The notes beneath the pieces were generated by a model. It was not told the origin of the DNA, ran no database searches, and saw only the letters and a list, made by a program, of their open reading frames with translations. A stretch of DNA of 64,000 nt. Source: Leifsonia shinshuensis (lineage in GTDB: Bacteria > Actinomycetota > Actinomycetes > Actinomycetales > Microbacteriaceae). Shown here one piece after another: positions 1 to 64,000 of the stretch. Each line of letters opens with the position of its first letter. The first letter of the stretch is position 1. The DNA lies in the NCBI RefSeq assembly GCF_013410375.1, contig NZ_JACCFL010000001.1, forward strand, positions 1,054,001 to 1,118,000, given 5' to 3'. The position numbers and the translations under genes are program-made.

Positions 1-1
1 C

Positions 2-103
2 CGCACCGTGGACCCGCACGAACTGCGCTCCGTCCGCGTGCTGGGCACCTGGGTCGCCGGCATCCGCCGCGGCCTCCCCGCTCCCACCCCTGTACGGAGC
101 TGA
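2..103 (+). CDS. C-terminal end of an amidohydrolase (partial)
   Basis: The frame opening at base 2 reads through to a TGA at 101-103 and encodes about 33 residues beginning RTVDPHELRSVRVLGTW and continuing VAGIRRG. This resembles the last beta strand of metal-dependent amidohydrolases of the YtcJ type, whose ends typically read D-P-x-x-L-x-x-V-x-V-x-x-T-x-V-x-G-x-x-V. The start lies outside the window. The next gene, an APC permease, follows after 61 bases in the same direction, so the pair may be an uptake-and-hydrolysis unit. The family assignment rests on a short tail and is tentative. Confidence 0.5.
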   Translation, partial: RTVDPHELRSVRVLGTWVAGIRRGLPAPTPVRS

Positions 104-164
104 TACCCGCCCCCGCGGCGACCATTCATCCCCTGTCACGACCCTCCAGAGAGGCGCCACCCGC

Positions 165-1559
165 ATGACAACGACCGACCTCCCCGCCCAGCCGCGCCTG
201 AAGCGCGCGCTGGGACCGACCGCACTGATCCTGTTCGGGCTCACCTACCTCGCCCCGGTGACCGTCTTCACGACCTACGGCATCGTCACCGAGACGACGG
301 ACAACCACCTGCCGTCGGCGTACCTGGTCGCGCTGATCGCGATGCTGTTCACGGCACTGAGCTACGGCGCGATGGCGCGCGCGTTCCCGGTGTCGGGCTC
401 CGCATACACGTACACGCAGCAGTCCTTCGGCGGTCACATCGGGTTCCTCACCGGGTGGACGCTCATGCTCGACTACCTGTTCCTGCCGATGATCAACTTC
501 CTGCTGATCGGCATCTACCTCAACACGCAGTTCCCCGACATCCCGCAGTGGGTGTTCGCGCTCGCGTCGCTGCTGCTGGTGCTGCTGTTCAACGTGCTCG
601 GCATCACCCTGGTGAACAAGCTGAACATCGCGATCGTCGCGCTCTCCCTCATCCTCGTCGTCGTGTTCGCCGTGCTCTGCATCAAGGAGCTCGCGACCAA
701 CCCGTCGTCGCAGACGCCGAGCCTGATCGAGCCGTTCCTGCCCGGCAAGGGCGGACTGGGGCCGGTCTTCGCCGGCGCCGCCGTGCTCGCCCTGTCGTTC
801 CTCGGCTTCGACGCGGTGTCGACCCTCTCCGAGGAGGCCAAGAACCCCCGCCGCGACATCCCCCGTGCGATCGTCCTCACCACCCTCATCGGCGGCGCCA
901 TCTTCATCGTCGTGTCGTGGCTGGGTGCCCTGGTCTACCCCGACTGGCGCGCCTTCGCCCACGTGGACTCCGCGGGCGTCGACCTGATGGCGAAGGTCGG
1001 AGGCACGTTCCTCACGTCGTTCTTCGTCGCCGTCTACGTCGTCGGGGCGTTCGGCTCGGGCATGACCACGCAGGTGAGCGTCTCGCGGATCATCTACTCG
1101 ATGGGGCGCGACGGCGTCCTCCCGAAGGTGTTCGCACGGTTGCACCCGCGCTTCCAGACACCGTGGTTCGCCGCGCTGATCGTGTCGGTCGTGTCGCTGC
1201 TCGCGCTCGTCCTCACGCTCGACCAGGCCGCGACGATGATCTCGTTCGGCGCGCTCGTCGCCTTCTCGATGGTGAACCTGTCCGTGATCCGCCACCACCT
1301 GTTCCCGAAGGGCGGGCGCGGGCGGCCGAGCACCGGCGAATGGCTGCGCTACGGCCTGCTCCCCGCGATCGGGTTCGTCCTGACCGTCTGGCTGTGGACC
1401 TCGCTGACGGCGACGACGTTCATCGTCGGCCTCTCCTGGATCCTCGTCGGCGTCGTCTACCTCGCCGTGCTGACCCGCGGCTTCCGCCGCCGGCCGCCGA
1501 TGATGGACTTCTCCGAGAAGGAGGAGCTCGAGGAGGAGGCGCTCGCCGCCGAAGCGTGA
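165..1559 (+). CDS. APC-superfamily amino acid/polyamine permease
   Basis: The 464-residue protein is almost entirely hydrophobic, with about 12 predicted membrane helices. It has the N-terminal unwound first helix typical of the amino acid/polyamine/organocation superfamily (GLTYLAPVTVF, about residues 25-35) and a central SFLGFDAVSTLSEEAKNP segment before a basic loop, a conserved APC signature. Length fits the family. The ATG at 165 follows an AGAGAGG-like ribosome site about 10 bases upstream. It probably imports an amino acid, amine or related organic cation by proton symport across the cytoplasmic membrane. The preceding amidohydrolase fragment may act on the substrate or a conjugate. 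The exact substrate cannot be read from the sequence. Confidence 0.88.
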   Translation: MTTTDLPAQPRLKRALGPTALILFGLTYLAPVTVFTTYGIVTETTDNHLPSAYLVALIAMLFTALSYGAMARAFPVSGSAYTYTQQSFGGHIGFLTGWTLMLDYLFLPMINFLLIGIYLNTQFPDIPQWVFALASLLLVLLFNVLGITLVNKLNIAIVALSLILVVVFAVLCIKELATNPSSQTPSLIEPFLPGKGGLGPVFAGAAVLALSFLGFDAVSTLSEEAKNPRRDIPRAIVLTTLIGGAIFIVVSWLGALVYPDWRAFAHVDSAGVDLMAKVGGTFLTSFFVAVYVVGAFGSGMTTQVSVSRIIYSMGRDGVLPKVFARLHPRFQTPWFAALIVSVVSLLALVLTLDQAATMISFGALVAFSMVNLSVIRHHLFPKGGRGRPSTGEWLRYGLLPAIGFVLTVWLWTSLTATTFIVGLSWILVGVVYLAVLTRGFRRRPPMMDFSEKEELEEEALAAEA

Positions 1560-1564
1560 GGTGC

Positions 1565-1593
1565 GCGGCGCCGGCCGGTACGGTCGGCGCCGC
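1565..1593. terminator. Hairpin between convergent genes
   Basis: GCGGCGCCG (1565-1573) pairs with CGGCGCCGC (1585-1593), and the inner CCG/CGG can extend the stem. It sits just after the permease stop and before the convergent DeoR-family stop at 1614, so it probably acts as a bidirectional terminator. There is no T-run, as is common in high-GC actinobacteria. Confidence 0.55.
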
Positions 1594-1613
1594 GGCCGCG
1601 TTCGGGGCGCCGC

Positions 1614-2366
1614 CTACCCCGCGACCACCACCCGCGTGCCCTGCCCCACCGCGCCCTCCAGTGTCGCGGTGCCGGAGCCGGGTGTCGTGACGACGATGTC
1701 GAAGTCGTGCAGGGAGGCGATCTGGAAGGCGCCGTCGCCGGGGAACTTGAGCGAGGTCGCCACCAGGATGGTGCGGTCGGCCGCCCGGCACATCCGGTGC
1801 TTGATCGTGGCCTCCTGGTTGAGGTCGGTCACCACCGAGCCGTCCGGGCGCACGCCGCCGCTGCTGATGACCGCGACGTCCGCGTGGATCAGCGCCAGCA
1901 TCTGCTCGGTGAGCGGACCGGACACGGTTCCCGGCTTCGAGCCGACGGCGCCGCCGAGCAGGATGAGGGTGCACACCGGGTCGTCGCCGAGCACCCGCAG
2001 GATCCACAGGTTGTTGGTGACGATGGTCACCGGCCGGTCGCGGAGGTGCCGGGCGACCGCGAGCGTGGTGTGGCCGATGTCGAGCAGCACGACGTCGCCG
2101 TCCCGGATGAGGTCGGCGGTCGCCGCGGCGATGGCCCGCTTCTCGCCGGCGTCGGCGTCCAGGTCCTCCAGGTCGTCGTGCCCGGCCTCGGGGAGGGTGG
2201 CCCCGCCGTGCACGCGGCGCACGCTGCCGGAGAGCTCGAGGCGCTCCAGGTCGCGGCGGACGGTCGTCCCGCTGACGTCGAGCAGTGCGGACAGCTCCTC
2301 GACCGTCGCGCTCCCGGCCGTGCGGATGCGCTCGACGATGGCCGTCTCGCGTTGATGCGTCAGCAT
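1614..2366 (-). CDS. DeoR-family transcriptional repressor
   Basis: This 250-residue protein has the classic DeoR layout. An N-terminal winged helix-turn-helix (residues 1-57) contains VEELSALLDVSGTTVRRDLE followed by VRRVHGGA. A C-terminal sugar-phosphate sensor domain of the phosphosugar-isomerase fold includes DVVLLDIGHTTLAVARHL. The ATG start is preceded by GAGGAGA on the minus strand. Family members usually repress a divergent catabolic operon and are released by a phosphorylated intermediate. Here the divergent operon is the ABC importer with a phosphodiesterase and a phosphatase starting at 2574, so a glycerol- or inositol-phosphate inducer is plausible, but that is inference. Confidence 0.9.
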   Translation of the reverse strand: MLTHQRETAIVERIRTAGSATVEELSALLDVSGTTVRRDLERLELSGSVRRVHGGATLPEAGHDDLEDLDADAGEKRAIAAATADLIRDGDVVLLDIGHTTLAVARHLRDRPVTIVTNNLWILRVLGDDPVCTLILLGGAVGSKPGTVSGPLTEQMLALIHADVAVISSGGVRPDGSVVTDLNQEATIKHRMCRAADRTILVATSLKFPGDGAFQIASLHDFDIVVTTPGSGTATLEGAVGQGTRVVVAG

Positions 2367-2406
2367 GCGCTCTCCTCTCAGATCTGAGCGACTACAGCGT
2401 TACTGT

Positions 2407-2460
2407 GCTCATTTTCGCTCATATGAACACCGAATGAACAGCTTTGGGCGCTCATTTGAA
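2407..2460. promoter_or_regulatory. Repeated GCTCATTT boxes, probable DeoR operator region
   Basis: The DeoR/ABC intergenic region contains GCTCATTT at 2407-2414, GCTCATATGAA from 2417, an inverted-type AATGAACAGC at 2433-2442, and GCTCATTTGAA at 2450-2460. This A+T-richer patch with direct and inverted copies of one motif lies between two divergent genes. That is where an autoregulating DeoR protein would bind. Confidence 0.5.
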
Positions 2461-2573
2461 ACCTCGGCTCCGAGTATCGCCAAGAACGCGCAGCTCGAAT
2501 AGCGTGAAACCGCCGGCCTCCGGACGGGGAGCCGGCGACTCCCACTCCCTTCCTCCCACTCAGGAGCGCCCTC

Positions 2574-3725
2574 GTGAAAACCTCCCGCCTGCTCGCCTCC
2601 CTCGCGGTCGTCACGGCCGCGGGCCTCGCTCTGGCCGGCTGCGCCCAGAGCAGCTCTGCCGCGTCGTCCTCCGACGGCGCGGACAAGAAACTCACCGTCT
2701 TCCTCAGCGCGGACACCAACATCCAGGACCTCTGGCAGAAGACCCTCATCCCCGCCTTCGAGAAGGCCAACCCGGGCTACACGGTGTCGGTCGACTTCGA
2801 CCTGCACGGCCTCCACGACCAGCAGACCGTGGCGAAGCTCACCGCGGCCACCCTCCAGAAGAAGGACCCGGGCTACGACCTCGTCGACGCCGGGTTCGTC
2901 GCCCAGATCGCCGCGTCCGGCCTGCTGACGAAGGTCAGCAGCACGACCGTCCCCGGCCTGGCCGACGTCCCGAAGAACCTCGTCGCCGCCGGCGGCAACG
3001 GCGGCATCCCGTACCGCGGGTCGAGCGTCGTGCTCGCGTACGACACGAAGACGGTGCCCACCCCGCCGAAGACCCTCGACGACCTGCTCGCCTGGATCAA
3101 GGCGCACCCCGGCAAGTTCACCTACAACTCGCCCAGCACCGGAGGCAGTGGAGCGGCGTTCGTCTCCACCGTGCTCGACCAGAACCTCTCCGACGCCGAC
3201 CGCGCCAAGCTGGTCACGGGCACCGACCCGAGCGCGGAGGCCGGATGGGACAAGGGCTTCGCCACCCTGGCCTCCCTCAACCCGTCCGTGTACCAGAACG
3301 GCGTCTACCCGAACGGCAACAACCAGGTCCTCGACCTGCTCTCCAGCGGCCAGATCTCGGTGGCCCCGGTCTGGAGCGACCAGTTCATCACCGGCCGTAA
3401 GAACGGGCAGATCCCGGCGAACATCGCCTACACGCAGATCTCCGACCCGTCGCTGACCGGCGGCGCGAGCTACCTCGGCATCCCGTCGGCGTCGCCGCGG
3501 ACGGCCGGCGCCGAGAAGCTGGTCTCCTGGCTGCTCACCCCCGCCGCCCAGGGCCTTGTGTCCGACAGCATCTCCGGCTACCCGGTGATCGCGCTCGACA
3601 AGCTCCCGGCGGCGTCGCAGGACCTCTTCAAGGACGCCGACATCGCGCACCTGCGGCCGTCGTACTTCGCCACGGTCTCGGCCGACATGAACAAGGCGTG
3701 GGCCCAGAAGGTCCCCGGCAAGTAA
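2574..3725 (+). CDS. ABC transporter substrate-binding lipoprotein
   Basis: The 383-residue product begins with a lipoprotein signal peptide ending LALAGC (lipidated Cys about residue 23), then a Ser/Ala-rich linker and a class II (spermidine/iron/thiamine-like) periplasmic-binding fold. Recognisable segments are KKLTVFLSADTN at the mature N terminus and the ligand-loop-like YNSPSTGGSGAAF. The GTG start at 2574 has CAGGAG 7 bases upstream. It would be tethered outside the membrane and deliver ligand to the two permeases encoded next. The operon also encodes a glycerophosphodiesterase and an inositol-phosphatase-family enzyme, suggesting a phosphodiester ligand, but the binding residues cannot be identified from sequence alone. 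Confidence 0.85.
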   Translation: MKTSRLLASLAVVTAAGLALAGCAQSSSAASSSDGADKKLTVFLSADTNIQDLWQKTLIPAFEKANPGYTVSVDFDLHGLHDQQTVAKLTAATLQKKDPGYDLVDAGFVAQIAASGLLTKVSSTTVPGLADVPKNLVAAGGNGGIPYRGSSVVLAYDTKTVPTPPKTLDDLLAWIKAHPGKFTYNSPSTGGSGAAFVSTVLDQNLSDADRAKLVTGTDPSAEAGWDKGFATLASLNPSVYQNGVYPNGNNQVLDLLSSGQISVAPVWSDQFITGRKNGQIPANIAYTQISDPSLTGGASYLGIPSASPRTAGAEKLVSWLLTPAAQGLVSDSISGYPVIALDKLPAASQDLFKDADIAHLRPSYFATVSADMNKAWAQKVPGK

Positions 3726-4672
3726 TGGCCACCGTCACCGCCACCCCGGCGGCGGCCACCGCGGATCGCGGCGCGCACCACGCGTCGCGGTCCGCGGCGG
3801 CGGGTTTCCTGCTCGCCCTGCCTCCGGTCGTCGTCATCGCGCTCTTCGTCGGCGTGCCCGTGGTGCTCGCCCTCGCATTCAGCGTCGGCTTCACCGGCGG
3901 TCTGAACTCCGTCGTCGCCGCCGTGGGCCAGCACGTCCACCACGCCGACGGCGCCGTGCCGACCTTCGCCGCCTACGGAGACGTGTTCAGCACCCCGGCG
4001 TTCTGGCAGGATCTCGCTCTGACCCTGGGCGTGACCGTCGCGAGCACGGCGATCGTCGTGGTCCTGGCCGGCGGCATCGGCCTGTACCTGCGGCTCCGCG
4101 GCGGATGGCTGGCCCGGCTGCTGTCCGCGGTCGCGATCGTGCCGCTCTTCATCCCGGTCGTGATCGCGTCCTGGGCGATCCTGACCTTCTACTCCGCCGA
4201 CGGCTTCCTGCGCAGCCTGTTCGCCCAGGCCGGCATCGCGGCCCCGGTGTGGTCGTACACGGCCGTCGCCATCGTGATCGGCTCGGCCTGGACCTCGCTG
4301 CCGTTCGCCGTGCTGATGATCGCCTCCGGCCTGCAGTCCGTCCCCGACGCCCTGATCGAGGCGGCCAGGGACGCGGGAGCCGGCACCGCGCGCATCGTGC
4401 GCACGATCCTGCTGCCGATGAGCGCCGTGCCGATCGTCATCGCCGTGACGTTCACGGCGATCGGCGTGATCGGCTCCTACACGGTGCCGTACTTCACCGG
4501 CCCGAACGCGCCCACCATGCTGGGCGTCTCGCTGGCCAGCTACTTCACCGCCTACAACCAGCCGCAGCAGTCGCTCGTGATGGCGTTCGTGGTGTTCCTC
4601 GCCGCCGCCGGCATCGGCGCGCTGTACGTCTGGGCGAACTTCCGCAGCGCCCGCCGCGAGGGGAGGATCTGA
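3725..4672 (+). CDS. ABC transporter permease, first subunit
   Basis: The product has about 315 residues with roughly six membrane helices. The ATPase-coupling EAA loop reads EAARDAGAGTARIVRTILLP and is followed by helices ending in YTVPYFTGPNAP. The start is chosen at the ATG whose A is the last base of the preceding TAA stop (TAATG). A longer in-frame start at 3698 would overlap the binding-protein gene and add only a short unconserved tail. It forms half of the membrane channel with the next gene product. Length and topology are typical of the spermidine/iron/2-aminoethylphosphonate permease group. Confidence 0.88.
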   Translation: MATVTATPAAATADRGAHHASRSAAAGFLLALPPVVVIALFVGVPVVLALAFSVGFTGGLNSVVAAVGQHVHHADGAVPTFAAYGDVFSTPAFWQDLALTLGVTVASTAIVVVLAGGIGLYLRLRGGWLARLLSAVAIVPLFIPVVIASWAILTFYSADGFLRSLFAQAGIAAPVWSYTAVAIVIGSAWTSLPFAVLMIASGLQSVPDALIEAARDAGAGTARIVRTILLPMSAVPIVIAVTFTAIGVIGSYTVPYFTGPNAPTMLGVSLASYFTAYNQPQQSLVMAFVVFLAAAGIGALYVWANFRSARREGRI

Positions 4673-5493
4673 TGCCGCGCCCTCTCGCCGTGGCCCTCCG
4701 CACCGCGGGAGCGGCCGCCTTCGCGATCGTCCTGCTGGTGTTCGTGCTCGGACCGCTCGTGTGGCTCGGCGCCCACGCCTTCGCCGACCGCTGGACCTAC
4801 CCGAACCTGCTCCCCGACTCCTGGACGCTGCGCTGGTGGCAGCAGGTGCTCAGCGACCAGGCGCTCGGCTCCTCCATCCAGAACTCGCTGCTGATCACCC
4901 CGGTGGTCGTGCTCGTCTCGGCCGTGGTCTGCCTGCCCGCCGCGTACGCGTTCGCGCGCTTCGAGTTCCCCGGGCGGAGGCTGTTCCTGATCGGGCTGTT
5001 CGCCACCAACGCCTTCCCGCGGATGGGGCTGTTCGCGACCCTCGCGTCGCTCTACTACGCCCTCGGCCTGATGAACACCGTCGCCGGCATCGTGATCGTG
5101 CAGCTCCTCGGCACCATCGTCTTCATGACGTGGATCCCCGCCGCCGCGTTCTCGGCGGTGCCGCGGTCGCTCGAGGAGGCGGCGCGCGACGCCGGTGCCT
5201 CCCGGGCGCGCGTGTTCTTCACCGTGACGCTGCGGCTGGCGCTCCCGGGCATCCTGGTCGGCGCGGTCATGGCCTTCCTCGCCGCGTTCGACGAGGCCCA
5301 GGGCACCTATCTCGTGGGCGCCCCCGACATCCTCACCATGCCGACCGAGATGTACAGCCTCGTCCTCAACTTCCCCAAGCAGGTCGCCGCCGTGTTCTCG
5401 ATCCTGCTCGCCATCCCCTCGGTGGTGCTGCTGCTCGCCGTGCGCAAGCACGTGATGGGCGGCCAGCTGGCCGAGGGCTTCCAGCTCAAGTGA
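4672..5493 (+). CDS. ABC transporter permease, second subunit
   Basis: This 273-residue protein has about six membrane helices and an EAA motif EEAARDAGASRARVFFTVTL. It starts at an ATG overlapping the previous stop by one base (TGATG), indicating translational coupling and balanced synthesis with the first permease. The two would heterodimerise and contact the ATPase encoded 23 bases downstream. The upstream extension of this reading frame is only the shadow of the previous gene, so the start at 4672 is well supported. Confidence 0.88.
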   Translation: MPRPLAVALRTAGAAAFAIVLLVFVLGPLVWLGAHAFADRWTYPNLLPDSWTLRWWQQVLSDQALGSSIQNSLLITPVVVLVSAVVCLPAAYAFARFEFPGRRLFLIGLFATNAFPRMGLFATLASLYYALGLMNTVAGIVIVQLLGTIVFMTWIPAAAFSAVPRSLEEAARDAGASRARVFFTVTLRLALPGILVGAVMAFLAAFDEAQGTYLVGAPDILTMPTEMYSLVLNFPKQVAAVFSILLAIPSVVLLLAVRKHVMGGQLAEGFQLK

Positions 5494-5516
5494 TCGTCCA
5501 CCTGAAGGAGCGTTCC

Positions 5517-6584
5517 ATGTCCTCGCCCACCCCCGTCGGCGCCGCCGACCCGGCCGACCGCGCCGACGACGGCGGTCTGCGCCTGACCGCACTGCGCAAG
5601 ACGCTCGGCGGCCGCACCATCATCGACGACCTCGATCTGACCGTGCAGCGTGGCGAGCTCGTCTCGCTCCTCGGGCCGTCGGGATGCGGGAAGACCACGA
5701 CGCTGCGGATGATCGCCGGCTTCCTCGCCCCCGACGCCGGCCGCATCACGATGGCCGGCCGCGACGTCACGCGTCTCGGCCCCGACAAGCGGCCCAGCGC
5801 GATGGTGTTCCAGAACTACGCGCTGTGGCCGCACATGACCGTCGCGAAGAACGTCGCCTACCCGCTGCGCCTGCGGCGGAAGTCGCGCGCGGAGATCGCC
5901 GAGCGGGTCGAGCAGGTGCTCGGGCTGGTCAACCTCCTGCACCACCGCGGCTCGCGTCCTCCGCAGATCTCGGGCGGGGAGCAGCAGCGCGTCGCGCTCG
6001 CCCGCGCCCTCGTGCAGGAGCCGGACGTGCTGCTGCTCGACGAGCCGCTCAGCAACCTCGACGCCAAGCTGCGGGTCAAGGTCCGCGAGGACATCCGCGA
6101 CCTGCAGCAGCGGCTGGGCATCACCACGGTCATCGTCACCCACGACCAGGAAGAGGCGCTGTCGATCTCCGACCGGGTCGCGGTCATGAACCAGGGCCGG
6201 ATCGAGCAGTTCACGACGCCGGCGGAGCTGTACGCGCGGCCGGAGACCGAGTTCGTCGCCACTTTCATCGGCTCCCTCAACCGCTTCGACGGCGCCTTCG
6301 ACGGCGTCCGCATCGTCGACGGAGACGGCGTCGTCGGCGTCCGCCCGGAGAGCGTCGCGTTCACCACGACGCCCCGCCCGGGAGCGCTCCGCGCGACGGT
6401 CGAGCGGATCGTCCCGCACGGCCACTTCCACGAGCTGCGGCTGCGCCGCGACGACGTGACCCTGGCGGCGTACGTCTCGGGGCCTCCGCCCGCGCTGGGG
6501 GCTGTCGGCTTCGCCGCCATCGAGGCGGCGCTGGTCTACCGCGACGGCCGCCTGGTGCGGCAGCCCGAGGCGGTGGTCGCATGA
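5517..6584 (+). CDS. ABC transporter ATP-binding protein (PotA/UgpC type)
   Basis: The protein has 355 residues with a complete nucleotide-binding domain: Walker A GPSGCGKTT (about residues 53-61), Q-loop FQNYALWPHM, signature SGGEQQRVALARAL, Walker B VLLLDEPLSNLD, and switch histidine in VTHDQEEAL. A C-terminal TOBE-like domain follows (about residues 240-355, containing VVGVRPESVAF). The ATG at 5517 has GAAGGAG upstream. It energises the two preceding permeases from the cytoplasmic side. Its stop overlaps the phosphodiesterase start by four bases, so import and hydrolysis are translationally linked. Confidence 0.93.
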   Translation: MSSPTPVGAADPADRADDGGLRLTALRKTLGGRTIIDDLDLTVQRGELVSLLGPSGCGKTTTLRMIAGFLAPDAGRITMAGRDVTRLGPDKRPSAMVFQNYALWPHMTVAKNVAYPLRLRRKSRAEIAERVEQVLGLVNLLHHRGSRPPQISGGEQQRVALARALVQEPDVLLLDEPLSNLDAKLRVKVREDIRDLQQRLGITTVIVTHDQEEALSISDRVAVMNQGRIEQFTTPAELYARPETEFVATFIGSLNRFDGAFDGVRIVDGDGVVGVRPESVAFTTTPRPGALRATVERIVPHGHFHELRLRRDDVTLAAYVSGPPPALGAVGFAAIEAALVYRDGRLVRQPEAVVA

Positions 6585-7282
6585 TCGCACGCGCCTCCGC
6601 CCACCGCGGCGACTCGTCGGTGTTCCGCGAGAACACCCTCCCGGCCGTGCGGTCTGCGATCGCGAAGGGCGCCGAGATCGTCGAGATCGATGTGCGGCTC
6701 ACGGCCGACGGCGAGGTCGTCGTGCTGCACGACCCCACGCTCGAGCGGCTCTGGGGCGACCCGCGCGGCATCCATGAGGTGCGCGCGGCGGAGCTCGCGG
6801 CGTTCGGAGGGCCGGACGAGCGGCCTCCGCTGCTCGCCGACGTCCTCCCGCTCTTCGACGGAGGCGAGAGCCGGCTGGTGATCGACATGGACGACGCCCG
6901 GTTCGCCGCGCCGGCGCACGCCGTGGCCTCCGCGTTCGCCGCGGCCACCAGCACGAGCGTGGACTGGTGCGGCGATCTCGACGGCATGCGCGTGCTGCGG
7001 GCGCTCGACGCCTCCGCCCGGATCTGGCTGCCGTGGCGGATGCTGCGCGTCCCGACCACGGCGGAGCTGGCGGAGCTGGACCCGGTGACGGTCAACGTCC
7101 CGTTCCGGATCGCCGGCGAGGCGTTCGTCCGCGGCGTCCACGACCTGGGGCTGACGGTGACGGCCTGGACGGTGGACGAGCCGGCGGATCTGGCCTGCGC
7201 GCTCGACGCGGGCGTGGACACGATCACCACCAACCGGCTCGACCGGCTGCTGACGATGCGCGCGGGGATGGTGGCGCTGTGA
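6581..7282 (+). CDS. Glycerophosphodiester phosphodiesterase
   Basis: The 233-residue protein belongs to the GDPD family (TIM barrel, calcium or magnesium dependent). It contains the catalytic AHRGDSSVFRENT at the N terminus, the metal-binding EIDVRLTADGEVVVLHD, and the C-terminal TAWTVDEPADLACALDAGVD and TITTNRLD elements. It lacks a signal peptide, so it acts in the cytoplasm on imported diesters, releasing sn-glycerol 3-phosphate or a phosphorylated headgroup. The ATG overlaps the ATPase stop (ATGA). The arrangement parallels E. coli Ugp, where UgpQ follows the importer genes, but here an inositol-phosphatase-family gene comes next. Confidence 0.9.
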   Translation: MIARASAHRGDSSVFRENTLPAVRSAIAKGAEIVEIDVRLTADGEVVVLHDPTLERLWGDPRGIHEVRAAELAAFGGPDERPPLLADVLPLFDGGESRLVIDMDDARFAAPAHAVASAFAAATSTSVDWCGDLDGMRVLRALDASARIWLPWRMLRVPTTAELAELDPVTVNVPFRIAGEAFVRGVHDLGLTVTAWTVDEPADLACALDAGVDTITTNRLDRLLTMRAGMVAL

Positions 7283-7296
7283 AGGAGAACGACGCT

Positions 7297-8136
7297 GTGA
7301 ACGGGGACGACGCTGTGCGAGTGGGCGACGCCATGAAGGCGGAGGAGCTGGCCGCCGCCCGCACCCTCGCCGTCGGGCTGGGCGCCTGGGCGATCCAGCA
7401 GACCAGGACGCATCCCGTGACGATGGTGACGACCAAGGCGGACCCGGCCGATCTGGTGACCGACCTGGACCGGTCGATCGAGCGGCACGTCCGCGAACAG
7501 GTCCGCCGCCGCTTCCCCGGCCACGCGTTCGTGGGCGAGGAGTTCGGCGGCGAAGCGGTGCCCGGCCGCCCGACCTGGTACCTGGATCCGGTCGACGGGA
7601 CCACCAACCTCGCCAACGGCCTGCCTTGGACGGCCTTCTCCCTCGCACTGGCCGTCGACGACCGTCCCCTGGTGGGCGTCGTGGCCGACCCGTGGCACGA
7701 CGCGCTCTTCGACGCCGTCGCCGGCGCGGGCGCCCGCTGCAACGGCGAGCCGCTGACGCTCGCTCCGGGCGGCTCGCTCACCGGCGGGGTCGTCGGCACC
7801 GAGCTCGCCGGCCACCGCGCCTGGACCGGCCTCCGCGAGCTCGCGCAGTCGCTCTCGACCGCGTTCTGCACGCTGCGCGTGATGGGCTCGGGAACCCTCA
7901 CGCTGCTCGGGCCGGCCGCGGGTCGCGGCATCGGCGGGATCGTCCACCGGTTCAGCCCGGTGGATCACCTGGCTGCGGTGCTCATCGCCCACGAGGCCGG
8001 CGCCGCGGTGCTCGGCCACGACGGGCGCCCGGCGCTCTTCCCCGCCACCGGCGGGATCCTAGTCGCCGCCCCGGAGGTCGCGGACGGGCTGTACGCGCTG
8101 TGGAGGGACGCGCGGGAGGGGGCGGCGCTGGTGTAG
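7297..8136 (+). CDS. Inositol monophosphatase family phosphatase
   Basis: The protein has about 279 residues with the lithium-sensitive phosphatase fold. It shows the first metal motif GEEFGG, the second YLDPVDGTTNLANG, and a C-terminal SPVDHLAAVLIAHEAGA that supplies the third Asp, normally written W-D-x-A-A-G. It would hydrolyse a phosphate monoester such as inositol phosphate, but CysQ-like or other sugar-phosphate substrates are possible. I chose the GTG at 7297 because AAGGAG lies 9 bases upstream. GTG 7279 (overlapping the previous stop) and ATG 7333 are alternatives. It closes the importer operon and is the likely last step after the phosphodiesterase. Confidence 0.85.
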   Translation: MNGDDAVRVGDAMKAEELAAARTLAVGLGAWAIQQTRTHPVTMVTTKADPADLVTDLDRSIERHVREQVRRRFPGHAFVGEEFGGEAVPGRPTWYLDPVDGTTNLANGLPWTAFSLALAVDDRPLVGVVADPWHDALFDAVAGAGARCNGEPLTLAPGGSLTGGVVGTELAGHRAWTGLRELAQSLSTAFCTLRVMGSGTLTLLGPAAGRGIGGIVHRFSPVDHLAAVLIAHEAGAAVLGHDGRPALFPATGGILVAAPEVADGLYALWRDAREGAALV

Positions 8137-8173
8137 CGCCGGCGCCGCCCTCGCACGGACCTCCGGCTCCGAC

Positions 8174-8216
8174 TTGCCGTTCCGCCGCGGCGTGGCATAA
8201 GGTCACACGTATTATG
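8174..8216 (+). promoter_or_regulatory. Promoter with GntR/FadR-type operator, site 1
   Basis: TTGCCG (8174-8179) and TAAGGT (8198-8203) form a -35/-10 pair with an 18-base spacer. GGTCACACGTATTATG (8201-8216) overlaps the -10 and matches, with small changes, three other sites in this cluster. It lies 26 bases before the zinc dehydrogenase start, so a repressor bound here would block initiation. Confidence 0.65.
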
Positions 8217-8241
8217 TTTCTCCGTGACGAGAGGAGTCGCC

Positions 8242-9267
8242 GTGCGCACGGCACAGTATCTGGGTGACCATCGAGTGGCCGCGGTCGAGGCGGAGCCCGC
8301 CGCACCGGAAGCGGGCGAAGTGCAGATCCGGGTGGCCTACACCGGGCTCTGCGGCACCGACCTGCACATCGTCCACGGCGACATGGACGGCCGCGTCCGA
8401 CGCCCGCTGGCGTTCGGGCACGAGATGAGCGGTATCGTCGCCGCGGTCGGCGCCGGGGTGACGGCGGTCCAGCCCGGCCAGCACGTGACGGTGATGCCGC
8501 TCTCCTGGGACGGCACCTGCCCCGCGTGCCGGGCCGGGCACGAGCACATCTGCCAGAATCTCGACTTCGTCGGCATCGACTCGCCCGGTTCGCTCCAGGA
8601 GCTGTGGACGGTTCCCGAGCGCATCGTCATCCCGGTGCCGGAGAGCGCACCCCTGCGGCAGATGGCTCTGGTCGAGCCGGTGGCCGTCGCCGTGCACGAC
8701 GTGCGGAGGTCGGAGCTGCGCGGCGGGGACCGGGTCCTCGTCATCGGCGGCGGCCCCATCGGCCTGCTGATCGCGACGGTGGCCCGCCATCGCGGTGCCG
8801 AGGTGGTCGTGTCCGAGGTGGACGCCTCCCGGCGCGGCCAGGCGGCGGAGCTCGGCTTCGACGTGATCGATCCGGCGGGCGAGGATCCTGTGGCCGCGGT
8901 CGAGCGCTGGACCGAGGGAGCGGGCGCCGATGTCGTGTTCGAGGTGTCCGGAGCCGCTGCCGCCCTGCGGTCGGCCACTTCGTTCGCCAAGGTGCGCGGG
9001 ACCCTGGTGATCGTGGCGATCCACCCGGTGCCTCGGGAGATCGACGTGCAGCGCGTCTTCTGGCGGGAGCTGCGCCTCCTCGGCGCCCGGGTGTACGAGC
9101 GGGCCGACTTCGAGGAGGCCATCGGGCTCGTCGCCGCCGGCGTCATCCCGGCCGAGCGCCTGATCACCGACGTCGTCCCGCTCGAGGAGACCCAGGAGGC
9201 GTTCGCGCGCCTCGAGTCCGGCCAGGCGATGAAGGTCCTCGTCGACGTCGCGGGGGCCGCGCTGTGA
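8242..9267 (+). CDS. Zinc-dependent alcohol/polyol dehydrogenase (MDR family)
   Basis: The product has about 341 residues. The catalytic zinc ligands are in GLCGTDLH (Cys) and FGHEMSG (His). The structural zinc site is the Cys-rich CPACRAGHEHIC. The Rossmann motif VIGGGPIGLL lies near residue 170. The GTG at 8242 with GAGGAG five bases upstream is preferred over GTG 8224. It resembles threonine/galactitol/L-iditol-type dehydrogenases that oxidise a secondary hydroxyl with NAD(P). It is first in a sugar-acid gene set, so it may oxidise a sugar acid, a keto-deoxy acid or a lactaldehyde-type product. The following SDR gene overlaps its stop (GTGA). Confidence 0.85.
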   Translation: MRTAQYLGDHRVAAVEAEPAAPEAGEVQIRVAYTGLCGTDLHIVHGDMDGRVRRPLAFGHEMSGIVAAVGAGVTAVQPGQHVTVMPLSWDGTCPACRAGHEHICQNLDFVGIDSPGSLQELWTVPERIVIPVPESAPLRQMALVEPVAVAVHDVRRSELRGGDRVLVIGGGPIGLLIATVARHRGAEVVVSEVDASRRGQAAELGFDVIDPAGEDPVAAVERWTEGAGADVVFEVSGAAAALRSATSFAKVRGTLVIVAIHPVPREIDVQRVFWRELRLLGARVYERADFEEAIGLVAAGVIPAERLITDVVPLEETQEAFARLESGQAMKVLVDVAGAAL

Positions 9268-10022
9268 ACGGGCCGTTCGACCTCACCGGTCAGACCGCCG
9301 TCGTGACCGGCGCCAAGCGCGGGATCGGGCTGGCGTTCGCGGGGGCCCTCGCCGCGGCGGGCGCCGACGTCATCGGGGTGAGCGCGACCCTCGAACCCGA
9401 GGGCAGCGCCGCTGAGGCCCTCGTCGCGTCCCACGGCCGCCGGTTCGAGGCGCACGCGGTCGACTTCGCCGACCGGGGTGCGGTCACGGCGTTCGCGGAG
9501 GAACTGCGGGACCGCCGGATCGACATCCTCGTGAACAACGCGGGCACCATCGAACGTGCGCCGGCGCGCGAGCATCCGCTGCGGCTCTGGGATCACGTGG
9601 TCGAGGTGGACCTGTCCAGCCAGTTCGCGCTCACCCAGGCGGTCGGCGCGGGGATGCTCGACCGCGGGTACGGCCGCATCGTCTTCACGGCCAGCCTGCT
9701 GAGCTTCCAGGGCGGGATCAATGTTCCCGGCTACGCCGCCGCCAAGTCCGGCATCGTCGGGCTGACCAAGGCCCTCTCCAACGAGTGGAGCGGGCAGGGC
9801 GTGACGGTGAACGCGATAGCCCCCGGCTACATCGCCACCGACAACACCCGGGCGCTGCGCGACGACCCGGCCCGGCGGCAGGCCATCCTCGACCGCATCC
9901 CGGTCGGACGCTGGGGCGACCCGGAGGACCTCGCCGCCGCGGTGGTGTTCCTCTCGGCGCCCGCTTCCGGCTACGTGACCGGTATCGTTCTGCCCGTCGA
10001 CGGCGGTTGGCTCGCGCGATGA
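9264..10022 (+). CDS. Short-chain dehydrogenase (KduD/2-keto-3-deoxy-fuconate dehydrogenase-like)
   Basis: This 252-residue classical SDR has the cofactor motif TGAKRGIG, the NNAG motif, catalytic Ser in TASLLS, the YAAAK catalytic pair, and the C-terminal GYVTGIVLPVDGGW. Opening with FDLTGQTAVVTGA is typical of 2-deoxy-D-gluconate 3-dehydrogenase and KduD relatives. In non-phosphorylative L-fucose catabolism, SDRs of this sort oxidise 2-keto-3-deoxy-L-fuconate, and the mutarotase, dehydratase and lactonase-like genes nearby support such a role. The GTG start overlaps the preceding stop, indicating coupling. Confidence 0.85.
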   Translation: MNGPFDLTGQTAVVTGAKRGIGLAFAGALAAAGADVIGVSATLEPEGSAAEALVASHGRRFEAHAVDFADRGAVTAFAEELRDRRIDILVNNAGTIERAPAREHPLRLWDHVVEVDLSSQFALTQAVGAGMLDRGYGRIVFTASLLSFQGGINVPGYAAAKSGIVGLTKALSNEWSGQGVTVNAIAPGYIATDNTRALRDDPARRQAILDRIPVGRWGDPEDLAAAVVFLSAPASGYVTGIVLPVDGGWLAR

Positions 10023-10071
10023 GCGCCGCGCCGCAGACATCCGGCCGCACACGTCCGAGAGGGGGCCGCGG

Positions 10072-11046
10072 ATGAGGGAGCGCCCCTACCGTCGCGGCGG
10101 CCGGCTCACCGAGATCGGTTTCGGCGGCGCCCAGGTCGGGAACCTCTACCGCGCGATCTCGGACGACGACGCGCTGGCGGCGATCGACGCCGCCTGGAGC
10201 GACGGCATCCGCTACTTCGACACCGCTCCGCACTACGGGCTCGGCCTGTCCGAGCGGCGCCTCGGTCAGGCGCTGGCCGGGCGGCCGCGCGACGAGCTCG
10301 TGATCTCCACGAAGGCGGGGCGGCTCCTCGTGCCGAGCCCGGAGACCGCCGACCGGCCGGACGACGACGGTTTCGCCGTGCCCGCGGACCACCGCAGGGT
10401 CTTCGACTTCAGTCGTGACGGCATCCTGCGCTCGGTGGAGTCCAGCCTGGAGCGGCTGGGGGTCGACCGGCTGGACATCGTCTATCTGCACGACCCGGAC
10501 CGGCACTGGGAGGCCGCGTCCACCAGCGGCGTCGGGGCGCTCGCCGAGTTGCGCGAGCAGGGCGTCGTCGGCGCGATCGGCGCCGGCATGAACCAGTCGG
10601 CGATGCTGACGGAGTTCGTGCGGCGGTGCGACGTGGACATCGTGATGGTCGCCGGACGGTACACGCTGCTGGACCAGTCCGCCGGCGCGGACCTGCTCCC
10701 CGCCGCCGCGGAGCGCGGCGTCAGCGTGGTGGTCGCGGGGGTGTACAACTCGGGGATCCTCAGCCGGGCCAGCGTGCCGGAGGCGGCGCACTACGACTAT
10801 TCGGCTGCGCCCCCGGAGATCCTGGCCCGCGCCCGGCGGATCGCGGAGGTGTGCGCGCGTTTCGACGTCGACCTCCCCACCGCCGCCGTTCAGTTCGCGC
10901 TGCGGCGACCCGAGGTCGTTTCGGTCGTCCTCGGCACGGGCACGGCCGCCCACGTCCGCTCCGGGGCGGAGCGCGGCGCGGCGGACGTTCCCGCCGAGCT
11001 GTGGGAGGAGCTGGCGGACGCCGGACTGATCGACCCAGCGCGGTGA
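10072..11046 (+). CDS. Aldo/keto reductase, D-threo-aldose/L-fucose 1-dehydrogenase type
   Basis: This 324-residue AKR barrel has the catalytic tetrad visible as Asp and Tyr in YFDTAPHYGLGLSE, Lys in VISTKAGRLL, and His in IVYLHDPD. The opening TEIGFGGAQVGNLYR and the GVYNSGILSR loop are characteristic of the D-threo-aldose 1-dehydrogenase subgroup, which oxidises L-fucose and related aldoses to 1,5-lactones. It lies 49 bases after the SDR gene in the same direction. It would make the lactone opened by the amidohydrolase encoded at 16757-17584. The ATG at 10072 has a GAGGGGG-type site upstream. Confidence 0.87.
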   Translation: MRERPYRRGGRLTEIGFGGAQVGNLYRAISDDDALAAIDAAWSDGIRYFDTAPHYGLGLSERRLGQALAGRPRDELVISTKAGRLLVPSPETADRPDDDGFAVPADHRRVFDFSRDGILRSVESSLERLGVDRLDIVYLHDPDRHWEAASTSGVGALAELREQGVVGAIGAGMNQSAMLTEFVRRCDVDIVMVAGRYTLLDQSAGADLLPAAAERGVSVVVAGVYNSGILSRASVPEAAHYDYSAAPPEILARARRIAEVCARFDVDLPTAAVQFALRRPEVVSVVLGTGTAAHVRSGAERGAADVPAELWEELADAGLIDPAR

Positions 11047-11070
11047 TCCGCCGCGCCGCGCCGATTCAGG

Positions 11071-11097
11071 GATAATCGAAAGGTCACACGAATCAGC
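11071..11097 (+). promoter_or_regulatory. GntR/FadR-type operator with -10 element, site 2
   Basis: GATAAT (11071-11076) is a good -10 hexamer, and GGTCACACGAATCAGC (11082-11097) follows it within the likely transcription start. It shares GGTCACACG with sites 1 and 3 but has a diverged right half. It lies 36 bases before the regulator gene start, consistent with autoregulation. Confidence 0.6.
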
Positions 11098-11133
11098 CGT
11101 TTGCGGGTCGGGCCCGTGCTAGGAGCAGATGCC

Positions 11134-11874
11134 ATGAGTTCGCCGACGACCTCTCTGCGCGGACTGAGCGCGCCGGAGGACCACCTCCGCCCCGCGGACG
11201 CCTTCATGCACGAGATCGCGGACTCGATCGTGAGCGGCCGCTACGGCCTGGACGAGGCGCTCCCTCCGGAGGCCGCCCTGGCGCTGCACTTCCGGGTGAG
11301 CCGCACGATCATCCGCGAGTCGATGAAGCGCCTCGAGGAGAAGGGCCTGGTGACCATCCAGCAGGGCCGTGGAACCCTCGTCCGTCCTCGTTCGGAGTGG
11401 AACGTCCTCGACCCGCTGGTGCTCAGCGTCATCATCGCCCACGACGAGGAGAACCACACCCTCGACGAGCTCACCCTCATCCGAGCCTCGCTGGAGAGCC
11501 TGATGGCGCGTCAGGCCGCCGCGTCGACGTCGCCCGCGGAGCACGCCGAGCTCGCCGCGGCCCTCGACCGGATGCGGGAGCTGGCCGACGACTACGCCCG
11601 GTTCCGCGACGCCGACGCGGACTTCCATCGCCTCGTGATGCGGTTGTCCGGCAACTTCCTGTCCGCCAACATCGCGGACACCCTGTACAGCCGCGCCCGC
11701 CATTTCGCTCGGTTCGAGGGGGCTCCGCAGGAGGACCCCGCCGGCTACACGATCGAACAGCACCGAGCGGTGTACGAGGCCATCGCCGCCGGGGACGAGG
11801 TCGCCGCGGGCGAGGCGATGCGCGTGCACATCCTGGACGCCTGGCGCCGCCGCAGCGGGCACGAGCTGAGCTGA
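11134..11874 (+). CDS. GntR-family regulator, FadR subfamily
   Basis: The protein has 246 residues. The N-terminal winged helix (about residues 20-90) includes the PPEAALALHFRVSRTIIRES recognition region and the wing GLVTIQQGRGTLVRP. An all-helical FCD ligand-binding domain follows, with metal-binding-type residues in RFRDADADFHRLVM and EQHRAVYEAI. The ATG at 11134 has AGGAG eight bases upstream. FadR-subfamily members commonly sense sugar acids and repress their catabolic genes. Its position in the cluster and the repeated operator-like sites around it point to local control of this pathway. Confidence 0.92.
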   Translation: MSSPTTSLRGLSAPEDHLRPADAFMHEIADSIVSGRYGLDEALPPEAALALHFRVSRTIIRESMKRLEEKGLVTIQQGRGTLVRPRSEWNVLDPLVLSVIIAHDEENHTLDELTLIRASLESLMARQAAASTSPAEHAELAAALDRMRELADDYARFRDADADFHRLVMRLSGNFLSANIADTLYSRARHFARFEGAPQEDPAGYTIEQHRAVYEAIAAGDEVAAGEAMRVHILDAWRRRSGHELS

Positions 11875-11901
11875 GCGGCATCGCGTCGATCCGGATCGCT
11901 C

Positions 11902-11932
11902 TTGCATTCCAGGAAAGGTCACACGTATGATC
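11902..11932 (+). promoter_or_regulatory. Promoter with GntR/FadR-type operator, site 3
   Basis: TTGCAT (11902-11907) and TATGAT (11926-11931) make a strong promoter with an 18-base spacer. The operator-like GGTCACACGTATGATC (11917-11932) contains the whole -10. It drives the ABC importer operon starting at 11992, and occupancy would exclude RNA polymerase. Confidence 0.72.
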
Positions 11933-11991
11933 AAAGCGCGAGACAGCGCAATCCGCGCGGTCGTCAACGATGTCGACACGAAGAGGAACCC

Positions 11992-13350
11992 ATGAAAATC
12001 ACTCCGTTCCGCAACAGCAGGCGGACCGTGCTCTTCGGAGCCGCGGTTCTCGCCGTGACCGCGACGCTGGCCGGCTGCTCCGGCCAGAGCACCGGGTCCC
12101 AGGGTCAGTACGGCTTCCCCGAAGCGCAGCAGGACAAGAACGCGACCATCACCGTCTGGGTGGACGCCACCCGTGCCCCCGCGGTGAAGGCCTTCGAGCA
12201 GGCCAACCCGTCGATCAAGGTCAAGGCGGTCACCTACGACGGCTCCGCCAACGGCTCGAACTCCTTCAAGACGAAGATGGGCCTCTACGACCGGGCGGGG
12301 AAGGGCTGGCCGGACGTCGTGTTCTCCAGCCAGAACAACGACGCGTCCTGGGCCAGCCAGAAGGTCGCCGGAAAGCAGCCGTTCGCGGCTCGCCTCGACA
12401 AGGGATTGATCCCCGCGGCGACCCTCTCCGGATTCGCGACCGGCGCGCTGGCGCCGTGCACGGTCGAGGGCGGCACCTACTGCCTGCGCAACGACCTCGC
12501 GCAGACGGCCCTCTGGTACGACAAGAGCCTGCTCGCCCAGTTCGGCTACTCGGTCCCGACCACCTGGCAGGAGTACCAGGCGCTGGGCGAGAAGGTCGCC
12601 AAGGAGCACCCGGGCTACATCGTCGGATCGGTCGGCGACACGTTCGCGCCCGAGATCTACATGTGGGCCAGCAAGTGCCAGGCCAACGACGTGACCGGTC
12701 CCCGATCCATCACCGTCGACACCACGAGTGCCGACTGCAAGCGGATGGCCTCGCTGATCGACACCCTCGTTGCGGACAAGTCGCTGACCACGCTGAGCGT
12801 GTTCTCGCCCGACTTCGTGAAGCAGTACACCGGCAAGGTGCTGCTGATGCCGGGGCCGTCCTGGTACGCGGGCGCGCTCTTCAACAACCCGCAGTCGCTC
12901 AACACGCCCAAGGGCCAGCTCGGCGTCGCAGCGCCCCTGCCTTGGCAGGGCGAGCAGGCGGTGACCGGCAACGTCGGCGGCGGGACGTGGTTCATCTCCA
13001 GCCACTCGCAGAACCTGGCGAACGCGGCCAAATTCGCTGAGTTCGTGACCACCGCCGACGCCTACCAGGTGGACCAGGCGCCCGGCTTCCCGGCCTACAA
13101 GTCGGCCGCCGACAAGTGGCTGAACAAGCAGCAGTCCTCGGGCTACTACGCCACCGACCTGTCGGCGCTGACGCAGGCGGCCGGGCAGATCTGGACCGGC
13201 TGGGGCTACCCCTCCTTCAGCCAGGAGGCCGTCTGGGCCAAGACCATGACGCCCCTCCTCACCGCCGGGAAGCCGCTCGCGGACAACCTGGACGCGTGGG
13301 GGACCGCGATCTCGGACCAGGCGAAGGTCAACGGGTACACCGTCAAATGA
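11992..13350 (+). CDS. Sugar ABC transporter substrate-binding lipoprotein
   Basis: The 452-residue product starts with a lipoprotein signal peptide ending TLAGC and continues as a family-1 (MalE-like) solute-binding fold. NATITVWVDATRAPAVKAFE marks the mature N terminus and CLRNDLAQTALWYDK the first hinge region. The ATG at 11992 has AGAGGA about 7 bases upstream, and longer starts give no signal peptide. It would capture a sugar or sugar acid outside the cell for the permeases at 13347 and 14285. Ligand is inferred from the neighbouring L-fucose/L-rhamnose-type enzymes. Confidence 0.88.
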   Translation: MKITPFRNSRRTVLFGAAVLAVTATLAGCSGQSTGSQGQYGFPEAQQDKNATITVWVDATRAPAVKAFEQANPSIKVKAVTYDGSANGSNSFKTKMGLYDRAGKGWPDVVFSSQNNDASWASQKVAGKQPFAARLDKGLIPAATLSGFATGALAPCTVEGGTYCLRNDLAQTALWYDKSLLAQFGYSVPTTWQEYQALGEKVAKEHPGYIVGSVGDTFAPEIYMWASKCQANDVTGPRSITVDTTSADCKRMASLIDTLVADKSLTTLSVFSPDFVKQYTGKVLLMPGPSWYAGALFNNPQSLNTPKGQLGVAAPLPWQGEQAVTGNVGGGTWFISSHSQNLANAAKFAEFVTTADAYQVDQAPGFPAYKSAADKWLNKQQSSGYYATDLSALTQAAGQIWTGWGYPSFSQEAVWAKTMTPLLTAGKPLADNLDAWGTAISDQAKVNGYTVK

Positions 13351-14288
13351 CCGACACCACCATCGCTCTCGCGGCCGGCTCAGCTCTCCGGGGCCGGCCG
13401 CGGGGGCGCCGCACCTCCCGGAGGCGGGACTCCCGTTTCGGCCCGGTCATCGTCGCGCCGTACGTCATCCTGACGATCCTCTTCGGCATCCTGCCGGCGC
13501 TGTACGCGATCTACCTGGCGTTCACCGACGCGAACGGCGCCTTCGCGCCGGCCGCCAACTTCGCCAAGGTGATCGGCGACTACCGGTTCTGGCCCGCGAC
13601 CCTGCATGTCGCCCTGTACCTGCTGATCTGGCTGGTGGCGCTGCTGGTCCTGGTCGTCTTCCTGGCGATCACGATCCACTCCGTCGCGATCCGCTGGGTG
13701 AACTCGTCGTTCCGGCTGCTGTTCTATCTGCCGGGCGCACTCGCGGGCGCGTCGAGCGTGATGCTCTGGCTGTTCGTGCTCGACCCGGGCGCCAGCCCGG
13801 TCGGCTGGTTGCTCCACGCGATGGGGTTCTCCAGCTTCCACGACGTGATCCAGCCCGACGGGCTGCCGCTGATCTTCGCCATCATCGCCTTCTGGACGGG
13901 CGCGGGCGGCTGGATCGTCGTCATGTACGGCGCCCTGAACAACATCCCGGTGGAGATCATGGAGGCGGCCCGCATCGACGGCGCCGATCGCGTGCAGGTC
14001 GCGTTCCGGATCCAGATCCCGCTCCTGCGGAAGTGGATCGCCTACATGGGCGTGCTCAGCCTCGGCGCGGGCACGCAGCTGTTCGTGGAGCCGTCGCTGC
14101 TCTCGCAGGCGAGCAACGCCGTGGTCCCGAACGACTACTCCCTCAACCAGCTGGCGTACCAGTACGCCTTCGACCTCAACGATTTCAACGGTTCCGCGGC
14201 GATCTCGGTGCTCCTGCTCGTCGTCGCGCTGATCCTGTCCGCCGTCTTCGTGCTCCGCGGCGGCCTGTTCGATACGGAGGACGCATGA
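13347..14288 (+). CDS. Sugar ABC transporter permease (MalF type)
   Basis: The 313-residue protein has a basic N-terminal tail (RGRRTSRRRDSRFG) and about six membrane helices, beginning VIVAPYVILTILFGILPALY. The EAA loop is EIMEAARIDGADRVQVAFRI. The ATG overlaps the binding-protein stop (ATGA). It pairs with the next permease. Size and loop sequence are those of the carbohydrate uptake transporter-1 family. Confidence 0.9.
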   Translation: MTDTTIALAAGSALRGRPRGRRTSRRRDSRFGPVIVAPYVILTILFGILPALYAIYLAFTDANGAFAPAANFAKVIGDYRFWPATLHVALYLLIWLVALLVLVVFLAITIHSVAIRWVNSSFRLLFYLPGALAGASSVMLWLFVLDPGASPVGWLLHAMGFSSFHDVIQPDGLPLIFAIIAFWTGAGGWIVVMYGALNNIPVEIMEAARIDGADRVQVAFRIQIPLLRKWIAYMGVLSLGAGTQLFVEPSLLSQASNAVVPNDYSLNQLAYQYAFDLNDFNGSAAISVLLLVVALILSAVFVLRGGLFDTEDA

Positions 14289-15214
14289 CCGCGGCAGATG
14301 TGAAGCGCTTCCACGCGACGCGCACCTCGAGCCTCTCGACCGCCCGGCTCGCCGGCTGGAGCGGCAAGGCGCTGGTCGGCCTGGCGCTGGCCGTCGCGAC
14401 GTTCTTCTTCGTCATCCCGCTCGTGTGGCTGTTCATCGCGGTGACCAAGAGCCAGCACGAGCTCTCGGTGCTCGGGCCGTTCCAGGCGGGCGGCTGGTCG
14501 TCGTTCGCCGCGAACGCCCAGCAGCTGTTCGGCTTCCAGGACGGCGCGGTGCTCGGCTGGATCGGCAACTCGGCTCTGTACGCGGGGGCCGCGCTGGTCG
14601 TGACCCTCGTGGTCTCGATCCCGGCGGGGTACGCCCTCGCCCTCACCGAGTTCCGCCTCCGCAAGGCGATCATGATCACGACCCTGGTCGTCATGCTGAT
14701 GCCCAACACCGCCCTCGTGCTCCCGGTCTTCCTGGAGATGAATCAGCTCGGGCTGGTGGGGACGGCGTGGTCCGTCATCCTCCCGTTCTCGTTCTACCCG
14801 TTCGGCGTCTACCTCACCTACATCTACTTCTCGACGAGCATCCCGCGATCGCTGCTGGCGGCGGCGCGGCTCGACGGGTGCAGCGAGTTGCAGGTCTTCC
14901 TGAGGGTGGCGCTGCCGCTGGCGACCCCGGTCGTCGCGCTGGTCGCGTTCTTCAGCTTCGTGCAGAACTGGAACAACTACTTCCTGCCGTTCGTGATGCT
15001 GCCCGACAGCAGCGCCTACCCGATGCAGGTCGGTCTCTCGACCCTGCTGTCGTCGGCTCCGGCGTTCAACCCCAGCGCCGCGGGCTCGTCGTCCGTCGAG
15101 CTCCCCACCCTCGCCCTGGCCACCATCCTCTCGATGCTGCCCGTCCTCATCCTCTTCCTCTTCTCCCAGCGCTTCCTCGTCGCCGGCATGACCGCCGGCG
15201 GCACCAAGGAATGA
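14285..15214 (+). CDS. Sugar ABC transporter permease (MalG type)
   Basis: The 309-residue protein has about six membrane helices and an EAA-type loop SLLAAARLDGCSELQVFLRV. The region FFSFVQNWNNYFLPFVML before the last helices is characteristic of MalG-like sugar permeases. The start overlaps the upstream stop (ATGA). No ATPase gene follows. As in many actinobacterial sugar importers, the complex probably borrows a shared MsiK/UgpC-like ATPase encoded elsewhere. The ATPase at 5517 belongs to a different transporter type and is a less likely partner. Confidence 0.9.
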   Translation: MTAADVKRFHATRTSSLSTARLAGWSGKALVGLALAVATFFFVIPLVWLFIAVTKSQHELSVLGPFQAGGWSSFAANAQQLFGFQDGAVLGWIGNSALYAGAALVVTLVVSIPAGYALALTEFRLRKAIMITTLVVMLMPNTALVLPVFLEMNQLGLVGTAWSVILPFSFYPFGVYLTYIYFSTSIPRSLLAAARLDGCSELQVFLRVALPLATPVVALVAFFSFVQNWNNYFLPFVMLPDSSAYPMQVGLSTLLSSAPAFNPSAAGSSSVELPTLALATILSMLPVLILFLFSQRFLVAGMTAGGTKE

Positions 15215-15237
15215 ACGGTCTCGAAAGGCTGTCGTCA

Positions 15238-16413
15238 ATGAAAATCACCGGATTCCGCGAGCACATCACGCAGCACGACTGGCGGCGCCCTGTCGGCGAT
15301 GTGAACGGTGTGAGCGAGGGGCACCGCACCGACGTGCAGGTCCTCGTCATCAGCACCGACACGGGCCTCGAGGGCGTGAGCGTGACCGCCGCCGCCCCGC
15401 TCCGCACGGCGCGCATCTTCCCGGCGATCGAGGGGCAGGACCCCCGCAGCACCACGGCGCTCTACGACCTGATGCTCGCCCACGTCTTCAAGACCGGGCA
15501 CAACGGCGACCTGTTCGCAACCATCGGCGCCATCGACCACGCGCTGTGGGATCTGAAGGCCAAGGCAGCGGACGAGCCGCTGTGGCGGATGCTCGGCGGG
15601 CGCACCCGCTTCGTGCCGGGCTATGCGTCCGCGCTGGAGTTCGCGCTGACCGATGCGGACGCGCGCAGCGTCTACCAGACCTTCGCCGACGCCGGCTTCT
15701 CGTCGGCCAAGGTGAAGGGCGGCCGGGATCTGGACGACGACATCCGGCGGTTGCAGCTCGTGCGCGAGGTGATGGCGCAGAACTCCAACCGGCCGGCCCT
15801 GATGCTCGACGCCAACGAGGTCTGGAACCGGTCGCAGGCGATCCGCTACATCCGCCAGCTGGAGGCGGCCGTCGATCTGACCTGGGTGGAGGAGCCCGTC
15901 CGCCGCTGGGATGCGCGCGGACTGGCGGACGTGCGCCACGGCACCGCTGCCGGAGTGGCGAGCGGCGAGAACCTCACCGGCCTCGAGCAGTACCGTCCGC
16001 TGCTCGACGCGGACGCGCTGGATGTGGTGCAGTTCAACAGCGGCTGGGGGATCACCCACGCGCTCCGCGTCGCCGCGGTGGCGCACGGTCGCGACCTCCC
16101 GGTGAGCCCGGTCGGCTTCAGCAACGTCATCGCCCACGCGATGACGGCGATCCCCAACCACCTGACCACGGAGGTCCAGGACCTCGGCCAGCCGATCGGC
16201 GTGACCATGGATCAGGAGATCGTCGACGGGGGCTACCTGCTGGGCACGTCACCGGGCGCCGGCATCACGCTGGACGAGTCCCAGTTCGCGACGCACGACC
16301 GGTCGCCGGGCTGGCAGACGACGAGCGGTCCGCACGTCCGCCCGGAGCGCGCCGGCCTGCGGCTCGTTCCGGACGCGCGCCGCAACGACGTGTCGTACGA
16401 CCGGGGCGCCTGA
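15238..16413 (+). CDS. Enolase-superfamily dehydratase (mandelate racemase-like)
   Basis: The protein has 391 residues. The capping domain starts MKITGFREH. The barrel carries the lysine motif KVKGG and metal ligands in LMLDANEVW (Asp), WVEEPV (Glu) and ASGENLTG (Glu). In this superfamily such enzymes abstract the alpha-proton of an acid sugar and eliminate water to give a 2-keto-3-deoxy acid. Neighbouring mutarotase and dehydrogenase genes suggest an L-fuconate or L-rhamnonate-like substrate. It is shorter than typical L-fuconate dehydratases, and the usual His motif near the end of the barrel is not evident, where SPVGFSN is found instead. I chose the ATG at 15238; the ATG at 15211 overlapping the previous stop would add nine residues. 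Confidence 0.8.
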   Translation: MKITGFREHITQHDWRRPVGDVNGVSEGHRTDVQVLVISTDTGLEGVSVTAAAPLRTARIFPAIEGQDPRSTTALYDLMLAHVFKTGHNGDLFATIGAIDHALWDLKAKAADEPLWRMLGGRTRFVPGYASALEFALTDADARSVYQTFADAGFSSAKVKGGRDLDDDIRRLQLVREVMAQNSNRPALMLDANEVWNRSQAIRYIRQLEAAVDLTWVEEPVRRWDARGLADVRHGTAAGVASGENLTGLEQYRPLLDADALDVVQFNSGWGITHALRVAAVAHGRDLPVSPVGFSNVIAHAMTAIPNHLTTEVQDLGQPIGVTMDQEIVDGGYLLGTSPGAGITLDESQFATHDRSPGWQTTSGPHVRPERAGLRLVPDARRNDVSYDRGA

Positions 16414-16775
16414 TGGCCGAACCGTTGCGCGTCTGCCTCTACACCCGCGTCCGGCCCGGGATGCTGGAGCGCTACCGCGAGCTGCACGACGCGATCTGGC
16501 CCGGCGTCGCGGAGCGCATCCGGCTCTCGAACTTCACGAACTACACGATCTTCCTGCGCGGGGACCTGCTGGTGCAGTACTACGAGTACGTCGGCGACGA
16601 CTACGAAGCGGATCAGGCGGCGATGCAGGCCGACCCCGAGTCGCAGCGCTGGTGGCGGGAGACGGGACCGTGCCAGCTGGACCCGGAGCCCGGCACGCCG
16701 GGCGGCCCCTGGCGTGAGCTCACGCCGATCTGGCGTCTCGACGAGACCGGCAGCGGTCAGGACACGACGCGGTAG
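16413..16775 (+). CDS. L-rhamnose/L-fucose mutarotase family protein (RhaM-like)
   Basis: This 120-residue protein is of the RhaM/FucU-like ferredoxin-fold family (DUF718). It opens VCLYTRVRPGMLERYRELHD and contains the conserved His in YRELHDAIWP, the Trp pair SQRWWRE, and the end ELTPIWRLDE. It interconverts sugar anomers, speeding delivery of the correct one to the aldose dehydrogenase. The ATG shares one base with the dehydratase stop (TGATG). Its last 19 bases overlap the 3' end of the convergent amidohydrolase gene. Confidence 0.88.
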   Translation: MAEPLRVCLYTRVRPGMLERYRELHDAIWPGVAERIRLSNFTNYTIFLRGDLLVQYYEYVGDDYEADQAAMQADPESQRWWRETGPCQLDPEPGTPGGPWRELTPIWRLDETGSGQDTTR

Positions 16776-17584
16776 ATCCGCTCGGCATTGCGCCAGCCGA
16801 CGCGATCGGCTTCCTCGGCCGAGAGGCCGCACTCGTCGAGCACGAACTCGAACCAGCGCGGGTAGGGGATGTCCGCGCGCCGGGACACCGGCCAGTCGCT
16901 CCCGACCACGGCGCGGTCGGGGCCGAAAGCCTCCAGTGCGGCCAGCACCCAGGGCCGCACCGCGTCGAGCGGGCCGTCCGGGGGGAGCAGCCCGGAGACC
17001 TTCAGCACGACGTTGTCGCAGGCGGCGAGCGCCCGGATGCCGTCGAGCCACTCCCCGCGGAGCGCCTCGGCCGGATCCTCGCCCGCGGGCTTGCCGAGGT
17101 GATCGAGCACGATCACCGTGTCCGGCGCGGAGCGCGCTGTCCGAGCCAGCTCGCGGAGCTGGGGGGCGCGGACGCACGCGTCGAACGCGAGGCCCGCGGC
17201 GCCGACGGCGCGCAGGTCGGCGAGGAACTGCTCGTGGGCGAAGAAGCCGAGCGGTTCGTCCTGCAGCAGTCGGCGGACGCCGGTCACTCCGGGGATGGCC
17301 GTCAGGGACTCCAGCGCCGCGACCGCGCTGTCCCCGTCGCCGAGGGGCGCGTGGGCGACGGCTGCGACGACGGGAGGCCGCGCGTGGCCGAGCCCGAGGG
17401 CCCATTCGGCCTCCGCAGACGCTTGTTCGACGCGACAATCGGCCTCCATGAAGACCGCGCGGATCCCGGCGGCGTCGGGGATGTCGTCAGGGGTGAAGCG
17501 CCAGGGGAGGTCGGTCCCGTGCAGCCAGGCGTAGTCGAAGCGGCTCTGGTCCCAGCAGTGCAGGTGGGTGTCGATGACGCGCAT
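16757..17584 (-). CDS. Amidohydrolase, L-fuconolactonase-like
   Basis: The 275-residue amidohydrolase-2 family protein opens MRVIDTHLHCWDQSRFDYAW, the metal-binding H-x-H typical of sugar lactonases. It continues with VFMEADC, VIVLDHLGKP, the catalytic VVGSDWPV, and the end of the barrel at WRNAERIYRV. In L-fucose and L-rhamnose oxidation, enzymes of this type open the aldonolactone to the acid used by the dehydratase. It is convergent with the mutarotase gene and has its own promoter region carrying operator site 4. The ATG has GGAAGGAG upstream. Confidence 0.85.
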   Translation of the reverse strand: MRVIDTHLHCWDQSRFDYAWLHGTDLPWRFTPDDIPDAAGIRAVFMEADCRVEQASAEAEWALGLGHARPPVVAAVAHAPLGDGDSAVAALESLTAIPGVTGVRRLLQDEPLGFFAHEQFLADLRAVGAAGLAFDACVRAPQLRELARTARSAPDTVIVLDHLGKPAGEDPAEALRGEWLDGIRALAACDNVVLKVSGLLPPDGPLDAVRPWVLAALEAFGPDRAVVGSDWPVSRRADIPYPRWFEFVLDECGLSAEEADRVGWRNAERIYRVVS

Positions 17585-17603
17585 GGCGCTCCTTCCGTCA
17601 ATA

Positions 17604-17619
17604 GATCATACGTGATACC
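17604..17619 (-). promoter_or_regulatory. GntR/FadR-type operator, site 4
   Basis: Read on the minus strand the sequence is GGTATCACGTATGATC, matching site 3 (GGTCACACGTATGATC) at 14 of 16 positions and containing the same TATGAT -10. It is 20 bases upstream of the lactonase start, placing this outlying gene under the same regulator. Confidence 0.65.
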
Positions 17620-17661
17620 TCTGGCGGCCCTTCCGCGCGCCGCACCGGCGCCGTCCCGCAC

Positions 17662-18363
17662 TCACACCGCCGCAGCCGACAGATCCCGATCCGCGTCGGA
17701 CGCGCCGATCAGCGCGCGCAGCTCCTCCGCCGGCAGGTCCGCCCCGAAGCTCGGACGCCCCGGCTGCAGGGCCGCGCCCGCCGCCAGCGGCCCGGCCACG
17801 ACCGGGTCGAAGCCGAGAGCGTCGACCAGGGTCGCGACCTGCTCGAGGTCGGCCGGGTCGTCGCCGGCGATCGCGATGGCCTTGCGCCCGGGTTCGCCCG
17901 CCGGTCGGCTCTCCTCCTCCAGGTCGTGGTAGCCCATGTGGTTCAGGGCCTTCACGACGCGGGATCCGGGGAGGAAGTCCTGCACGAGCTCGCTCGTGGA
18001 GGTGAGCGGGTCGTTCAGGTCGTCGCGGATGCCGTCGCTCTCCCACCAGTAGTTCATCGCGTCGATCACGAGCTTTCCGCGCAGCTGCTCGACCGGGAGG
18101 GCGCGGTACTTCCCGAGCGGGAGGGCGAGGATCACGATGTCGGCGCCCGCGGCGGCCTCCTCGGGGCGCACCGGCGTGGCGCCGGGGGCGAGGACGTCGA
18201 TGGTGAGGGCGATGCGGTCCGGGTCGCCGGAGCCGGAGATCAGCACAGGGTGGCCCGCGGCGAGGGCGAGCCGGGCGAGGACCGTGCCGACCTTGCCTGC
18301 GCCAAGGATGCCGACCGTGCGGGTGCCGGTGTCGCGGGTGCCGGTTGTGAGTGTGTCGTCCAC
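17662..18363 (-). CDS. NADPH-dependent F420 reductase-like oxidoreductase
   Basis: The 233-residue protein has an N-terminal dinucleotide-binding motif ([18 protein letters not shown]) and the conserved VIDAMNYW and [13 protein letters not shown] segments. These are characteristic of the F420H2:NADP oxidoreductase (FNO)/ProC-like group. It lies 11 bases after the second LLM monooxygenase gene on the same strand, so it probably belongs to that operon. It could supply reduced F420 or another reduced cofactor to the two LLM proteins. Whether this organism makes F420 cannot be seen here, and the protein may use a different nicotinamide-linked substrate. Confidence 0.8.
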
Positions 18364-18374
18364 CTCCGTCTCCT

Positions 18375-19460
18375 TCAGCGCCGGAACGCGGGGCCGGCGG
18401 TGGACGCGGGCCGGGGCGTCTCCGCGAGCAGCTCCCGCACCATCGGGACGACGGTCGTCCCGTAGAGCTCGACCGCGCGCATCCGGTCGCTCGCCCGCAT
18501 CGCGCCGCCCGCGGTGTAGATGAGGTCGAAGCGGCCGACGTCGAGGGTGCGGATGGCGTCCGCCATCTTGCGGGCGACGGTCTCGGGGGAGCCGATGTAG
18601 AGCGAGCCGTGCGCGACGTCCGCGTCGAACTCGTGGCGCTGCAGCGGCGGCCAGCCGCGCAGGGCGCCGATCCGGTCGCGGACCACCTTGTAGCCGGGGT
18701 AGAACAACTCCTTCGCCTCCTCATCGGTCGCGGCGATGAACCCGGGGGAGTGCATCCCCACCGGGAAGGCCGTCGTGCCGAACTGCTCGGCCGCGCGGCG
18801 GTACAGGTCGACGTACGGCGCGAAGCGGGCGGGGGCGCCGCCGATGATCGCGAGCATGAGCCGGAACCCGTAGTGCGCGGTGCGCAGCACCGACTGCGGG
18901 GTGCCGCCGACGCCGACCCAGGTGCGGAGGCGCCCGGACTCGGTCTTCGGGAACACGTCGGCCTCGGTGAGGGGCGCCCGCGTCGTGCCCTCCCAGCTGA
19001 CCGGCTTCTCGTCGAGGAGTTTGTGGAAGAGGTCGATCTTCTCGTCGAAGAGGAGGTCGTAGTCCGCCAGGTCGTACCCGAACAGCGGGAACGACTCGGT
19101 GAACGACCCGCGGCCGAGGATGACCTCCGCGCGCCCGTTCGAGAGGGCGTCCACCGTCGCGAAGCGCTGGAACACCCGCACCGGGTCGTCGGAGGACAGC
19201 ACGGTCACGCCGGAGCCGAGCCGGATGCGCTCGGTGGCGGTGGCGATGCCGGCGAGCACCGTCTCCGGCGTCGAGATCGCGAACTCGGGGCGGTGGTGCT
19301 CGCCCACGGCGAAGGCGTCGACGCCCAGGTCGTCGGCGAGGATCGCCTCGTCGAGCGTGGCGCGGATCGCCGCGGCGTACGTGGTGACCTCCCCGCGGTC
19401 GTCCCGGGGCAGGTCGCCGAAGGTGTCGAGCCCGAATTCCAGGGCGGTGGTGTCGGACAT
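18375..19460 (-). CDS. LLM-class flavin-dependent oxidoreductase, second copy
   Basis: The 361-residue protein has the bacterial-luciferase barrel. [12 protein letters not shown] lies near the N terminus, then [55 protein letters not shown] and [17 protein letters not shown]. It shares this plan with the gene at 19508, so the two are paralogues in one operon 47 bases apart. LLM proteins use FMNH2 or F420H2 for monooxygenation or hydride transfer, and the F420-NADP-reductase-like neighbour hints at F420. The start at 19460 is set by the conserved N terminus and a GGAGAGA site. Confidence 0.88.
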
Positions 19461-19507
19461 GCTGTCTCTCCTGTCGGAATGGCCGGTGATACGGATGGGG
19501 GCGAGGC

Positions 19508-20608
19508 CTACTGCGCGGCGTTCGCCCGCGCGGTGGTGATCTGGGCGGTGCGGCGGCCGGTGAGGCGCCACTCGCCCGGGTCCTCGGCGAGGAGCTCGCG
19601 GACGTGGGGGACGACCTGCTCGCCGAACAGGCGGATGCTGCGCTCGCGCGCCTGCACGGGCAGGTGCAGCAGGTCGTACTTGAGGTCGAATCTGCTCAGG
19701 TGGTTCGTGCGGACGATCGCGGCGAGCTTGCGGGCCACCGTCTCGGGGGAGCCGACGTAGAGCGCGCCGGTCGCGACCTCCTGCTCGTACCGCTCCGCGG
19801 TGGGCGGGTAGAAGCCGCGCTCCCGGCTGAGCGCGGTCACCACCGGCCGCCAATACTGCCAGTGCGTCTCCTTCGCCTCGTCGTCGGTGCCGGCGATGAA
19901 GCCGAGGGAGTGCTGGCCGATCGGGAGCTCGGGCTGCCCGGACTCGGCGAGGGCGCGCAGGTAGAGCTCGGCGTGGCCGGCGAAGCGTTCGGGCCTCCCG
20001 CCGATGATCGCCATCATCAGGGGGAGGCCGTTCCGCGCGGCGCGGACCACGGAGTCGGGGCTGCCGCCGATGCCGATCCAGGCGGGGATGCCGCCCTCGG
20101 GCATCCGCGGGTGCAGCCGGACCGACTCGAGCGGGCTGCGGTAGCGGCCGGACCAGGTGACGCGCTCCTCGCGCATGAGCCGGAGGAACAGGTCGAGCTT
20201 CTCGTCGAAGATGTCCTCGTACTCGGCGATGTCGTAGCCGAACAGCGGGAACGACTCGATCGCCGATGCGCGACCGAGCACCAGCTGGGCCCGCCCGCCG
20301 GAGATGCCGTCCACCGTGGCGAACTGCTGGTACAGCCGCACGGGATCCTGCGTGGACAGCACGGTCACGGAGGTGCCGAGCCGGATGGTCGACGTCGCCT
20401 GGGCGGCCGCCGCGAGCAGCACGGGCGTCGCGGAGTCCACCATCCCCTCGCGGTAGTGCTCGCCGACGCTGAAGATGTCCAGGCCGACCGCCTCCGCGAG
20501 CTGCGCCTCCTCGACGATCAGGCGCAGCGTCTCGGCGTCCGACAGGACCCTGCCGTCGTCGGTCGCGACATCCCCGAAAGAGTTCAGTCCGAACTCGAGC
20601 TCTGCCAT
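19508..20608 (-). CDS. LLM-class flavin-dependent oxidoreductase, first copy
   Basis: This 366-residue luciferase-like protein is closely similar in layout to the downstream gene: [67 protein letters not shown] and [17 protein letters not shown] prefer the ATG at 20608, with GGGAGG upstream, over GTG 20632 because it aligns with the paralogue. It is the first gene of the operon and faces the MarR gene at 20704, with two inverted-repeat operators between them. The substrate is unknown. Confidence 0.87.
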   Translation of the reverse strand: MAELEFGLNSFGDVATDDGRVLSDAETLRLIVEEAQLAEAVGLDIFSVGEHYREGMVDSATPVLLAAAAQATSTIRLGTSVTVLSTQDPVRLYQQFATVDGISGGRAQLVLGRASAIESFPLFGYDIAEYEDIFDEKLDLFLRLMREERVTWSGRYRSPLESVRLHPRMPEGGIPAWIGIGGSPDSVVRAARNGLPLMMAIIGGRPERFAGHAELYLRALAESGQPELPIGQHSLGFIAGTDDEAKETHWQYWRPVVTALSRERGFYPPTAERYEQEVATGALYVGSPETVARKLAAIVRTNHLSRFDLKYDLLHLPVQARERSIRLFGEQVVPHVRELLAEDPGEWRLTGRRTAQITTARANAAQ

Positions 20609-20645
20609 GTCGATCTCGACCTCCCTCGCCACCGGCCGTTCCGGA

Positions 20646-20685
20646 TTGACGTGTCAATGCGGTAACAATGGAGCTGACGTGTCAA
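20646..20685. promoter_or_regulatory. Twin dyad operators between LLM operon and MarR gene
   Basis: TTGACGTGTCAA (20646-20657) and CTGACGTGTCAA (20674-20685) are two copies of the inverted repeat TGAC-GT-GTCA, centred 28 bases apart. A possible -10 TAACAA for the MarR gene lies between them at 20663-20668. Their position suggests MarR binds both and represses both directions. Confidence 0.7.
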
Positions 20686-20703
20686 TTCCCGAAGGGAGCC
20701 GAG

Positions 20704-21189
20704 GTGAGCGAGAGTGCGCGCCGCACGCCGACGCGGGAGCAGCTCCGCGTCTGGCGGAACTACATCGAGACGGCCGAGGTGCTGCGCACCCGCCTGGACA
20801 GCAGGCTGCAGGCCGAGTCCGCGCTGTCGTCGGGCGACTACCAGGTGCTGCTGGCGCTGACCGAGGCCGAGGGACGCACGCTGCGCTCCTCGGAGCTGGC
20901 GGGGCTGGTCGGCTGGGAGCGCAGCAGGCTGTCCCACCATCTCGGCCGCATGGAGAAGCGCGGGCTGATCCGCCGCGAGGCCTGCTCGGACGACGTGCAC
21001 GGCGTCGACGTCATCGCCACCGAGGCCGGGGCGACGGCGTTCCGCGCCGGCTCCGTCCCGCACCTGCGCGCGGTGCGGGAACTCTTCCTCGACGCCCTCA
21101 CGCCCGCGCAGCTCGACGCGGTGGACGACCTGACCGGGGCGCTGCGGCGGCACCTGGGGCTGGAGGCGGAGGGCGAGGGCGGGTCCTGA
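20704..21189 (+). CDS. MarR-family transcriptional regulator
   Basis: The protein has about 161 residues from the GTG at 20704, which has GAAGGGAG five bases upstream. An ATG at 20668 would place the second operator inside the coding region. The winged helix spans about residues 45-105 with LRSSELAGLVGWERSRLSHH and the wing after MEKRGLIRREAC. Helical dimerisation segments are at both ends. It is divergent from the LLM operon and likely represses it and itself until a small phenolic or similar ligand binds, as is usual for the family. Confidence 0.88.
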   Translation: MSESARRTPTREQLRVWRNYIETAEVLRTRLDSRLQAESALSSGDYQVLLALTEAEGRTLRSSELAGLVGWERSRLSHHLGRMEKRGLIRREACSDDVHGVDVIATEAGATAFRAGSVPHLRAVRELFLDALTPAQLDAVDDLTGALRRHLGLEAEGEGGS

Positions 21190-21255
21190 GCCTCAGCCCG
21201 AGGTGGGTGCCGAAGCGGCGGGAGCTGCTGGGGGTGACGGGCCAGAAGCGCCTGG

Positions 21256-21804
21256 CTACTCCGCTGTCGCGGCCCGGGCGGCCCGATCCCGGGGCCAGAC
21301 CTGGTAGGGCGCCAGCTGCTCGAAGGTGAAGAGCACGTTGCGGATGTTGCCCTCCGTCTCCGGGTCGTGGTCCGGCATGAGGTCGTTCAGCTCGGGTACG
21401 GAGACGTCCCAGACACGGTCGAGCGACGCGTGGCCCTCCACGGACGCGATCCCGCGCTCGAGATCCACGTCGAAGCCGGAGCTGGCCTCCGCCAGGAGCA
21501 CCAGGACGACCCGATCGAGCTTCTCCGCGTCGAAGGGCTGGGCATTCCGACGGGCCAACGCGACGTGTACGACTCCCCGGTACTTCTCGCGGCGCACCGA
21601 CTTGGCGTTGCGGCGGACCAGCTTTCCATCCTCGACGTTGGTGACGTCGAGAGCGGCGGTCCCACCGCCATACCAGCGCGCGTCATCGCCGGACTCCTCG
21701 GCGAGCTCTGCCACCACGGCTTCTGCGAGGCCGGCGCGGATGCTGGGCAGGTCCCGGTCGGACCAGTGGACGAACCGACGTTCGATCGCTGTGATGTCGC
21801 TCAC
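21256..21804 (-). CDS. Hypothetical protein
   Basis: The 182-residue soluble protein begins at a GTG (21804) with GAGGAG upstream. It has no signal peptide or membrane helix. The middle region (VRRNAKSVRREKYRGVVHVA) is basic and the C-terminal half is acidic (VPELNDLMPDHDPETEG). I do not recognise a family. It stands alone between a MarR gene and a GNAT gene. Its 5' half and upstream flank look slightly less GC-rich than neighbours, so recent acquisition is possible but unproven. Confidence 0.7.
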   Translation of the reverse strand: MSDITAIERRFVHWSDRDLPSIRAGLAEAVVAELAEESGDDARWYGGGTAALDVTNVEDGKLVRRNAKSVRREKYRGVVHVALARRNAQPFDAEKLDRVVLVLLAEASSGFDVDLERGIASVEGHASLDRVWDVSVPELNDLMPDHDPETEGNIRNVLFTFEQLAPYQVWPRDRAARAATAE

Positions 21805-21944
21805 GTTCCGCTCCTCGAGGATTGCTGGTCTGCACGATGTCTCTTCTACTGATCGACACCTCGACGGGTCGCGTTAGGGCACGTGCGCCGCCCGGGAGGA
21901 TTCCGAACGGCGCACGTCCCTGACCTCCGGCTGGACCGCCCGCG

Positions 21945-23036
21945 TCAGCCGATCCGCTTCCGCCAGCGCGCGGAGAAGGAGGCCGGCGCGAACCCGATCG
22001 CGTCGTTGACGTCGAGCATCGGGCGGTTCTCCTCCGCGTTGACCGTCTCCACGAGCCGGCAGCCGGGGAACCGTTCGGTCAGCTCGCGGAGGTTGGCGAG
22101 CTTCAGCAGCATCCCGAGCCGGTGGCCGCGGTGCTCGCGCAGCACCAGGGTGTCCATCTGCTCCGCCGGGCGGTCGGACTCGCTGGACACGTCGAGCTCG
22201 GTGAACCCGACCGCCTGCCCCGTCGCCTCGTGGACCACGATCGACGTCAGCGCGACCCGGGGGCTCTCGGCCCAGAGGTCGTCGACGGCGCGCACGCGGT
22301 CCGGAGTCCAGACGTCGGTCAGCTCGATGCCGGCGTTGGGCGCGTCGGTGGCCATCCGGGTGCGCAGCAGCGCGATCGCCTCCAGCCACTCCTCGGGCGT
22401 GCGCCCCTGCCAGGAGACCGTCCGGTAGCCGGCCGCCGCGCCGACCGCCGCGCCGAGCAGGGTGGAGAGGACGTCCGGGTCGACCGGCAGCGGCAGCGCG
22501 CTGATGCGCGCGACCTGTTCGAGCCCGAAGCCCTGGCGGAGCAGGAAACGGGTGGACGGCAGGCCGAGCGGCACCGACCCGAAGCCCGTCGGCGCAGGGA
22601 GGGCCTCGCCTTCGACGCCCGCCGGGTAGGTGGTCTGGTTCTGGATGGTGGAGCGGCCGTCCTCCCTGGCCAGCTGCTCCAGGCGGTCGTACAGCGCCGA
22701 ACCGATCCCGCGGCCGCGGAAGCCGGGAAGGACGGAGACGGCGCACCAGCACTCCGGCGCGCCGGCCGGCAGTGCCAGGTTGCCGCGGGCGACGACGCGG
22801 CCGTCGACCTTGGCGACGAGTCCCGCCATCCGCCGCGACTCGTCGCGCCAGTCGGGCAGCAGCTCGGCCGCGGTCATGACGTCGCCGGCGTGGCCGCGCT
22901 GCTCCGCCTCGACGGCGCTGCGCACCGCGGCGAAGGCGACGAAGTCCGCCGCGTCGGGTGCGTCGACACTGACCGGGACGACGAGCGGTTCGATGGTGAA
23001 GCCGGTGAGCATGGTGGTGTGATCGGTAGATGACAT
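21945..23036 (-). CDS. GNAT acetyltransferase with two GNAT domains
   Basis: The 363-residue protein has an N-terminal domain with the acetyl-CoA loop VLPGFRGRGIGSALYDRLEQ (about residues 110-130). The second domain ends LREHRGHRLGMLLKLANLRE and VETVNAEENRPMLDVNDAIG. Tandem GNAT proteins of this size are common in actinobacteria, including mycothiol-synthase-like and unassigned resistance proteins. The HRGHRLGMLLK motif is typical of the active C-terminal domain. It is divergent from the glucanase gene. Substrate unknown. Confidence 0.83.
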   Translation of the reverse strand: MSSTDHTTMLTGFTIEPLVVPVSVDAPDAADFVAFAAVRSAVEAEQRGHAGDVMTAAELLPDWRDESRRMAGLVAKVDGRVVARGNLALPAGAPECWCAVSVLPGFRGRGIGSALYDRLEQLAREDGRSTIQNQTTYPAGVEGEALPAPTGFGSVPLGLPSTRFLLRQGFGLEQVARISALPLPVDPDVLSTLLGAAVGAAAGYRTVSWQGRTPEEWLEAIALLRTRMATDAPNAGIELTDVWTPDRVRAVDDLWAESPRVALTSIVVHEATGQAVGFTELDVSSESDRPAEQMDTLVLREHRGHRLGMLLKLANLRELTERFPGCRLVETVNAEENRPMLDVNDAIGFAPASFSARWRKRIG

Positions 23037-23178
23037 GAGACCTCTTTGTACGCAGGATCGATCGACTCACCCACGGTCGTGGGGAGGAAGGGAGTCACTG
23101 CTACAGGATCACGGGGTTCAGCATTCCACAGCGGTGCCCGCGGCAGCAAGGCCTGGCCCGGAACCCGGGCGCCGGCCC

Positions 23179-23207
23179 CTGACCTCCGGCCCGCGCCGGC
23201 CGATAGT
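23179..23207 (+). promoter_or_regulatory. Probable leaderless promoter of the GH6 gene
   Basis: CTGACC (23179-23184) and GATAGT (23202-23207) are separated by 17 bases, and the ATG at 23214 falls where transcription should start. No ribosome site is present between them. Confidence 0.5.
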
Positions 23208-23213
23208 ACGGGT

Positions 23214-24200
23214 ATGCGCACACTCATCGCACTGCTGGGCGCAGCCCTGGTCGCGGCTGCGCTCCTCTCGACTCCGGCGACCCCCACCGCGCGAGCCGAC
23301 GACTCCGTGTTCGGCAGCCGGCTGTACGTCGATCCGGGCAGTGACGCCCGGCGGATGGCGGACTGGTTCACCGCGGTCGGCGACACCGGGAGGGCGGCGC
23401 TCATCGAGCGGATCGCAAGCCGTCCCACCGCCGTCTGGCTGGGCGACTGGTACAGCCCGGCGCTTCTCGACAGTGTGATCCGGCGGCACCTGCAGGCAGC
23501 GGCGGCGCAGGGCGCGACGCCGGTCTTCGTCACCTACGCGATCCCCGACCGGGACTGCGGCGGCTTCTCGGCCGGCGGCTTCACGCCCGACCAGTACCTC
23601 GACTTCACCCGCCGGGTCGCCGCGGCGCTGGCCGGCAGCCGGGCCGTCGTCCTGGTCGAGCCGGACTCGCTGACGATGCTCGCGAGCGCGAAGTGCGCGG
23701 GCGTGGCGGACACGCGCCTCCCCCTGCTCCGCTCGGCGGTGGAGATCCTCGGCGCCGCCGGCCTCACCACGTACCTCGACGGCGGCAACGCGCGCTGGCT
23801 GACGCCGGACGCGCAGGCGTCGTACCTGAGAGCCGCGGGCGTCGCCGGCGCGCGCGGGTTCTTCACGAACGTCTCGAACTTCGACGCCACGCAGACCGAG
23901 CGGGACTACGCGGGCAAGGTGTCCTCGCGCATCGGCTGGAAGCACTTCGTCATCGACGTCTCGCGGAACGGCAACGGCTGGACGGGCGACTGGTGCAACC
24001 CGCCCGGCGCGGCCCTCGGTCAGGACCCGCAGATCACGGAGTCGCCCGCGGTCAAGCTCGACGCCCTGCTCTGGGTCAAGCATCCGGGCGCGAGCGACGG
24101 CCCGTGCAACGGCGGCCCGGCGGCGGGAGCCTGGTTCGAGAGCGGCGCGGAGGCGCTGGTGCGCGGGCAGGCGCAGCCGGCAGCTCAGGTCACCCGATAG
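23214..24200 (+). CDS. Secreted glycoside hydrolase family 6 (endoglucanase type)
   Basis: The 328-residue protein has a Sec signal peptide with a hydrophobic core and probable cleavage after TARA (about residue 28). The GH6 core shows the catalytic acid in IPDRDCGG (Asp near residue 114), VLVEPDSL, YLDGGNARWL, and the substrate loop WVKHPGASDGPC. Family 6 enzymes invert beta-1,4-glucosidic bonds of cellulose. No cellulose-binding module is attached, so it may act on soluble glucan or on the cell's own polysaccharide. The ATG at 23214 is chosen because it begins the signal peptide. Its 3' end overlaps the convergent DUF3237 gene by 16 bases. Confidence 0.92.
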   Translation: MRTLIALLGAALVAAALLSTPATPTARADDSVFGSRLYVDPGSDARRMADWFTAVGDTGRAALIERIASRPTAVWLGDWYSPALLDSVIRRHLQAAAAQGATPVFVTYAIPDRDCGGFSAGGFTPDQYLDFTRRVAAALAGSRAVVLVEPDSLTMLASAKCAGVADTRLPLLRSAVEILGAAGLTTYLDGGNARWLTPDAQASYLRAAGVAGARGFFTNVSNFDATQTERDYAGKVSSRIGWKHFVIDVSRNGNGWTGDWCNPPGAALGQDPQITESPAVKLDALLWVKHPGASDGPCNGGPAAGAWFESGAEALVRGQAQPAAQVTR

Positions 24201-24652
24201 GTCCGGTACCGCACGGCGTTCGCGTCGCGCACGCACGAGGCGACGTAGAGCGCGTGCTCGAGGTGCTTCAGCCGGGGCGACGCGGTCTCGAACCGGATCG
24301 CGGTGCGGAAGTAGTAGTCCTCCGGCGGCACCGGCTCTCCGCGCAGGAGCGCGTCGAGGATCCCGGGATCCGCCGTCCGCACGCCGCTGACCTGGAGGTA
24401 GACGTACTCGCCCTCCGGGGTCCGTGCCGTGTAGCGGCCGTCGATCTCGATCGCGCCGTCGGGCCGGACGACCTGCCAGTCCGCCCCGCCGGGGAGGATC
24501 TCCGCCTGCAGCCCGCCGTCGATGGCGCCGCCGACGATCGGGATCACCCGGCGGTGGCCGGCCCGGGTGTCCCCGTGGTCGGCGAGCTCCCCGAGCGCCA
24601 CGACCACGTCGAACGCGGCCTCCAGCGCGGGGACGGTGGGCTGGACGGTCAT
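24185..24652 (-). CDS. DUF3237 family protein
   Basis: The 155-residue protein matches the UPF0311/DUF3237 pattern. It has VVALGELADHG near the N terminus, then RRVIPIVGGAIDG, GGADWQVVRPDGAIEIDGRY, and YYFRTAIRFETASPRLKHLE before the end. This family is a small beta-barrel of unknown function often found beside oxygenases and dehydrogenases. Its ATG overlaps the MarR stop by four bases (ATGA), so it is the third gene of a coupled operon with a flavin monooxygenase. A role in handling the monooxygenase product or substrate is inference. Confidence 0.85.
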   Translation of the reverse strand: MTVQPTVPALEAAFDVVVALGELADHGDTRAGHRRVIPIVGGAIDGGLQAEILPGGADWQVVRPDGAIEIDGRYTARTPEGEYVYLQVSGVRTADPGILDALLRGEPVPPEDYYFRTAIRFETASPRLKHLEHALYVASCVRDANAVRYRTYRVT

Positions 24653-25125
24653 GGTGTCGCCTCCGGTCGGGGGTGGCCGCGGTCGTGCCGGGTGGAGCTC
24701 AGGGCGTCGCCGAGGCGTTCGAGGGCCGGCAGCGCCGCGTCGATCGCGGCGCGCTCGTCGGCGGTGAGGGTCGCGGCCGCCTGGCCGACGAAGGCCGCGG
24801 CCGCGCTGTCGTACCGGTCGAAGTAGTCGAGCGCGGCGGGGGAGGCGATGACCTCCACCTGCCGCCGATCGGCCGCGCCCGGCCGCCGCACGATCAGGCC
24901 GTCGCGCTCCATCGTCGCCAGCAGGTTGCTGATCGCGGAGCGGCTGAGTCCGAGCGCGTCCGCGAGCGCGCTGGGCGACGCGACGGTCCCGCGGGGGAGC
25001 CGGCGGATCACCTCGATCTGCGCGTCCGGGATGTCCGGCAGGTTCTCCCGCTCCCGGACGGAGGACAGCAGCGCCCGGCGCAGCGGGGAGATCAGGGCGG
25101 CCAGCCGGGCCGCGTCCACGGTCAT
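24649..25125 (-). CDS. MarR-family regulator inside a catabolic operon
   Basis: The product has 158 residues. The winged helix spans about residues 35-95, with VASPSALADALGLSRSAISN as the recognition region and LIVRRPGAADRRQVEVIAS as the wing. It overlaps the flavin monooxygenase stop (ATGA) at its start and the DUF3237 start at its end. This placement inside the operon suggests autoregulation of all three genes. MarR proteins commonly respond to aromatic acids, fitting an aromatic hydroxylase upstream. Confidence 0.88.
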   Translation of the reverse strand: MTVDAARLAALISPLRRALLSSVRERENLPDIPDAQIEVIRRLPRGTVASPSALADALGLSRSAISNLLATMERDGLIVRRPGAADRRQVEVIASPAALDYFDRYDSAAAAFVGQAAATLTADERAAIDAALPALERLGDALSSTRHDRGHPRPEATP

Positions 25126-26369
25126 CCGGCCGACCGGACCGTCAGGGACGACCACTCGTTGAGCGAGTCCGGGTGGAATCCGGCGGCGAGCTTGTACTCG
25201 GCGGCGATCCGCTCGCGCTCCGCCCGGGGGATCACCGTGTCGATGTCGTCGAAGCCTTCCGGGGCGCGCTCCCGCGCGAGCAGCATGACCCGCTCCGGGC
25301 CGGTGCGCCTGGTCAGTTCCAGCAGCGCCGCCGTGGCCGGGCGCCGCGCCTCCTCGTAGGCCTGAAGGGCGTCCTCGACCGTCGCCTCCGTGGCGAGACG
25401 GTGCGCCAGCGTTCGGGCGTCGAGGATCGCCTGCGAGGCGCCGTTCGAACCGTTCGGGTACATCGCGTGCGCCGCGTCGCCGAGCAGCGTCGTGCGCCCG
25501 AACGTCCAGCGCGGGAGCGGATCCCTGTCGACCATGGGGTACTCGAGGATCTCCTCTGCGGCGCCGATCGTCGCCGGCACATCGAGCCAGCCGAAGCGCC
25601 AGTCCCGGAACAGCTCGACGATCGGGGCCGGGTCGACCGCGCTGTTCCAGTCGGCGTCCCCGGCGCCGGCGCCGTGGCGCTCGGCGATGAAGTTCACCCG
25701 CTGGCGGCCGTCCGCGCCGGGCGCGCTCAGCGGATAGGCGACGAACTTCTGTTCGCCGTCGCCGGCCATGATCATCGTCCGGCCGTCGAGGAACGCCGGG
25801 ACGACGGCGGTGCCCCGCCACAGCGTCAGCCCGCTCCACGGCGGGGCGCCCTCCTCCGGGTACCGCAGCGCGCGGAGCGCCGAGTGGATGCCGTCCGCCC
25901 CGATCAGGACGTCCGCCTCCTCCGCGACCTCGCCCGCGTCGGTCCGGAAGGTCGCGGTGGTCCCGCCGCCGTGGTCGTCGACGGCGACCAGCCGGTGGCC
26001 CAGTCGGACTCGGTCGCCGAGCCGCTCCCGGACCGCCTCGGCGAGGGCGAGCTGCAGGCGCCCCCGGTGCACGGAGAGCTGGGGCCAGCGGTAGCCGGCC
26101 TCCCGCCCGCGCGGCTCGCTCCAGATCGGCTGGCCGAACCGGTTGTGATAGCTGAGGGTGGCGGGCGCCGTCCCCAGCTCCGCGACCCGCGCGTCCAGCC
26201 CGAGCTCGGTGAGCTCGCGGACGGCGTGCGGCAGCAGGTTGATGCCGACCCCGAGCCCGCGGAGCTCGTCACTCCGCTCGAAGACCTCGATGTCACGGAA
26301 CCCGGCCGCCTCGAGGCTCAACGCGGTCGCGAGTCCCCCGATGCCGGCCCCGACGATGGCTATGCGCAT
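25122..26369 (-). CDS. FAD-dependent aromatic monooxygenase (PhzS/salicylate hydroxylase-like)
   Basis: This 415-residue group A flavoprotein monooxygenase has the FAD Rossmann motif VGAGIGGLATALSLEAAG at the N terminus, the ADVLIGADGIHSALR motif (about residues 155-170), and the FAD ribityl motif TTLLGDAAHAMYPNGSNG (about 295-315). NAD(P)H reduces the flavin, which then hydroxylates an aromatic or enolic ring. Sequence elements such as LSYHNRFGQPIW recall the 5-methylphenazine-1-carboxylate monooxygenase-like group. It is the first gene of a three-gene coupled operon. Substrate not known. Confidence 0.9.
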   Translation of the reverse strand: MRIAIVGAGIGGLATALSLEAAGFRDIEVFERSDELRGLGVGINLLPHAVRELTELGLDARVAELGTAPATLSYHNRFGQPIWSEPRGREAGYRWPQLSVHRGRLQLALAEAVRERLGDRVRLGHRLVAVDDHGGGTTATFRTDAGEVAEEADVLIGADGIHSALRALRYPEEGAPPWSGLTLWRGTAVVPAFLDGRTMIMAGDGEQKFVAYPLSAPGADGRQRVNFIAERHGAGAGDADWNSAVDPAPIVELFRDWRFGWLDVPATIGAAEEILEYPMVDRDPLPRWTFGRTTLLGDAAHAMYPNGSNGASQAILDARTLAHRLATEATVEDALQAYEEARRPATAALLELTRRTGPERVMLLARERAPEGFDDIDTVIPRAERERIAAEYKLAAGFHPDSLNEWSSLTVRSAG

Positions 26370-26458
26370 GATCCGACTCCCTTATCGTCCTGGCGCGATT
26401 CCACATAGTTTTGCCTGTGAACCATTCCGGTGTCAAGGGTCAGCCGTCCGGCGGTGGG

Positions 26459-27178
26459 CTACTCCGCCACGAGCACGAAGAGCAGGAAGGCGAGGAAGCG
26501 GCCGCTCGCGTGCTTCCGGAGCTCCGGGAAGCGCTCGAAGGCCGCGGGCGCCGGCGCCGGTTCGCTGATCGTGGCGATGCGGAAGCCGGCCTCCGCGAAC
26601 GCGTCGGTCATCGCGTGCAGCGGGCGGTCCCAGAACGTGAGCTCCGTGGTCCGGCCGCCCAGCTCCCACTCCTCGGTGCGCCGGTGGACGCCGAAGTACT
26701 CCCGGTCCCCGCCCGACAACCGGTCCGAGAAGAAGATCGCCGAGGGGTGCTCCTCCGAGACGATGAGCCGCCCGCCCGGCTTCAGGACCCGGTGGAGCTC
26801 GGCGAGGCACGGCGCCCAGTCCTTGAGGTAGTGCAGGACCTGCGAGGCGACGACATCGTCGAAGGTGTCGTCCTCGAACGGGAGCGGCTCCGCGAGGTCG
26901 GCGACCCGCAGGTCGACCGCGTCGCCGAGCCGGGCCCGAGCCTGCTCCAGCATCCCGGCACTGGAGTCGATCCCCGTCACGATGGCGCCGCGCTCGAGGA
27001 GGTCGGCCAGGATCGGTCCGGAGCCGCAGCCGACGTCGAGCACCCGGCGGCCGGCGACATCGCCGGCGAGCTCGGCGAGCGCGGGCCGGTTGTAGTACTC
27101 GTTCAGGAGGCTCGTCGCGTTGAGCGCCGCATAGCCTTCGGCGATCGCGTCGTAGGGAGACCGGGTCATGAGGATCAT
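26459..27178 (-). CDS. Class I SAM-dependent methyltransferase
   Basis: The 239-residue protein has the SAM-binding motif I VLDVGCGSGPILADLLERGA, acidic loop VTGIDSSAGML, motif II-III DTFDDVVASQVLHYLKDW, and LHRVLKPGGRLIVSEEHPS. This is the Methyltransf_11 pattern of small-molecule or quinone-type methyltransferases. Starts at 27178 or 27169 (ATG, then ATG three codons later) are both possible and neither has a strong ribosome site. It is divergent from the SGNH lipoprotein gene. The acceptor is unknown. Confidence 0.88.
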   Translation of the reverse strand: MILMTRSPYDAIAEGYAALNATSLLNEYYNRPALAELAGDVAGRRVLDVGCGSGPILADLLERGAIVTGIDSSAGMLEQARARLGDAVDLRVADLAEPLPFEDDTFDDVVASQVLHYLKDWAPCLAELHRVLKPGGRLIVSEEHPSAIFFSDRLSGGDREYFGVHRRTEEWELGGRTTELTFWDRPLHAMTDAFAEAGFRIATISEPAPAPAAFERFPELRKHASGRFLAFLLFVLVAE

Positions 27179-27256
27179 CGTCGCATGGCACCGTCCCCGG
27201 CGCCGCGCCTACCCTGTGGCTGTACGCCCGGCTCAGCGGGGTGGGAGGTGGTGGCG

Positions 27257-28114
27257 ATGCCGTCGCGAGATCGGAGCAGGATCGCCGCCGCGCTCGCCCG
27301 CGCGGCCGCGCTCCTCGTGCTGGCGTCGTGCTCCTCGCCGGGCGGGAGCACCGCCTCCGCGCCGAGCGCCGGGTCGCGGTTCGCGGACGGGGTCGCGGTG
27401 CTGGGGGACTCGATCTCGACGGCGAAGAACTCGGATCCTGCGCATCCCGAGCAGGACGCCGAGCAGAACTCGTGGGCGACCGGGACGGCGCCCGCAGTGC
27501 AGAGCGTCTACCTGCGGCTGGTGGCCGTCAATCCCGCTGCCCGCGGGCATGCCCTCGACCTCGCGGTCGACGACGCGGGCATCGACGGCGTGCTCGCCCA
27601 GGCCAGGCAGCTGGTGCAGCACCCGCGCGCCCACGAGCTCGTGCTGCTGCAGGGGATCAGCGCGGACCTCCGTTGCGACGGGAGCGACCCGGCGAACGAG
27701 GGGCCGTTCGCGAAGAAGGTGGGGCAGGTCCTCGACGTGCTCGCCGCGGGCCTGCCGGACCCGGACATCGTCCTGGTGAGTCTCTACGGGACGTCCGCGA
27801 GCCATGCGCAGGCATTCAGCCAGGTCGATCCGACCGCCATCACCGGCGACGGCCCGTGCGACGCGATCGACCCGGCGACGGGGAAGCTCTCGGCCTCCAG
27901 GATCTCCTACGCCGGGGCGCTGGTCCAGGCGTACGAGAGCAGGACCGCGGCGGTGTGCACGGCGCACCCGCACTGCCGGACCGACGGGCGGGCGGCGCGG
28001 GGCATGGCGCTCGCGCCGGCGGACTTCGTCCCGTACGACATCCACTTCTCCGTGCGGGGGGAGCACGATCTGGCGGCGGTGCTCTGGCCGGCGATCTACC
28101 CGGGAGCGCACTGA
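27257..28114 (+). CDS. SGNH/GDSL-like hydrolase lipoprotein
   Basis: This 285-residue protein has a lipoprotein signal peptide ending VLASC (Cys about residue 25). The SGNH block I is VLGDSIST. The block V Asp and His are in YDIHFSVRGEHDLAAV near the C terminus. Such proteins are surface-anchored esterases or acetyl-hydrolases acting on lipids or polysaccharides. The ATG at 27257 has GGAGG eight bases upstream. A TACCCT -10-like hexamer lies at 27210-27215 without a clear -35. Blocks II and III are not obvious, so activity is not certain. Confidence 0.75.
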   Translation: MPSRDRSRIAAALARAAALLVLASCSSPGGSTASAPSAGSRFADGVAVLGDSISTAKNSDPAHPEQDAEQNSWATGTAPAVQSVYLRLVAVNPAARGHALDLAVDDAGIDGVLAQARQLVQHPRAHELVLLQGISADLRCDGSDPANEGPFAKKVGQVLDVLAAGLPDPDIVLVSLYGTSASHAQAFSQVDPTAITGDGPCDAIDPATGKLSASRISYAGALVQAYESRTAAVCTAHPHCRTDGRAARGMALAPADFVPYDIHFSVRGEHDLAAVLWPAIYPGAH

Positions 28115-28121
28115 TCGCCTC

Positions 28122-28150
28122 TTGACGCGGCGCCCCGAATTCGCGTTAAT
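28122..28150 (+). promoter_or_regulatory. Strong promoter giving a near-leaderless TetR mRNA
   Basis: TTGACG (28122-28127) and GTTAAT (28145-28150) are separated by exactly 17 bases. Transcription would begin near 28157, a few bases before the ATG at 28161, leaving no room for a ribosome-binding site. Confidence 0.65.
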
Positions 28151-28160
28151 GGGCATCAAC

Positions 28161-28760
28161 ATGAATTCCGTGCGCAGCTACTCCATGAACGTCCGCGCCG
28201 CCCGCGCCGAGCAGACCAGGCGGCGGATCGTCGCGGCCACGATCGAACTCGCGCTCAGTCGCCCCCTCGCCGCGTGCACCCTGCCGGCGATCGCCGAGCG
28301 CGCGGAGACGACGGTGCAGACGATCCTGCGCTCGTTCGGCAGCAGGGACGCGCTCTTCGCCGCCGCGGTGGAGGCCGCGGAGGGCGAGGTGGTCGCCGAG
28401 CGCACGGTCGACCCCGCGGACGTCGCCGGGTCGCTCGCCGCGCTCGTCGACCACTACGAGCGCGTCGGCGACGGGATGCTGCTGCTCGGCGGGCAGGAGA
28501 CGTCGGAGCCGCTGGCGTCCCGGATCACCACCGAGGGCAAGGCCGTGCACCGCGCCTGGGTCGAGCGGCTGTTCGCCCCGACGCTGGCAAGCGTGCCGGG
28601 CCCGCGCCGCGCGGAGGCGGTCGACCTCCTGGTCGCCGCGACCGACCTCAGCGCCTGGAAGCTGTGGCGGCGCGACGCCGGCCGCAGCCCGGCGGAGACG
28701 CTCGCCCGGTTCACCGCGCTCGTCTCCGCCGTCGTCGCCCGGCTGGAGGCCGGGCTCTGA
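28161..28760 (+). CDS. TetR-family transcriptional regulator
   Basis: The 199-residue protein has an N-terminal helix-turn-helix (about residues 12-60) with RRRIVAATIELA, LPAIAERAETTVQTILRSFG and SRDALFAAAVEA. A helical ligand domain follows. The start is placed at ATG 28161 because the promoter's -10 includes bases just before an earlier ATG at 28149. It is transcribed with the glycosyltransferase gene 17 bases downstream, so it probably controls that gene and itself. Ligand unknown. Confidence 0.88.
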   Translation: MNSVRSYSMNVRAARAEQTRRRIVAATIELALSRPLAACTLPAIAERAETTVQTILRSFGSRDALFAAAVEAAEGEVVAERTVDPADVAGSLAALVDHYERVGDGMLLLGGQETSEPLASRITTEGKAVHRAWVERLFAPTLASVPGPRRAEAVDLLVAATDLSAWKLWRRDAGRSPAETLARFTALVSAVVARLEAGL

Positions 28761-28777
28761 GAGAAGGAGCCACCACC

Positions 28778-29896
28778 ATGTCTACGATCGCCGTCGTCAC
28801 CGTCGATGCCGGCGGCAACGTCCCGCCGATGCTCCGCGTCGCCGAGGCGCTCGCCGCGCGCGGGCACCGGATCGAACTGCTCGGACAGCCGCGCCAGAGC
28901 CCGCTCGCGGCCGAGCGCGGGTTCGGGTTCCGCGGCGTGGAGTCGCTGCGGGGCTGGAACAGCGGCGTGCGCCGGTCCGTCCCCACCGCGGTCCGCCAGG
29001 CCGTCGCGCTGCTCGCCGACCGCCGGATCGGCGCGGAGGTCGCGGCGCTCGCCCGGGAGGCCGGGGCCGAGCTCGCCGTGACCGACTGCCTGCTCGCGAG
29101 CACCCACGCGCCGTTGCGGGCCGCAGGGATCCCCGACGTCGTGCTGTTCCACACCCTCTACAGCTACTGGACCGGCGACCTCGCCCGGGGTCCGGTCGGG
29201 ATGCTGGCCCGGCTGCGCGGCACCGACCCGCGCGCCGCCTGGGCCGGCGCGGCGGCCAGGGTGGTCGCCTCGGACCGGACGCTGGACCCGGGCGCGACGG
29301 CCGACGGCGTGGACTGGGTGGGCGCCGTCGAGCGCGGCGAGCCCAGGCGGCCGGCGCCGGACGAGCCGCCGCTCGTGGTCGTGAGTCTCAGCACCGCGTG
29401 GCTCCCGGGCCAGAGCGCGGCCTATCAGCGCATCGTCGACGCGCTCGGCGGGCTCCCGCTGCGCGGGGTCGTCACGCTCGGCGGGCTCGCCCCCGACCGG
29501 CCGCTGCGCGTGCCCCCGAACGTGGAGGTCGTCGACCGGGCCGACCACGGCGCGCTGTTCCGCCGGGCGTCGCTCCTGGTCGGCCACGGCGGCCACTCGA
29601 CCACGCTGCGCGCGCTCGCGCACGACGTGCCGATGGTCCTGATGCCGATGCACCCGCTGCTCGACCAGCCGGCCGTGGCGGCCGCGGTCGCCCGGGCCGG
29701 GGCGGCCGAGGTGGTGTCCAGGAAGGCGTCCGCGGAGCACATCCGCTCGGCAGTCGCGCGGGTACTCGCGAGCGGCCCCGCGGCCGTGGAGGCACGGGCG
29801 CTGGGGACGCGCGTGCGGTCGGGCGACGCCGCCGTCGCCGCGGCGGACGCGGTCGAGCGGGAGCTGCGCGCGCGGCGGCCGAGCGCGCAGCGCTGA
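28778..29896 (+). CDS. GT1-like glycosyltransferase (YjiC/MGT type)
   Basis: The 372-residue GT-B protein has an acceptor-domain start TIAVVTVDAGGNVPPMLRVA. The C-terminal nucleotide-sugar region VGHGGHSTTLRALAHDVPMV and LMPMHPLLDQP (about residues 268-300) is the GT1 signature used by macrolide and flavonoid glycosyltransferases. GAAGGAG precedes the ATG. It likely transfers a sugar to a small hydrophobic molecule, possibly for detoxification under control of the preceding TetR regulator. Its stop codon lies in the first unit of a 16-base tandem repeat. Confidence 0.87.
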   Translation: MSTIAVVTVDAGGNVPPMLRVAEALAARGHRIELLGQPRQSPLAAERGFGFRGVESLRGWNSGVRRSVPTAVRQAVALLADRRIGAEVAALAREAGAELAVTDCLLASTHAPLRAAGIPDVVLFHTLYSYWTGDLARGPVGMLARLRGTDPRAAWAGAAARVVASDRTLDPGATADGVDWVGAVERGEPRRPAPDEPPLVVVSLSTAWLPGQSAAYQRIVDALGGLPLRGVVTLGGLAPDRPLRVPPNVEVVDRADHGALFRRASLLVGHGGHSTTLRALAHDVPMVLMPMHPLLDQPAVAAAVARAGAAEVVSRKASAEHIRSAVARVLASGPAAVEARALGTRVRSGDAAVAAADAVERELRARRPSAQR

Positions 29897-29944
29897 GCCG
29901 GCTCGGCGCTGACCCGGCTCGGCGCTGACCCGGCGCGGCGCTGA
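29890..29944. repeat. 16-base tandem repeat anchored on a stop codon
   Basis: GCGCTGA recurs at 29890, 29906, 29922 and 29938, exactly 16 bases apart, with the core CGGCTCGGCGCTGA repeated between. The first TGA is the glycosyltransferase stop. The array fills the gap before the convergent gene at 29953. Confidence 0.85.
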
Positions 29945-29952
29945 GCCTGGGC

Positions 29953-30195
29953 CTATCGCCCGTGCGACCCGTCGATGGCCACCAGCCGGTCGACGGCCTC
30001 CTCCAGCGTCTCCTCGAAGATCAGCGGGCCGGGCCGCGCCCAGGCCGTCACGAGGAAGCCCAGGGCGGTCTTGCTGATCGTCCCGACGCACTCGGCGCAG
30101 TCCGGGTGCTCGCGGAAGAGCAGCCAGCCGTCGTCGGCGTAGAGCCGGAAGCGTTTGTCATCCACGACGAACTCGTCCGCAATCGCGAGCACCAT
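29953..30195 (-). CDS. Small hypothetical protein
   Basis: The 80-residue soluble protein opens MVLAIADEFVVDDKRFRLYA and has a Cys pair CAEC in the middle (HPDCAECVG), which could bind metal or form a disulphide. The ATG is preceded by GGGAAAGGGG on the minus strand. I do not recognise a family. It faces away from the gene at 30556 across a 360-base intergenic region with a palindrome. Confidence 0.65.
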   Translation of the reverse strand: MVLAIADEFVVDDKRFRLYADDGWLLFREHPDCAECVGTISKTALGFLVTAWARPGPLIFEETLEEAVDRLVAIDGSHGR

Positions 30196-30555
30196 ATCGG
30201 TCCCCTTTCCCCGCGCGGCTGAAGGCGACGCAGGGCGGGTTCGGGTCCCCGACGCGCTTCTGTCGTGGTTACGACACCAGAATGGTAAGCGCCGCGACCC
30301 GCTCAGGGGAACGGCGCGCCCGGAATGATGCGGCCGGCGGATCGCCGGTGCGCGTTGCGGATCGCCGGGAGCCGCGTGTTCGAACCCTCTCAGCCGGAGG
30401 CCGGTGGCCGTCAGGTGACGCGGAGCAGAATCCCCGGTTACGCCCTATCGGTAAAACGTTTGCATGACGGAGGCTGATTCCGCTCCTCCGACACAGGAGC
30501 AGACCCGCCCGGACCGACGCATCCGGGAGCGCACAGACCACTGGGGAGTCGACGC
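30196..30555. other. 360-base intergenic region with a palindrome
   Basis: No convincing gene is visible between the divergent small protein and the gene at 30556. It holds a palindrome TGTCGT-GGTT-ACGACA (30261-30276) extended by TTC and AGAA flanks to 30258-30282, a likely repressor operator or hairpin. Short CCGGCGGATCGCC-like repeats lie around 30335-30370. I found no firm promoter. Confidence 0.45.
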
Positions 30556-31224
30556 ATGCTGAAACCGCTCCACGCCGACGACCGGGGCAGCCTCGCCGGC
30601 GGCCCCGGGTCACCGGTTCCGCATCCGATCGAGGTCGTGGTCGGCGGGCACCGCCTCCGGGCGACCCGGGCCATGGGCGAGCTGTTCCTCAAGGCCGCCA
30701 GGGCCAATGCCAGGACCGCCGGGGCGCCGCTGACCCCGCTCTCGCACTCGGAAGGCGTCGAACTCCTCCACATCACTGCGGCGACGCCCGTGACGGTGAG
30801 CGACGTCGGCCGCGGGGACGGGATCGCCCTCATCCTCTGGCGCTGGCCGGAGCCCGAACCGGCGGCTGACGCGCCCGCCGAGGCTGCCTACCGGCCGGAG
30901 GACCGGCCCGAGGACCGGCTGCTCGTCCTCTTCGACGCGCCGGACGAGTGGCTCGGCCGCGACGCCGGCGCCGAGCATCTCGCCGCCGTCCGCTCGCTGA
31001 TCGCCGGCCTCGCCGAGGACGCCGGCCTGCGCGAGCCGGAGGAGTTCGCGTACTCGTGGCACATCCTGATGGAGGGCGCCGTCGTCGATGCCGCCGAGGG
31101 GGACGTGGAGGCCGCGCACCGAGCGAAGGCGATGGGCCGGGATCTGATCGCGCGGCACCGCCGGGGCGTCGCGCAGGCGGACGCGGGCGACCACCGTGTC
31201 GACCCACGCTGGGCGCTGGGCTGA
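30556..31224 (+). CDS. Hypothetical protein with TetR-like C-terminal half
   Basis: The protein has 222 residues. Residues about 22-95 (IEVVVGGHRLRATRAMGELF onward) match nothing I recognise. A Pro/Glu-rich linker with a repeated RPEDRPED stretch follows near 105-120. The last 100 residues, with LLVLFDAPDEWLG, LIAGLAEDAGLREPEEFAYS and WHILMEGAVVDAAEGD, read like the ligand-binding tail of AcrR/TetR regulators. No helix-turn-helix precedes it. It may be a sensor that lost or exchanged its DNA-binding domain. Start by ATG and frame; the ribosome site is weak (GGGGAG). Confidence 0.65.
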   Translation: MLKPLHADDRGSLAGGPGSPVPHPIEVVVGGHRLRATRAMGELFLKAARANARTAGAPLTPLSHSEGVELLHITAATPVTVSDVGRGDGIALILWRWPEPEPAADAPAEAAYRPEDRPEDRLLVLFDAPDEWLGRDAGAEHLAAVRSLIAGLAEDAGLREPEEFAYSWHILMEGAVVDAAEGDVEAAHRAKAMGRDLIARHRRGVAQADAGDHRVDPRWALG

Positions 31225-31275
31225 GGCGCCCGCGCCGCCTCCTGCCGCGCCGCCTCCCTGGTCGCGGCGCCTCCC

Positions 31276-31305
31276 TTGCCGCGGGCGCCGGCGACGTCCC
31301 AGGAT
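31276..31305 (+). promoter_or_regulatory. Promoter-like element before the first LuxR gene
   Basis: TTGCCG (31276-31281) and CAGGAT (31300-31305) have an 18-base spacer, within GGCGCCTCCCTTGCCGC (31266-31282). This is identical to the block upstream of the second LuxR-type gene at 36622-36638. Confidence 0.5.
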
Positions 31306-31350
31306 GGGCGCAGGCACGTCGCCGGCGTGGTGAGGAGGCGGACGGCGCGG

Positions 31351-32187
31351 ATGGATCACGATGCGGCGGACGCCCGCCGGTGGACGAGGGACGTGAGCGC
31401 GCTCCTCGCCCTGCCCGCGCTCTGGGTCGACCACGACCCGCGGGAGATCGCGAACGGCCTGCTGAGCGTGCTCACCGGGATGCTGCAGCTCGACAGCGCC
31501 TACGTGCGGTTCGCCGACGCCGCGGGGGACCTCCCGCTGGAGGTGTGGCGGCCGTCGGGTGCGCGCCCGCCGGGCGAGCTGACGCGGGCGCTCGGACGTT
31601 CCGGCCGCGCGACGGCGGACGGCGCCGGCGTGCCGGGCGCGGGGACCGTGGTGGCGGACGCGGGGGTGGTCACCCTCCCGATCGCGCTGCCGTGGGAGAG
31701 CGGGACGGTGGCGGTCGCGGCCTCGCGGGTGGACTTCCCGACGGCGACCGAGACCCAGCTGCTGCGGGTCGCGGTCGGCCAGGCGGCCATCGCGATCCAC
31801 ACCGCGCGCCGGCTCGCGCAGGAGTCCGCCGCCCGCCGGGCGGCCGAGGAGGCGCTGCTCCGGCAGCACGAGCTCCTGCGCGCGCTCTCCGAACAGGTGG
31901 CGCCGGAACTCGCCGCGCTCGCGCGGCGGGTGCAGGACGCCGGGCGGCCGGACCCCGGCAGCCGACCCGAGCCCGGCGCTGTTCGCGGCGGCCCGCCCGC
32001 GCTCACCGATCGCGAGGCGGAGGTGCTCGGGCTGCTGGCGCAGGGCCTCAGCAACAAGGAGATCGCCGCGGCCCTCTGGCTGAGCGACCGGACCGTGGAG
32101 CGGCACATCACCTCGCTCTACCGCAAGATCGGTGTGGCGCGCCGGAGCGAGGCCACGGCCTTCGCCCTGCGGCACGGCGTCGTGTGA
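31351..32187 (+). CDS. GAF-LuxR response regulator
   Basis: The protein has about 278 residues. A GAF-like sensor region (about 15-165) is followed by a helical connector rich in Arg/Glu/Ala (QESAARRAAEEALL). The C-terminal LuxR helix-turn-helix is LTDREAEVLGLLAQGLSNKE with SDRTVERHITSLYRKIG. The ATG at 31351 has GAGGAGG 12 bases upstream, and GTG 31327 is an alternative. It is convergent with the redoxin gene and shares promoter sequence with the large LuxR gene at 36671, suggesting coordinated control of the hydrolase cluster between them. Confidence 0.85.
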   Translation: MDHDAADARRWTRDVSALLALPALWVDHDPREIANGLLSVLTGMLQLDSAYVRFADAAGDLPLEVWRPSGARPPGELTRALGRSGRATADGAGVPGAGTVVADAGVVTLPIALPWESGTVAVAASRVDFPTATETQLLRVAVGQAAIAIHTARRLAQESAARRAAEEALLRQHELLRALSEQVAPELAALARRVQDAGRPDPGSRPEPGAVRGGPPALTDREAEVLGLLAQGLSNKEIAAALWLSDRTVERHITSLYRKIGVARRSEATAFALRHGVV

Positions 32188-32194
32188 CGGCGGC

Positions 32195-32240
32195 CGGCCG
32201 CGCGCTCCACCGGCCGCGCGCTCAGCCGGCCGCGCGCTCA
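32195..32240. repeat. 16-base tandem repeat anchored on the redoxin stop
   Basis: CGGCCGCGCGCTC occurs at 32195, 32211 and 32227. On the minus strand this reads as stop-codon units TGAGCGCGCGGCCGG repeated three times, the first containing the TGA of the redoxin gene (32240-32238) and the last with GGA in place of TGA. Confidence 0.85.
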
Positions 32241-33308
32241 GCCGAAGGTGAAGCAGAACGCCTCCGCGCCTCCCTCCGGGAACTCCACCTCGAGCAGCCG
32301 GGTCGCGACCGGCCCCGGCTGACGGACGAGCTGGAAGGTGTCCTGCCGGTCGAGCACGCCGTTCCCGAGGGCGTCGACGTCGGTGCCGTGGGCCTCGCCG
32401 GGGGCCTTCCCGTCGAGCAGCACCCGGAACGGGACCGCTCCGCGCCCGGCCGCAGGGCCCATGACGAGGTTGGCGTCGCGCGCGTGGAAGGCGAACGAGA
32501 TCCGTCCGCCCGGCTCGTCGAGCACCGCGGCGTCCCTGGTCTGGGTCCAGCGGCCGGCGAGGTCCCACTCGTTCAGCGCGAGCCGGGCGCCGCCCGGGTA
32601 GACGCTGGACAGGTCGTAGAGGCCGGCGTCCTCCGAGGCGAAGCCGCTGCTCTGGCCGTAGCCGAGGTAGGTCTCCGGGGACCGCAGCGACCGCCAGTCC
32701 GCCGCGACCTCCAGGCCGTGCGCCTCGGGCGACACCAGGTCGCCGTCGATGCCGTCGGCGCCCGCGTCCAGCAGGAGCTGCTGCAGGACCATCTCGGTCA
32801 TCATGTACTCGCCCTCGCCGAAGTGGTGGTAGCGCAGCCGGCCGTCGGCGTCGGCGACGTACAGCGCCGGCCAGTAGTGGTTGTCGAAGTCGCCCCACAC
32901 GCCGTAGTCGCTGTCCACCGCGACCGGGTACTCGATCCCGAGTCTGCGCACCCGTTCCGTCACGGTCGCGAGGTCGTGCTCGAAGCCGAACTCCGGCGTG
33001 TGGACACCGACCACTGTCAGACCCGCCGCCGCGTACTTCGCGTGCCAGGCCCGCAGGTAGGGAGCCGTCCGCAGCCAGTTGACGCAGGTGAAGGTCCAGA
33101 AGTCGACCAGGACCACCCGGCCGCGGAGGCCGGCGGGGGTCAGCGGCGGCGAGTTCAGCCACGCCGTGGCGCGGGAGAGCGGCCCGAGCGCGCCCTCGTC
33201 CGGGAGGTGGCCGCGCTCGTCGTCCGGCTGCCGGTGCAGGAGCGAGCGGAAGGACCGGCGCGGCCCGTCCGACGCGTCGAGCCCGTCGCCGTCGTCCCGG
33301 TCAGACAT
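32238..33308 (-). CDS. Redoxin-domain protein with a single active-site Cys
   Basis: The 356-residue cytoplasmic protein has an N-terminal linker followed by a thioredoxin-like domain with VLVDFWTFTCVNWLRTAPY (about residues 70-88), VVGVHTPEFGFE and YPVAVDSDYGVW. A C-terminal half with ETYLGYGQSSGF and a carbohydrate-binding-like beta region resembles DipZ relatives. In DipZ-like proteins the active site is usually C-x-x-C, but here it is CVNW, leaving one Cys, as in some actinobacterial homologues. Its start overlaps the alpha/beta hydrolase stop by eight bases. It may act as a peroxidase or reductase for reactive products of the neighbouring hydrolases. Confidence 0.83.
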   Translation of the reverse strand: MSDRDDGDGLDASDGPRRSFRSLLHRQPDDERGHLPDEGALGPLSRATAWLNSPPLTPAGLRGRVVLVDFWTFTCVNWLRTAPYLRAWHAKYAAAGLTVVGVHTPEFGFEHDLATVTERVRRLGIEYPVAVDSDYGVWGDFDNHYWPALYVADADGRLRYHHFGEGEYMMTEMVLQQLLLDAGADGIDGDLVSPEAHGLEVAADWRSLRSPETYLGYGQSSGFASEDAGLYDLSSVYPGGARLALNEWDLAGRWTQTRDAAVLDEPGGRISFAFHARDANLVMGPAAGRGAVPFRVLLDGKAPGEAHGTDVDALGNGVLDRQDTFQLVRQPGPVATRLLEVEFPEGGAEAFCFTFG

Positions 33309-34254
33309 CGCGCGCCCCCTCCGCCACCGCTCGCGCCGAGCCGTCGCGGGCCATCCGGTCGACCGCGACGATCGCGTCCGCGAATGCCTGCGGCGCCTCC
33401 TGCGGGAGGTCGTGGCCGACACCGCCTGTCGCGACGCGGTGCTCGTACGGCCCGGTGAAGACATCCCGGTACGACGCGGCGTCGGGGTGCGGCGCCCCGT
33501 TGGCGTCCCCCTCGAGCGTGATCGTCGGGACCGCGATCGGCGGCCGCGCCGCCAGCCGGTCCTCCAGGTCGGCCAGCGCCGGATCGCCGTCGGCCAGGCC
33601 GAGACGCCACCGGTAGTTGTGGATGACGATCTCGACATGGTCGGGGTTGGCGAACGACCCGGCCGTGCGCTGGAACGTCGCCTCGTCGAATCGCCACTGC
33701 GGCGAGGCCGTCTCCCAGATCAGCCGTGCGAAGTCGTCGCGGTAGCGGTCGTAGCCCGCCCGGCCGCGCTCGGTCGCGAAGTAGAACTGGTACCACCAGG
33801 CGAGTTCCCCGGCGGGCGGCAGCGGCTGCGCGTTGGCGGCCTGGCTCCCGACCAGGTACCCGCTGACGGCGACCTGCCCGCGCACCCGCTCCGGCCAGAG
33901 CGCGGCCAGCACGTTCGCGGTGCGCGCTCCCCAGTCGAAGCCGGCCACGATCGCGTCCGCGACGCCGAGCGCGTCGAGGAAGGCCACCGCGTCGGTGGCG
34001 AGGACCGCCTGCTCGCCGTTGCGGGCGGCGTCCTCGCGCAGGAAGCGCGTCCCGCCGAAGCCCCGCAGGTTCGGCACGAGCACCCGGTACCCGGCGTCCG
34101 CGAGCAGCGCCGCGGCCTCGTCGAAGGCGTGGAGGTCGTAGGGCCAGCCGTGCAGGAGCAGCACGGCCGGCCCGGTGCTCGGACCGACGTCCGCGTACTC
34201 GACCTCCAGTTCGCCCGCGACGATGTGCGCGAGCGCCGGCTGTTCCCCGTTCAT
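33301..34254 (-). CDS. Alpha/beta hydrolase, epoxide hydrolase-like
   Basis: The 317-residue alpha/beta hydrolase has the oxyanion motif LLLHGWPYDL, nucleophile elbow AGFDWGART (Asp nucleophile, the epoxide hydrolase/haloalkane dehalogenase type), and catalytic His in GGVGHDLPQEAP. The ATG overlaps the preceding epoxide hydrolase stop (ATGA) and its end overlaps the redoxin start, so three genes are translationally linked. The Asp nucleophile and family signature point to an ester-intermediate mechanism on epoxides or halides. The natural substrate is unknown. Confidence 0.87.
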   Translation of the reverse strand: MNGEQPALAHIVAGELEVEYADVGPSTGPAVLLLHGWPYDLHAFDEAAALLADAGYRVLVPNLRGFGGTRFLREDAARNGEQAVLATDAVAFLDALGVADAIVAGFDWGARTANVLAALWPERVRGQVAVSGYLVGSQAANAQPLPPAGELAWWYQFYFATERGRAGYDRYRDDFARLIWETASPQWRFDEATFQRTAGSFANPDHVEIVIHNYRWRLGLADGDPALADLEDRLAARPPIAVPTITLEGDANGAPHPDAASYRDVFTGPYEHRVATGGVGHDLPQEAPQAFADAIVAVDRMARDGSARAVAEGARDV

Positions 34255-35471
34255 CGCAGTGGGCGGAACGTGTCCCTGACCTCCTGGGAGAACAGCTCCG
34301 GCTGCTCCCAGGCCGCGAAGTGTCCGCCCTTCGCCAGCCGGTTGAAATGGATGAGGCTCGGATAGGCCGTCGCCGCCCAGGTGCGCGGGGCGGCGTAGAT
34401 CTCGTCCGGGAACACGCTGACGCCGGTCGGCACGGTGACGCCCTTCGGTGCGAAGAACGCCAGCTTGCTCTCCCAGTAGAGCCGCGCGGAGGACACCGCC
34501 GTGTTGGTCAGCCAGTACAGGCTGACGTTGTCCAGGATGTCGTCGCGGGTCAGCCCCTCCGTCTCGCCGGCGAAGACGCGGGCGATCAGGTCGTAGCTGC
34601 GGGCGTCGTGGTCGAGCATCCACGCGGCGAGGCCGACGGGGGAGTCGGCGAGCGCGTACAGCGTCTGAGGGCGGCCTGCCATCTCCTGTGCATAGCCGAG
34701 ACCGTGCGCGTAGAAGTACGCGAGCTGGTCCCAGGCGTTCCGCTCCTCGGCGTCGAGGTCGGCCGGCGGGTCCTCGTGCGCGTCGAGCGCGGCTTGGATG
34801 CTGTCCGGAACGGTGGCGGGCATGTTGGTGTGGATGCCGATGAGACCCTCGGGCTTCAGCAGCGCCAGCTGCTCGGTCACGGCGTTGCCCCAGTCGCCGC
34901 CCTGCGCGACGTAGCGGTCGTAGCCGAGCCGGCGCATCAGCTCGGCCCAGGCGCGGGCGATGCGGATCGGGTCCCAGCCGGGCTGCTCGGGCTTCGCCGA
35001 GAAGCCGTGGCCGGGCAGCGATGGGATGACCAGGTCGAACGCGTCCTCCGCGCTCGCGCCGTACATGGTCGGGTCGGTGAGCGGGCCGACGATCTTCAGC
35101 TGCTCGATGACCGATCCCGGCCAGCCGTGCGTGACGATCATGGGCAGGGCGCCCTCGTGCCGCGACTTCACGTGGATGAAGTGGATGTCCAGGCCGTCGA
35201 TCTCGGTGACGAACTGAGGGAGGCTGTTGAGCCGGGCCTCCACGCCGCGCCAGTCGTGCCCGTCCTGCCAGTACTCCATGAGGTCGCGGATCACCTGCAG
35301 GCGCATGCCCTGCGACGTGTCGTCGACGGTCTCGCGCTCCGGCAGCCGGGTCGCCCGGACGCGCCGCATCATGTCGTCGATGTCGGCCTGCGGGATGTCG
35401 ATGGTGAACGGCCGGACTGCGGCGTGGTCGTCGTCGTGGCCGGTCCGTGCGGGGTGTTCGCTGATGGACAT
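34251..35471 (-). CDS. Epoxide hydrolase with N-terminal EHN domain
   Basis: The 406-residue protein has an N-terminal EHN region (FTIDIPQADIDDMMRRVRAT through about residue 120). The hydrolase core follows with VTHGWPGSVIEQ, LVIPSLPGHGFS, the Asp-nucleophile elbow AQGGDWGNAV, and catalytic His in KGGHFAAWEQPE. Length fits microsomal/juvenile-hormone-type epoxide hydrolases of bacteria. AAGGAGG precedes the ATG. A 13-base perfect hairpin lies directly upstream of the ribosome site. It starts the three-gene coupled group that ends with the redoxin gene. Confidence 0.9.
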   Translation of the reverse strand: MSISEHPARTGHDDDHAAVRPFTIDIPQADIDDMMRRVRATRLPERETVDDTSQGMRLQVIRDLMEYWQDGHDWRGVEARLNSLPQFVTEIDGLDIHFIHVKSRHEGALPMIVTHGWPGSVIEQLKIVGPLTDPTMYGASAEDAFDLVIPSLPGHGFSAKPEQPGWDPIRIARAWAELMRRLGYDRYVAQGGDWGNAVTEQLALLKPEGLIGIHTNMPATVPDSIQAALDAHEDPPADLDAEERNAWDQLAYFYAHGLGYAQEMAGRPQTLYALADSPVGLAAWMLDHDARSYDLIARVFAGETEGLTRDDILDNVSLYWLTNTAVSSARLYWESKLAFFAPKGVTVPTGVSVFPDEIYAAPRTWAATAYPSLIHFNRLAKGGHFAAWEQPELFSQEVRDTFRPLR

Positions 35472-35487
35472 GTCGTCCTCCTTCTCC

Positions 35488-35520
35488 GAGGCGGCGGCGC
35501 TGAACGGGCGCCGCCGCCTC
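35488..35520. other. 13-base perfect hairpin before the epoxide hydrolase RBS
   Basis: GAGGCGGCGGCGC (35488-35500) is perfectly complementary to GCGCCGCCGCCTC (35508-35520), with a 7-base loop. It is 17 bases upstream of the start at 35471 (minus strand) and abuts the ribosome-binding site. It could terminate the upstream gene's transcript or attenuate the downstream genes. Confidence 0.7.
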
Positions 35521-35552
35521 TGACCTTTCCGTATGGTGGGTGCCGCTGCTTC

Positions 35553-35607
35553 GGGGGCTCCCCTCAACCTCGGCCGGGCCGAGGGGGTGATTTGAGGAGA
35601 AACCCCC
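35553..35607. other. Long imperfect inverted repeat between hydrolase genes
   Basis: Successive paired blocks are GGGGG/CCCCC (35553-57 and 35603-07), CCTCAA/TTGAGG (35562-67 and 35592-97), and CCTCGG/CCGAGG around 35568-35584. Together they span the gap after the hydrolase at 35631. It may be a terminator or a regulator-binding dyad. Confidence 0.6.
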
Positions 35608-35630
35608 AAGCCGCGGCGGGTGCTGCGGGC

Positions 35631-36527
35631 TCAGCGGGCTCCGCCGAGGAAGTCGATGAGCAGCCGGTTGACCTGCTCCGCCTCGTCGTGGTGGACCCAG
35701 TGCGATGCGCCCTCCAGCCGCTCGACGGCGACCAGGTTCGGCACGTCCTCCGCGTGCGGCTCGGCGAGGCCCTGGCCGAGGAAGCGGTCCTGCTGGCCCC
35801 AGATCACGAGGGTCGGGGCGGTGACGGTGAGCACCTGCTGCTTCGACCCCAGCCGCACGGCCGCGCGGTAGTAGTCGATCATCCCGGTGGCCGCGCCGTC
35901 CTGCGACCAGGCCTCGCGGTAGCGGTCCAGCTCGTCCTCGGTGTAGGCCGGCTGGGCGTCGCGGAAGAACCGGGTGAAGAACGCCCAGTCGTCCTTGGCG
36001 GCGTGACGCTCCGGGGCGCCCATCAGCTGGAAGTAGAAGAAGTACCAGCTGCGCTCGAGCTGCCGCGGGCTCTTCAGTCCCTCGTTCAGCTTGCGCGGGT
36101 GGGCGGCGTTCAGGATGACGAGCCGCTCGACGACATCCGGGGTGTTCATCGCCAGCGTCCAGGCGATCGAGCCGCCCCAGTCGTGGCCGACGACCGTCGC
36201 CGTCTCGCTTCCGAGCGCGCGGATCAGCGCCGCGATGTCGGCGGCGGGCTGGTCGGCCGTGTAGTCGGTGAAGTCGGCCGGCTTGGACGACAGGTTGTAG
36301 CCGCGGAGGTCGGGAGCGACCACCCGGTAGCCCGCCTGCACGAGCGGCGCGATCTGGTCGCGCCAGCCGTACCAGAACTCCGGGAAGCCGTGCAGCAGCA
36401 GGACGAGCGGGCCGGCGCCGGCCTCCACGTAGTGCAGCGTGACGCCGTCGCCGACCTCGGCGAAGCCGTCGCGGAGGTCCGCGCCGATGCCGAAGGCGGA
36501 GGCGGAGGTGGTGAGTGTCGTGTTCAT
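35631..36527 (-). CDS. Alpha/beta hydrolase, epoxide hydrolase type
   Basis: The 298-residue protein has the HGFPEFWYGW oxyanion motif, VVAPDLRGYNLSSKP, nucleophile elbow VGHDWGGSIAW with Asp, the cap-domain Tyr-rich ERSWYFFYFQL, acid region VIWGQQDRFLG, and catalytic His in EGASHWVHHDE. These match soluble epoxide hydrolases. It is read divergently from the large LuxR regulator at 36671, a probable activator. The start at 36527 has AAAGGGG upstream. Confidence 0.9.
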   Translation of the reverse strand: MNTTLTTSASAFGIGADLRDGFAEVGDGVTLHYVEAGAGPLVLLLHGFPEFWYGWRDQIAPLVQAGYRVVAPDLRGYNLSSKPADFTDYTADQPAADIAALIRALGSETATVVGHDWGGSIAWTLAMNTPDVVERLVILNAAHPRKLNEGLKSPRQLERSWYFFYFQLMGAPERHAAKDDWAFFTRFFRDAQPAYTEDELDRYREAWSQDGAATGMIDYYRAAVRLGSKQQVLTVTAPTLVIWGQQDRFLGQGLAEPHAEDVPNLVAVERLEGASHWVHHDEAEQVNRLLIDFLGGAR

Positions 36528-36631
36528 GATCGGTCCCCTTTCCAGAGGTCTCGGTTGATGGCAGCAATGCTCGTCGCCGCGGGAACCCGTCGCGCCCGGG
36601 TGACCCCCGGGTCCGGGCCCCGGCGCCTCCC

Positions 36632-36660
36632 TTGCCGCCGCGGGCGACAGTCCCTAGGGT
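36632..36660 (+). promoter_or_regulatory. Promoter of the large LuxR gene, near-leaderless
   Basis: TTGCCG (36632-36637) and TAGGGT (36655-36660) have a 17-base spacer. The ATG at 36671 is 10 bases past the -10, so the transcript would begin at or within a few bases of the start codon. The preceding block GGCGCCTCCCTTGCCGC matches the first LuxR promoter. Confidence 0.65.
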
Positions 36661-36670
36661 CGGGTGGGCG

Positions 36671-39484
36671 ATGAGGATCGACGACGAGCCCGACGCGCTG
36701 CCCGGCAGGCGCGACGAATGCGTGCGGCTGGACGACCTGCTCGCGCAGGCGTCCTCCGGCCGGAGCGCCGTGCTGGTGCTGCGCGGCGAGACGGGCGTGG
36801 GCAAGACGGCGCTGCTGGACTACGCGGTGCGGCGGGCCGCCGGCTTCACCCTCGCCCGGGCGACCGGGGTCGAATCGGAGTTCGAGCTCGCGTACGCGGT
36901 CGTCCAGCAGCTCTGCGCGCCGTTCCTCGACCGCGCCGCCGGCCTCCCCGAGCCGCAGCGGGAGGCGCTCGGCGCGGCGCTCGGCTCGCGCGGCGGGGAG
37001 CCGCCCGATCGTTTCCTCGTCGGGCTCGCCGTGCTGGGGCTGCTGGCGGAGGTCGCCGAGACGGGCCCGGTGCTCTGCGTCGTGGACGACGCCCAATGGG
37101 TGGACACGGCGTCGGCGCAGACCCTCGCCTTCGTGGCGCGGCGGCTCGCGGCGGAGCGCGTCGCGCTGGTGCTCGCGGTGCGCGACGCGGATGACACGGC
37201 AGCGGCGGAGTCGGACCCGGCCCGCGACGTGTACGACGGTCTCCCCACGCTCCCGCTCCACGGGCTGGCGGACGCCGACGCGGAAGCGCTCCTCGACTCG
37301 GTGACGGCCGGTCCGCTCGACGACCGGGTGCGCGCCAGGATCGTCGCGGAGGCGCGCGGCAACCCGCTGGCCCTCCTGGAGCTGCCGCGGGACCTGGACG
37401 CCGCGGAGCTGGCGTTCGGGAGCGGCCCACGGGACAGGGCGGCGCTCCCCGGCCGGATCGAGCGGGGCTTCGCGCGGCGGCTGGACGGGCTGCCCGCCGA
37501 CACCCGCTGGCTGTTGCTGATCGCCGCGGCCGACCCGTCCGGCGACGTGGCGCTGCTGTGGCGGGCCGCCGGGCGGGCGGGGATCCCGGCGGACGCGTCC
37601 GGCCCCGCCGAGGAGGCGGGGCTGCTGGAGCTCGGTGCGCAGGCGCGCTTCCGGCACCCGCTGATGCGGTCCGCGGTCTTCCGGGCGGCGACGGACGCGG
37701 AGCGCCGTGCCGCGCATCGGGCGCTGGCGGAGGCGATCGTCGGGGAGGCCGACGCCGACTACCGGGCCTGGCACCGGGCCGGGGCGGCGGCGTCGCTGGA
37801 CGAGGAGGTCGCCGCCGAGCTGGAGGCGTCGGCGGCCCGGGCGCGGGCCAGGGGTGGCTGGGCCGCGGCCTGCTCGTTCCTGACCCGCTCGATGGAGCTC
37901 ACGCCCGACCCGGAGCGCCGGGCGCGGCGCGCGCTGGACGCGGCGGACGCGCGCCTGCAGGCCGGAGCCCCCGACGCCGCGCGCGCGATGCTCGCGCTGG
38001 CGACCGGAGGCCCGCTGGACGACCGCGTCCGGGCGCGGGCGCAGCTGCTCGGCGCCCGGCTCGCCTTCGCCTCCACGCGGGGCAGGGAGGCGCCCGCGCT
38101 GCTGCTGAGCGCGGCGAAGCGCTTCGAGCCGCTCGACCCGGCCACCGCGAGGGACACCTACCTCGACGCGTTCACCGCCGCGCTGTTCGCCGGCCGGCTC
38201 GCCGACGGCGGGGCGGCGCTGGACGACGTCGCCGCCGCGATCTCGGCGGCACGCCTCGGCGACGCGGAGGCGCAGGGGGCGGCGTGCGCCCTCCTGCTCG
38301 ACGGCTTCGCCGCGGTCGTCCGCGACGGGTACGCCGCCGGCGTGCCGCTGCTGCGCCGGGCGCTCGACGCCCTGCGGGCCGACCCGCTCGGCGACGAGGA
38401 TGCGCTCCGCTGGCTGTGGCCGGCCTCCCGCGCGGCGCGCGCCGTCGGCGACGACGTCAGCTGGAGCGAGCTGACCGCGCGGCACGTCGACCTCGCCCGG
38501 CGCACCGGCGCGCTGGCGATGCTGCCGATCGCGCTGACCGAGCGGTTCACCGTCGAGCTGTTCCTCGGCGACCTCTCGGCCGCCCTGGCGGTCGCCGCGG
38601 AGGCGGACGCCGTGGCCGCCGTCACTGGGCGCGGCCTCAGCCCGCACATCGCCTTCCTGCGGGCGGCTTGGGGCGGCAGGGAGGCGGAGGCCAGGGCGCT
38701 GCTCGACGCGAGCCGCGCGGATGTGGCGTCCCGCGGCGAGGGGCTCTGGCTCGCCGGGACCGAGCTGACCACCGCGGTCTTCCTGAACGCGTTCGGCCGG
38801 TACGAGGAGGCGATCGCCGTGGCCGAGCGGGCCGAGGCCCATCCGTACGAGCTGGGGCTGTCGACCTGGGTCCACCCCGAGCTGGTCGAGGCGGCCGCGC
38901 GCCTCGACCGGCCGGACCGGGGTGCGGACGCCCTGGCCCGGCTCACCGAGATCGCGGAGGCCTCCGGCACCGACTGGGCGCTCGGCGTCCTGGCGCGCTG
39001 CCGGGCCCTCCTCGCCGCGGACGACGAGGCGGAGGGGCTGTACCGGGAGTCGGTGGAGCGCCTCGAGCGCACCAGGATCCGGGTGGCCCTGGCACGCACC
39101 CGGCTGGTCTACGGGGAGTGGCTGCGCCGGCAGGGCCGCCGGGTGGACGCGCGCGAGCAGCTCCGCGCCGCACACGCGTTCTTCCGCGAGGTCGGCATGG
39201 AGGGCTTCGCCGAGCGGGCCCGCCGGGAGCTCGCGGCGACCGGCGAGACCGCGCGCGCCCGTTCGGTCGACACGGTCAACGACCTGACCGAGCAGGAGGC
39301 GCTCATCGCCCGCCTCGCCGCGGACGGCCGCAGCAACCCGGAGATCGGCGCGCAGCTGTTCCTCAGCCCGCGCACCGTCGAGTGGCACCTCGGCAAGGTC
39401 TTCACCAAGCTCGGGGTGACCACCCGACGGGAGCTGCGGGCCACCGCGGCGGGACCGCGCGGCCGCGGGCTCGGAGTGCTGTGA
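36671..39484 (+). CDS. LAL-type LuxR regulator (AAA ATPase-TPR-HTH)
   Basis: The protein has about 937 residues. The N-terminal ATPase has Walker A RGETGVGKTALL (about residues 39-50) and Walker B LCVVDDAQWVD. A long Ala/Leu-rich helical-repeat middle section of MalT/TPR character follows. The C-terminal LuxR helix-turn-helix is LTEQEALIARLAADGRSNPE with SPRTVEWHLGKVFTKLG. Such large ATP-binding regulators activate neighbouring operons when a ligand is bound. It is divergent from the epoxide hydrolase gene at 35631. The ATG at 36671 is favoured by the promoter position and by the conserved domain start. Confidence 0.92.
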   Translation: MRIDDEPDALPGRRDECVRLDDLLAQASSGRSAVLVLRGETGVGKTALLDYAVRRAAGFTLARATGVESEFELAYAVVQQLCAPFLDRAAGLPEPQREALGAALGSRGGEPPDRFLVGLAVLGLLAEVAETGPVLCVVDDAQWVDTASAQTLAFVARRLAAERVALVLAVRDADDTAAAESDPARDVYDGLPTLPLHGLADADAEALLDSVTAGPLDDRVRARIVAEARGNPLALLELPRDLDAAELAFGSGPRDRAALPGRIERGFARRLDGLPADTRWLLLIAAADPSGDVALLWRAAGRAGIPADASGPAEEAGLLELGAQARFRHPLMRSAVFRAATDAERRAAHRALAEAIVGEADADYRAWHRAGAAASLDEEVAAELEASAARARARGGWAAACSFLTRSMELTPDPERRARRALDAADARLQAGAPDAARAMLALATGGPLDDRVRARAQLLGARLAFASTRGREAPALLLSAAKRFEPLDPATARDTYLDAFTAALFAGRLADGGAALDDVAAAISAARLGDAEAQGAACALLLDGFAAVVRDGYAAGVPLLRRALDALRADPLGDEDALRWLWPASRAARAVGDDVSWSELTARHVDLARRTGALAMLPIALTERFTVELFLGDLSAALAVAAEADAVAAVTGRGLSPHIAFLRAAWGGREAEARALLDASRADVASRGEGLWLAGTELTTAVFLNAFGRYEEAIAVAERAEAHPYELGLSTWVHPELVEAAARLDRPDRGADALARLTEIAEASGTDWALGVLARCRALLAADDEAEGLYRESVERLERTRIRVALARTRLVYGEWLRRQGRRVDAREQLRAAHAFFREVGMEGFAERARRELAATGETARARSVDTVNDLTEQEALIARLAADGRSNPEIGAQLFLSPRTVEWHLGKVFTKLGVTTRRELRATAAGPRGRGLGVL

Positions 39485-39503
39485 TCCGGCTCGGAGCGCT
39501 GTG
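39468..39503. repeat. 20-base tandem duplication at the LuxR gene end
   Basis: GGCTCGGAGTGCTGTG (39468-39483) recurs as GGCTCGGAGCGCTGTG (39488-39503), offset 20 bases. The first copy contains most of the TGA stop region (39482-39484). Confidence 0.75.
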
Positions 39504-39506
39504 CGG

Positions 39507-39536
39507 CTGCCGGAGCGCCCCGCGGTCGGCTACGTT
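39507..39536 (+). promoter_or_regulatory. Probable leaderless promoter before the small membrane gene
   Basis: CTGCCG (39507-39512) and TACGTT (39531-39536) have an 18-base spacer, and the ATG at 39543 is seven bases past the -10. It supports 39543 as the original start of the frameshifted gene. Confidence 0.5.
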
Positions 39537-39542
39537 CGCATC

Positions 39543-39841
39543 ATGAACGTGACGCCCGGGTCCCCCGTCGACGGCTCTCCGCCGGCCTGCTGCTCGCCGC
39601 GGGCGGGGTCGTGACGGTCGCGGGAGCCGTCTGGGTGCTGATCGCGCTGGCGTCGCTCGACGACGCAGCGCGGTCCGCGTCCACGCTGCCAACGCTGCCC
39701 GTCCACACGTACGCGCAGTACACCAGCGCCGTGACGCCCGACGACACCGGAGTCGTGCTGGGCGTGGTCGTGCTCGTGCTGGGCGTCGCGCTCCTCCTGG
39801 CCGGAGCGCTCGGCTCGGCCAGGAGGGCGCGGGTCGCCTGA
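39543..39841 (+). pseudogene. Small two-helix membrane protein, frameshifted
   Basis: The frame from 39611 to 39841 encodes two hydrophobic helices: VAGAVWVLIALA, then after TYAQYTSAVTPDD a second helix VVLGVVVLVLGVALLLAGAL and a basic end. Upstream in the same frame a normal membrane start, RRRLSAGLLLAAGGVVTVAG, is coded but has no start codon. The ATG at 39543 lies in another frame that stops at 39614. Adding one C to the CCCCC run (39562-39566) would join them into a 99-residue protein. So either a recent frameshift or an assembly error is present. A shorter protein from GTG 39611 is the alternative. Family unknown. Confidence 0.6.
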
Positions 39842-40945
39842 CTACTGCTGGTCGTCGCCGCCCCGCTCGTCGCGCTCGGCGCCGCCGGTGAACAGCAGCC
39901 CCTTCGGCGTGACCGAGGTGAGCCCGGGGATCGGCGCGAGGGTGCCGTCCTTCAGGTTCAGGCGGGCGAGGGAGGTCGGTCCGCTGTCGGGCGTGATCGT
40001 CGAGACGGCCTCACCCGGCTGGAACGGCCCGGTGATCTCCAGCACGGCGTCGTGGGCCGGGTCGGTGGCCCAGAGCGTGCGGTGCGCGGCGGTCGCGAAC
40101 GCGGTGTCGTCGAGCGGCTGCGCGACCGACAGCACCTGGATGCCGTGCCCGGCCGCGTCGTCCCGGTCGCCCGGGGTGAGGAACAGCAGCTGCTGGTCGC
40201 CCTGCGAGTCGAGCAGGAAGGAGCCGGCGAACCGGCTGCTGGAGCGCGGGACGACCGTGTTGGAGTCCGGGTCGGTGAGGGCGAGCTGGACCTTCTGGCC
40301 GGCGGTCGCGGTGTTGGCGCTGGTCGCCACGCTGTTGTCGAACAGGACCGGCGTGAGGCGAGCGGTCGTGCCGTCGAGGACGACGCGGTAGGCGGCCGGC
40401 CCGTTCGGGACGGTCGGGTTCGACGCGCTCACGATGATGGAGCCGCGCGAGACGGAGATCGCGTCGGTGCCGCCGCCGTGGGTGAGTCCCTGGTAGGTGT
40501 AGCGCACCGCGGCCGCCGCGCGCGGGTCGAGGGTGAGGAAGCTGGAGTTCCCGTCCTCGTTCGCGGTCAGCAGGAGGCGGTGGTGCTCCGGGTCGGCGGT
40601 GAGCCCGTCGACCTTGCCGGTGACCGACCACGACCGGCCGGGGACGCCGGAGAGGCTGTACTGCTGGATGGTGGAGGCGGTGGCGCCGGACGGCGCGGCC
40701 TCGCCCAGCGGCCCGACGCCGTTCTGGAAGGTGACGTAGATCGAGTCGCCGAGACGGGTGATGTCGTCCGGGCTGGTCTCGGCGCCGATGGCGGGGAACG
40801 AGTGGACCGTGAAGGCGGTGTGCGCCGGGGCCGGGCTGGGCGTGGACGCGGCCGCGGGGAGGGCGACGCCGACGGCGGCCGTCGACGCGGCGACGCCGGC
40901 GAGGAGGAGGCAGGCGCGCGTGCGCGTGAACGAGGGGAACGGCAT
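39842..40945 (-). CDS. Secreted protein, probable beta-propeller-like
   Basis: The 367-residue protein has a signal peptide (TRACLLLAGVAASTAAVGVA, cleaved near AAAS). The mature region holds repeated short beta segments such as DDITRLGDSIYVTFQN, VDGLTADPEHHRLLLTANED and VLEITGPFQPGEAV, reminiscent of NHL/SMP-30-like propeller proteins. An acidic tail DERGGDDQQ ends it. GAAAGGA lies upstream of the ATG. Its stop lies immediately next to the stop of the convergent small membrane gene. Function unknown. Confidence 0.75.
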   Translation of the reverse strand: MPFPSFTRTRACLLLAGVAASTAAVGVALPAAASTPSPAPAHTAFTVHSFPAIGAETSPDDITRLGDSIYVTFQNGVGPLGEAAPSGATASTIQQYSLSGVPGRSWSVTGKVDGLTADPEHHRLLLTANEDGNSSFLTLDPRAAAAVRYTYQGLTHGGGTDAISVSRGSIIVSASNPTVPNGPAAYRVVLDGTTARLTPVLFDNSVATSANTATAGQKVQLALTDPDSNTVVPRSSSRFAGSFLLDSQGDQQLLFLTPGDRDDAAGHGIQVLSVAQPLDDTAFATAAHRTLWATDPAHDAVLEITGPFQPGEAVSTITPDSGPTSLARLNLKDGTLAPIPGLTSVTPKGLLFTGGAERDERGGDDQQ

Positions 40946-41172
40946 GGTGGGTCCTTTCGGGGTGACGGCGTCCGGGGGAGACGGCTCCCACGCTAGACAG
41001 CGCGTCCCCCGTCCGAGGGCCCCCGTCGGGTGAACAGCTGGCAAACGCGCCTGAAGAAGCTCAGAGACTCGGCGCCGGAGGCGGGGGCGATTCTTAGCGC
41101 GCGCTTGGAGTCGCATCCCTAGCGTTCGAGAGGTCCGACCCGATCAGCCATCCGACCCTCCGAAGGAGCCCC

Positions 41173-41979
41173 ATGACCGAGCCGAGCCATCCCGTCCTGC
41201 GCGAGAACAAAGTCCCTGAGCCCACCGCGTCGTTCTGGGCCATCAAGATCCTCGCCACCACCGTCGGGGAGACCGCCGCCGACCTCCTCGCCTCGAGCCT
41301 CCACCTCGGCACCCAGGTCACCTCGGTCGTCATGGCCGCGGTCTTCTTGCTGGTGTTCGTCGCGCAGTTCCGGAGCCGCCGCTACATCCCCGCGCTCTAC
41401 TGGCTGGCCGTCGTGCTGATCAGCGTCGTCGGGACGCTCATCACCGACAACCTGACCGATGGGCTCGGCGTCCCGCTGATCGTGTCGACCGTCGTGTTCG
41501 GCGTCGCGCTGATCGCCACGTTCGCCGTCTGGTACCGCGTCGAGCGCACGCTGTCGATCCACGACATCGTGACCCGCCGCCGGGAGGCGTTCTACTGGCT
41601 CGCCGTGCTGTTCACGTTCGCGCTCGGAACGGCGGCGGGCGACCTCGTCGCCGAGCAGCTGGACCTCGGCTACCTGGTGTCGGTCGGCGTGTTCGCCGCG
41701 GCGATCGCGCTCGTGGCCGTGGCGCATTCCGTGTTCCGGCTCGGCCCGATCGTGGCCTTCTGGATCGCGTACGTGCTCACCCGGCCGCTCGGCGCCTCGC
41801 TCGGCGACCTGCTGTCCCAGCCGACCTCGGACGGCGGCCTCGGGCTCGGCACCATCGTGACCAGCCTGATCTTCCTTGCGGCGATCGTCGTGCTGGTGGT
41901 GTACCTGACGATCACGGGCCGCGGGCGCACCCCGTCGGTCGAGGACCGGCTGGACGAGGGCGAGCGCGTCGCGGCCTGA
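41173..41979 (+). CDS. COG4705-family membrane protein
   Basis: This 268-residue polytopic membrane protein has about seven to eight helices. It has repeated acidic helix-break motifs TVGETAADLLAS, TLITDNLTDGLG, LGTAAGDLVAEQ and RPLGASLGDLLSQP. These four internal repeats with conserved Asp are the mark of COG4705 proteins of unknown function, sometimes linked to metal or proton handling. The ATG has GAAGGAG upstream. A terminator hairpin follows at 42001-42041. Confidence 0.87.
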   Translation: MTEPSHPVLRENKVPEPTASFWAIKILATTVGETAADLLASSLHLGTQVTSVVMAAVFLLVFVAQFRSRRYIPALYWLAVVLISVVGTLITDNLTDGLGVPLIVSTVVFGVALIATFAVWYRVERTLSIHDIVTRRREAFYWLAVLFTFALGTAAGDLVAEQLDLGYLVSVGVFAAAIALVAVAHSVFRLGPIVAFWIAYVLTRPLGASLGDLLSQPTSDGGLGLGTIVTSLIFLAAIVVLVVYLTITGRGRTPSVEDRLDEGERVAA

Positions 41980-42000
41980 CCTCCCGCGCAGGCAATGCGC

Positions 42001-42041
42001 CGACGCCCGGACACCGCCCCGAGGGCAGCGTCCGGGCGTCG
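42001..42041. terminator. Strong hairpin between convergent genes
   Basis: CGACGCCCGGAC (42001-42012) is perfectly complementary to GTCCGGGCGTCG (42030-42041), with a 17-base loop. It lies between the stops at 41979 and 42052, so it likely ends transcription in both directions. Confidence 0.8.
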
Positions 42042-42051
42042 GTCGTCCCCG

Positions 42052-43671
42052 CTACTTCAGCGTCATCGTCTCCATCCCCAGGTAGGTCTTCGCCGCCCAG
42101 GAGGCCGGGTCGTCCGCGAAGTGCCGGCGGATCGCGCCGTCGCGCAGGGCGTTGTCGAGGGCCATCATGATCATCGACTGGTCCAGCACGAGGCGGCGGT
42201 GGCCGATCGCGCCCGTCGCCGGGTTGACGGCGTCGTAGAAGCCGCCGTCCGGCGTGTAGCTGCCCGGGTAGAGCGTGCGCAGCTTCTGGATGTTCGCGAA
42301 CGCGTCCTGCGGGAGCACGCCGAGCGCCGTGAACGACGCGTGCGGCGTCACGGTGCTCTCGTTCGCGCAGCCCGGGCACTGCGCGAGCGCCTGGCCGGCC
42401 GGGAACTTCTGGCCTGCTGCGCCGTAGACGCCGTAGCCGCCGGTGTCGTCCGGCGTGCTCGACGGCGACATCCCCCAGACCGGGAAGCCGAGGGTCTCGG
42501 TCGCGTACTTCTCCTGCACCTGCGCCGTCCTCACGTCGGCCAGCCCGAAGCCGTTCTGGCCCCAGGTGGTCTCCGGCACGATCTCGTTCGCGAGCATCGC
42601 CTCGAACATGCCGCCTCCCCAGGTCGGGAGGAAGGTCAGCGACGTGCCGGGGTAGGTGTAGTGGCCCTCCCAGACGTTGAAGGCCTTTCCGCTCTGCGGG
42701 TCGGTGTACTTCTGCCAGTCGCCGGCGACCGGCCACTGGCCCTGCCAGGAGAAGTCCGGATCCGTCGGGCACTGCTTCGGCGGGAGGGTGCGCCAGGTGC
42801 GCCACCAGACGTCGCCCGGCATCTGGTGCAGTCCCATGCCGATGTACATGGCGATGCGCGGGTCGCTGTAGATCGCGCCGTTGTGGTAGCCGGCCGGGCC
42901 CTGGTCGGCGTAGTAGCCGCCGTACATCTGGCCGGTCGGCTGGTTGCCCGCGATGGCCGGGTTGGTGTTGCAGGCGGTCTGCGCCCGGTCGTCGTAGAAG
43001 ATCGAGAAGTCCATCGGCTGGATGAGCGCGTCGATCTGCTTCCGCAGCTCGGGCAGCGCCTGGCGCGCGACCAGCAGGCCGGACGCGTACCAGCCGTTGT
43101 CGACCGCCGAGAGGAACGAGCAGTTGTCCTGCTTCGGCGTCGTCTCGGTGGAGCAGTCGGCGGCGCCGGGGTTCAGGATGGTGTGCCCGTTGCCGGTGTC
43201 GTACCACTGGAACAGGAAGCCGTGCGAGCGCTTCAGCGTGGCGACGGTGTCCAGCGTCGAAGAGATCAGCGCGCGCTCGCGCGGCCGAGGGATGATCCCG
43301 AGGTCGCCGGCGGAGACCACGGCCTCCAGGTAGACGCCGATGTTCGCGGCGGAGGTGTAGGCGCCCCGCGTCGTGCCCGGACCGAGGTTGTCGAGCGGGA
43401 GGTGGGTGACCGGGTCGGTGTCCTTCTCGAAGAACGCCCAGGTGTCCTTCGCGACCTGGAGGAGGGCGGACTTCTGGGCGACGGTGAGCGGCGCCTGCGC
43501 GCTGATGCCCTGCATGCCGGGCGCGCCGTGGGCTCCCGCGCTGTCGGGCGCGGGAGCGGCTATCGCGGTTTGGGCCGTCGCGAGGGACGCGACGGCGAGG
43601 ACGGCCGCGGCGGCCGCCCGGGCGATCGCGGTGGTGCGGCGTGAGCGCCGCGGCGGATGGGATCTGGTCAT
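42052..43671 (-). CDS. Secreted glycoamylase-like (PF10091/GH144-like) protein
   Basis: The 539-residue protein has a signal peptide with twin-arginine-like basic start (RRSRRTTAIARAAAAAVLAV) ending near TAIAAP. The mature part has AYTSAANIGVYLEAVVSAGD, FLFQWYDTGNG, LLVARQALPEL, TSLTFLPTWGGGMFEAML and FPVWGMSPSSTPDDTGGYGV. These match the glucoamylase-like family that includes endo-beta-1,2-glucanases (GH144). It may degrade an extracellular beta-glucan. Length fits the family. It stands alone, with a following AraC regulator gene reading the same way from 44854. Confidence 0.75.
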   Translation of the reverse strand: MTRSHPPRRSRRTTAIARAAAAAVLAVASLATAQTAIAAPAPDSAGAHGAPGMQGISAQAPLTVAQKSALLQVAKDTWAFFEKDTDPVTHLPLDNLGPGTTRGAYTSAANIGVYLEAVVSAGDLGIIPRPRERALISSTLDTVATLKRSHGFLFQWYDTGNGHTILNPGAADCSTETTPKQDNCSFLSAVDNGWYASGLLVARQALPELRKQIDALIQPMDFSIFYDDRAQTACNTNPAIAGNQPTGQMYGGYYADQGPAGYHNGAIYSDPRIAMYIGMGLHQMPGDVWWRTWRTLPPKQCPTDPDFSWQGQWPVAGDWQKYTDPQSGKAFNVWEGHYTYPGTSLTFLPTWGGGMFEAMLANEIVPETTWGQNGFGLADVRTAQVQEKYATETLGFPVWGMSPSSTPDDTGGYGVYGAAGQKFPAGQALAQCPGCANESTVTPHASFTALGVLPQDAFANIQKLRTLYPGSYTPDGGFYDAVNPATGAIGHRRLVLDQSMIMMALDNALRDGAIRRHFADDPASWAAKTYLGMETMTLK

Positions 43672-43813
43672 GGGACTGTCTCCGTTTCGTGTCGTCGTTG
43701 ACCACCGCCCGGCGGGTGGTGCGTCCGCGGGGCGATCACCCCGCGCACCGTATGCGCATACATTCGAGGACGCAAGACCCCGTCCCGACGGATCCGATCG
43801 GGACGACGAGCGA

Positions 43814-44854
43814 CTACGACCCCGAACGCAGCGTCTGCGACGGCAGCACGCCGAACGTGGCGCGATAGCGGCTGGCGAACCGGCCCGGGTTGAAGAACCC
43901 CCACGCCGCCGCGACCTGGGAGACGGACGTCCGCTCCGGCCGGCTCGCCGCGAGCTCCCGGTGGGCGCCGTCGAGTCGGGCGCGGGCGAGGTACGCACCC
44001 GGACTGGTGTCCAGGTGGTCGCGGAAGCCGCGGCTGAGGGTCCGCGTGTTCGCGCCGACGGCGGCGGCGACATCGGGCACCGTGATCGGCAGGTGGGCGT
44101 TCTCGTCGATGAACTGCGCCGCGCGCCGGATGGTCGCGGGCGGCGCGGGGCGCGGCGGCGCGTCCAGCGCCTCCCGGTACTGATGGTCGGTCGCCAGCAG
44201 CAGCCCGGTCATGACGGCGTCCGACAGCTGCGCGGCGAACAGGGCGTTGGCGACCAGGCCGTCGTCCCGTTCCAGCCTGCCGAAGAGCGCGCCCGCCAGC
44301 TGCGCCCAGTCGGCGCCGCGGCCGCTACGGAGGTCGAGGAGGTCGGGGAAGCGGATCTCGCCGACGCCGTCGACGCCGAGCATGCGGCTCAGCCCCGCCT
44401 CCAGGGCGCCCCGCTCCATCCGCAGGTGCAGGGAGCGCGCGCCCTCGGCCCAGCCGGCGGCGTCGACCGCGTCGGCCAGCCCGATGACCGCCGCCGCGTC
44501 CGGCGTCGCGGCGTACTCCCGCGAGCCGATGCGATGCCCGATGGTCCCCCGCATCGGGAGGGTCACGCCGTAGGAGCCGCCGAGGCCGCGGAACGCGATC
44601 GACACCTGCGTGCCGAAGCCGACCAGGCCGAGCGACAGGGGCCCGATCCTCGTGCCGACGATCCGGACCTCGAAGCCGGTCCCGCGCCCGTCCGGTCTGA
44701 TCGCGCCGCCGTAGAACATCTGCGAACCGACGAACCGGGCCTCGTCCACGTCGGCGGTCGCGAAGGCCGACATCCGCCCGTCGGCCAGCGCCAGGTCCCG
44801 ATCGCCGCCCGGAGGCTCGTGCGCCTCCGCGACCTCGCCCTGAACCGACTCCAT
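43814..44854 (-). CDS. AraC-family transcriptional regulator
   Basis: The protein has 346 residues. The N-terminal ligand domain (about 1-230, with GLVGFGTQVSIAFRGLGGSY) is of the AraC-binding-like/OmpR-type cupin class. The C-terminal pair of helix-turn-helices includes ITVPDVAAAVGANTRTLSRG, HLDTSPGAYLARARLDGAH, SVSQVAAAWGFFNPGRFASR and FGVLPSQTLR. It precedes, in the same orientation, the GH144-like gene and could activate it. The leaderless-type promoter just upstream supports the start at 44854. Confidence 0.9.
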   Translation of the reverse strand: MESVQGEVAEAHEPPGGDRDLALADGRMSAFATADVDEARFVGSQMFYGGAIRPDGRGTGFEVRIVGTRIGPLSLGLVGFGTQVSIAFRGLGGSYGVTLPMRGTIGHRIGSREYAATPDAAAVIGLADAVDAAGWAEGARSLHLRMERGALEAGLSRMLGVDGVGEIRFPDLLDLRSGRGADWAQLAGALFGRLERDDGLVANALFAAQLSDAVMTGLLLATDHQYREALDAPPRPAPPATIRRAAQFIDENAHLPITVPDVAAAVGANTRTLSRGFRDHLDTSPGAYLARARLDGAHRELAASRPERTSVSQVAAAWGFFNPGRFASRYRATFGVLPSQTLRSGS

Positions 44855-44861
44855 GCGCAGC

Positions 44862-44890
44862 AGTATGCGCTTCGCGCGCGCGATCGGCAC
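44862..44890 (-). promoter_or_regulatory. Probable leaderless promoter of the AraC gene
   Basis: On the minus strand GTGCCG (44890-44885) and CATACT (44867-44862) have a 17-base spacer, and the ATG at 44854 falls at the expected start point. It is near-identical in layout to the other NTGCCG-N17/18 promoters. Confidence 0.5.
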
Positions 44891-44922
44891 CGGTGCGGCG
44901 GCGCCGGGCGGCCTGTGCTCGT

Positions 44923-45474
44923 TCAGGCTGCGAGCTCCAGCGCCGACCACGCGCGGCGGAGCCCCTCGCGCGCCCGGTAGGCCAGGGCGGCGGCGGCGTT
45001 GGGCGTGATGCCGAGGACACCCGCCAGCTCGGACGCGGTCAGCTGCTCGACCTCGCTGTACCAGAGCGCCGTGCTCCAGCGCTCGGGGAGCGAGCCGAGC
45101 AGGCCGGCGAGCCGCGACCGCTCCCAGACGCCGTCCTGGTGGTCGTCCGTCCACGGCTCCTCGTAGCCCTCGGGGTCGTCGACCGCGATCTCGTGGCGGG
45201 AGGCCGCCCACGACGCTGCGGCGTTGCGGATCGTGGTGTAGAGGTAGCCGCGGAAACCGCGTTGCGGGCCGCGCCCGTTGCGGAGCGTCCGGTAGATGCG
45301 GGTGAACGCCTCCGAGACCAGGTCGTCGGGGTCGAAGGCGGAGGTGGCGGACGAGGCGTAGCGCCGGCCGGCGGCGGCGTGGCGGCGCCACAGCTCGGCG
45401 AAGGCGGCATTGTCGCCTGCTCGGCTGCGGGCGACCAGGTCGTCGTCGACGGCGGTGTCTGCGAACGGGCGCAT
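44923..45474 (-). CDS. ECF-type sigma-70 factor
   Basis: The protein has 183 residues. Region 2 shows AAFAELWRRHAAAG, DDLVSEAFTRIYRTLRNGRG and FRGYLYTTIRNAAASW. Region 4 shows LPERWSTALWYSEVEQLTAS and ELAGVLGITPNAAAALAYRA. It ends soon after region 4, without the zinc-finger extension found in several actinobacterial ECF proteins. No anti-sigma gene is adjacent, so its control is unclear. A four-copy 18-base repeat lies upstream and may take part in its expression. Confidence 0.9.
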   Translation of the reverse strand: MRPFADTAVDDDLVARSRAGDNAAFAELWRRHAAAGRRYASSATSAFDPDDLVSEAFTRIYRTLRNGRGPQRGFRGYLYTTIRNAAASWAASRHEIAVDDPEGYEEPWTDDHQDGVWERSRLAGLLGSLPERWSTALWYSEVEQLTASELAGVLGITPNAAAALAYRAREGLRRAWSALELAA

Positions 45475-45642
45475 GGGTGGTTCCTTCCGGGAGGAGCCGT
45501 GCCCGGTGGGTGGGGCGAGCCGCCGCGGGACGGGAGATCCGCGTGCTCGCCGTCCGGGACGGCTGTGTCGGAAAGAAACCTACGAGCGGGGCGCGGGGGC
45601 CGGACAGCCGATCCGGGACAGCGTTCCGGCCCCTTTCGGACA

Positions 45643-45714
45643 GCGGACACTGCCGGACAGGCGGACACTGCCGGACAGGCGGACACTGCCGGATAGGCGG
45701 ACACTGCCGGACAG
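45643..45714. repeat. Four-copy 18-base tandem repeat upstream of sigma factor
   Basis: GCGGACACTGCCGGACAG repeats perfectly or nearly so at 45643, 45661, 45679 (GGATAG variant) and 45697. CGGACA steps within it continue as isolated copies on either side (about 45601, 45637, 45729). It sits between the sigma gene and the MarR pair. Confidence 0.9.
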
Positions 45715-45756
45715 GCCGTCGCGCCGGATTCGGACAGGCCGACGCTACGGACGGCG

Positions 45757-46233
45757 TCAGCCCAGGTCGCCCCGTTCGGCGCTGGCCGTCAGCCGGGCGA
45801 GGAAGGCGGAGACGGCGGCCGATTGCTGACCGTCGAGCCGTGCGGCGATGTCGAGCATGCGGCGGTGCATCGCGGTCAGGGTGTGCCGGACCTCCTCGTC
45901 CGCCCCCGGGGTGGCGCGGATGGTGAGGCTGCGGCGGTCGCTCGGGTGCGGGTGGCGGGAGACGTGCCCGGACGCGGTGAGCCGGTCGAGCATCGCGGTC
46001 ACCGACGACGACGTGATGCTCAGGTGTGCGCCGAGTTCCGCGGGCGTCGCGTGGCGGCCCTCGGCCTCGGCCTTGAGCAGGAAGCGCAGGGCCTTCAGGT
46101 CGGCCTCGCCCATGCGCATGGACTCCCGCGTGCGGCGGCGCATCGCCTGCTCGGCGGTGCGGTACTCGCGCAGCGACGCGATGACCCGAACGGCGTGCGG
46201 CGGCGCGACGTCGTACCAGGGCGTGTCGCTCAT
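45757..46233 (-). CDS. MarR-family regulator, second of tandem pair
   Basis: The protein has 158 residues. The winged helix has TPAELGAHLSITSSSVTAML and wing SGHVSRHPHPSDRRSLTIRA. It is a paralogue of the preceding gene, with the shared framework RRTRESMRMGEADLKALRFL and DRLTASGHVSRHPHPSDRR. A 10-base gap separates it from the first MarR gene on the same strand, indicating one operon. Confidence 0.88.
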   Translation of the reverse strand: MSDTPWYDVAPPHAVRVIASLREYRTAEQAMRRRTRESMRMGEADLKALRFLLKAEAEGRHATPAELGAHLSITSSSVTAMLDRLTASGHVSRHPHPSDRRSLTIRATPGADEEVRHTLTAMHRRMLDIAARLDGQQSAAVSAFLARLTASAERGDLG

Positions 46234-46243
46234 CGGGTCGATC

Positions 46244-46798
46244 CTAGTGCGAGGACCGGATGCCTGCCTGCTGCTTCTTCGACGCCGTGTCGGCGGCGGG
46301 CGTGTCGAGCTGGTCGACCGCGTCGCGGAGCCGGTCGATGAACTCCACGACGGTCTCCGCGTCCTCCGGCGAGAGATCGGACGCGATCTCCACCAGCTCC
46401 TCGCGGACGTCGCCGAGGATCGCCCGCTGGACCTCGTCGGTCGGCATGGTCGGAACGATGATGAGCGCCCGGCGGTCGAACGGGCTGGGGGAGCGCTGGA
46501 TGTGCCCGGCCTTCTCGAGCCGGTCGAGCAGCACCGTGATGGAGGAGCTCTGGATGCCCAGGTAGTCGGCGAGCTCGCGCGGGCCGACCGTCTGCCCGCG
46601 CTCGCTCGCGCGGAGCAGATAGCGGAGGGCCGAGATGTCGTTCTCGTTCATCCGCATGGCCTTCTCGGAGCGGCGCTGCATCGCGCTGTCGGCCGCGCCG
46701 TACGCGCGGAGGTGCTCCAGGACCTCGATGGCCCGCTCGCGATCCGTCTCGGCGCTGTACCAGTAGTGGGGCGCCGGACTCGTCTTGTCCGTCGTCAT
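46244..46798 (-). CDS. MarR-family regulator, first of tandem pair
   Basis: The protein has 184 residues. The winged helix has GPRELADYLGIQSSSITVLL and wing KAGHIQRSPSPFDRRALIIV. It is a paralogue of the next gene downstream. The C-terminal tail is extended (TASKKQQAGIRSSH). A TATCAT -10 (46811-46806) places transcription start at about the ATG at 46798, a leaderless pattern, inside the dyad AGATG-N6-CATCT. It probably autoregulates and controls the neighbouring CTAG-dyad genes. Confidence 0.88.
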   Translation of the reverse strand: MTTDKTSPAPHYWYSAETDRERAIEVLEHLRAYGAADSAMQRRSEKAMRMNENDISALRYLLRASERGQTVGPRELADYLGIQSSSITVLLDRLEKAGHIQRSPSPFDRRALIIVPTMPTDEVQRAILGDVREELVEIASDLSPEDAETVVEFIDRLRDAVDQLDTPAADTASKKQQAGIRSSH

Positions 46799-46803
46799 GG
46801 AAC

Positions 46804-46846
46804 AGATGATAGACCATCTACAAGCTAGAGAGCCTAGAGACTAGCT
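46804..46846. promoter_or_regulatory. MarR operator region, AGATG/CATCT dyad plus CTAG dyad
   Basis: AGATG (46804-46808) and CATCT (46815-46819) form a dyad over the -10 of the MarR gene. AGCTAG (46823-46828) and CTAGCT (46841-46846), with CTAG 46834-46837 between, form a second dyad. The right arm includes the stop of the DUF7882 gene. Confidence 0.65.
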
Positions 46847-47194
46847 GGCTGCGACACTCCGGCCGGTGCCGCGGTCGCGGCGGTCGCGGTACTCGCCGAG
46901 GTCGGTGGGCTCCTCCGTCACGAGCAGTCCGCTGGTGCGGCCGGCCATCTCGACCATGCTGCTGAGCCAGGCCGTGTTCATGCTCCCGACGTCGGCACGG
47001 TCGAAGTCGTAGCGGATCGGGATGGCGTTGTCGATCCACAGCGACCGCCGCGCCGGGCCACCGGGCTCTCCGCCCTTCCAGCTGATCAGGAACGGCTCGC
47101 GCCGCCGCAGCTTCGTCGTGATCGCGGCCTGGAGGTGCGCCAGCGCCCGGTCCTCGAAGTCGATCCTCTCGCCGTCGTAGATCAGCGTTCCCAT
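46841..47194 (-). CDS. DUF7882-type small protein
   Basis: The 117-residue soluble protein opens MGTLIYDGERIDFEDRALAH, then LQAAITTKLRRREPFLISW and WIDNAIPIRYDFD. I recognise this as the short Microbacteriaceae family sometimes mislabelled as a DNA-ligase-like protein. It carries CTAG-dyad motifs at both ends, upstream at 47232-47271 and across its stop. Its role is unknown. It is read toward the MarR pair and may be part of their operon. Confidence 0.75.
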   Translation of the reverse strand: MGTLIYDGERIDFEDRALAHLQAAITTKLRRREPFLISWKGGEPGGPARRSLWIDNAIPIRYDFDRADVGSMNTAWLSSMVEMAGRTSGLLVTEEPTDLGEYRDRRDRGTGRSVAAS

Positions 47195-47231
47195 TGCGTC
47201 GTCCCTCCAGTCGTCTGCGTGCGGGATGAGC

Positions 47232-47271
47232 CTAGTGGAAAGCTAGTGAATCTAGCTACGTGAGTTCCTAG
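47232..47271. promoter_or_regulatory. CTAG-rich operator cluster
   Basis: CTAG occurs at 47232, 47243, 47252 and 47268. AGCTAG (47241-47246) and CTAGCT (47252-47257) form a dyad with a 5-base spacer. A TAGATT -10-like hexamer for the DUF7882 gene (minus strand 47254-47249) lies inside it. Confidence 0.65.
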
Positions 47272-47351
47272 ATGCTCGAATGCCGCAATCACTTAGCAGG
47301 TCGGCGGCGCGGAATCAACCCCCCTCCCGAAACTTGCCTCGGCGACCGATT

Positions 47352-47366
47352 AGCTAGAAGCTCTAG
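47352..47366. promoter_or_regulatory. Second CTAG dyad before the membrane operon
   Basis: AGCTAG (47352-47357) and the palindrome CTAGA-AGC-TCTAG (47354-47366) lie 66-80 bases before the ATG at 47432. They repeat the motif used on the other side of the DUF7882 gene. Confidence 0.6.
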
Positions 47367-47431
47367 TTACTTCATCGATCGTCCTGGCCAGGTCCGGCCC
47401 GGAAGACACGGTTCGACCCGAAAGGATTGTC

Positions 47432-47788
47432 ATGACCATCGCGGTAAAGGCAGTTCGCCCCCTTCCGCACCGCGCGGAGACCCGGGTCCGCCGGGGTCGC
47501 CTCGCGGTCGCGGACTCCGCTCCCAGCGAGCACCTCGCCTGGCGCCAGCCGGTCGCCGGGCTCTGGGTCGCCGAGACTCCGTCAGCCTACCTCGGCATGA
47601 TCGAGGAGACCGGCGAGGGCTTCGTCGCGTCGGCCGCGGACGGCCGGACGCTCGGTGTCTACCCGGAGCTCGCCGAGGCGAGGATCGCGGTGTACGCGAA
47701 CTGGTTCCGGCCGGCGAAGTCGCCGGGTCTCCTGGCGGCGGGGCTCGCAGTGGCGGGACTCTTCGGGTGGCTACGGCGCACGGCCTGA
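47432..47788 (+). CDS. Hypothetical protein with C-terminal membrane anchor
   Basis: The 118-residue protein is basic at its start (HRAETRVRRGR). A soluble middle contains LAWRQPVAGLWVAETPSAYL, EETGEGFVASAADGRTLGVY and a tail-proximal PELAEARIAVYANWF. One short hydrophobic helix (SPGLLAAGLAVAGLFGWL) follows before the end. GAAAGGA precedes the ATG. The following DUF1206 gene overlaps its 3' end by 22 bases if GTG 47767 is used. Family not recognised. Confidence 0.75.
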   Translation: MTIAVKAVRPLPHRAETRVRRGRLAVADSAPSEHLAWRQPVAGLWVAETPSAYLGMIEETGEGFVASAADGRTLGVYPELAEARIAVYANWFRPAKSPGLLAAGLAVAGLFGWLRRTA

Positions 47789-48630
47789 GCGACGCCGCGG
47801 CGGAAGGCAAGGCCCGGGTGAGCGACGGCAAGGCCCAGGTCAGGAAGGCTGCCCGCACGGCGGGCGACAGCAAGCTACTGGAGATCCCCGCACGAGTCGG
47901 GTTCGCGGCGAGCGGGCTGGTCCAGCTCCTGCTCGGCGGCCTGGCCGTCCAGCTCGGGGCCGCGCACGTCGGCGAGGCCGACCAGACCGGCGCCCTGGAC
48001 GAGGTGGCCAAGATCCCCGGCGGCTTCATCGTGCTGTGGGTCTCCGCGATCGGCCTGTTCGCCCTCGCCCTGTGGCTGCTGACCGAGGCGGTGCTGGTCA
48101 GGGCGGGATCGGCCGGCGACCGTTGGCTCCGCCGCGGGCAGCACCTGAGCAAGGCCGTGGCCTACGCCGTGCTCGGTCTCACCGCTCTGGCCTTCGCGCA
48201 GGGGCATCCCAGCCACGCGAGCGCAACGACTCGCCAGGCCAGCGCGGGCCTCCTCGCCACGCCGGGAGGCCAGCTGCTGCTCGGCGCGCTCGGGCTGGTG
48301 ACCTGCGCCGTCGGCGGGTACTTCCTGGTGAAGGGCGTCCGGCGCCGGTTCCGGAGCGACATCGACGTGCCTTCGGGCGCCGCGGGGCACGGGATCGTCG
48401 TGCTCGGGGTGGTCGGCTACGTCGCCAAGGGAGTGGTGGTCGCCCTGGCCGGGGTCGCCTTCATCCTCGCGGCGATCCGCGCGCAGGCCGCCACGGCGAC
48501 CGGCCTCGCGGGCGGCCTGGCCGCGCTGCAGCAGCTCCCGCTCGGCGGTGAGATCGTCGTCGTGCTCGGGCTGGGGCTCATCGCCTCGGGGATCTACAAC
48601 GTCGCGCGGGCCTGGCTCGCGCGATTCTGA
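47767..48630 (+). CDS. DUF1206 membrane protein
   Basis: The 287-residue protein has about six helices arranged as three repeated two-helix units. ARVGFAASGLVQLLLGGLAV is followed later by HGIVVLGVVGYVAKGVVVAL and LGLGLIASGIYNVARAWLAR, the DUF1206 signatures. An N-terminal soluble region of about 40 residues with Lys/Arg precedes them. I use GTG 47767; GTG 47818 with GGAAGG upstream would give 270 residues and is equally possible. It is in one operon with the preceding gene. Function unknown. Confidence 0.82.
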   Translation: MATAHGLSDAAAEGKARVSDGKAQVRKAARTAGDSKLLEIPARVGFAASGLVQLLLGGLAVQLGAAHVGEADQTGALDEVAKIPGGFIVLWVSAIGLFALALWLLTEAVLVRAGSAGDRWLRRGQHLSKAVAYAVLGLTALAFAQGHPSHASATTRQASAGLLATPGGQLLLGALGLVTCAVGGYFLVKGVRRRFRSDIDVPSGAAGHGIVVLGVVGYVAKGVVVALAGVAFILAAIRAQAATATGLAGGLAALQQLPLGGEIVVVLGLGLIASGIYNVARAWLARF

Positions 48631-48656
48631 GCCGGCCGGCGCGGTTCTGAGTCGGC
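48621..48656. repeat. 20-base tandem duplication at the DUF1206 gene end
   Basis: GCGATTCTGAGCCGGC (48621-48636) recurs as GCGGTTCTGAGTCGGC (48641-48656). The first TGA is the stop of the DUF1206 gene (48628-48630). Confidence 0.75.
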
Positions 48657-48680
48657 ACCGCGTCCGGTCCGGCGGGCTGC

Positions 48681-49703
48681 TCAGCCGGTGGACGCGCGGA
48701 CGACGAGCGCGGCGGGCAGCTCGGCGGGCTCCGGCGCCTCGCCGCCGTCGATGAGCGAGACCAGCAGGCGGGCCGCCACCGAGCCGAGGAGGTCGCCCGG
48801 CAGGGCGACGCTGGTCAGCGCCGGGGCCGTGACGGCGGAGGCGGGGAGGTCGTCGAAGCCGGCGACCGCGATGTCCTCCGGCACCCGCAGCCCGGCGCGG
48901 GCGCACGCCGCGAGCACGCCGTGGGCCAGCGTGTCGGAGGCCGCGATCACCGCGGTGGCTCCCGCGGCCCGCCAGGCCGGCAGCGAGGCCTCGGCCGCGG
49001 CCATCGCCTCGGCGATGTCCGGGCGGCTCCGCACCCGCGGCGTGGTCAGGAGCGTCATCCCGCGGCGCTCGGCCTCCGCCTGCAGCAGGGTGCGGCGCAG
49101 CTCGTAGGTCGCGGCGGGCGTCGAGCCGTCGAGGTAGCCGATCACGCGGTGGCCGCGCTCGGCCAGGTGCGCGATCAACGCCCGGACGCCGGAGGCCAGG
49201 TCGTAGTTGACCGCGGGAGCGCGGTCCTCCAGGCCGGGAGCGTCCAGCAGTACGAGGGGGACGCCGGCGGGCGCGTCGTCCAGGAACTCGACGGTCGGTG
49301 CGGAGACGAGCAGCCCGGCGGGCCGGAGCGCCGCGAGCCTCCGGACATCCGCGACGGTCGGCTGGGCGCCGGTCGGCGAGGCGAACAGCAGGAGCTGGAA
49401 GCGCTCGCCGAGGGTCTCCTGCACGGCGTTGATGACGCGGCCGAAGAACGGGTTGGGGAGGTCGGGCGCCAGGAGCACCACCACGTCGCTCGTGCCGCGG
49501 GCCAGCGCGCTCGCGGTGCTGTCGACCACGTAGCCGAGCTCGCGCACGGCGGCGCGAACGCGCTCCGCGTTCTCGTCGGAGATCCGGCCGCGGTGCTTGC
49601 CGTTGACCACCAGCGAGACGGCGGCGATGCTCGTCCCCGCCCGCTCCGCGACCATCGCCGCGGTGACCCGCTTGCGCGGCGGGGGAGGGGGCGGCGTCGA
49701 CAT
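48681..49703 (-). CDS. LacI-family transcriptional repressor
   Basis: The 340-residue protein has a Pro-rich start. The DNA-binding HTH and hinge cover about residues 12-65, with VTAAMVAERAGTSIAAVSLV and ELGYVVDSTASALARG. A periplasmic-binding-like ligand domain follows, with DVVVLLAPDLPNPFFGRVIN, RVIGYLDGSTPAATYE and IAVAGFDDLPASAVTAPALT. It is divergent from the nucleoside hydrolase operon. Its start at 49703 is set by the HTH, whereas a longer start at 49817 would translate the operator region. It likely represses the operon until a nucleoside, ribose or base-derived ligand is present. Confidence 0.92.
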   Translation of the reverse strand: MSTPPPPPPRKRVTAAMVAERAGTSIAAVSLVVNGKHRGRISDENAERVRAAVRELGYVVDSTASALARGTSDVVVLLAPDLPNPFFGRVINAVQETLGERFQLLLFASPTGAQPTVADVRRLAALRPAGLLVSAPTVEFLDDAPAGVPLVLLDAPGLEDRAPAVNYDLASGVRALIAHLAERGHRVIGYLDGSTPAATYELRRTLLQAEAERRGMTLLTTPRVRSRPDIAEAMAAAEASLPAWRAAGATAVIAASDTLAHGVLAACARAGLRVPEDIAVAGFDDLPASAVTAPALTSVALPGDLLGSVAARLLVSLIDGGEAPEPAELPAALVVRASTG

Positions 49704-49737
49704 CCGCCCATGATATCGGGGACCCCTCCGGTTGCGC

Positions 49738-49776
49738 GTCAAACGCTTTACGTCTATCGTGTCAAGCGTTTTACGT
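49738..49776. promoter_or_regulatory. Twin LacI operators before the nucleoside operon
   Basis: GTCAAACGCTTTACGT (49738-49753) and GTCAAGCGTTTTACGT (49761-49776) are direct copies 23 bases apart. Each is centred on a CG with A/T-rich flanks (TCAAACGCTTTA, TCAAGCGTTTTA), the LacI-family half-site pattern. Confidence 0.78.
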
Positions 49777-49803
49777 TCCTCGAAGAAGCGGAGGCTCCAC
49801 CCG

Positions 49804-50784
49804 ATGGAGAAGATCATCCTCGACTGCGATCCCGGTCACGACGACGCGATCGCACTCATGCTCGCCCACGGAAACCCGGAGATCGAGCTGCTCGCCGTGA
49901 CCACCGTGGCGGGCAACCAGACCCTCGACAAGGTCACCCGCAACGCGCTGTCCGTCGCGCGCGTCGCCGGCATCGCCGGCGTCCCGTTCGCGGCGGGCGC
50001 CGACCGCCCGCTGGTGCGCCCGATCGAGGTCGCGCCCTCCATCCACGGCGAGTCCGGCCTCGACGGGCCCGTCCTCCCGGAGCCGCTGATCGAGCTCGAC
50101 GGCCGGCACGCGGTCGACCTCATCGTGGAGACCGTGATGGCCCACGAGCCGGGCACCGTCACGCTGGTCCCGACCGGTGCGCTGACCAACATCGCCCTCG
50201 CCGTGCGCCACGAGCCGCGGATCGTCGAGCGGGTCAAGCAGGTCGTCCTGATGGGCGGCGGCGTCCACGTCGGCAACTGGAGCCCGGTGGCCGAGTTCAA
50301 CATCGTCATCGACCCCGAGGCCGCCGACATCGTGTTCAGCGCCGGCTGGAAGGTCGTCATGGTCGGGCTCGACCTCACCCACCAGGCCCTGGCGACCCCG
50401 GAGGTCCGGGAGCGCATCGCGGGCGTCGGCACCGCGCCCGCGCGCTTCGTCGGCGAGCTGCTCGACTTCTTCGGGCACACCTACTCGGAGGCGCAGGGCT
50501 TCGACAGCCCGCCCGTCCACGACCCGTGCGCGGTCGCTTACGTGATCGACCCGACGGTCGTCCGCGCCGAGCGGATGCCGATCGCGATCGAGACGCAGGG
50601 CAGGCTGACCACCGGCATGACCGTGGCCGACCGCCGTGGCCCCGCTCCGGACGACTGCACCACCTGGGCCGCCCTCGAGCTCGACCGCGACCGCTTCTGG
50701 GGTCTCGTGGTGGACGCGCTCGAGCGGATCGGGGACCCGGAGGCCGCGACCGCCGCGACCGCCGCGAACGGAGCCGTCGCGTGA
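49804..50784 (+). CDS. Nucleoside hydrolase (IunH type)
   Basis: The 326-residue protein has the calcium-binding DCDPGHDDAIAL at the N terminus, the LLAVTTVAGNQTLDK loop, VVLMGGGVHVGNWSPVAEFN, and HDPCAVAYVIDP. These are the hallmarks of inosine/uridine hydrolases. They split ribonucleosides to base and ribose in the cytoplasm. The following MFS and ribokinase genes overlap or follow directly, giving uptake, hydrolysis and ribose phosphorylation as a unit. The ATG at 49804 is the conserved start (MEKIILDCDPG). Confidence 0.92.
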   Translation: MEKIILDCDPGHDDAIALMLAHGNPEIELLAVTTVAGNQTLDKVTRNALSVARVAGIAGVPFAAGADRPLVRPIEVAPSIHGESGLDGPVLPEPLIELDGRHAVDLIVETVMAHEPGTVTLVPTGALTNIALAVRHEPRIVERVKQVVLMGGGVHVGNWSPVAEFNIVIDPEAADIVFSAGWKVVMVGLDLTHQALATPEVRERIAGVGTAPARFVGELLDFFGHTYSEAQGFDSPPVHDPCAVAYVIDPTVVRAERMPIAIETQGRLTTGMTVADRRGPAPDDCTTWAALELDRDRFWGLVVDALERIGDPEAATAATAANGAVA

Positions 50785-52217
50785 CCGCCCCCGTCCTCAC
50801 CTCCGCCCCGACCGGCCGTCCGGTCCGGATCGCCGCGCTGACCGCGGCCCTCCTCGCGGCCTGCGTCGCGTTCCAGCTCAACGCGAGCATGCTCAGCCCC
50901 GTCCTGGTGACGATGGCGCGCGAGCTGCACAGCGACGACGCCACGATCGGCCTGTCGCAGACCCTGTTCTTCACGGTGGCCGCGGTGTTCTCGCTGTTCC
51001 TGCCGCGGCTCAGCGACATCTTCGGCCGCAAGCGGGTCCTGCTCGGGATGCTCGCCGTCATGTTCGCCGGAAGCGTCGTCGCCGCGCTCGCCCTCAACGT
51101 GGAGATGCTCTTCGTCGGCCGCATCGTGCAGGGCGTCGCCGGACCGGTCGTCCCGATCTGCCTGCTGATGCTGCGCTCCGAGATCTCCGACCCGCGCCGC
51201 GACGGCGCGGCGATGGGCCTCCTGACGGCCGTCAACGGCGGCATCGCCGGTGTGGACGCGATCGCGGGCGGCTGGCTCGCCACGGCCTTCGGCTTCCGCT
51301 CGGTGTTCTGGGCGATCGCCGCCGTCACCGTGGTCGCCGTGGTGATGCTCGCCGCCTGGGGCGTCGAGTCGCGCCCGTCGGCCGGCGTCCGGATGGACTG
51401 GTGGGGCGTGGTCCCGCTCGCCGTCTCGCTCGGCGCACTGCTGACCGGGCTGAACGAGGCGGGCAAGCTGTCCGCCGCGAACTGGCCGCTCGTGATCGGG
51501 TCGCTGCTGGTGGCCGTGCTCGCGTTCGCCGCGTTCTGGGCGATCGAGAACCGGCGGAGCGAGCCGCTCATCCCCACCCCGTACCTCAAACCGCGCTCCA
51601 CCTGGGCGCTCCTGCTCACCACGCTGCTGACGATGACCGGCGTCTTCGCCGTGGTGAACGGCCTGGTCACCTCCATCGCGCAGAACCCGGACGCAGGGTT
51701 CGGAATGGCGCCCGACGTCGCGTCGCTCGCCTTCCTCACCCCGTACGCGCTGGTCGGCTGGGTCGTCGGCCCACTCGCCGGCCGGCTCGCCCCCACCCTC
51801 GGCTACCGCCGCATCCTCCGGATCGGCCTCGGCGGCAGCGTGATCGGGACGCTCATCATGGCGTTCGTGGGCGTGCACTCGCTCCCGGTGCTGATCGCCG
51901 CGACCGTGCTGCTCGGCATCACCTACGCCGGCATAGCGAACATCATGCTGAACGGCCTCGGCATCGTGCTCTCCCCGGCCGCGAACCCCGGCTTCCTGCC
52001 CGGCCTGAACGCGGGTGCCTTCAACCTGGGCGCCGGGCTGAGCTTCGCGCTGCTGCCGGCGATCCAGATCGCCACCGGGGCGACCGGGCACTCGACGACC
52101 GGCTACTCCGCCGGGATGGTCCTCGGCGCCGTCATCACGGCCGCGGCGTTCGCTGTGTCGTTCCTGATCCCGCGTCCCGTCTCGGCCGAGGTGGCCGCCC
52201 CCGAGGCGACCAGATGA
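50781..52217 (+). CDS. MFS transporter (14-helix DHA2 type)
   Basis: The 478-residue protein has about 14 helices. A MFS motif A-like loop after helix 2 reads SDIFGRKRVLLGM, and the helix 4-5 region reads VGRIVQGVAGPVVPICLLML. The GTG start overlaps the nucleoside hydrolase stop (GTGA), and the ribokinase gene overlaps its end (ATGA). Operon context favours nucleoside or ribose import, although DHA2 members are often exporters. No direct evidence for substrate is in the sequence. Confidence 0.88.
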   Translation: MTAPVLTSAPTGRPVRIAALTAALLAACVAFQLNASMLSPVLVTMARELHSDDATIGLSQTLFFTVAAVFSLFLPRLSDIFGRKRVLLGMLAVMFAGSVVAALALNVEMLFVGRIVQGVAGPVVPICLLMLRSEISDPRRDGAAMGLLTAVNGGIAGVDAIAGGWLATAFGFRSVFWAIAAVTVVAVVMLAAWGVESRPSAGVRMDWWGVVPLAVSLGALLTGLNEAGKLSAANWPLVIGSLLVAVLAFAAFWAIENRRSEPLIPTPYLKPRSTWALLLTTLLTMTGVFAVVNGLVTSIAQNPDAGFGMAPDVASLAFLTPYALVGWVVGPLAGRLAPTLGYRRILRIGLGGSVIGTLIMAFVGVHSLPVLIAATVLLGITYAGIANIMLNGLGIVLSPAANPGFLPGLNAGAFNLGAGLSFALLPAIQIATGATGHSTTGYSAGMVLGAVITAAAFAVSFLIPRPVSAEVAAPEATR

Positions 52218-53143
52218 CCCGCGGCCGGATCGTCGTCGTCGGCTCGCTGAACGCCGACCTGGTCGTCCGGACCGAGGCCTTCCCCCGCGCCGGCGAGACC
52301 GTCGCGGGCGGCGACCTGCGGATCGGCGCGGGCGGAAAGGGCGCCAACCAGGCGGTCGCCGCCGGCCGGCTCGGGGGCGACGTCGCCATGGTCGGAGCGG
52401 TCGGCGCGGACGGCAACGGCGACCTGCTGCGCTCGGCCGTGGCGGCCGCCGGTGTGGACGTCTCCGCCGTGAGCGTGCGCGAGGACGTCCCGACCGGGAC
52501 CGCGCTGATCACCGTGGACGCGCACGGCGAGAACACGATCGTGGTCTCGCCGGGGGCCAACGGCACGCTGACGCCGGCCGACCTCCCCGAGCGGGTCTTC
52601 GACGGCGCCGCGGTGATCGGCCTCTGCCTCGAAGTGCCGGACGCCACCGTGCGCGCCGCGGCCGAGCGCGCCCGCGCGGCCGGAGCGACCGTCGTGCTGA
52701 ACCCGTCCCCGTTCGGGCCGGGAGCCCGCGAGCTCGTGCCCGTCGCCGACGTGCTGCTCGTGAACGAGGGGGAGGCGGAGGCGCTCCTCGGCCTCCCGTC
52801 CGGCGCGGTCGCGTCCGACGGCGCGTCGGTGCGCGACGGCTTCGCCGCGCTCGGGATCGCACGCGCCGTGGTGACGCGCGGGGCGGACGGCTGCCTGATC
52901 GTCGACGGCGCGGCCGACCCGGCGCACGTGGCCGCGATCCGGGTCGACGCCGTCGACACGACCGGCGCCGGCGACGCCTTCATGGGCGCGCTGCTGCTGC
53001 GCCTCGCGGACGGCGCGTCGCTGATCGAGGCGGCGCGCTTCGCGGTCGGCGTCGGCGGCTACGCGGCCGCGCACGCGGGCGCGCAGGCGTCGTACCCGAC
53101 GGCGGGGGAGCTGGCGGGGTTCCTGGCGGAGCGGGGGGTCTGA
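52214..53143 (+). CDS. rbsK: Ribokinase
   Basis: The 309-residue PfkB-family kinase has IVVVGSLNADLVVRTEAFPR, the GAGGKGANQAVAAGRLG sugar-binding motif, the anion-hole/catalytic DTTGAGDAFMGALL, and NPSPFGPG in the middle. It converts D-ribose released by the nucleoside hydrolase to ribose 5-phosphate. The stop/start overlap with the MFS gene couples it to transport. The assignment to ribokinase over other PfkB sugars rests on these motifs and on the operon. Confidence 0.88.
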   Translation: MTRGRIVVVGSLNADLVVRTEAFPRAGETVAGGDLRIGAGGKGANQAVAAGRLGGDVAMVGAVGADGNGDLLRSAVAAAGVDVSAVSVREDVPTGTALITVDAHGENTIVVSPGANGTLTPADLPERVFDGAAVIGLCLEVPDATVRAAAERARAAGATVVLNPSPFGPGARELVPVADVLLVNEGEAEALLGLPSGAVASDGASVRDGFAALGIARAVVTRGADGCLIVDGAADPAHVAAIRVDAVDTTGAGDAFMGALLLRLADGASLIEAARFAVGVGGYAAAHAGAQASYPTAGELAGFLAERGV

Positions 53144-53171
53144 GCGGGGCGGCCGCCACCGCCTGACCCCG

Positions 53172-53792
53172 TCACGCCGGATGCCGCGACACCGCCGCCA
53201 GCGGCACGTGCCAGCGGAAGCGCAGGGACAGCATCCGGAAGGCGAACACCAGCGCCGCCACCGCCGCCTCGGTCCACGGGTTGTAGCCGTGCAGCGACCA
53301 GACGACCACGATGAGGGCCGCGCCGAGCATCGCGGGGACGGCGTAGAGGTCGTGCGGGTCGAAGAGCTGCGGGTCGCGGTTGGCGACGACGTCGCGGAGG
53401 AGGCCGCCTCCCACGGCCGTCGTCACGCCGAGGACGCCGGCCGCGATCGGGTTCGCGCCGTGCTCCAGCGCGATGACCGTCCCCGTGATGCAGAACAGCG
53501 CGAGGCCGCCGCCGTCGAACACCAGCAGCGTCCGCGGGAGACGGGCGACCGTGCCCGACAGGAAGAAGACCAGGACGGCGGCCACGACGGGCGGCGCCAG
53601 GTAGACCGGGTTCGCGAACGCGTTCGGCGTCACGCCGAGGATCACGTCGCGGATCACGCCTCCGCCGAGGCCGGTCAGCGAGCCGAGCAGCAGCGAGCCG
53701 ATGATGTCGAAGCCGCGCCGGGCGGCCAGCAGGCTGCCCGAGATCGCGAAGAAGAACGTGCCGAGGAGGTCGAGGACGAGAGGCGCCAGCAT
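53172..53792 (-). CDS. TRIC/UPF0126-type membrane protein
   Basis: The 206-residue protein has seven helices made of two homologous halves. FAISGSLLAARRGFDIIGSL with GGGVIRDVILG is followed by FCITGTVIALEHGANPIAAG with GGGLLRDVVANRD. These GG-x-x-RDV repeats are the UPF0126/TRIC signature. Members include glycine transporters and TRIC-like cation channels. Its start overlaps the Lrp stop by one base (TGATG on the minus strand), so it is coupled to an Lrp/AsnC regulator, a common link for amino-acid transport genes. Confidence 0.9.
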   Translation of the reverse strand: MLAPLVLDLLGTFFFAISGSLLAARRGFDIIGSLLLGSLTGLGGGVIRDVILGVTPNAFANPVYLAPPVVAAVLVFFLSGTVARLPRTLLVFDGGGLALFCITGTVIALEHGANPIAAGVLGVTTAVGGGLLRDVVANRDPQLFDPHDLYAVPAMLGAALIVVVWSLHGYNPWTEAAVAALVFAFRMLSLRFRWHVPLAAVSRHPA

Positions 53793-54712
53793 CAGCCGAC
53801 CATATCCTCCCGCGCGTCCTCGTCGCGCTGCATGAACTGGTAGCGCTCCAGCCGGATCCGCGCGTGCAGCCAGCTGGTCACCGCGCGCGTCCCGGGGCTC
53901 CGCCGCACCTGGTCGAGGAAGGCGTTGAAGTCCTGCAGCGACGAGAAGGCGATCGTCGCCACCAGGTCGAACCGGCCGACCGTGCGCGCCATGAACTCGA
54001 GGCCGCGGCGGCGGGAGATGAGCTCGATCAGCTCGTCGTCCGCGCCGTCGAGGTTCACGCCGACGCCGAAGACCAGACCGCCGATGGAGTCGGTGCGCTG
54101 GCCGAGCGCGCCGATCCGCATGATCCCGGAGTCGACGAGGTGGTGCAGCCGGGACCGGACCGCGGTGATCGAGAGGCCGGCGTGCCGGGCGAGCTCCCGG
54201 TAGGGCGCGCGGCCGTCGTGCTGCAGGATCTGGATGATCGCCCCGTCGGCGTCGTCCAGCTCGATCCCCGGTCCCTCCGGCTCGGCGCCGAGGAAGAAGC
54301 TGTTGAGCACGTGGTCGTAGATGAGGTGGCGCGCGTCCAGCACCCCCGGCAGGCCGCGGATCGTCTTCAGGATCGCCTGGAGCTCGCCGAGCGTGCGGAC
54401 GTGCACCTCGACCACGAGCTGCTCGGGGCCGACGGTCTCCGAGATGAAGACGGTGGCGACGCTCGCGGTGATCTCCTCGACGACACGGTCGACGTCGCCG
54501 CTGATCCGCATGGCGATGTGGGCCATGACGTTCAGGCCGAAGAACCGGGGATGCACGGCGGCGACGATCCGCAGCTCTCCGGACTCCAGCAGCGGCGAGA
54601 TGCGCGCGGCGATCGCGGGCCGCGGCACCCCGAGCTCTCTGGCGAGCTCGGCGAACGAGAGCCGCCCGTCGGTGCGCAGCAGCGCCAGGGCTTCTTCGGT
54701 GATCGAATCCAT
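53792..54712 (-). CDS. Lrp/AsnC-family regulator with two units
   Basis: The 306-residue protein is a tandem of two Lrp units. The first has an HTH (SFAELARELGVPRPAIAARI) and RAM domain to about residue 145. The second has its own HTH-like APYRELARHAGLSITAVRSR and a RAM-type ending about 240-300. Dual Lrp proteins are common in actinobacteria and often sit beside amino-acid or peptide uptake genes. It is divergent from the ABC importer and enzyme operon at 54921 and probably controls it. The ATG at 54712 follows GAAGGA. Confidence 0.88.
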   Translation of the reverse strand: MDSITEEALALLRTDGRLSFAELARELGVPRPAIAARISPLLESGELRIVAAVHPRFFGLNVMAHIAMRISGDVDRVVEEITASVATVFISETVGPEQLVVEVHVRTLGELQAILKTIRGLPGVLDARHLIYDHVLNSFFLGAEPEGPGIELDDADGAIIQILQHDGRAPYRELARHAGLSITAVRSRLHHLVDSGIMRIGALGQRTDSIGGLVFGVGVNLDGADDELIELISRRRGLEFMARTVGRFDLVATIAFSSLQDFNAFLDQVRRSPGTRAVTSWLHARIRLERYQFMQRDEDAREDMVG

Positions 54713-54742
54713 AAAATCCTTCGACGCTGGAGGTCTCACTAA

Positions 54743-54770
54743 ATGCTATGGACTGGCTTGTCTCTGTCAA
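54743..54770 (-). promoter_or_regulatory. Promoter of the Lrp regulator gene
   Basis: A perfect TTGACA (minus strand 54770-54765) and TAGCAT (54748-54743) are 16 bases apart. The region is markedly A+T-richer than the surrounding coding DNA. Confidence 0.65.
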
Positions 54771-54811
54771 TATACGCGAACAAATGCGAACCGGAGCGAT
54801 CAATTTATCTA

Positions 54812-54855
54812 TTGAACGCAATCCAGAACGAAAACATGATTTGACGGGGCCGTCA
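54812..54855 (+). promoter_or_regulatory. Promoter and dyad before the amino-acid-type ABC operon
   Basis: TTGAAC (54812-54817) and CATGAT (54835-54840) are 17 bases apart. The palindrome TGACGG-GG-CCGTCA (54842-54855) covers the expected transcription start, so a bound repressor, perhaps the divergent Lrp protein, would block initiation. Confidence 0.68.
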
Positions 54856-54920
54856 GACTCCCTGCACACTGAAGTCGCCGACGCCGGTGGCGCCCGGTTT
54901 TTGCCCAAAGGAGTGTGCAA

Positions 54921-55778
54921 ATGAAGAAAGCCGCAGCATCGATCTGCCTCGCCGCCGCGCTGGCGGTCACCCTCGCCGGATGCGCGTCCGGCAGCGACGC
55001 CGGAACCGCTTCCGGCGGCACGAAAAGTTCCTCCGCCGGCCCCGCCGGCCTGATCCACCCCGGCAAGCTCACGGCGTGCATCGACCCGGAGTACGCCCCG
55101 CTCGAGTACTACAAGAACGGCACGGACGGCGACATCGTCGGCTTCGACGCCGACGGCATCCGCGCCCTCGCCAAGCACTGGGGCGTGCAGGCCGACCTCG
55201 TCGTCACCTCGTTCGACGGTCTCATGCCGCAGCTCCAGTCGAGCGCCTGCGACGTGATCTTCGGCGGCCTCTACATGACGGACGCCCGCCTCCAGGTCGC
55301 CGACGCGAGCGCTGTGATGAAGGCCGGACCGACCATCATCACCACCCCGGCCCGCGCGGGAAAGATCACCAGCAAGACCGACCTGTGCGGCCTGACCGTC
55401 GCGGCGCAGGCAGCCTCGTCCAATGCGCTCACCATCAAGGCGCTCTCGGACACCTGCACGAGCGACGGCAAGAAGGCGATCAACCTCGTGGAGTACCCCA
55501 AGACCGCGGAGACCGTGCTCGCCGTCGTCAACGGCAAGGCCGACGCGCTCGCGGAGACCAACGTCGCCGCGGCCTACATGGTCACCCAGAACAAGGGCCA
55601 GCTGAAGATCGCGCCCAACGTGCTGGAACTCGACACCACCTTCGGCGTCTTCAGCCGCAAGGGCGACGCGCTGTCGCCGTCGATCGCGAGCGGCCTCGCG
55701 GCCCTGCGCGCGGACGGCACGCTCGCCGGCATCGCCAAGCAGTACGGCCTCGACCCGGCCATCACCGAGGTCAAGTAG
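54921..55778 (+). CDS. Amino-acid-type ABC substrate-binding lipoprotein
   Basis: The 285-residue protein has a lipoprotein signal peptide ending TLAGC. The family-3 (polar amino acid) solute-binding fold shows LTACIDPEYAPLEYYKNG, GDIVGFDADGIRALAK, LQSSACDVIFGGLYMTDARL and ADALAETNVAAAYMV. The ATG has AAAGGAG seven bases upstream. It is the first gene of the operon. Ligand could be an amino acid, dipeptide or an N-acyl or opine-like amino-acid conjugate, given the hydrolytic genes downstream. Confidence 0.88.
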   Translation: MKKAAASICLAAALAVTLAGCASGSDAGTASGGTKSSSAGPAGLIHPGKLTACIDPEYAPLEYYKNGTDGDIVGFDADGIRALAKHWGVQADLVVTSFDGLMPQLQSSACDVIFGGLYMTDARLQVADASAVMKAGPTIITTPARAGKITSKTDLCGLTVAAQAASSNALTIKALSDTCTSDGKKAINLVEYPKTAETVLAVVNGKADALAETNVAAAYMVTQNKGQLKIAPNVLELDTTFGVFSRKGDALSPSIASGLAALRADGTLAGIAKQYGLDPAITEVK

Positions 55779-55807
55779 GCACCTGGCGAAACGGAAAGGC
55801 GAGTCCC

Positions 55808-56539
55808 ATGGGTTTCGATCCCCAGATCTTCTTCCAGCAACTGCTGAGTCCCTCCTACCTGGTCGGAGCGCTGCTCTCGATCGGCGTGGCGTTCGTCTCG
55901 CTCGTGATCGCCACCGTCATCGGCTTCGTCGTCGCCCTCGGGCGCACGGGGAAGTCGAAGGCGGGGCGCATCCCGGCGGGCGTCTACGTCTGGTTCTTCC
56001 GGGCGATCCCGGCGCTGCTGGTGCTGCTGATCATGTGGAACGCCCTTCCGCAGCTCATCCCCGCGCTGCGCTCGGACTGGTACTCGCCGTTCGTCGCCGC
56101 GTCGATCGGCCTCGGACTGGTCGAGGCGGCGTTCATGGCGGAGATCATCCGCTCCGCGCTGCTGAGCGTGGACGACGGGCAGGCGCTGGCCGGCCGTGCA
56201 CTCGGCATCAAGCCGGCCGGCGTCATGCTCCGGATCGTCCTGCCGCAGGCCATCCGGATCGCGCTGCCGCCGACCACCAACGAGTTCATCGGGCTGATCA
56301 AGTACTCCTCGCTCGCGTCGGTGATCTCCCTCCGGGAGCTGCTGACGACGGCGCAGGTGGGCGTGAACATCACGTTCCGCTACGCCGAGTACTACGCGGT
56401 TGCGATCATCTACTACCTGGTCATCGTCAGCGTCATCACGCTGATCCAGACCCTCATCGAGCGCCGGTTCGCGTGGATCTCGGTCAAGACCGAGAAGAAG
56501 CGCAAGACCGTCGCCGTCCCGGCAGGAGGACTGTCATGA
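55808..56539 (+). CDS. Amino-acid-type ABC transporter permease
   Basis: The 243-residue permease has about five helices. The polar-amino-acid signature starts around YVWFFRAIPALLVLLIMWNA, and the EAA-like loop is AGRALGIKPAGVMLRIVLPQ. A basic C-terminal tail (TEKKRKTVAVPAGG) ends it. It lies 29 bases after the binding-protein gene. A single permease probably forms a homodimer, typical of HisM/GlnP-type systems with one gene. Confidence 0.88.
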   Translation: MGFDPQIFFQQLLSPSYLVGALLSIGVAFVSLVIATVIGFVVALGRTGKSKAGRIPAGVYVWFFRAIPALLVLLIMWNALPQLIPALRSDWYSPFVAASIGLGLVEAAFMAEIIRSALLSVDDGQALAGRALGIKPAGVMLRIVLPQAIRIALPPTTNEFIGLIKYSSLASVISLRELLTTAQVGVNITFRYAEYYAVAIIYYLVIVSVITLIQTLIERRFAWISVKTEKKRKTVAVPAGGLS

Positions 56540-57312
56540 CCACGGCCACGACGACCGGGGTTCTGCCCACCCTGCAGGTGACCGACCTGCACAAGGCCTA
56601 CGGCGGCAACGAGGTCCTCAAGGGCGTCGAGTTCGCGGTGCGGAAGGGCCAGGTCAAGGCGGTCCTCGGGCCCTCCGGCTCCGGCAAGTCGACCATGCTG
56701 CGCCTGATGGCGCTGCTGGAGCCGGCGGACCGCGGCGAGATCGCCCTGCACGGCAGCCGGATCGGCCGCAGCGCCGACGGCCGGCACCTGCCGGAGCGGT
56801 CGCTCGCCGTGCAGCGCCGCGACATCGGGATGGTGTTCCAGAAGTTCAACCTGTTCCCGCATCTCAGCGCCGCGCGCAACGTGGCGATGGCCCTCACCGC
56901 CGTGCAGGGCGTCAAGCGGCACGAAGCGCTGGAGCGGGCGCACGCCATGCTCGACCGGGTCGGCCTCTCGCAGCGCGCGGGGCACTACCCGTCGGAGCTC
57001 AGCGGCGGCCAGCAGCAGCGCGTCGCGATCGCGCGGGCGCTGGTGCTGGAGCCGGACGTGATGCTCTTCGACGAGCCGACCTCCGCGCTGGACCCGGAGC
57101 TCGTCGGCGAGGTGCTCGACGTGATGGAGAACCTCGCCCGCGGCGGGATGACGATGATCGTGGTCACCCACGAGGTGCGCTTCGCCCGCCGGGTCGCCGA
57201 CGAGGTCACGCTGTTCGACAGCGGCGTGATCGTGGAGCAGGCCTCTCCGGAGGAGTTCTTCGACAACCCGCAGCACGAGCGCACGCGCCGCTTCCTCAGC
57301 CACGTCCACTGA
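56536..57312 (+). CDS. Amino-acid-type ABC transporter ATP-binding protein
   Basis: The 258-residue protein has Walker A GPSGSGKSTM, Q-loop VFQKFNLFPHLS, signature LSGGQQQRVAIARAL, Walker B VMLFDEPTSALDPEL and switch THEVRFARRVAD, all in the order typical of GlnQ. The ATG overlaps the permease stop (ATGA). It completes the importer. A 52-base gap with a GAGGAG ribosome site precedes the dehydrogenase gene. Confidence 0.93.
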   Translation: MTTATTTGVLPTLQVTDLHKAYGGNEVLKGVEFAVRKGQVKAVLGPSGSGKSTMLRLMALLEPADRGEIALHGSRIGRSADGRHLPERSLAVQRRDIGMVFQKFNLFPHLSAARNVAMALTAVQGVKRHEALERAHAMLDRVGLSQRAGHYPSELSGGQQQRVAIARALVLEPDVMLFDEPTSALDPELVGEVLDVMENLARGGMTMIVVTHEVRFARRVADEVTLFDSGVIVEQASPEEFFDNPQHERTRRFLSHVH

Positions 57313-57364
57313 GCCCGGCCGCCGTCCGCCCGTCCCTCCCTTCCCTCCCGAACGAGGAGTCAGC

Positions 57365-58351
57365 ATGACCGAATCAGCTTCAGCGCGCCCGATCGTCGTC
57401 GCGGTGTGCTCCGATCTCGACGAGCTCGACATCCGCCCGCACCTCGACCGGATCGCGGCCGAGGGCCACACCGTCCGGTTCCTGACCGGCTGGGACCGCG
57501 ACGCGATCCTCGCAGAGGCCGGCGACGCCGACGCGCTCATGCTCGGCTACGGCGTGGTCGACGCCGACGTGATCGACGCGCTCCCGCGGCTGGGGATGAT
57601 CGCCCTGGCCTCCATGGGGTTCGACAACGTCGACCTCGCAGCCGCCGGGCGCAGGGGCGTCGCGGTCTCCAACATCGTCGGCGCGGCGACGGAGGAGGTC
57701 GCCACCCACGCGCTCGCCCTCACGCTCGACGCGGTACGCGGGATCAGCGCGTACGACCGCTCGGTGCGCGCCGACGGCTGGGACCTGGAGTCGGTGCCGG
57801 TGCAACCGCGGCTCAGCGGCCGGACGCTCGGCGTGGTCGGGCTCGGCCGGATCGGCGTGGCCTACCTGGAGCGCGCCCGCCCGCTGTTCGGCCGGATCGT
57901 CGGGCACGACCCGTTCCTGCCGGACGACCGGGTGCGGTCGCTCGGAATCGAGCCGGCCACGCTGGACGAACTCCTGCGCGTCGCCGACGTCGTGTCCCTG
58001 CACCTGCCGCTGACCGAGCAGACCCACGGGCTGATCGGCGCGCAGGCGCTCGCCGCGATGAAGGAGGACGCCGTGCTGGTCAACGTCAGCCGCGGCGGCC
58101 TGATCGACTCCACGGCCCTGCGCGACGCGCTCGACCGCGGCCGGCTGCGCGCCGCCGCCCTCGACGTGCTGGACGAGGAGCCGCCCGGCGCCGGTCATCC
58201 CCTCCTCGGCCACCCGCGGGTGACCCTCACCCCGCACGCCGGCTTCCGCTCGGCGGAGGCACTGGAGGACTACGTGCGCCTGCAGGCCGACAACATCCTC
58301 GCCTGGGCCAGGACCGGCGCCGCGCTGACGCCGGTCCCCGCCCTCGGCTGA
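57365..58351 (+). CDS. D-isomer-specific 2-hydroxyacid dehydrogenase
   Basis: The 328-residue protein has NAD-binding motif VGLGRIGVAYLERA (about residue 160), catalytic Arg in VNVSRGGLID, Glu in LDEEPPG, and His in TPHAGFRS. This is the phosphoglycerate/hydroxypyruvate dehydrogenase type. It would interconvert a 2-hydroxy acid and a 2-oxo acid. Within this operon, a 2-oxo acid would then be a natural substrate for the ThDP enzyme at 60054. It could also run in the opposite direction. Confidence 0.88.
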   Translation: MTESASARPIVVAVCSDLDELDIRPHLDRIAAEGHTVRFLTGWDRDAILAEAGDADALMLGYGVVDADVIDALPRLGMIALASMGFDNVDLAAAGRRGVAVSNIVGAATEEVATHALALTLDAVRGISAYDRSVRADGWDLESVPVQPRLSGRTLGVVGLGRIGVAYLERARPLFGRIVGHDPFLPDDRVRSLGIEPATLDELLRVADVVSLHLPLTEQTHGLIGAQALAAMKEDAVLVNVSRGGLIDSTALRDALDRGRLRAAALDVLDEEPPGAGHPLLGHPRVTLTPHAGFRSAEALEDYVRLQADNILAWARTGAALTPVPALG

Positions 58352-58380
58352 TCCACCCGTTCCCACCAGAAAGCCACACC

Positions 58381-60054
58381 ATGCGACGTTCCCTCACCCC
58401 CGCCGCCGCGGACCCGCGGCCGCAGCTCATCACCGCCTCGGCCATCCACACCATCGACGACGCCGACTCGGTCGCGGAGGCCCTGCTGGTCATCGGCGGC
58501 CGCGTCGCGGCGGTCGGCGACCTGGAGTCCTGCCGGGCGGAGGCCGCCCGCGTCTCCGCGCTGGCCCCGCGCGAGATCGACCTCGGCGAGGCCGTCGTCG
58601 TTCCCGGCTTCATCGACGCCCACGCGCACCCGCTCATGTACGGGCAGATGATGACCTGGGTCGACTGCGGCCCGGAGCGCGCGTCGTCCATCCCGGAGAT
58701 CGTGGCCCTGCTGAGCGCGGCGGCCGCGGCGACGCCCGGCGACACGCCCGTCCGCGGCTACGGCTACGAGCAGCAGAACCTCGCCGAGCGGCGGCACCCG
58801 AACCGGCACGAGCTCGACCAGGTGTCGACCTCCCGCCAGGTGTACCTGATGAACGCGAGCGGCCACGGCGGCGTCGTCAACTCCTTCACGCTGGAGCAGG
58901 CGGGCATCGACCGCACGACGCCGGACCCGCAGGGCGGCGAGTTCTTCCGCGACGCCGACGGCGAGCTGACCGGCGAGCTGAGCGACGCCGCGTGCAACAT
59001 CCTGACCGGCGTGCGCGGCGTCAAGGTCGGGCATCACGGGCCGAACTTCCACCTGGAGGACGAGCCGGCCGAGCACCTGCGCCAGCTGGAGGCCGCGCAG
59101 GAGCGCTTCCTCGCCGGCGGCGTGACGGCGATCGGCGACTGCCAGGTCACCCGCCGCGAGTTCGACATGTACCTGCGGCTGGCCGAGCGCGGCGAGCTCA
59201 CGACGCGCGTCTCCATGTACGTGCTCTCCCACCTGCTGGACGAGGTGCTGGAGCTCGGCCTGCACGGCGCCTTCGGCAACGAGACGCTCTCCTTCGCCGG
59301 GATCAAGCTCTACGCGGACGGCACGCTCGGTGGCTGGACGGCGTACTTCCCGGACGGCTACGTGGGCGACCCGTGCCGCACCGGCCAGCTCTACCACTCG
59401 TCGGAGGAGTACGACGCCCTGGTGCGGCGCGCGCACGCCGTCGGCCTGCAGACCGCGACGCACGCGCAGTCGCCCGACGCGATCGAGATGGTGATCTCCA
59501 CGATCGAGCGGGCGCTGGCCGATCGTCCCGACGCCGACGCGCGGCACCGGATCGAGCACTGCGGCCTCCCGACCGGCGAGCAGATCGAGCGGATGGCGCG
59601 GGCCGGGATCCGTCCGGTCAACCAGCCCCAGCACTACTACAACTGGGGCGAGGGCGTCACCGACGCGATCGGGACGCCGGGCGAGCGGTTCAACCCGCTG
59701 GGCGAGTTCGTGGCGGCGGGCGTGCCGGTCACCATCTCCTCCGACGCGCCCGTCGCGGACCCGATCCCGCTGGAGGCGATCCAGGTCGCCGCGACGCGCG
59801 TCACCCGCCGCGGCCACTCGCTCGGCCCGGGGGAGCTGCGGATCAGCGCCCGCGAGGCCCTGCGCGGCCACACCATCAACGGCGCCCGCAGCATCGGCCG
59901 CGAGGACGACCTGGGCTCGCTGGAGGTCGGCAAGCTCGCCGACTTCGCGGTCCTCTCGGCCGACCCGCTGGCGGTCGACGCCGCGCAGATCGGCGCGATC
60001 GACGTGCTCGAGACCTGGATCGGCGGGCAGCGCCGCTACCGGAAGGACAGCTGA
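58381..60054 (+). CDS. Amidohydrolase, YtcJ-type
   Basis: This 557-residue metal-dependent hydrolase has VVVPGFIDAHAHPLMYGQ with the metal H-x-H, IKLYADGTLGGWT, LQTATHAQSPDAIEMVIS, HRIEHCGLPTGEQIERMARA, and TISSDAPVADPIPLEAIQ near the end. The layout matches the YtcJ family of exocyclic amidases and deaminases. The C-terminal sequence ...IGAIDVLETWIGGQRRYRKDS resembles the fragment at 2-103, so the window's two ends contain related hydrolases. It follows the hydroxyacid dehydrogenase by 29 bases. Confidence 0.86.
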   Translation: MRRSLTPAAADPRPQLITASAIHTIDDADSVAEALLVIGGRVAAVGDLESCRAEAARVSALAPREIDLGEAVVVPGFIDAHAHPLMYGQMMTWVDCGPERASSIPEIVALLSAAAAATPGDTPVRGYGYEQQNLAERRHPNRHELDQVSTSRQVYLMNASGHGGVVNSFTLEQAGIDRTTPDPQGGEFFRDADGELTGELSDAACNILTGVRGVKVGHHGPNFHLEDEPAEHLRQLEAAQERFLAGGVTAIGDCQVTRREFDMYLRLAERGELTTRVSMYVLSHLLDEVLELGLHGAFGNETLSFAGIKLYADGTLGGWTAYFPDGYVGDPCRTGQLYHSSEEYDALVRRAHAVGLQTATHAQSPDAIEMVISTIERALADRPDADARHRIEHCGLPTGEQIERMARAGIRPVNQPQHYYNWGEGVTDAIGTPGERFNPLGEFVAAGVPVTISSDAPVADPIPLEAIQVAATRVTRRGHSLGPGELRISAREALRGHTINGARSIGREDDLGSLEVGKLADFAVLSADPLAVDAAQIGAIDVLETWIGGQRRYRKDS

Positions 60055-61766
60055 TGGCCGACAGCGCAGGCTTCGAGAACACCGCCGTCTACCAGAGCAC
60101 GGGAGGCGTCGCGATCATGCGCGCGATCCGCGCGTACGGGATCGACACGATCTTCGGCATCCCCGGCACCCACAACCTCGAGTTCTACCGGCCGCTGGCC
60201 GAGCTCGGCATCCGGCCGGTCACCACCCGGCACGAGCAGGGCGCGGGCTACGCGGCCGATGGCTGGTCGCAGCGCACCGGGCTGCCCGGCGTGGTCATCA
60301 CGACGAGCGGACCCGGACTGCTGAACGTGCTCTCGGCCGCGGGGACGGCCTTCTGCGAGTCCCGGCCGCTGCTCATCCTGTCGCCCGGCACCCCGCGCGG
60401 CACCGGGTACCAGGACCGCGGCGCGCTGCACGAGTCCAAGGACCCGACCGGCGCCGCCGGAGCGGTGGTGCTGTGGAGCCGCCGCGTCGATTCCGCCGCC
60501 GCGGCGGTCGAGGCCGTGCACGAGGCGTTCGCGCTGTTCGAGGCCGGACGTCCCCGGCCCGTGCACATCGAGGTCCCGCTCGACGTGCTGGAGGAGCCGG
60601 CGGTGGTGGACGAGCAGGACCTCGAGCGCCGCCGCACCTCCCGGGTCGCACCGGACTCCGTCGCGGTGCGCGCGGCCGCCGAGCTGCTCGGCGCGGCGTC
60701 CCGCCCGCTGATCGTGGCGGGCGGGGGAGCGGTGCCCGCGGCCGCGGCCGTCCGCGCGCTCGCCGAGCGCCTCGGCGCCCCGGTGGTCACCACGCTGAAC
60801 GGCAAGGGCGTCCTCCCCGAGTCGCACCCGCTCTCGCTGCGCGCGGAGCTGCGGCTGGCCGCGACGGCCGACCTCATCCGGGAGTCGGACGCCGTGCTGG
60901 TGATCGGCAGCAAGCTCGGCGAGGCCGAGCGCTGGGGCAACGACTTCGCCCCGGCCGGTCCGGTCGTCCGCATCGACGTCGACCCGGGCCGGATCGGCAC
61001 CAACGCGACCGCCGACGTCGCGATCGTCGGCGACAGCCGCCTCGCGGTGCCCGAGCTCGTCGCGTCCCTCGGCGCGGCGCGCGCCCACCGCGACGCGGAC
61101 GAGGTGGAGGCGGTGCGCGCCGCCCAGCGCGCCGAGGCGGCCGCGTTCTCGCCCGCCGTGATGCGCGCCGCCGACGCGATCACCGCCGCCCTGCCGCCGG
61201 AGGCGACCGTCGCCGGCGACTCCTCGCAGATCACGTACTACGGGATGACCTCGACCGTCCTCCAGGACGGACCGCACCGGTTCCTCTACATGCCCGCCTA
61301 CGCCACCCTCGGCTACGGCCTGCCCGCGGCGATCGGCGCCGCGATCGCCGAACCGGGCGTCCCCTCGGTGTGCGTGCTGGGCGACGGCGCCCTGATGTTC
61401 TCGGTGCAGGAGCTCGTCACGGCGGTGGAGCAGGGCGTCGACCTGACCGTCGTCGTCGTGGACAACGGCGGCTACCGCGAGATCCGCGAGAACGAGGCCG
61501 ACCGCGGCATCGCGCCCGTCGGCGTCGACCTCCGGCAGCCGGACTGGCCGCTCCTCGCCGACGCGTTCGGCGGCAGGGGCCACGCGGTGACCTCGGCCGC
61601 TGCGGTCGGCCCCACGATCGCCGCCGCGATCGCCGAGCCCGGGGTGAGCCTCGTGCACGTGCCGCTGCACCTCTTCGAGGCCGCCGGCGCACAGACCGGC
61701 GTCTCCACCGGCGCCTCCACCACCGCCACCGCCACCACCTTCAGCGAAGAACGGATCAGCGCATGA
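60054..61766 (+). CDS. ThDP-dependent enzyme (acetolactate synthase/decarboxylase-like)
   Basis: The 570-residue protein shares the three-domain plan of acetohydroxyacid synthase and 2-oxo acid decarboxylases. Catalytic Glu is in TTRHEQGAGYAADGWS, the PYR-domain loop is VVITTSGPGLLNVLSAAGTA, and the ThDP motif is GDGALMFSVQELVTAVEQ followed by VVVVDNGGY. The ATG shares one base with the amidohydrolase stop. With an aldehyde dehydrogenase downstream, decarboxylation of a 2-oxo acid to an aldehyde is a reasonable guess. Ligation or synthase activity cannot be ruled out. Confidence 0.85.
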   Translation: MADSAGFENTAVYQSTGGVAIMRAIRAYGIDTIFGIPGTHNLEFYRPLAELGIRPVTTRHEQGAGYAADGWSQRTGLPGVVITTSGPGLLNVLSAAGTAFCESRPLLILSPGTPRGTGYQDRGALHESKDPTGAAGAVVLWSRRVDSAAAAVEAVHEAFALFEAGRPRPVHIEVPLDVLEEPAVVDEQDLERRRTSRVAPDSVAVRAAAELLGAASRPLIVAGGGAVPAAAAVRALAERLGAPVVTTLNGKGVLPESHPLSLRAELRLAATADLIRESDAVLVIGSKLGEAERWGNDFAPAGPVVRIDVDPGRIGTNATADVAIVGDSRLAVPELVASLGAARAHRDADEVEAVRAAQRAEAAAFSPAVMRAADAITAALPPEATVAGDSSQITYYGMTSTVLQDGPHRFLYMPAYATLGYGLPAAIGAAIAEPGVPSVCVLGDGALMFSVQELVTAVEQGVDLTVVVVDNGGYREIRENEADRGIAPVGVDLRQPDWPLLADAFGGRGHAVTSAAAVGPTIAAAIAEPGVSLVHVPLHLFEAAGAQTGVSTGASTTATATTFSEERISA

Positions 61767-63355
61767 CACTCGACACCGCAACCGGGCTCGACCTCGCCGC
61801 GCGGGCCACCGCGCACGCCTGGATCGACGAGCACATGGACGAGCTCTCGGCGTGGCACTCCCGGATCTGGGACCTCGCCGAGCCCGCCTGGCGCGAGTAC
61901 CGCAGCGCGGCCTGGTACGTCGAGACGCTGCGCTCGTACGGGTTCGAGGTGGAGGAGGGCTCCGCCGGGATGCCGACGGCGTTCTCCGCCACCTGGACGA
62001 ACGACGCCGGGTCCGGCGGTGACGGCCCGGTGCTCCTCACCTACGCCGAGTACGACGCCGTGCCGGGCAACAACCAGTCCGCGTCGACGGCTCCGGCCCC
62101 GCGCGACGGGCTGAGCGGCTACGCCCCCGGCCACACCGACCCGCACTCGGCGCTCGGCATCTCGACCCTGGCCGGCCTGCTCGCCACGCAGCACGCGATG
62201 ACGACGCACGGCATCGCAGGGACCCTGCGCTACACGGGCGAGCCCGCCGAGAAGATGCACGGGTCGAAGGTCGTCCACGGCCTCCGCGGCTACTACGACG
62301 GGGTGGACGCCATCGTCAGCTTCCACCCGTTCTACATGCTGCCGCTCTGCAACACCGCGCGCTGGGACACCCAGTGCGGCGCGTACTACAGCAAGGTCTA
62401 CACGTTCAGCTGCGACGAGGCGGAGACCTGGCAACTGGAGAACGACCCGAACTCGCCCATCCCCGCCTCACACTCCGCGGCCAGGGCGCCCGGCGCCAAC
62501 GCGGCCCTGACCACGATGTACACCGCCTCCCGGGCGATGCAGGACGCCATGCTGCCGAGCGTCGGCGGCTGGAGCCTGTCCGACGCGATCTTGCTCGACG
62601 GGCAGGCCACCGCCGACAACCTGCCCACCCGCGTCGCCCGCATCCAGTTCTCCTGGCGCACGCCGAACATCGAGATGGCGGAGCACGTGCTGGCCGTCCT
62701 CGACCGCAACGCCGTGCACGCCGCGGCGATGGCGCACTGCACCGTGGAGGACCGCTGGATCGCCCGGAGCCGGCCCGGCCGCACCAACCACGTGCTGGCC
62801 GACGTGCTCTACCGCAACCTGGCCACGGTCGGGGCGCCGGTGTACGACGCCGAGGCCGTCCGGATCGCGAACGACATCCGCGCCACCCTCGGCGCCGACC
62901 CGGTCGAGCGGCCGTTCCTGGCCGCGTGCGAACAGCTCATCGAGCCGCAGGAGGCCGAGCGGCTGCTGCGCGAGCACATGCCCGCCTGGCAGCGCAACTG
63001 GACCAGCGACGACTACGTGGAGATGACCCACTACGCGCCGACGGTGCGCTTCTACGTCTCCCGGCCCGCGCTGGAGCCGATCCCCGGCAAGGGCGCCTAC
63101 CCGGCCTGGGTGATGAACGCCCTCGGCGGCATCCCCGCCACCATCGACCCGACCATCCGCACGGCGGGCAAGACCATCGCCGGCACGTTCCTGGAGCTGC
63201 TCGGCTCGCCGGAGCTGCTCGCGGAGGCCCGGGCCGAGTTCGACCGCCGCACCGCCGAGGAGCCGATGCCGCCGCTGCTCGACGCGGACTTCGAGGCGCC
63301 GATCGACCTCCCCTGGCCGGACTACTCCGGCCACGGCGGCCACCGGCGCTGGTGA
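61763..63355 (+). CDS. M20 amidase/peptidase, AbgB-like variant
   Basis: The 530-residue protein resembles p-aminobenzoyl-glutamate hydrolase subunit B and related M20 enzymes. It has DLAEPAWREYRSAAWYVETL, LTYAEYDAVPGNNQS, APGHTDPHSALG, TGEPAEKMHGSKVVHG and VDAIVSFHPF. In standard AbgB the metal motifs are GHxCGHN and PAEE, but here they read GHTDPH and PAEK, so metal coordination may differ. It overlaps the ThDP gene stop (ATGA). It may free an amide-linked amino or hydroxy acid from the imported compound. Confidence 0.82.
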   Translation: MTLDTATGLDLAARATAHAWIDEHMDELSAWHSRIWDLAEPAWREYRSAAWYVETLRSYGFEVEEGSAGMPTAFSATWTNDAGSGGDGPVLLTYAEYDAVPGNNQSASTAPAPRDGLSGYAPGHTDPHSALGISTLAGLLATQHAMTTHGIAGTLRYTGEPAEKMHGSKVVHGLRGYYDGVDAIVSFHPFYMLPLCNTARWDTQCGAYYSKVYTFSCDEAETWQLENDPNSPIPASHSAARAPGANAALTTMYTASRAMQDAMLPSVGGWSLSDAILLDGQATADNLPTRVARIQFSWRTPNIEMAEHVLAVLDRNAVHAAAMAHCTVEDRWIARSRPGRTNHVLADVLYRNLATVGAPVYDAEAVRIANDIRATLGADPVERPFLAACEQLIEPQEAERLLREHMPAWQRNWTSDDYVEMTHYAPTVRFYVSRPALEPIPGKGAYPAWVMNALGGIPATIDPTIRTAGKTIAGTFLELLGSPELLAEARAEFDRRTAEEPMPPLLDADFEAPIDLPWPDYSGHGGHRRW

Positions 63356-63360
63356 GCGGG

Positions 63361-64000
63361 ATGAGCGCTCCGGCCTTCGCGGTGGTCGACCCGGCGACGG
63401 GCGAGACCGTCCGCGTGTACGAGACGATCTCCGATGACCGGCTCGGGGAGGCCGTCGCCGCCGCCGACGACGCCCACCGCGCCTGGCGACGGATCCCGCT
63501 CGCCGAGCGTGCGGCCGTCGTCCGCCGCGTCGCCGGCCTGCACCGGGAGCGTCGCCGCGAGCTGGCCGCGATCGCCGCCCTGGAGATGGGCAAGCCGATC
63601 GGGCAGGCGCTCGCCGAGGTGGACTTCTCCGCCGACATCTACGCCTACTACGCCGACAACGCCGAGCGCTTCCTGGCCGACGAGCCGCTCGAGCTGCGGT
63701 CCGGCGGCGGGCGCGCGTTCGTGCGGCGCGCCTCCCTCGGCGCGCTGCTCGGGATCATGCCGTGGAACTTCCCCTACTATCAGGTCGCCCGCTTCGCGGC
63801 CCCGAACGTGGTGGCGGGGAACACCATCCTGCTCAAGCACGCGCCGCAGTGCCCGGAGTCCGCGGCGGCGATCGAGGAGCTGTTCGCCGAGGCGGGCGCC
63901 CCGGCCGGCGTCTACACGAACGTCTACGCGTCCACCGACCAGGTCGCCGGCCTGATCGCCGACCCGCGCGTGCAGGGCGTCTCGCTGACCGGTTCGGAGC
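63361..64000 (+). CDS. Aldehyde dehydrogenase, succinate-semialdehyde type (partial)
   Basis: The first 213 residues of an NAD(P)-dependent aldehyde dehydrogenase, cut by the window end. The visible part has the N-terminal FAVVDPATGETVRVYE, the LGIMPWNFPYYQVARFAAPN motif before the active site, and cofactor-domain segments GNTILLKHAPQCPESAAAIE and VQGVSLTGSE. The MPWNFPYYQ motif and opening resemble succinate-semialdehyde dehydrogenases. It is five bases after the M20 gene, in the same operon, and would oxidise an aldehyde made by the ThDP enzyme. Confidence 0.9.
   Translation, partial: MSAPAFAVVDPATGETVRVYETISDDRLGEAVAAADDAHRAWRRIPLAERAAVVRRVAGLHRERRRELAAIAALEMGKPIGQALAEVDFSADIYAYYADNAERFLADEPLELRSGGGRAFVRRASLGALLGIMPWNFPYYQVARFAAPNVVAGNTILLKHAPQCPESAAAIEELFAEAGAPAGVYTNVYASTDQVAGLIADPRVQGVSLTGSE

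Follow-up and report, generated by a model that had tools for sequence, protein, structure and literature searches.

Several described systems can be compared with the locus analysed here. The mandelate pathway (MdlA-D) proceeds from an amide through a 2-hydroxy acid, a 2-oxo acid and an aldehyde to an acid, the step logic that the present operon shares, and opine catabolic operons of the Occ/Noc type encode FAD-linked opine oxidase subunits. The ATPase and permease of the operon score well on models of the ectoine importer EhuABCD, but all scores on these models lie below the equivalog cut-offs and the binding protein reaches 34 bits on EhuB. The arginine transaminase pathway of Pseudomonas (AruH-AruI) and the AspC-IlvB1 network of S. 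meliloti, as presented in PMC7268258, share with the locus an AruI-type ThDP decarboxylase, an aldehyde dehydrogenase and a guanidino-type ureohydrolase, whereas the operon instead has a D-2-hydroxyacid dehydrogenase (HADH), a YtcJ-type amidohydrolase, an M20-like protein, Lrp-type control and an unlinked ureohydrolase. Profile searches found no aminotransferase among the operon genes that could stand for the arginine:pyruvate transaminase. A literature search by title and opening of the abstract, with subscription journals mostly outside its coverage, returned no description of this gene set.

Composition and conservation of the operon

The window, a stretch of 64,000 nucleotides from Leifsonia shinshuensis (NZ_JACCFL010000001.1, positions 1,054,001 to 1,118,000), contains an operon of eight import and breakdown genes divergent from an Lrp-type regulator (Table 1). 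Pfam and NCBIfam profile searches of the window proteins recovered every enzyme class listed in the initial annotation, in the order given there, and its divergent arrangement is borne out by the AsnC-type HTH protein on the minus strand. As read from the bases, start and stop codons overlap at the permease/ATPase, YtcJ/ThDP and ThDP/M20 junctions, and the aldehyde dehydrogenase gene ends 731 bases beyond the window (L009:11731, equal to C1:1118731).

Table 1. Features of the operon and its upstream region, in window positions
Feature	Position	Strand	Basis
Lrp/AsnC-type regulator, 315 aa, two AsnC-type HTH halves	53792..54739	-	Pfam HTH_AsnC-type, two stretches
Promoter-like TTGACG / CACACT	54841-54846 / 54865-54870	+	read by eye from bases
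ABC-type binding lipoprotein, family 3	54921..55778	+	SBP_bac_3
Permease, amino-acid (PAAT) ABC type	55808..56539	+	BPD_transp_1; TIGR01726 above cut-off
ABC ATPase	56536..57312	+	EhuA nearest equivalog, score below its cut-off
D-2-hydroxyacid dehydrogenase (HADH)	57365..58351	+	2-Hacid_dh, 2-Hacid_dh_C
YtcJ-type amidohydrolase	58381..60054	+	Amidohydro_3, entire profile covered
ThDP enzyme, AruI/IlvB1 superclade	60054..61766	+	three TPP domains; NF005712; tree; ten common positions
M20-fold protein (predicted), PM20D2/HmrA-like, Lys164 at metal-Glu site	61763..63355	+	TIGR01891 below cut-off; predicted fold
Aldehyde dehydrogenase (Sad/succinate-semialdehyde type)	63361..64000, continuing past window	+	

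The genes are conserved together, as a neighbourhood comparison proposed in the initial annotation now shows; the lack of conservation that it had named as refuting is not observed. An Arthrobacter plasmid carries all nine genes in this order, and YtcJ, ThDP and M20 genes occur together in 30 of 80 M20-centred loci, the 80 top-ranked among 560 confirmed stretches; counts across loci are from tblastn maps, gene calls in the fetched loci are rough (simple codon-bias finder), and the protein listing covers the best 120 of 2301. The same best 80 loci include 15 with aminotransferase-like genes (c17AT) and, among rhizobial M20 loci, 10 with DDAH-like genes, nine with a GlcD-like FAD enzyme and five with an AruI-type ThDP enzyme. 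In several of the rhizobial loci a DDAH-like gene immediately follows M20, and in Kozakia an arginine-deiminase-like gene immediately precedes it. YtcJ is present in 25 of 299 Microbacteriaceae genomes and is adjoined by the ThDP gene in 23; HADH is absent from six of these 23 clusters, and a close M20 gene from the YtcJ-ThDP clusters of 12 of the 25 genomes. Public labels for these genes are scattered, ranging over 'amidohydrolase', 'thiamine pyrophosphate-dependent enzyme' and 'aminobenzoyl-glutamate utilization'.

The ThDP enzyme, the ureohydrolase and the importer

The operon ThDP enzyme scores 471.3 bits, below the cut-off of 500, on the AruI model (NF005712, 5-guanidino-2-oxopentanoate decarboxylase), on which the S. 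medicae IlvB1 orthologue scores 804 bits. In a phylogenetic tree with long outgroup branches, for which upstream extensions of 20, 60 and 35 residues were trimmed from three rows, it is placed as the sister group of the IlvB1 orthologue and the rhizobial enzymes (support 97/97). Ten positions, including Glu43 and Glu476, are common to 30/30 operon-type and 9/9 AruI-type sequences and to at most 1/11 other ThDP enzymes. The initial annotation had named acetolactate synthase for branched-chain synthesis as the identity that would overturn its reading; this is ruled out by the placement of the enzyme on the AruI/IlvB1 side of the tree and by a separate IlvB encoded elsewhere in the genome (1062 bits, cut-off 881). 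The acetolactate synthase model gives the operon enzyme 276 bits (cut-off 538). According to PMC7268258, IlvB1 of S. meliloti decarboxylates 5-guanidino-2-oxopentanoate and acts seven times better on 5-amino-2-oxopentanoate. Judged from these sequence comparisons, the operon enzyme is probably a decarboxylase of a basic 2-oxo acid.

A ureohydrolase of the agmatinase/guanidinobutyrase type is present in 28 of 30 Microbacteriaceae genomes with the ThDP enzyme and in 54 of 269 without it, and by genus in 17/18 and 21/67, respectively, in Fisher tests that take no account of genome size or ancestry. The source genome encodes a guanidinobutyrase-type ureohydrolase at C1:845558-846619, recognized by a model named agmatinase (NF002564, 310 bits, cut-off 302), more than 260 kb from the operon and unlinked to it. 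The distance from the ureohydrolase gene to the ThDP gene is at most 6 kb in six of 12 family genomes with YtcJ and ThDP genes and without a close M20, and at most 8 kb in two of 13 with M20; the ureohydrolase gene is also present in 11 of the 80 M20-centred loci. M20 and an in-cluster ureohydrolase were considered as strict alternatives, which they are not, since both occur together in these two genomes and 11 loci. An HADH paralogue lies near a ureohydrolase gene in six loci, selected for that proximity from eight known, and a ThDP gene is found in all six. Three of these ThDP enzymes were scored on the AruI model: one (L143) reaches 529 bits, above the cut-off, and the other two reach 291 and 316 bits and score higher on another model. 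The earlier reading had not included the guanidino link, and the AruI-type decarboxylase together with the ureohydrolase association narrows the compound class.

When aligned to ArgT and HisJ of E. coli, the window binding protein and 13 relatives have Thr at the position of Asp161, the alpha-ammonium ligand of ArgT, and retain Arg77. In other genomes, five binding proteins encoded next to this ThDP-M20 pair retain the Asp. The substitution suggests a carboxylate ligand in which the usual free alpha-ammonium group is missing.

The M20-like protein and the candidate route

The M20-like protein matches no Pfam-A family at E 0.001 and scores 75 bits on TIGR01891 (cut-off 154). Its predicted fold, compared with listed fold families, is the M20 fold, and the assignment follows from this fold and the sub-cut-off score, a correction to the 'M20 amidase' of the initial annotation. 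Carbamoylases also have the M20 fold. Conserved metal ligands in M20 enzymes are the Glu of PAEE, a C-terminal His, a Cys/Asp and two His. Lys164 is invariant in the 75 of 82 M20-like sequences aligned (500-600 aa, no X) and occupies the place of a metal-binding Glu, the second Glu of PAEE/PGEE in the AbgB/PM20D2/HmrA group. The operon protein also differs from this group in lacking the C-terminal His and in its longer chain. His188 is retained and the position of the Cys depends on the alignment, the site being read from sequence. If the protein works with this altered metal site, it would be an unusual variant in a very large hydrolase family. PADLOC gave no match to either the YtcJ or the M20-like protein.

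Our tentative reading, somewhat short of probable, is that the operon takes in a basic 2-hydroxy acid, most likely guanidino-bearing (arginine-derived), or an amide or cyclic form of one, which then joins the arginine transaminase lane downstream of the transaminase step. The route is inferred from gene content, conservation, the relationship of the ThDP enzyme to AruI/IlvB1 and the genome-wide ureohydrolase association. The binding protein would import a carboxylate lacking an ordinary free alpha-ammonium group, and YtcJ and/or the M20-like protein would hydrolyse an amide or cyclic amide. A D-2-hydroxy acid may then be oxidized by HADH, yielding a 2-oxo acid, for example 5-guanidino-2-oxopentanoate, which the ThDP enzyme would convert to 4-guanidinobutanal and the aldehyde dehydrogenase to 4-guanidinobutanoate. 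Finally, the ureohydrolase encoded elsewhere would release urea and leave GABA. The order of amide release, oxidation to the 2-oxo acid, decarboxylation and aldehyde oxidation in the initial annotation is retained as the most natural chemistry, each step being putative, whereas its 'opine-like' conjugate finds no specific support: FAD-linked opine oxidase subunits are absent among the scanned operon proteins, and opine oxidation was rejected. The 2-oxo acid may also arise by transamination, given the aminotransferase-like genes in some M20-centred loci.

A narrower form of this reading is possible but doubtful. The operon would offer another way into the guanidinobutyrate lane, in which a guanidino 2-hydroxy acid (for example D-argininic acid, or one of its amide or ring derivatives) is dehydrogenated rather than transaminated, in actinobacteria and, with other parts, in rhizobia, and in which an M20-fold hydrolase has a lysine replacing one of two metals. 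PMC8745165, which seemingly places arginine enzymes under argininic acid, adds nothing to it. If correct, the preferred reading would assign a class of compounds, and a route that can be tested, to gene sets in Micrococcales and, rearranged, in rhizobia.

The M20-like protein could instead act at the point of entry, as an amidase opening a conjugate or dipeptide that contains a basic amino acid (Xaa-Arg or beta-alanyl-lysine type), with a housekeeping transaminase forming the 2-oxo acid, the ThDP enzyme decarboxylating it and HADH acting on the other half. This is unlikely, as the missing metal Glu and the YtcJ-ThDP clusters without a close M20 argue against it, and a common fold does not mean a common substrate. 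Less likely again, the 2-oxo acid is basic but non-guanidino, namely 5-amino-2-oxopentanoate or a lysine relative, and the ureohydrolase association reflects a common lifestyle. The IlvB1 preference reported in PMC7268258 and the succinate-semialdehyde kind of aldehyde dehydrogenase would suit such a substrate, but the ureohydrolase often lies within or adjoining the cluster, which is more than presence in the same genome, and the rhizobial versions come with deiminase-like genes.

It is improbable, ranking below the non-guanidino substrate, that YtcJ (in rhizobia, a DDAH/arginine-deiminase-like protein) converts a guanidino to a ureido group which the M20-like protein hydrolyses, a two-step ureohydrolase substitute at the end of the same lane. 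The positions of the DDAH-like and arginine-deiminase-like genes next to M20, the more frequent proximity of ureohydrolase and ThDP genes in clusters without M20 and the fold shared with carbamoylases are consistent with this proposal. Methylarginines, glycated arginine (MG-H1) and cyanophycin dipeptides, which came into consideration because of DDAH-, HyuC- and PuuE-like neighbours, are not told apart by the present results, and none is claimed as substrate. A mandelate-type pathway would run from the hydrolysis of an amide through oxidation of mandelate and decarboxylation of benzoylformate to oxidation of benzaldehyde, the convergent racemase-superfamily gene supplying the racemase. It fits the enzyme classes on paper but is scarcely credible and was rejected, because the ThDP enzyme is of a different subfamily, grouping with AruI types in the tree with benzoylformate decarboxylase low among the PDB scores, and because the convergent gene resembles talarate/galactarate dehydratase and is unconserved, its sole match among loci L010-L096 being 28% in L015.

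Regulator and upstream region

The regulator gene adjoins the operon in relatives too. The promoter-like hexamers are not among the output of a consensus promoter scanner for the window, but 15 of the 17 upstream regions compared, the window included, have TTGAC at the -35 site. The dyad that the initial annotation had placed on the start site covers the -35 instead: it is a perfect 6-2-6 repeat, TGACGG-GG-CCGTCA, at 54842-54855. The tight induction proposed there is conjectural. Its perfect form is absent from all other regions among the 17, two of which (L033 and L126) show it with a single mismatch. Another repeat, TGCACACT/AGTGTGCA, whose arms are separated by 41 nt, links the -10 to the bases preceding the start codon.

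Gene content and conservation of the operon

The L. shinshuensis genome is a single contig of 4.42 Mb (C1), on which the window lies at C1:1054001-1118000 with a G+C content of 72.7%. Reading frames and domain scans bear out the gene order of the initial annotation: a binding lipoprotein, permease and ATPase, a D-2-hydroxyacid dehydrogenase (HADH), a YtcJ-type amidohydrolase, a ThDP enzyme, an M20-like protein and an aldehyde dehydrogenase (ALDH). Beyond the operon end, on the stretch that continues past the window (L009), lie convergent genes of a different kind, possibly a sugar-acid cluster. A PF03458 membrane protein is encoded directly behind the divergent Lrp-type regulator gene.

Coordinates of features in and around the operon and in related loci
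Feature	Position	Orientation	Remark
Binding lipoprotein	starts at window:54921		first gene of the operon
Aldehyde dehydrogenase	starts at window:63361, ends 731 bases past the window		
Racemase-superfamily protein, talarate/galactarate dehydratase-like	within L009:11756-16977	convergent	
ThDP enzyme, PRK08273 kind	within L009:11756-16977	convergent	
GMC-type oxidoreductase	within L009:11756-16977	convergent	by reading
PF03458 membrane protein	window:53172-53789	minus, as regulator	two repeats
8-bp inverted repeat	window:54863-54919		exact
Ureohydrolase	C1:845558-846619		unlinked to the operon
Kibdelosporangium cluster	L043:9761-14289		

An M20 alignment scan of genome contigs yielded 560 confirmed stretches, the best 80 of which constitute the M20-centred sample. 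YtcJ, ThDP and M20 genes occur together in 30 loci among these best 80 of 560, and these 30 include HADH in 24, an ABC permease and ATPase in 15, an MHS-type MFS transporter in 15, ALDH in five and an arginase-family ureohydrolase in five. All nine genes are present in four loci of the same sample, with an order that varies in places, and a plasmid of Arthrobacter sp. ERGS1:01 carries all nine in identical order.

To escape M20-based sampling, 299 Microbacteriaceae genomes were searched at E <= 1e-100. The ThDP enzyme was found in 30 genomes (40 to 100% identity), YtcJ in 25 and M20 in 15, the M20 matches comprising 13 that are full-length with at least 75% identity, one partial and one only 42% identical. 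From coordinates, YtcJ lies less than 2 kb from the ThDP gene in 23 of the 25 YtcJ genomes, 17 of these 23 clusters have HADH, and the distance between the M20 and ThDP genes is at most 5 kb in 12 of 13. Based on these cluster counts and the M20-centred loci, the core is YtcJ-ThDP, usually with HADH, and the transporter, M20 and ALDH are exchangeable.

Kinship of the ThDP enzyme and association with a ureohydrolase

The top NCBIfam model for the operon ThDP enzyme is 5-guanidino-2-oxopentanoate decarboxylase (AruI), at 471 bits against a cut-off of 500. The enzyme scores 276 bits on the biosynthetic acetolactate synthase model, and IlvB proper (1062 bits) is encoded elsewhere in the genome. 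In a phylogenetic tree, the operon enzymes form the sister group of a clade that comprises M20-linked rhizobial enzymes and a Sinorhizobium medicae enzyme, the latter taken as the IlvB1 orthologue on account of the aminotransferase gene directly upstream of it. The two clades share ten positions that are found in no more than one of 11 other ThDP enzymes, including two glutamates, Glu43 and Glu476. We take Glu476 to occupy the place of benzoylformate decarboxylase residue 460, lining the substrate pocket, where an acid would suit a basic side chain. S. meliloti IlvB1 is reported to act on 5-guanidino-2-oxopentanoate, and sevenfold better on 5-amino-2-oxopentanoate (PMC7268258).

The ureohydrolase, named agmatinase by the models, occurs in 11 M20-centred loci among the best 80 of 560, and lies less than 6 kb from the ThDP gene in six of the 12 Microbacteriaceae genomes that have YtcJ and ThDP without a close M20. 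In the window genome it adjoins a cytosine/purine-type permease gene, and the same pair adjoins the cluster in locus L120. Across the 299 Microbacteriaceae genomes, 28 of the 30 that have the ThDP enzyme also have the ureohydrolase, versus 54 of the 269 that lack the ThDP enzyme (Fisher p ~1e-15), and the counts by genus are 17 of 18 versus 21 of 67 (p ~1e-6); these p values are too small because genome size is ignored and relatives are treated as independent, but the contrast is large nevertheless. A ThDP gene is present in all six loci chosen for an HADH paralogue near this ureohydrolase. Three ThDP enzymes from such loci were scored: that of L143 reaches 529 bits, above the AruI cut-off, whereas those of L139 and L141 (291 and 316 bits) fall below it and score higher on another model. 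Rhizobial M20 loci among the best 80 of 560 contain DDAH-like genes (10), a GlcD-like FAD enzyme (nine, below the model's cut-off) and AruI-type ThDP genes (five); four further ThDP matches, from Arthrobacter, are distant and were not counted as AruI-type.

A related cluster in L138 and L139 (genomes G073 and G188) holds a deiminase-like gene, another ThDP enzyme, a PAAT importer, HADH, a carbamoylase-like gene and a ureohydrolase. Plasmid clusters of Shinella, Sinorhizobium and Kozakia (L014, L015, L016), with M20 relatives at 48-49%, hold a PuuE-like deacetylase, a HyuC-like amidase and a class II aldolase, and two of them also an aminotransferase and an AruI-type ThDP gene. In Kibdelosporangium, a flavin amine oxidase and an amino-acid permease adjoin the M20-like gene, with an amidase gene farther away, an arrangement that recalls arginine monooxygenase chemistry. 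Loci L053, L057, L059 and L069, from four related Arthrobacter, have a glycerate-kinase and amidohydrolase cluster, in which a distant ThDP gene, perhaps encoding glyoxylate carboligase, lies directly behind the M20 gene.

Putative substrate and route

In ArgT, Asp161 holds the alpha-ammonium of the ligand; an alignment with ArgT and HisJ from E. coli shows that this residue is replaced by Thr in the window binding protein and 13 relatives, and that Arg77 is kept. This combination suggests that the ligand is a carboxylate without an ordinary free alpha-amino group; however, five binding proteins that adjoin this ThDP-M20 pair elsewhere, in other genomes, keep the Asp, which counts against this reading.

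Beyond the observed gene content, conservation, kinship and association, we infer a route in which each reaction and the substrate are putative. The imported compound would most likely be a basic 2-hydroxy acid, or its amide or ring form, to be hydrolysed by YtcJ and/or the M20-like protein; HADH would oxidise the product to a 2-oxo acid, the ThDP enzyme would decarboxylate it, the resulting aldehyde would be oxidised, and the unlinked ureohydrolase would free urea. The order of chemistry in the initial annotation (import, amide release, 2-oxo acid, decarboxylation, aldehyde oxidation) survives in this putative form, and its suggestion of an opine-like substrate is without support. No description of the gene set was found among the open-access papers searched; the chemistry assembles known enzyme classes, and the combination and substrate appear unassigned.

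Promoter region

Of 17 aligned regions ahead of the binding-protein gene, 15 contain TTGAC, making a conserved promoter likely. The dyad, first placed on the start site, sits on this promoter element; among the 17 regions it is perfect in the window only, and has one mismatch in loci L033 and L126. An exact inverted repeat, TGCACACT/AGTGTGCA, links the -10 region with nucleotides that precede the start codon and may be due to chance.
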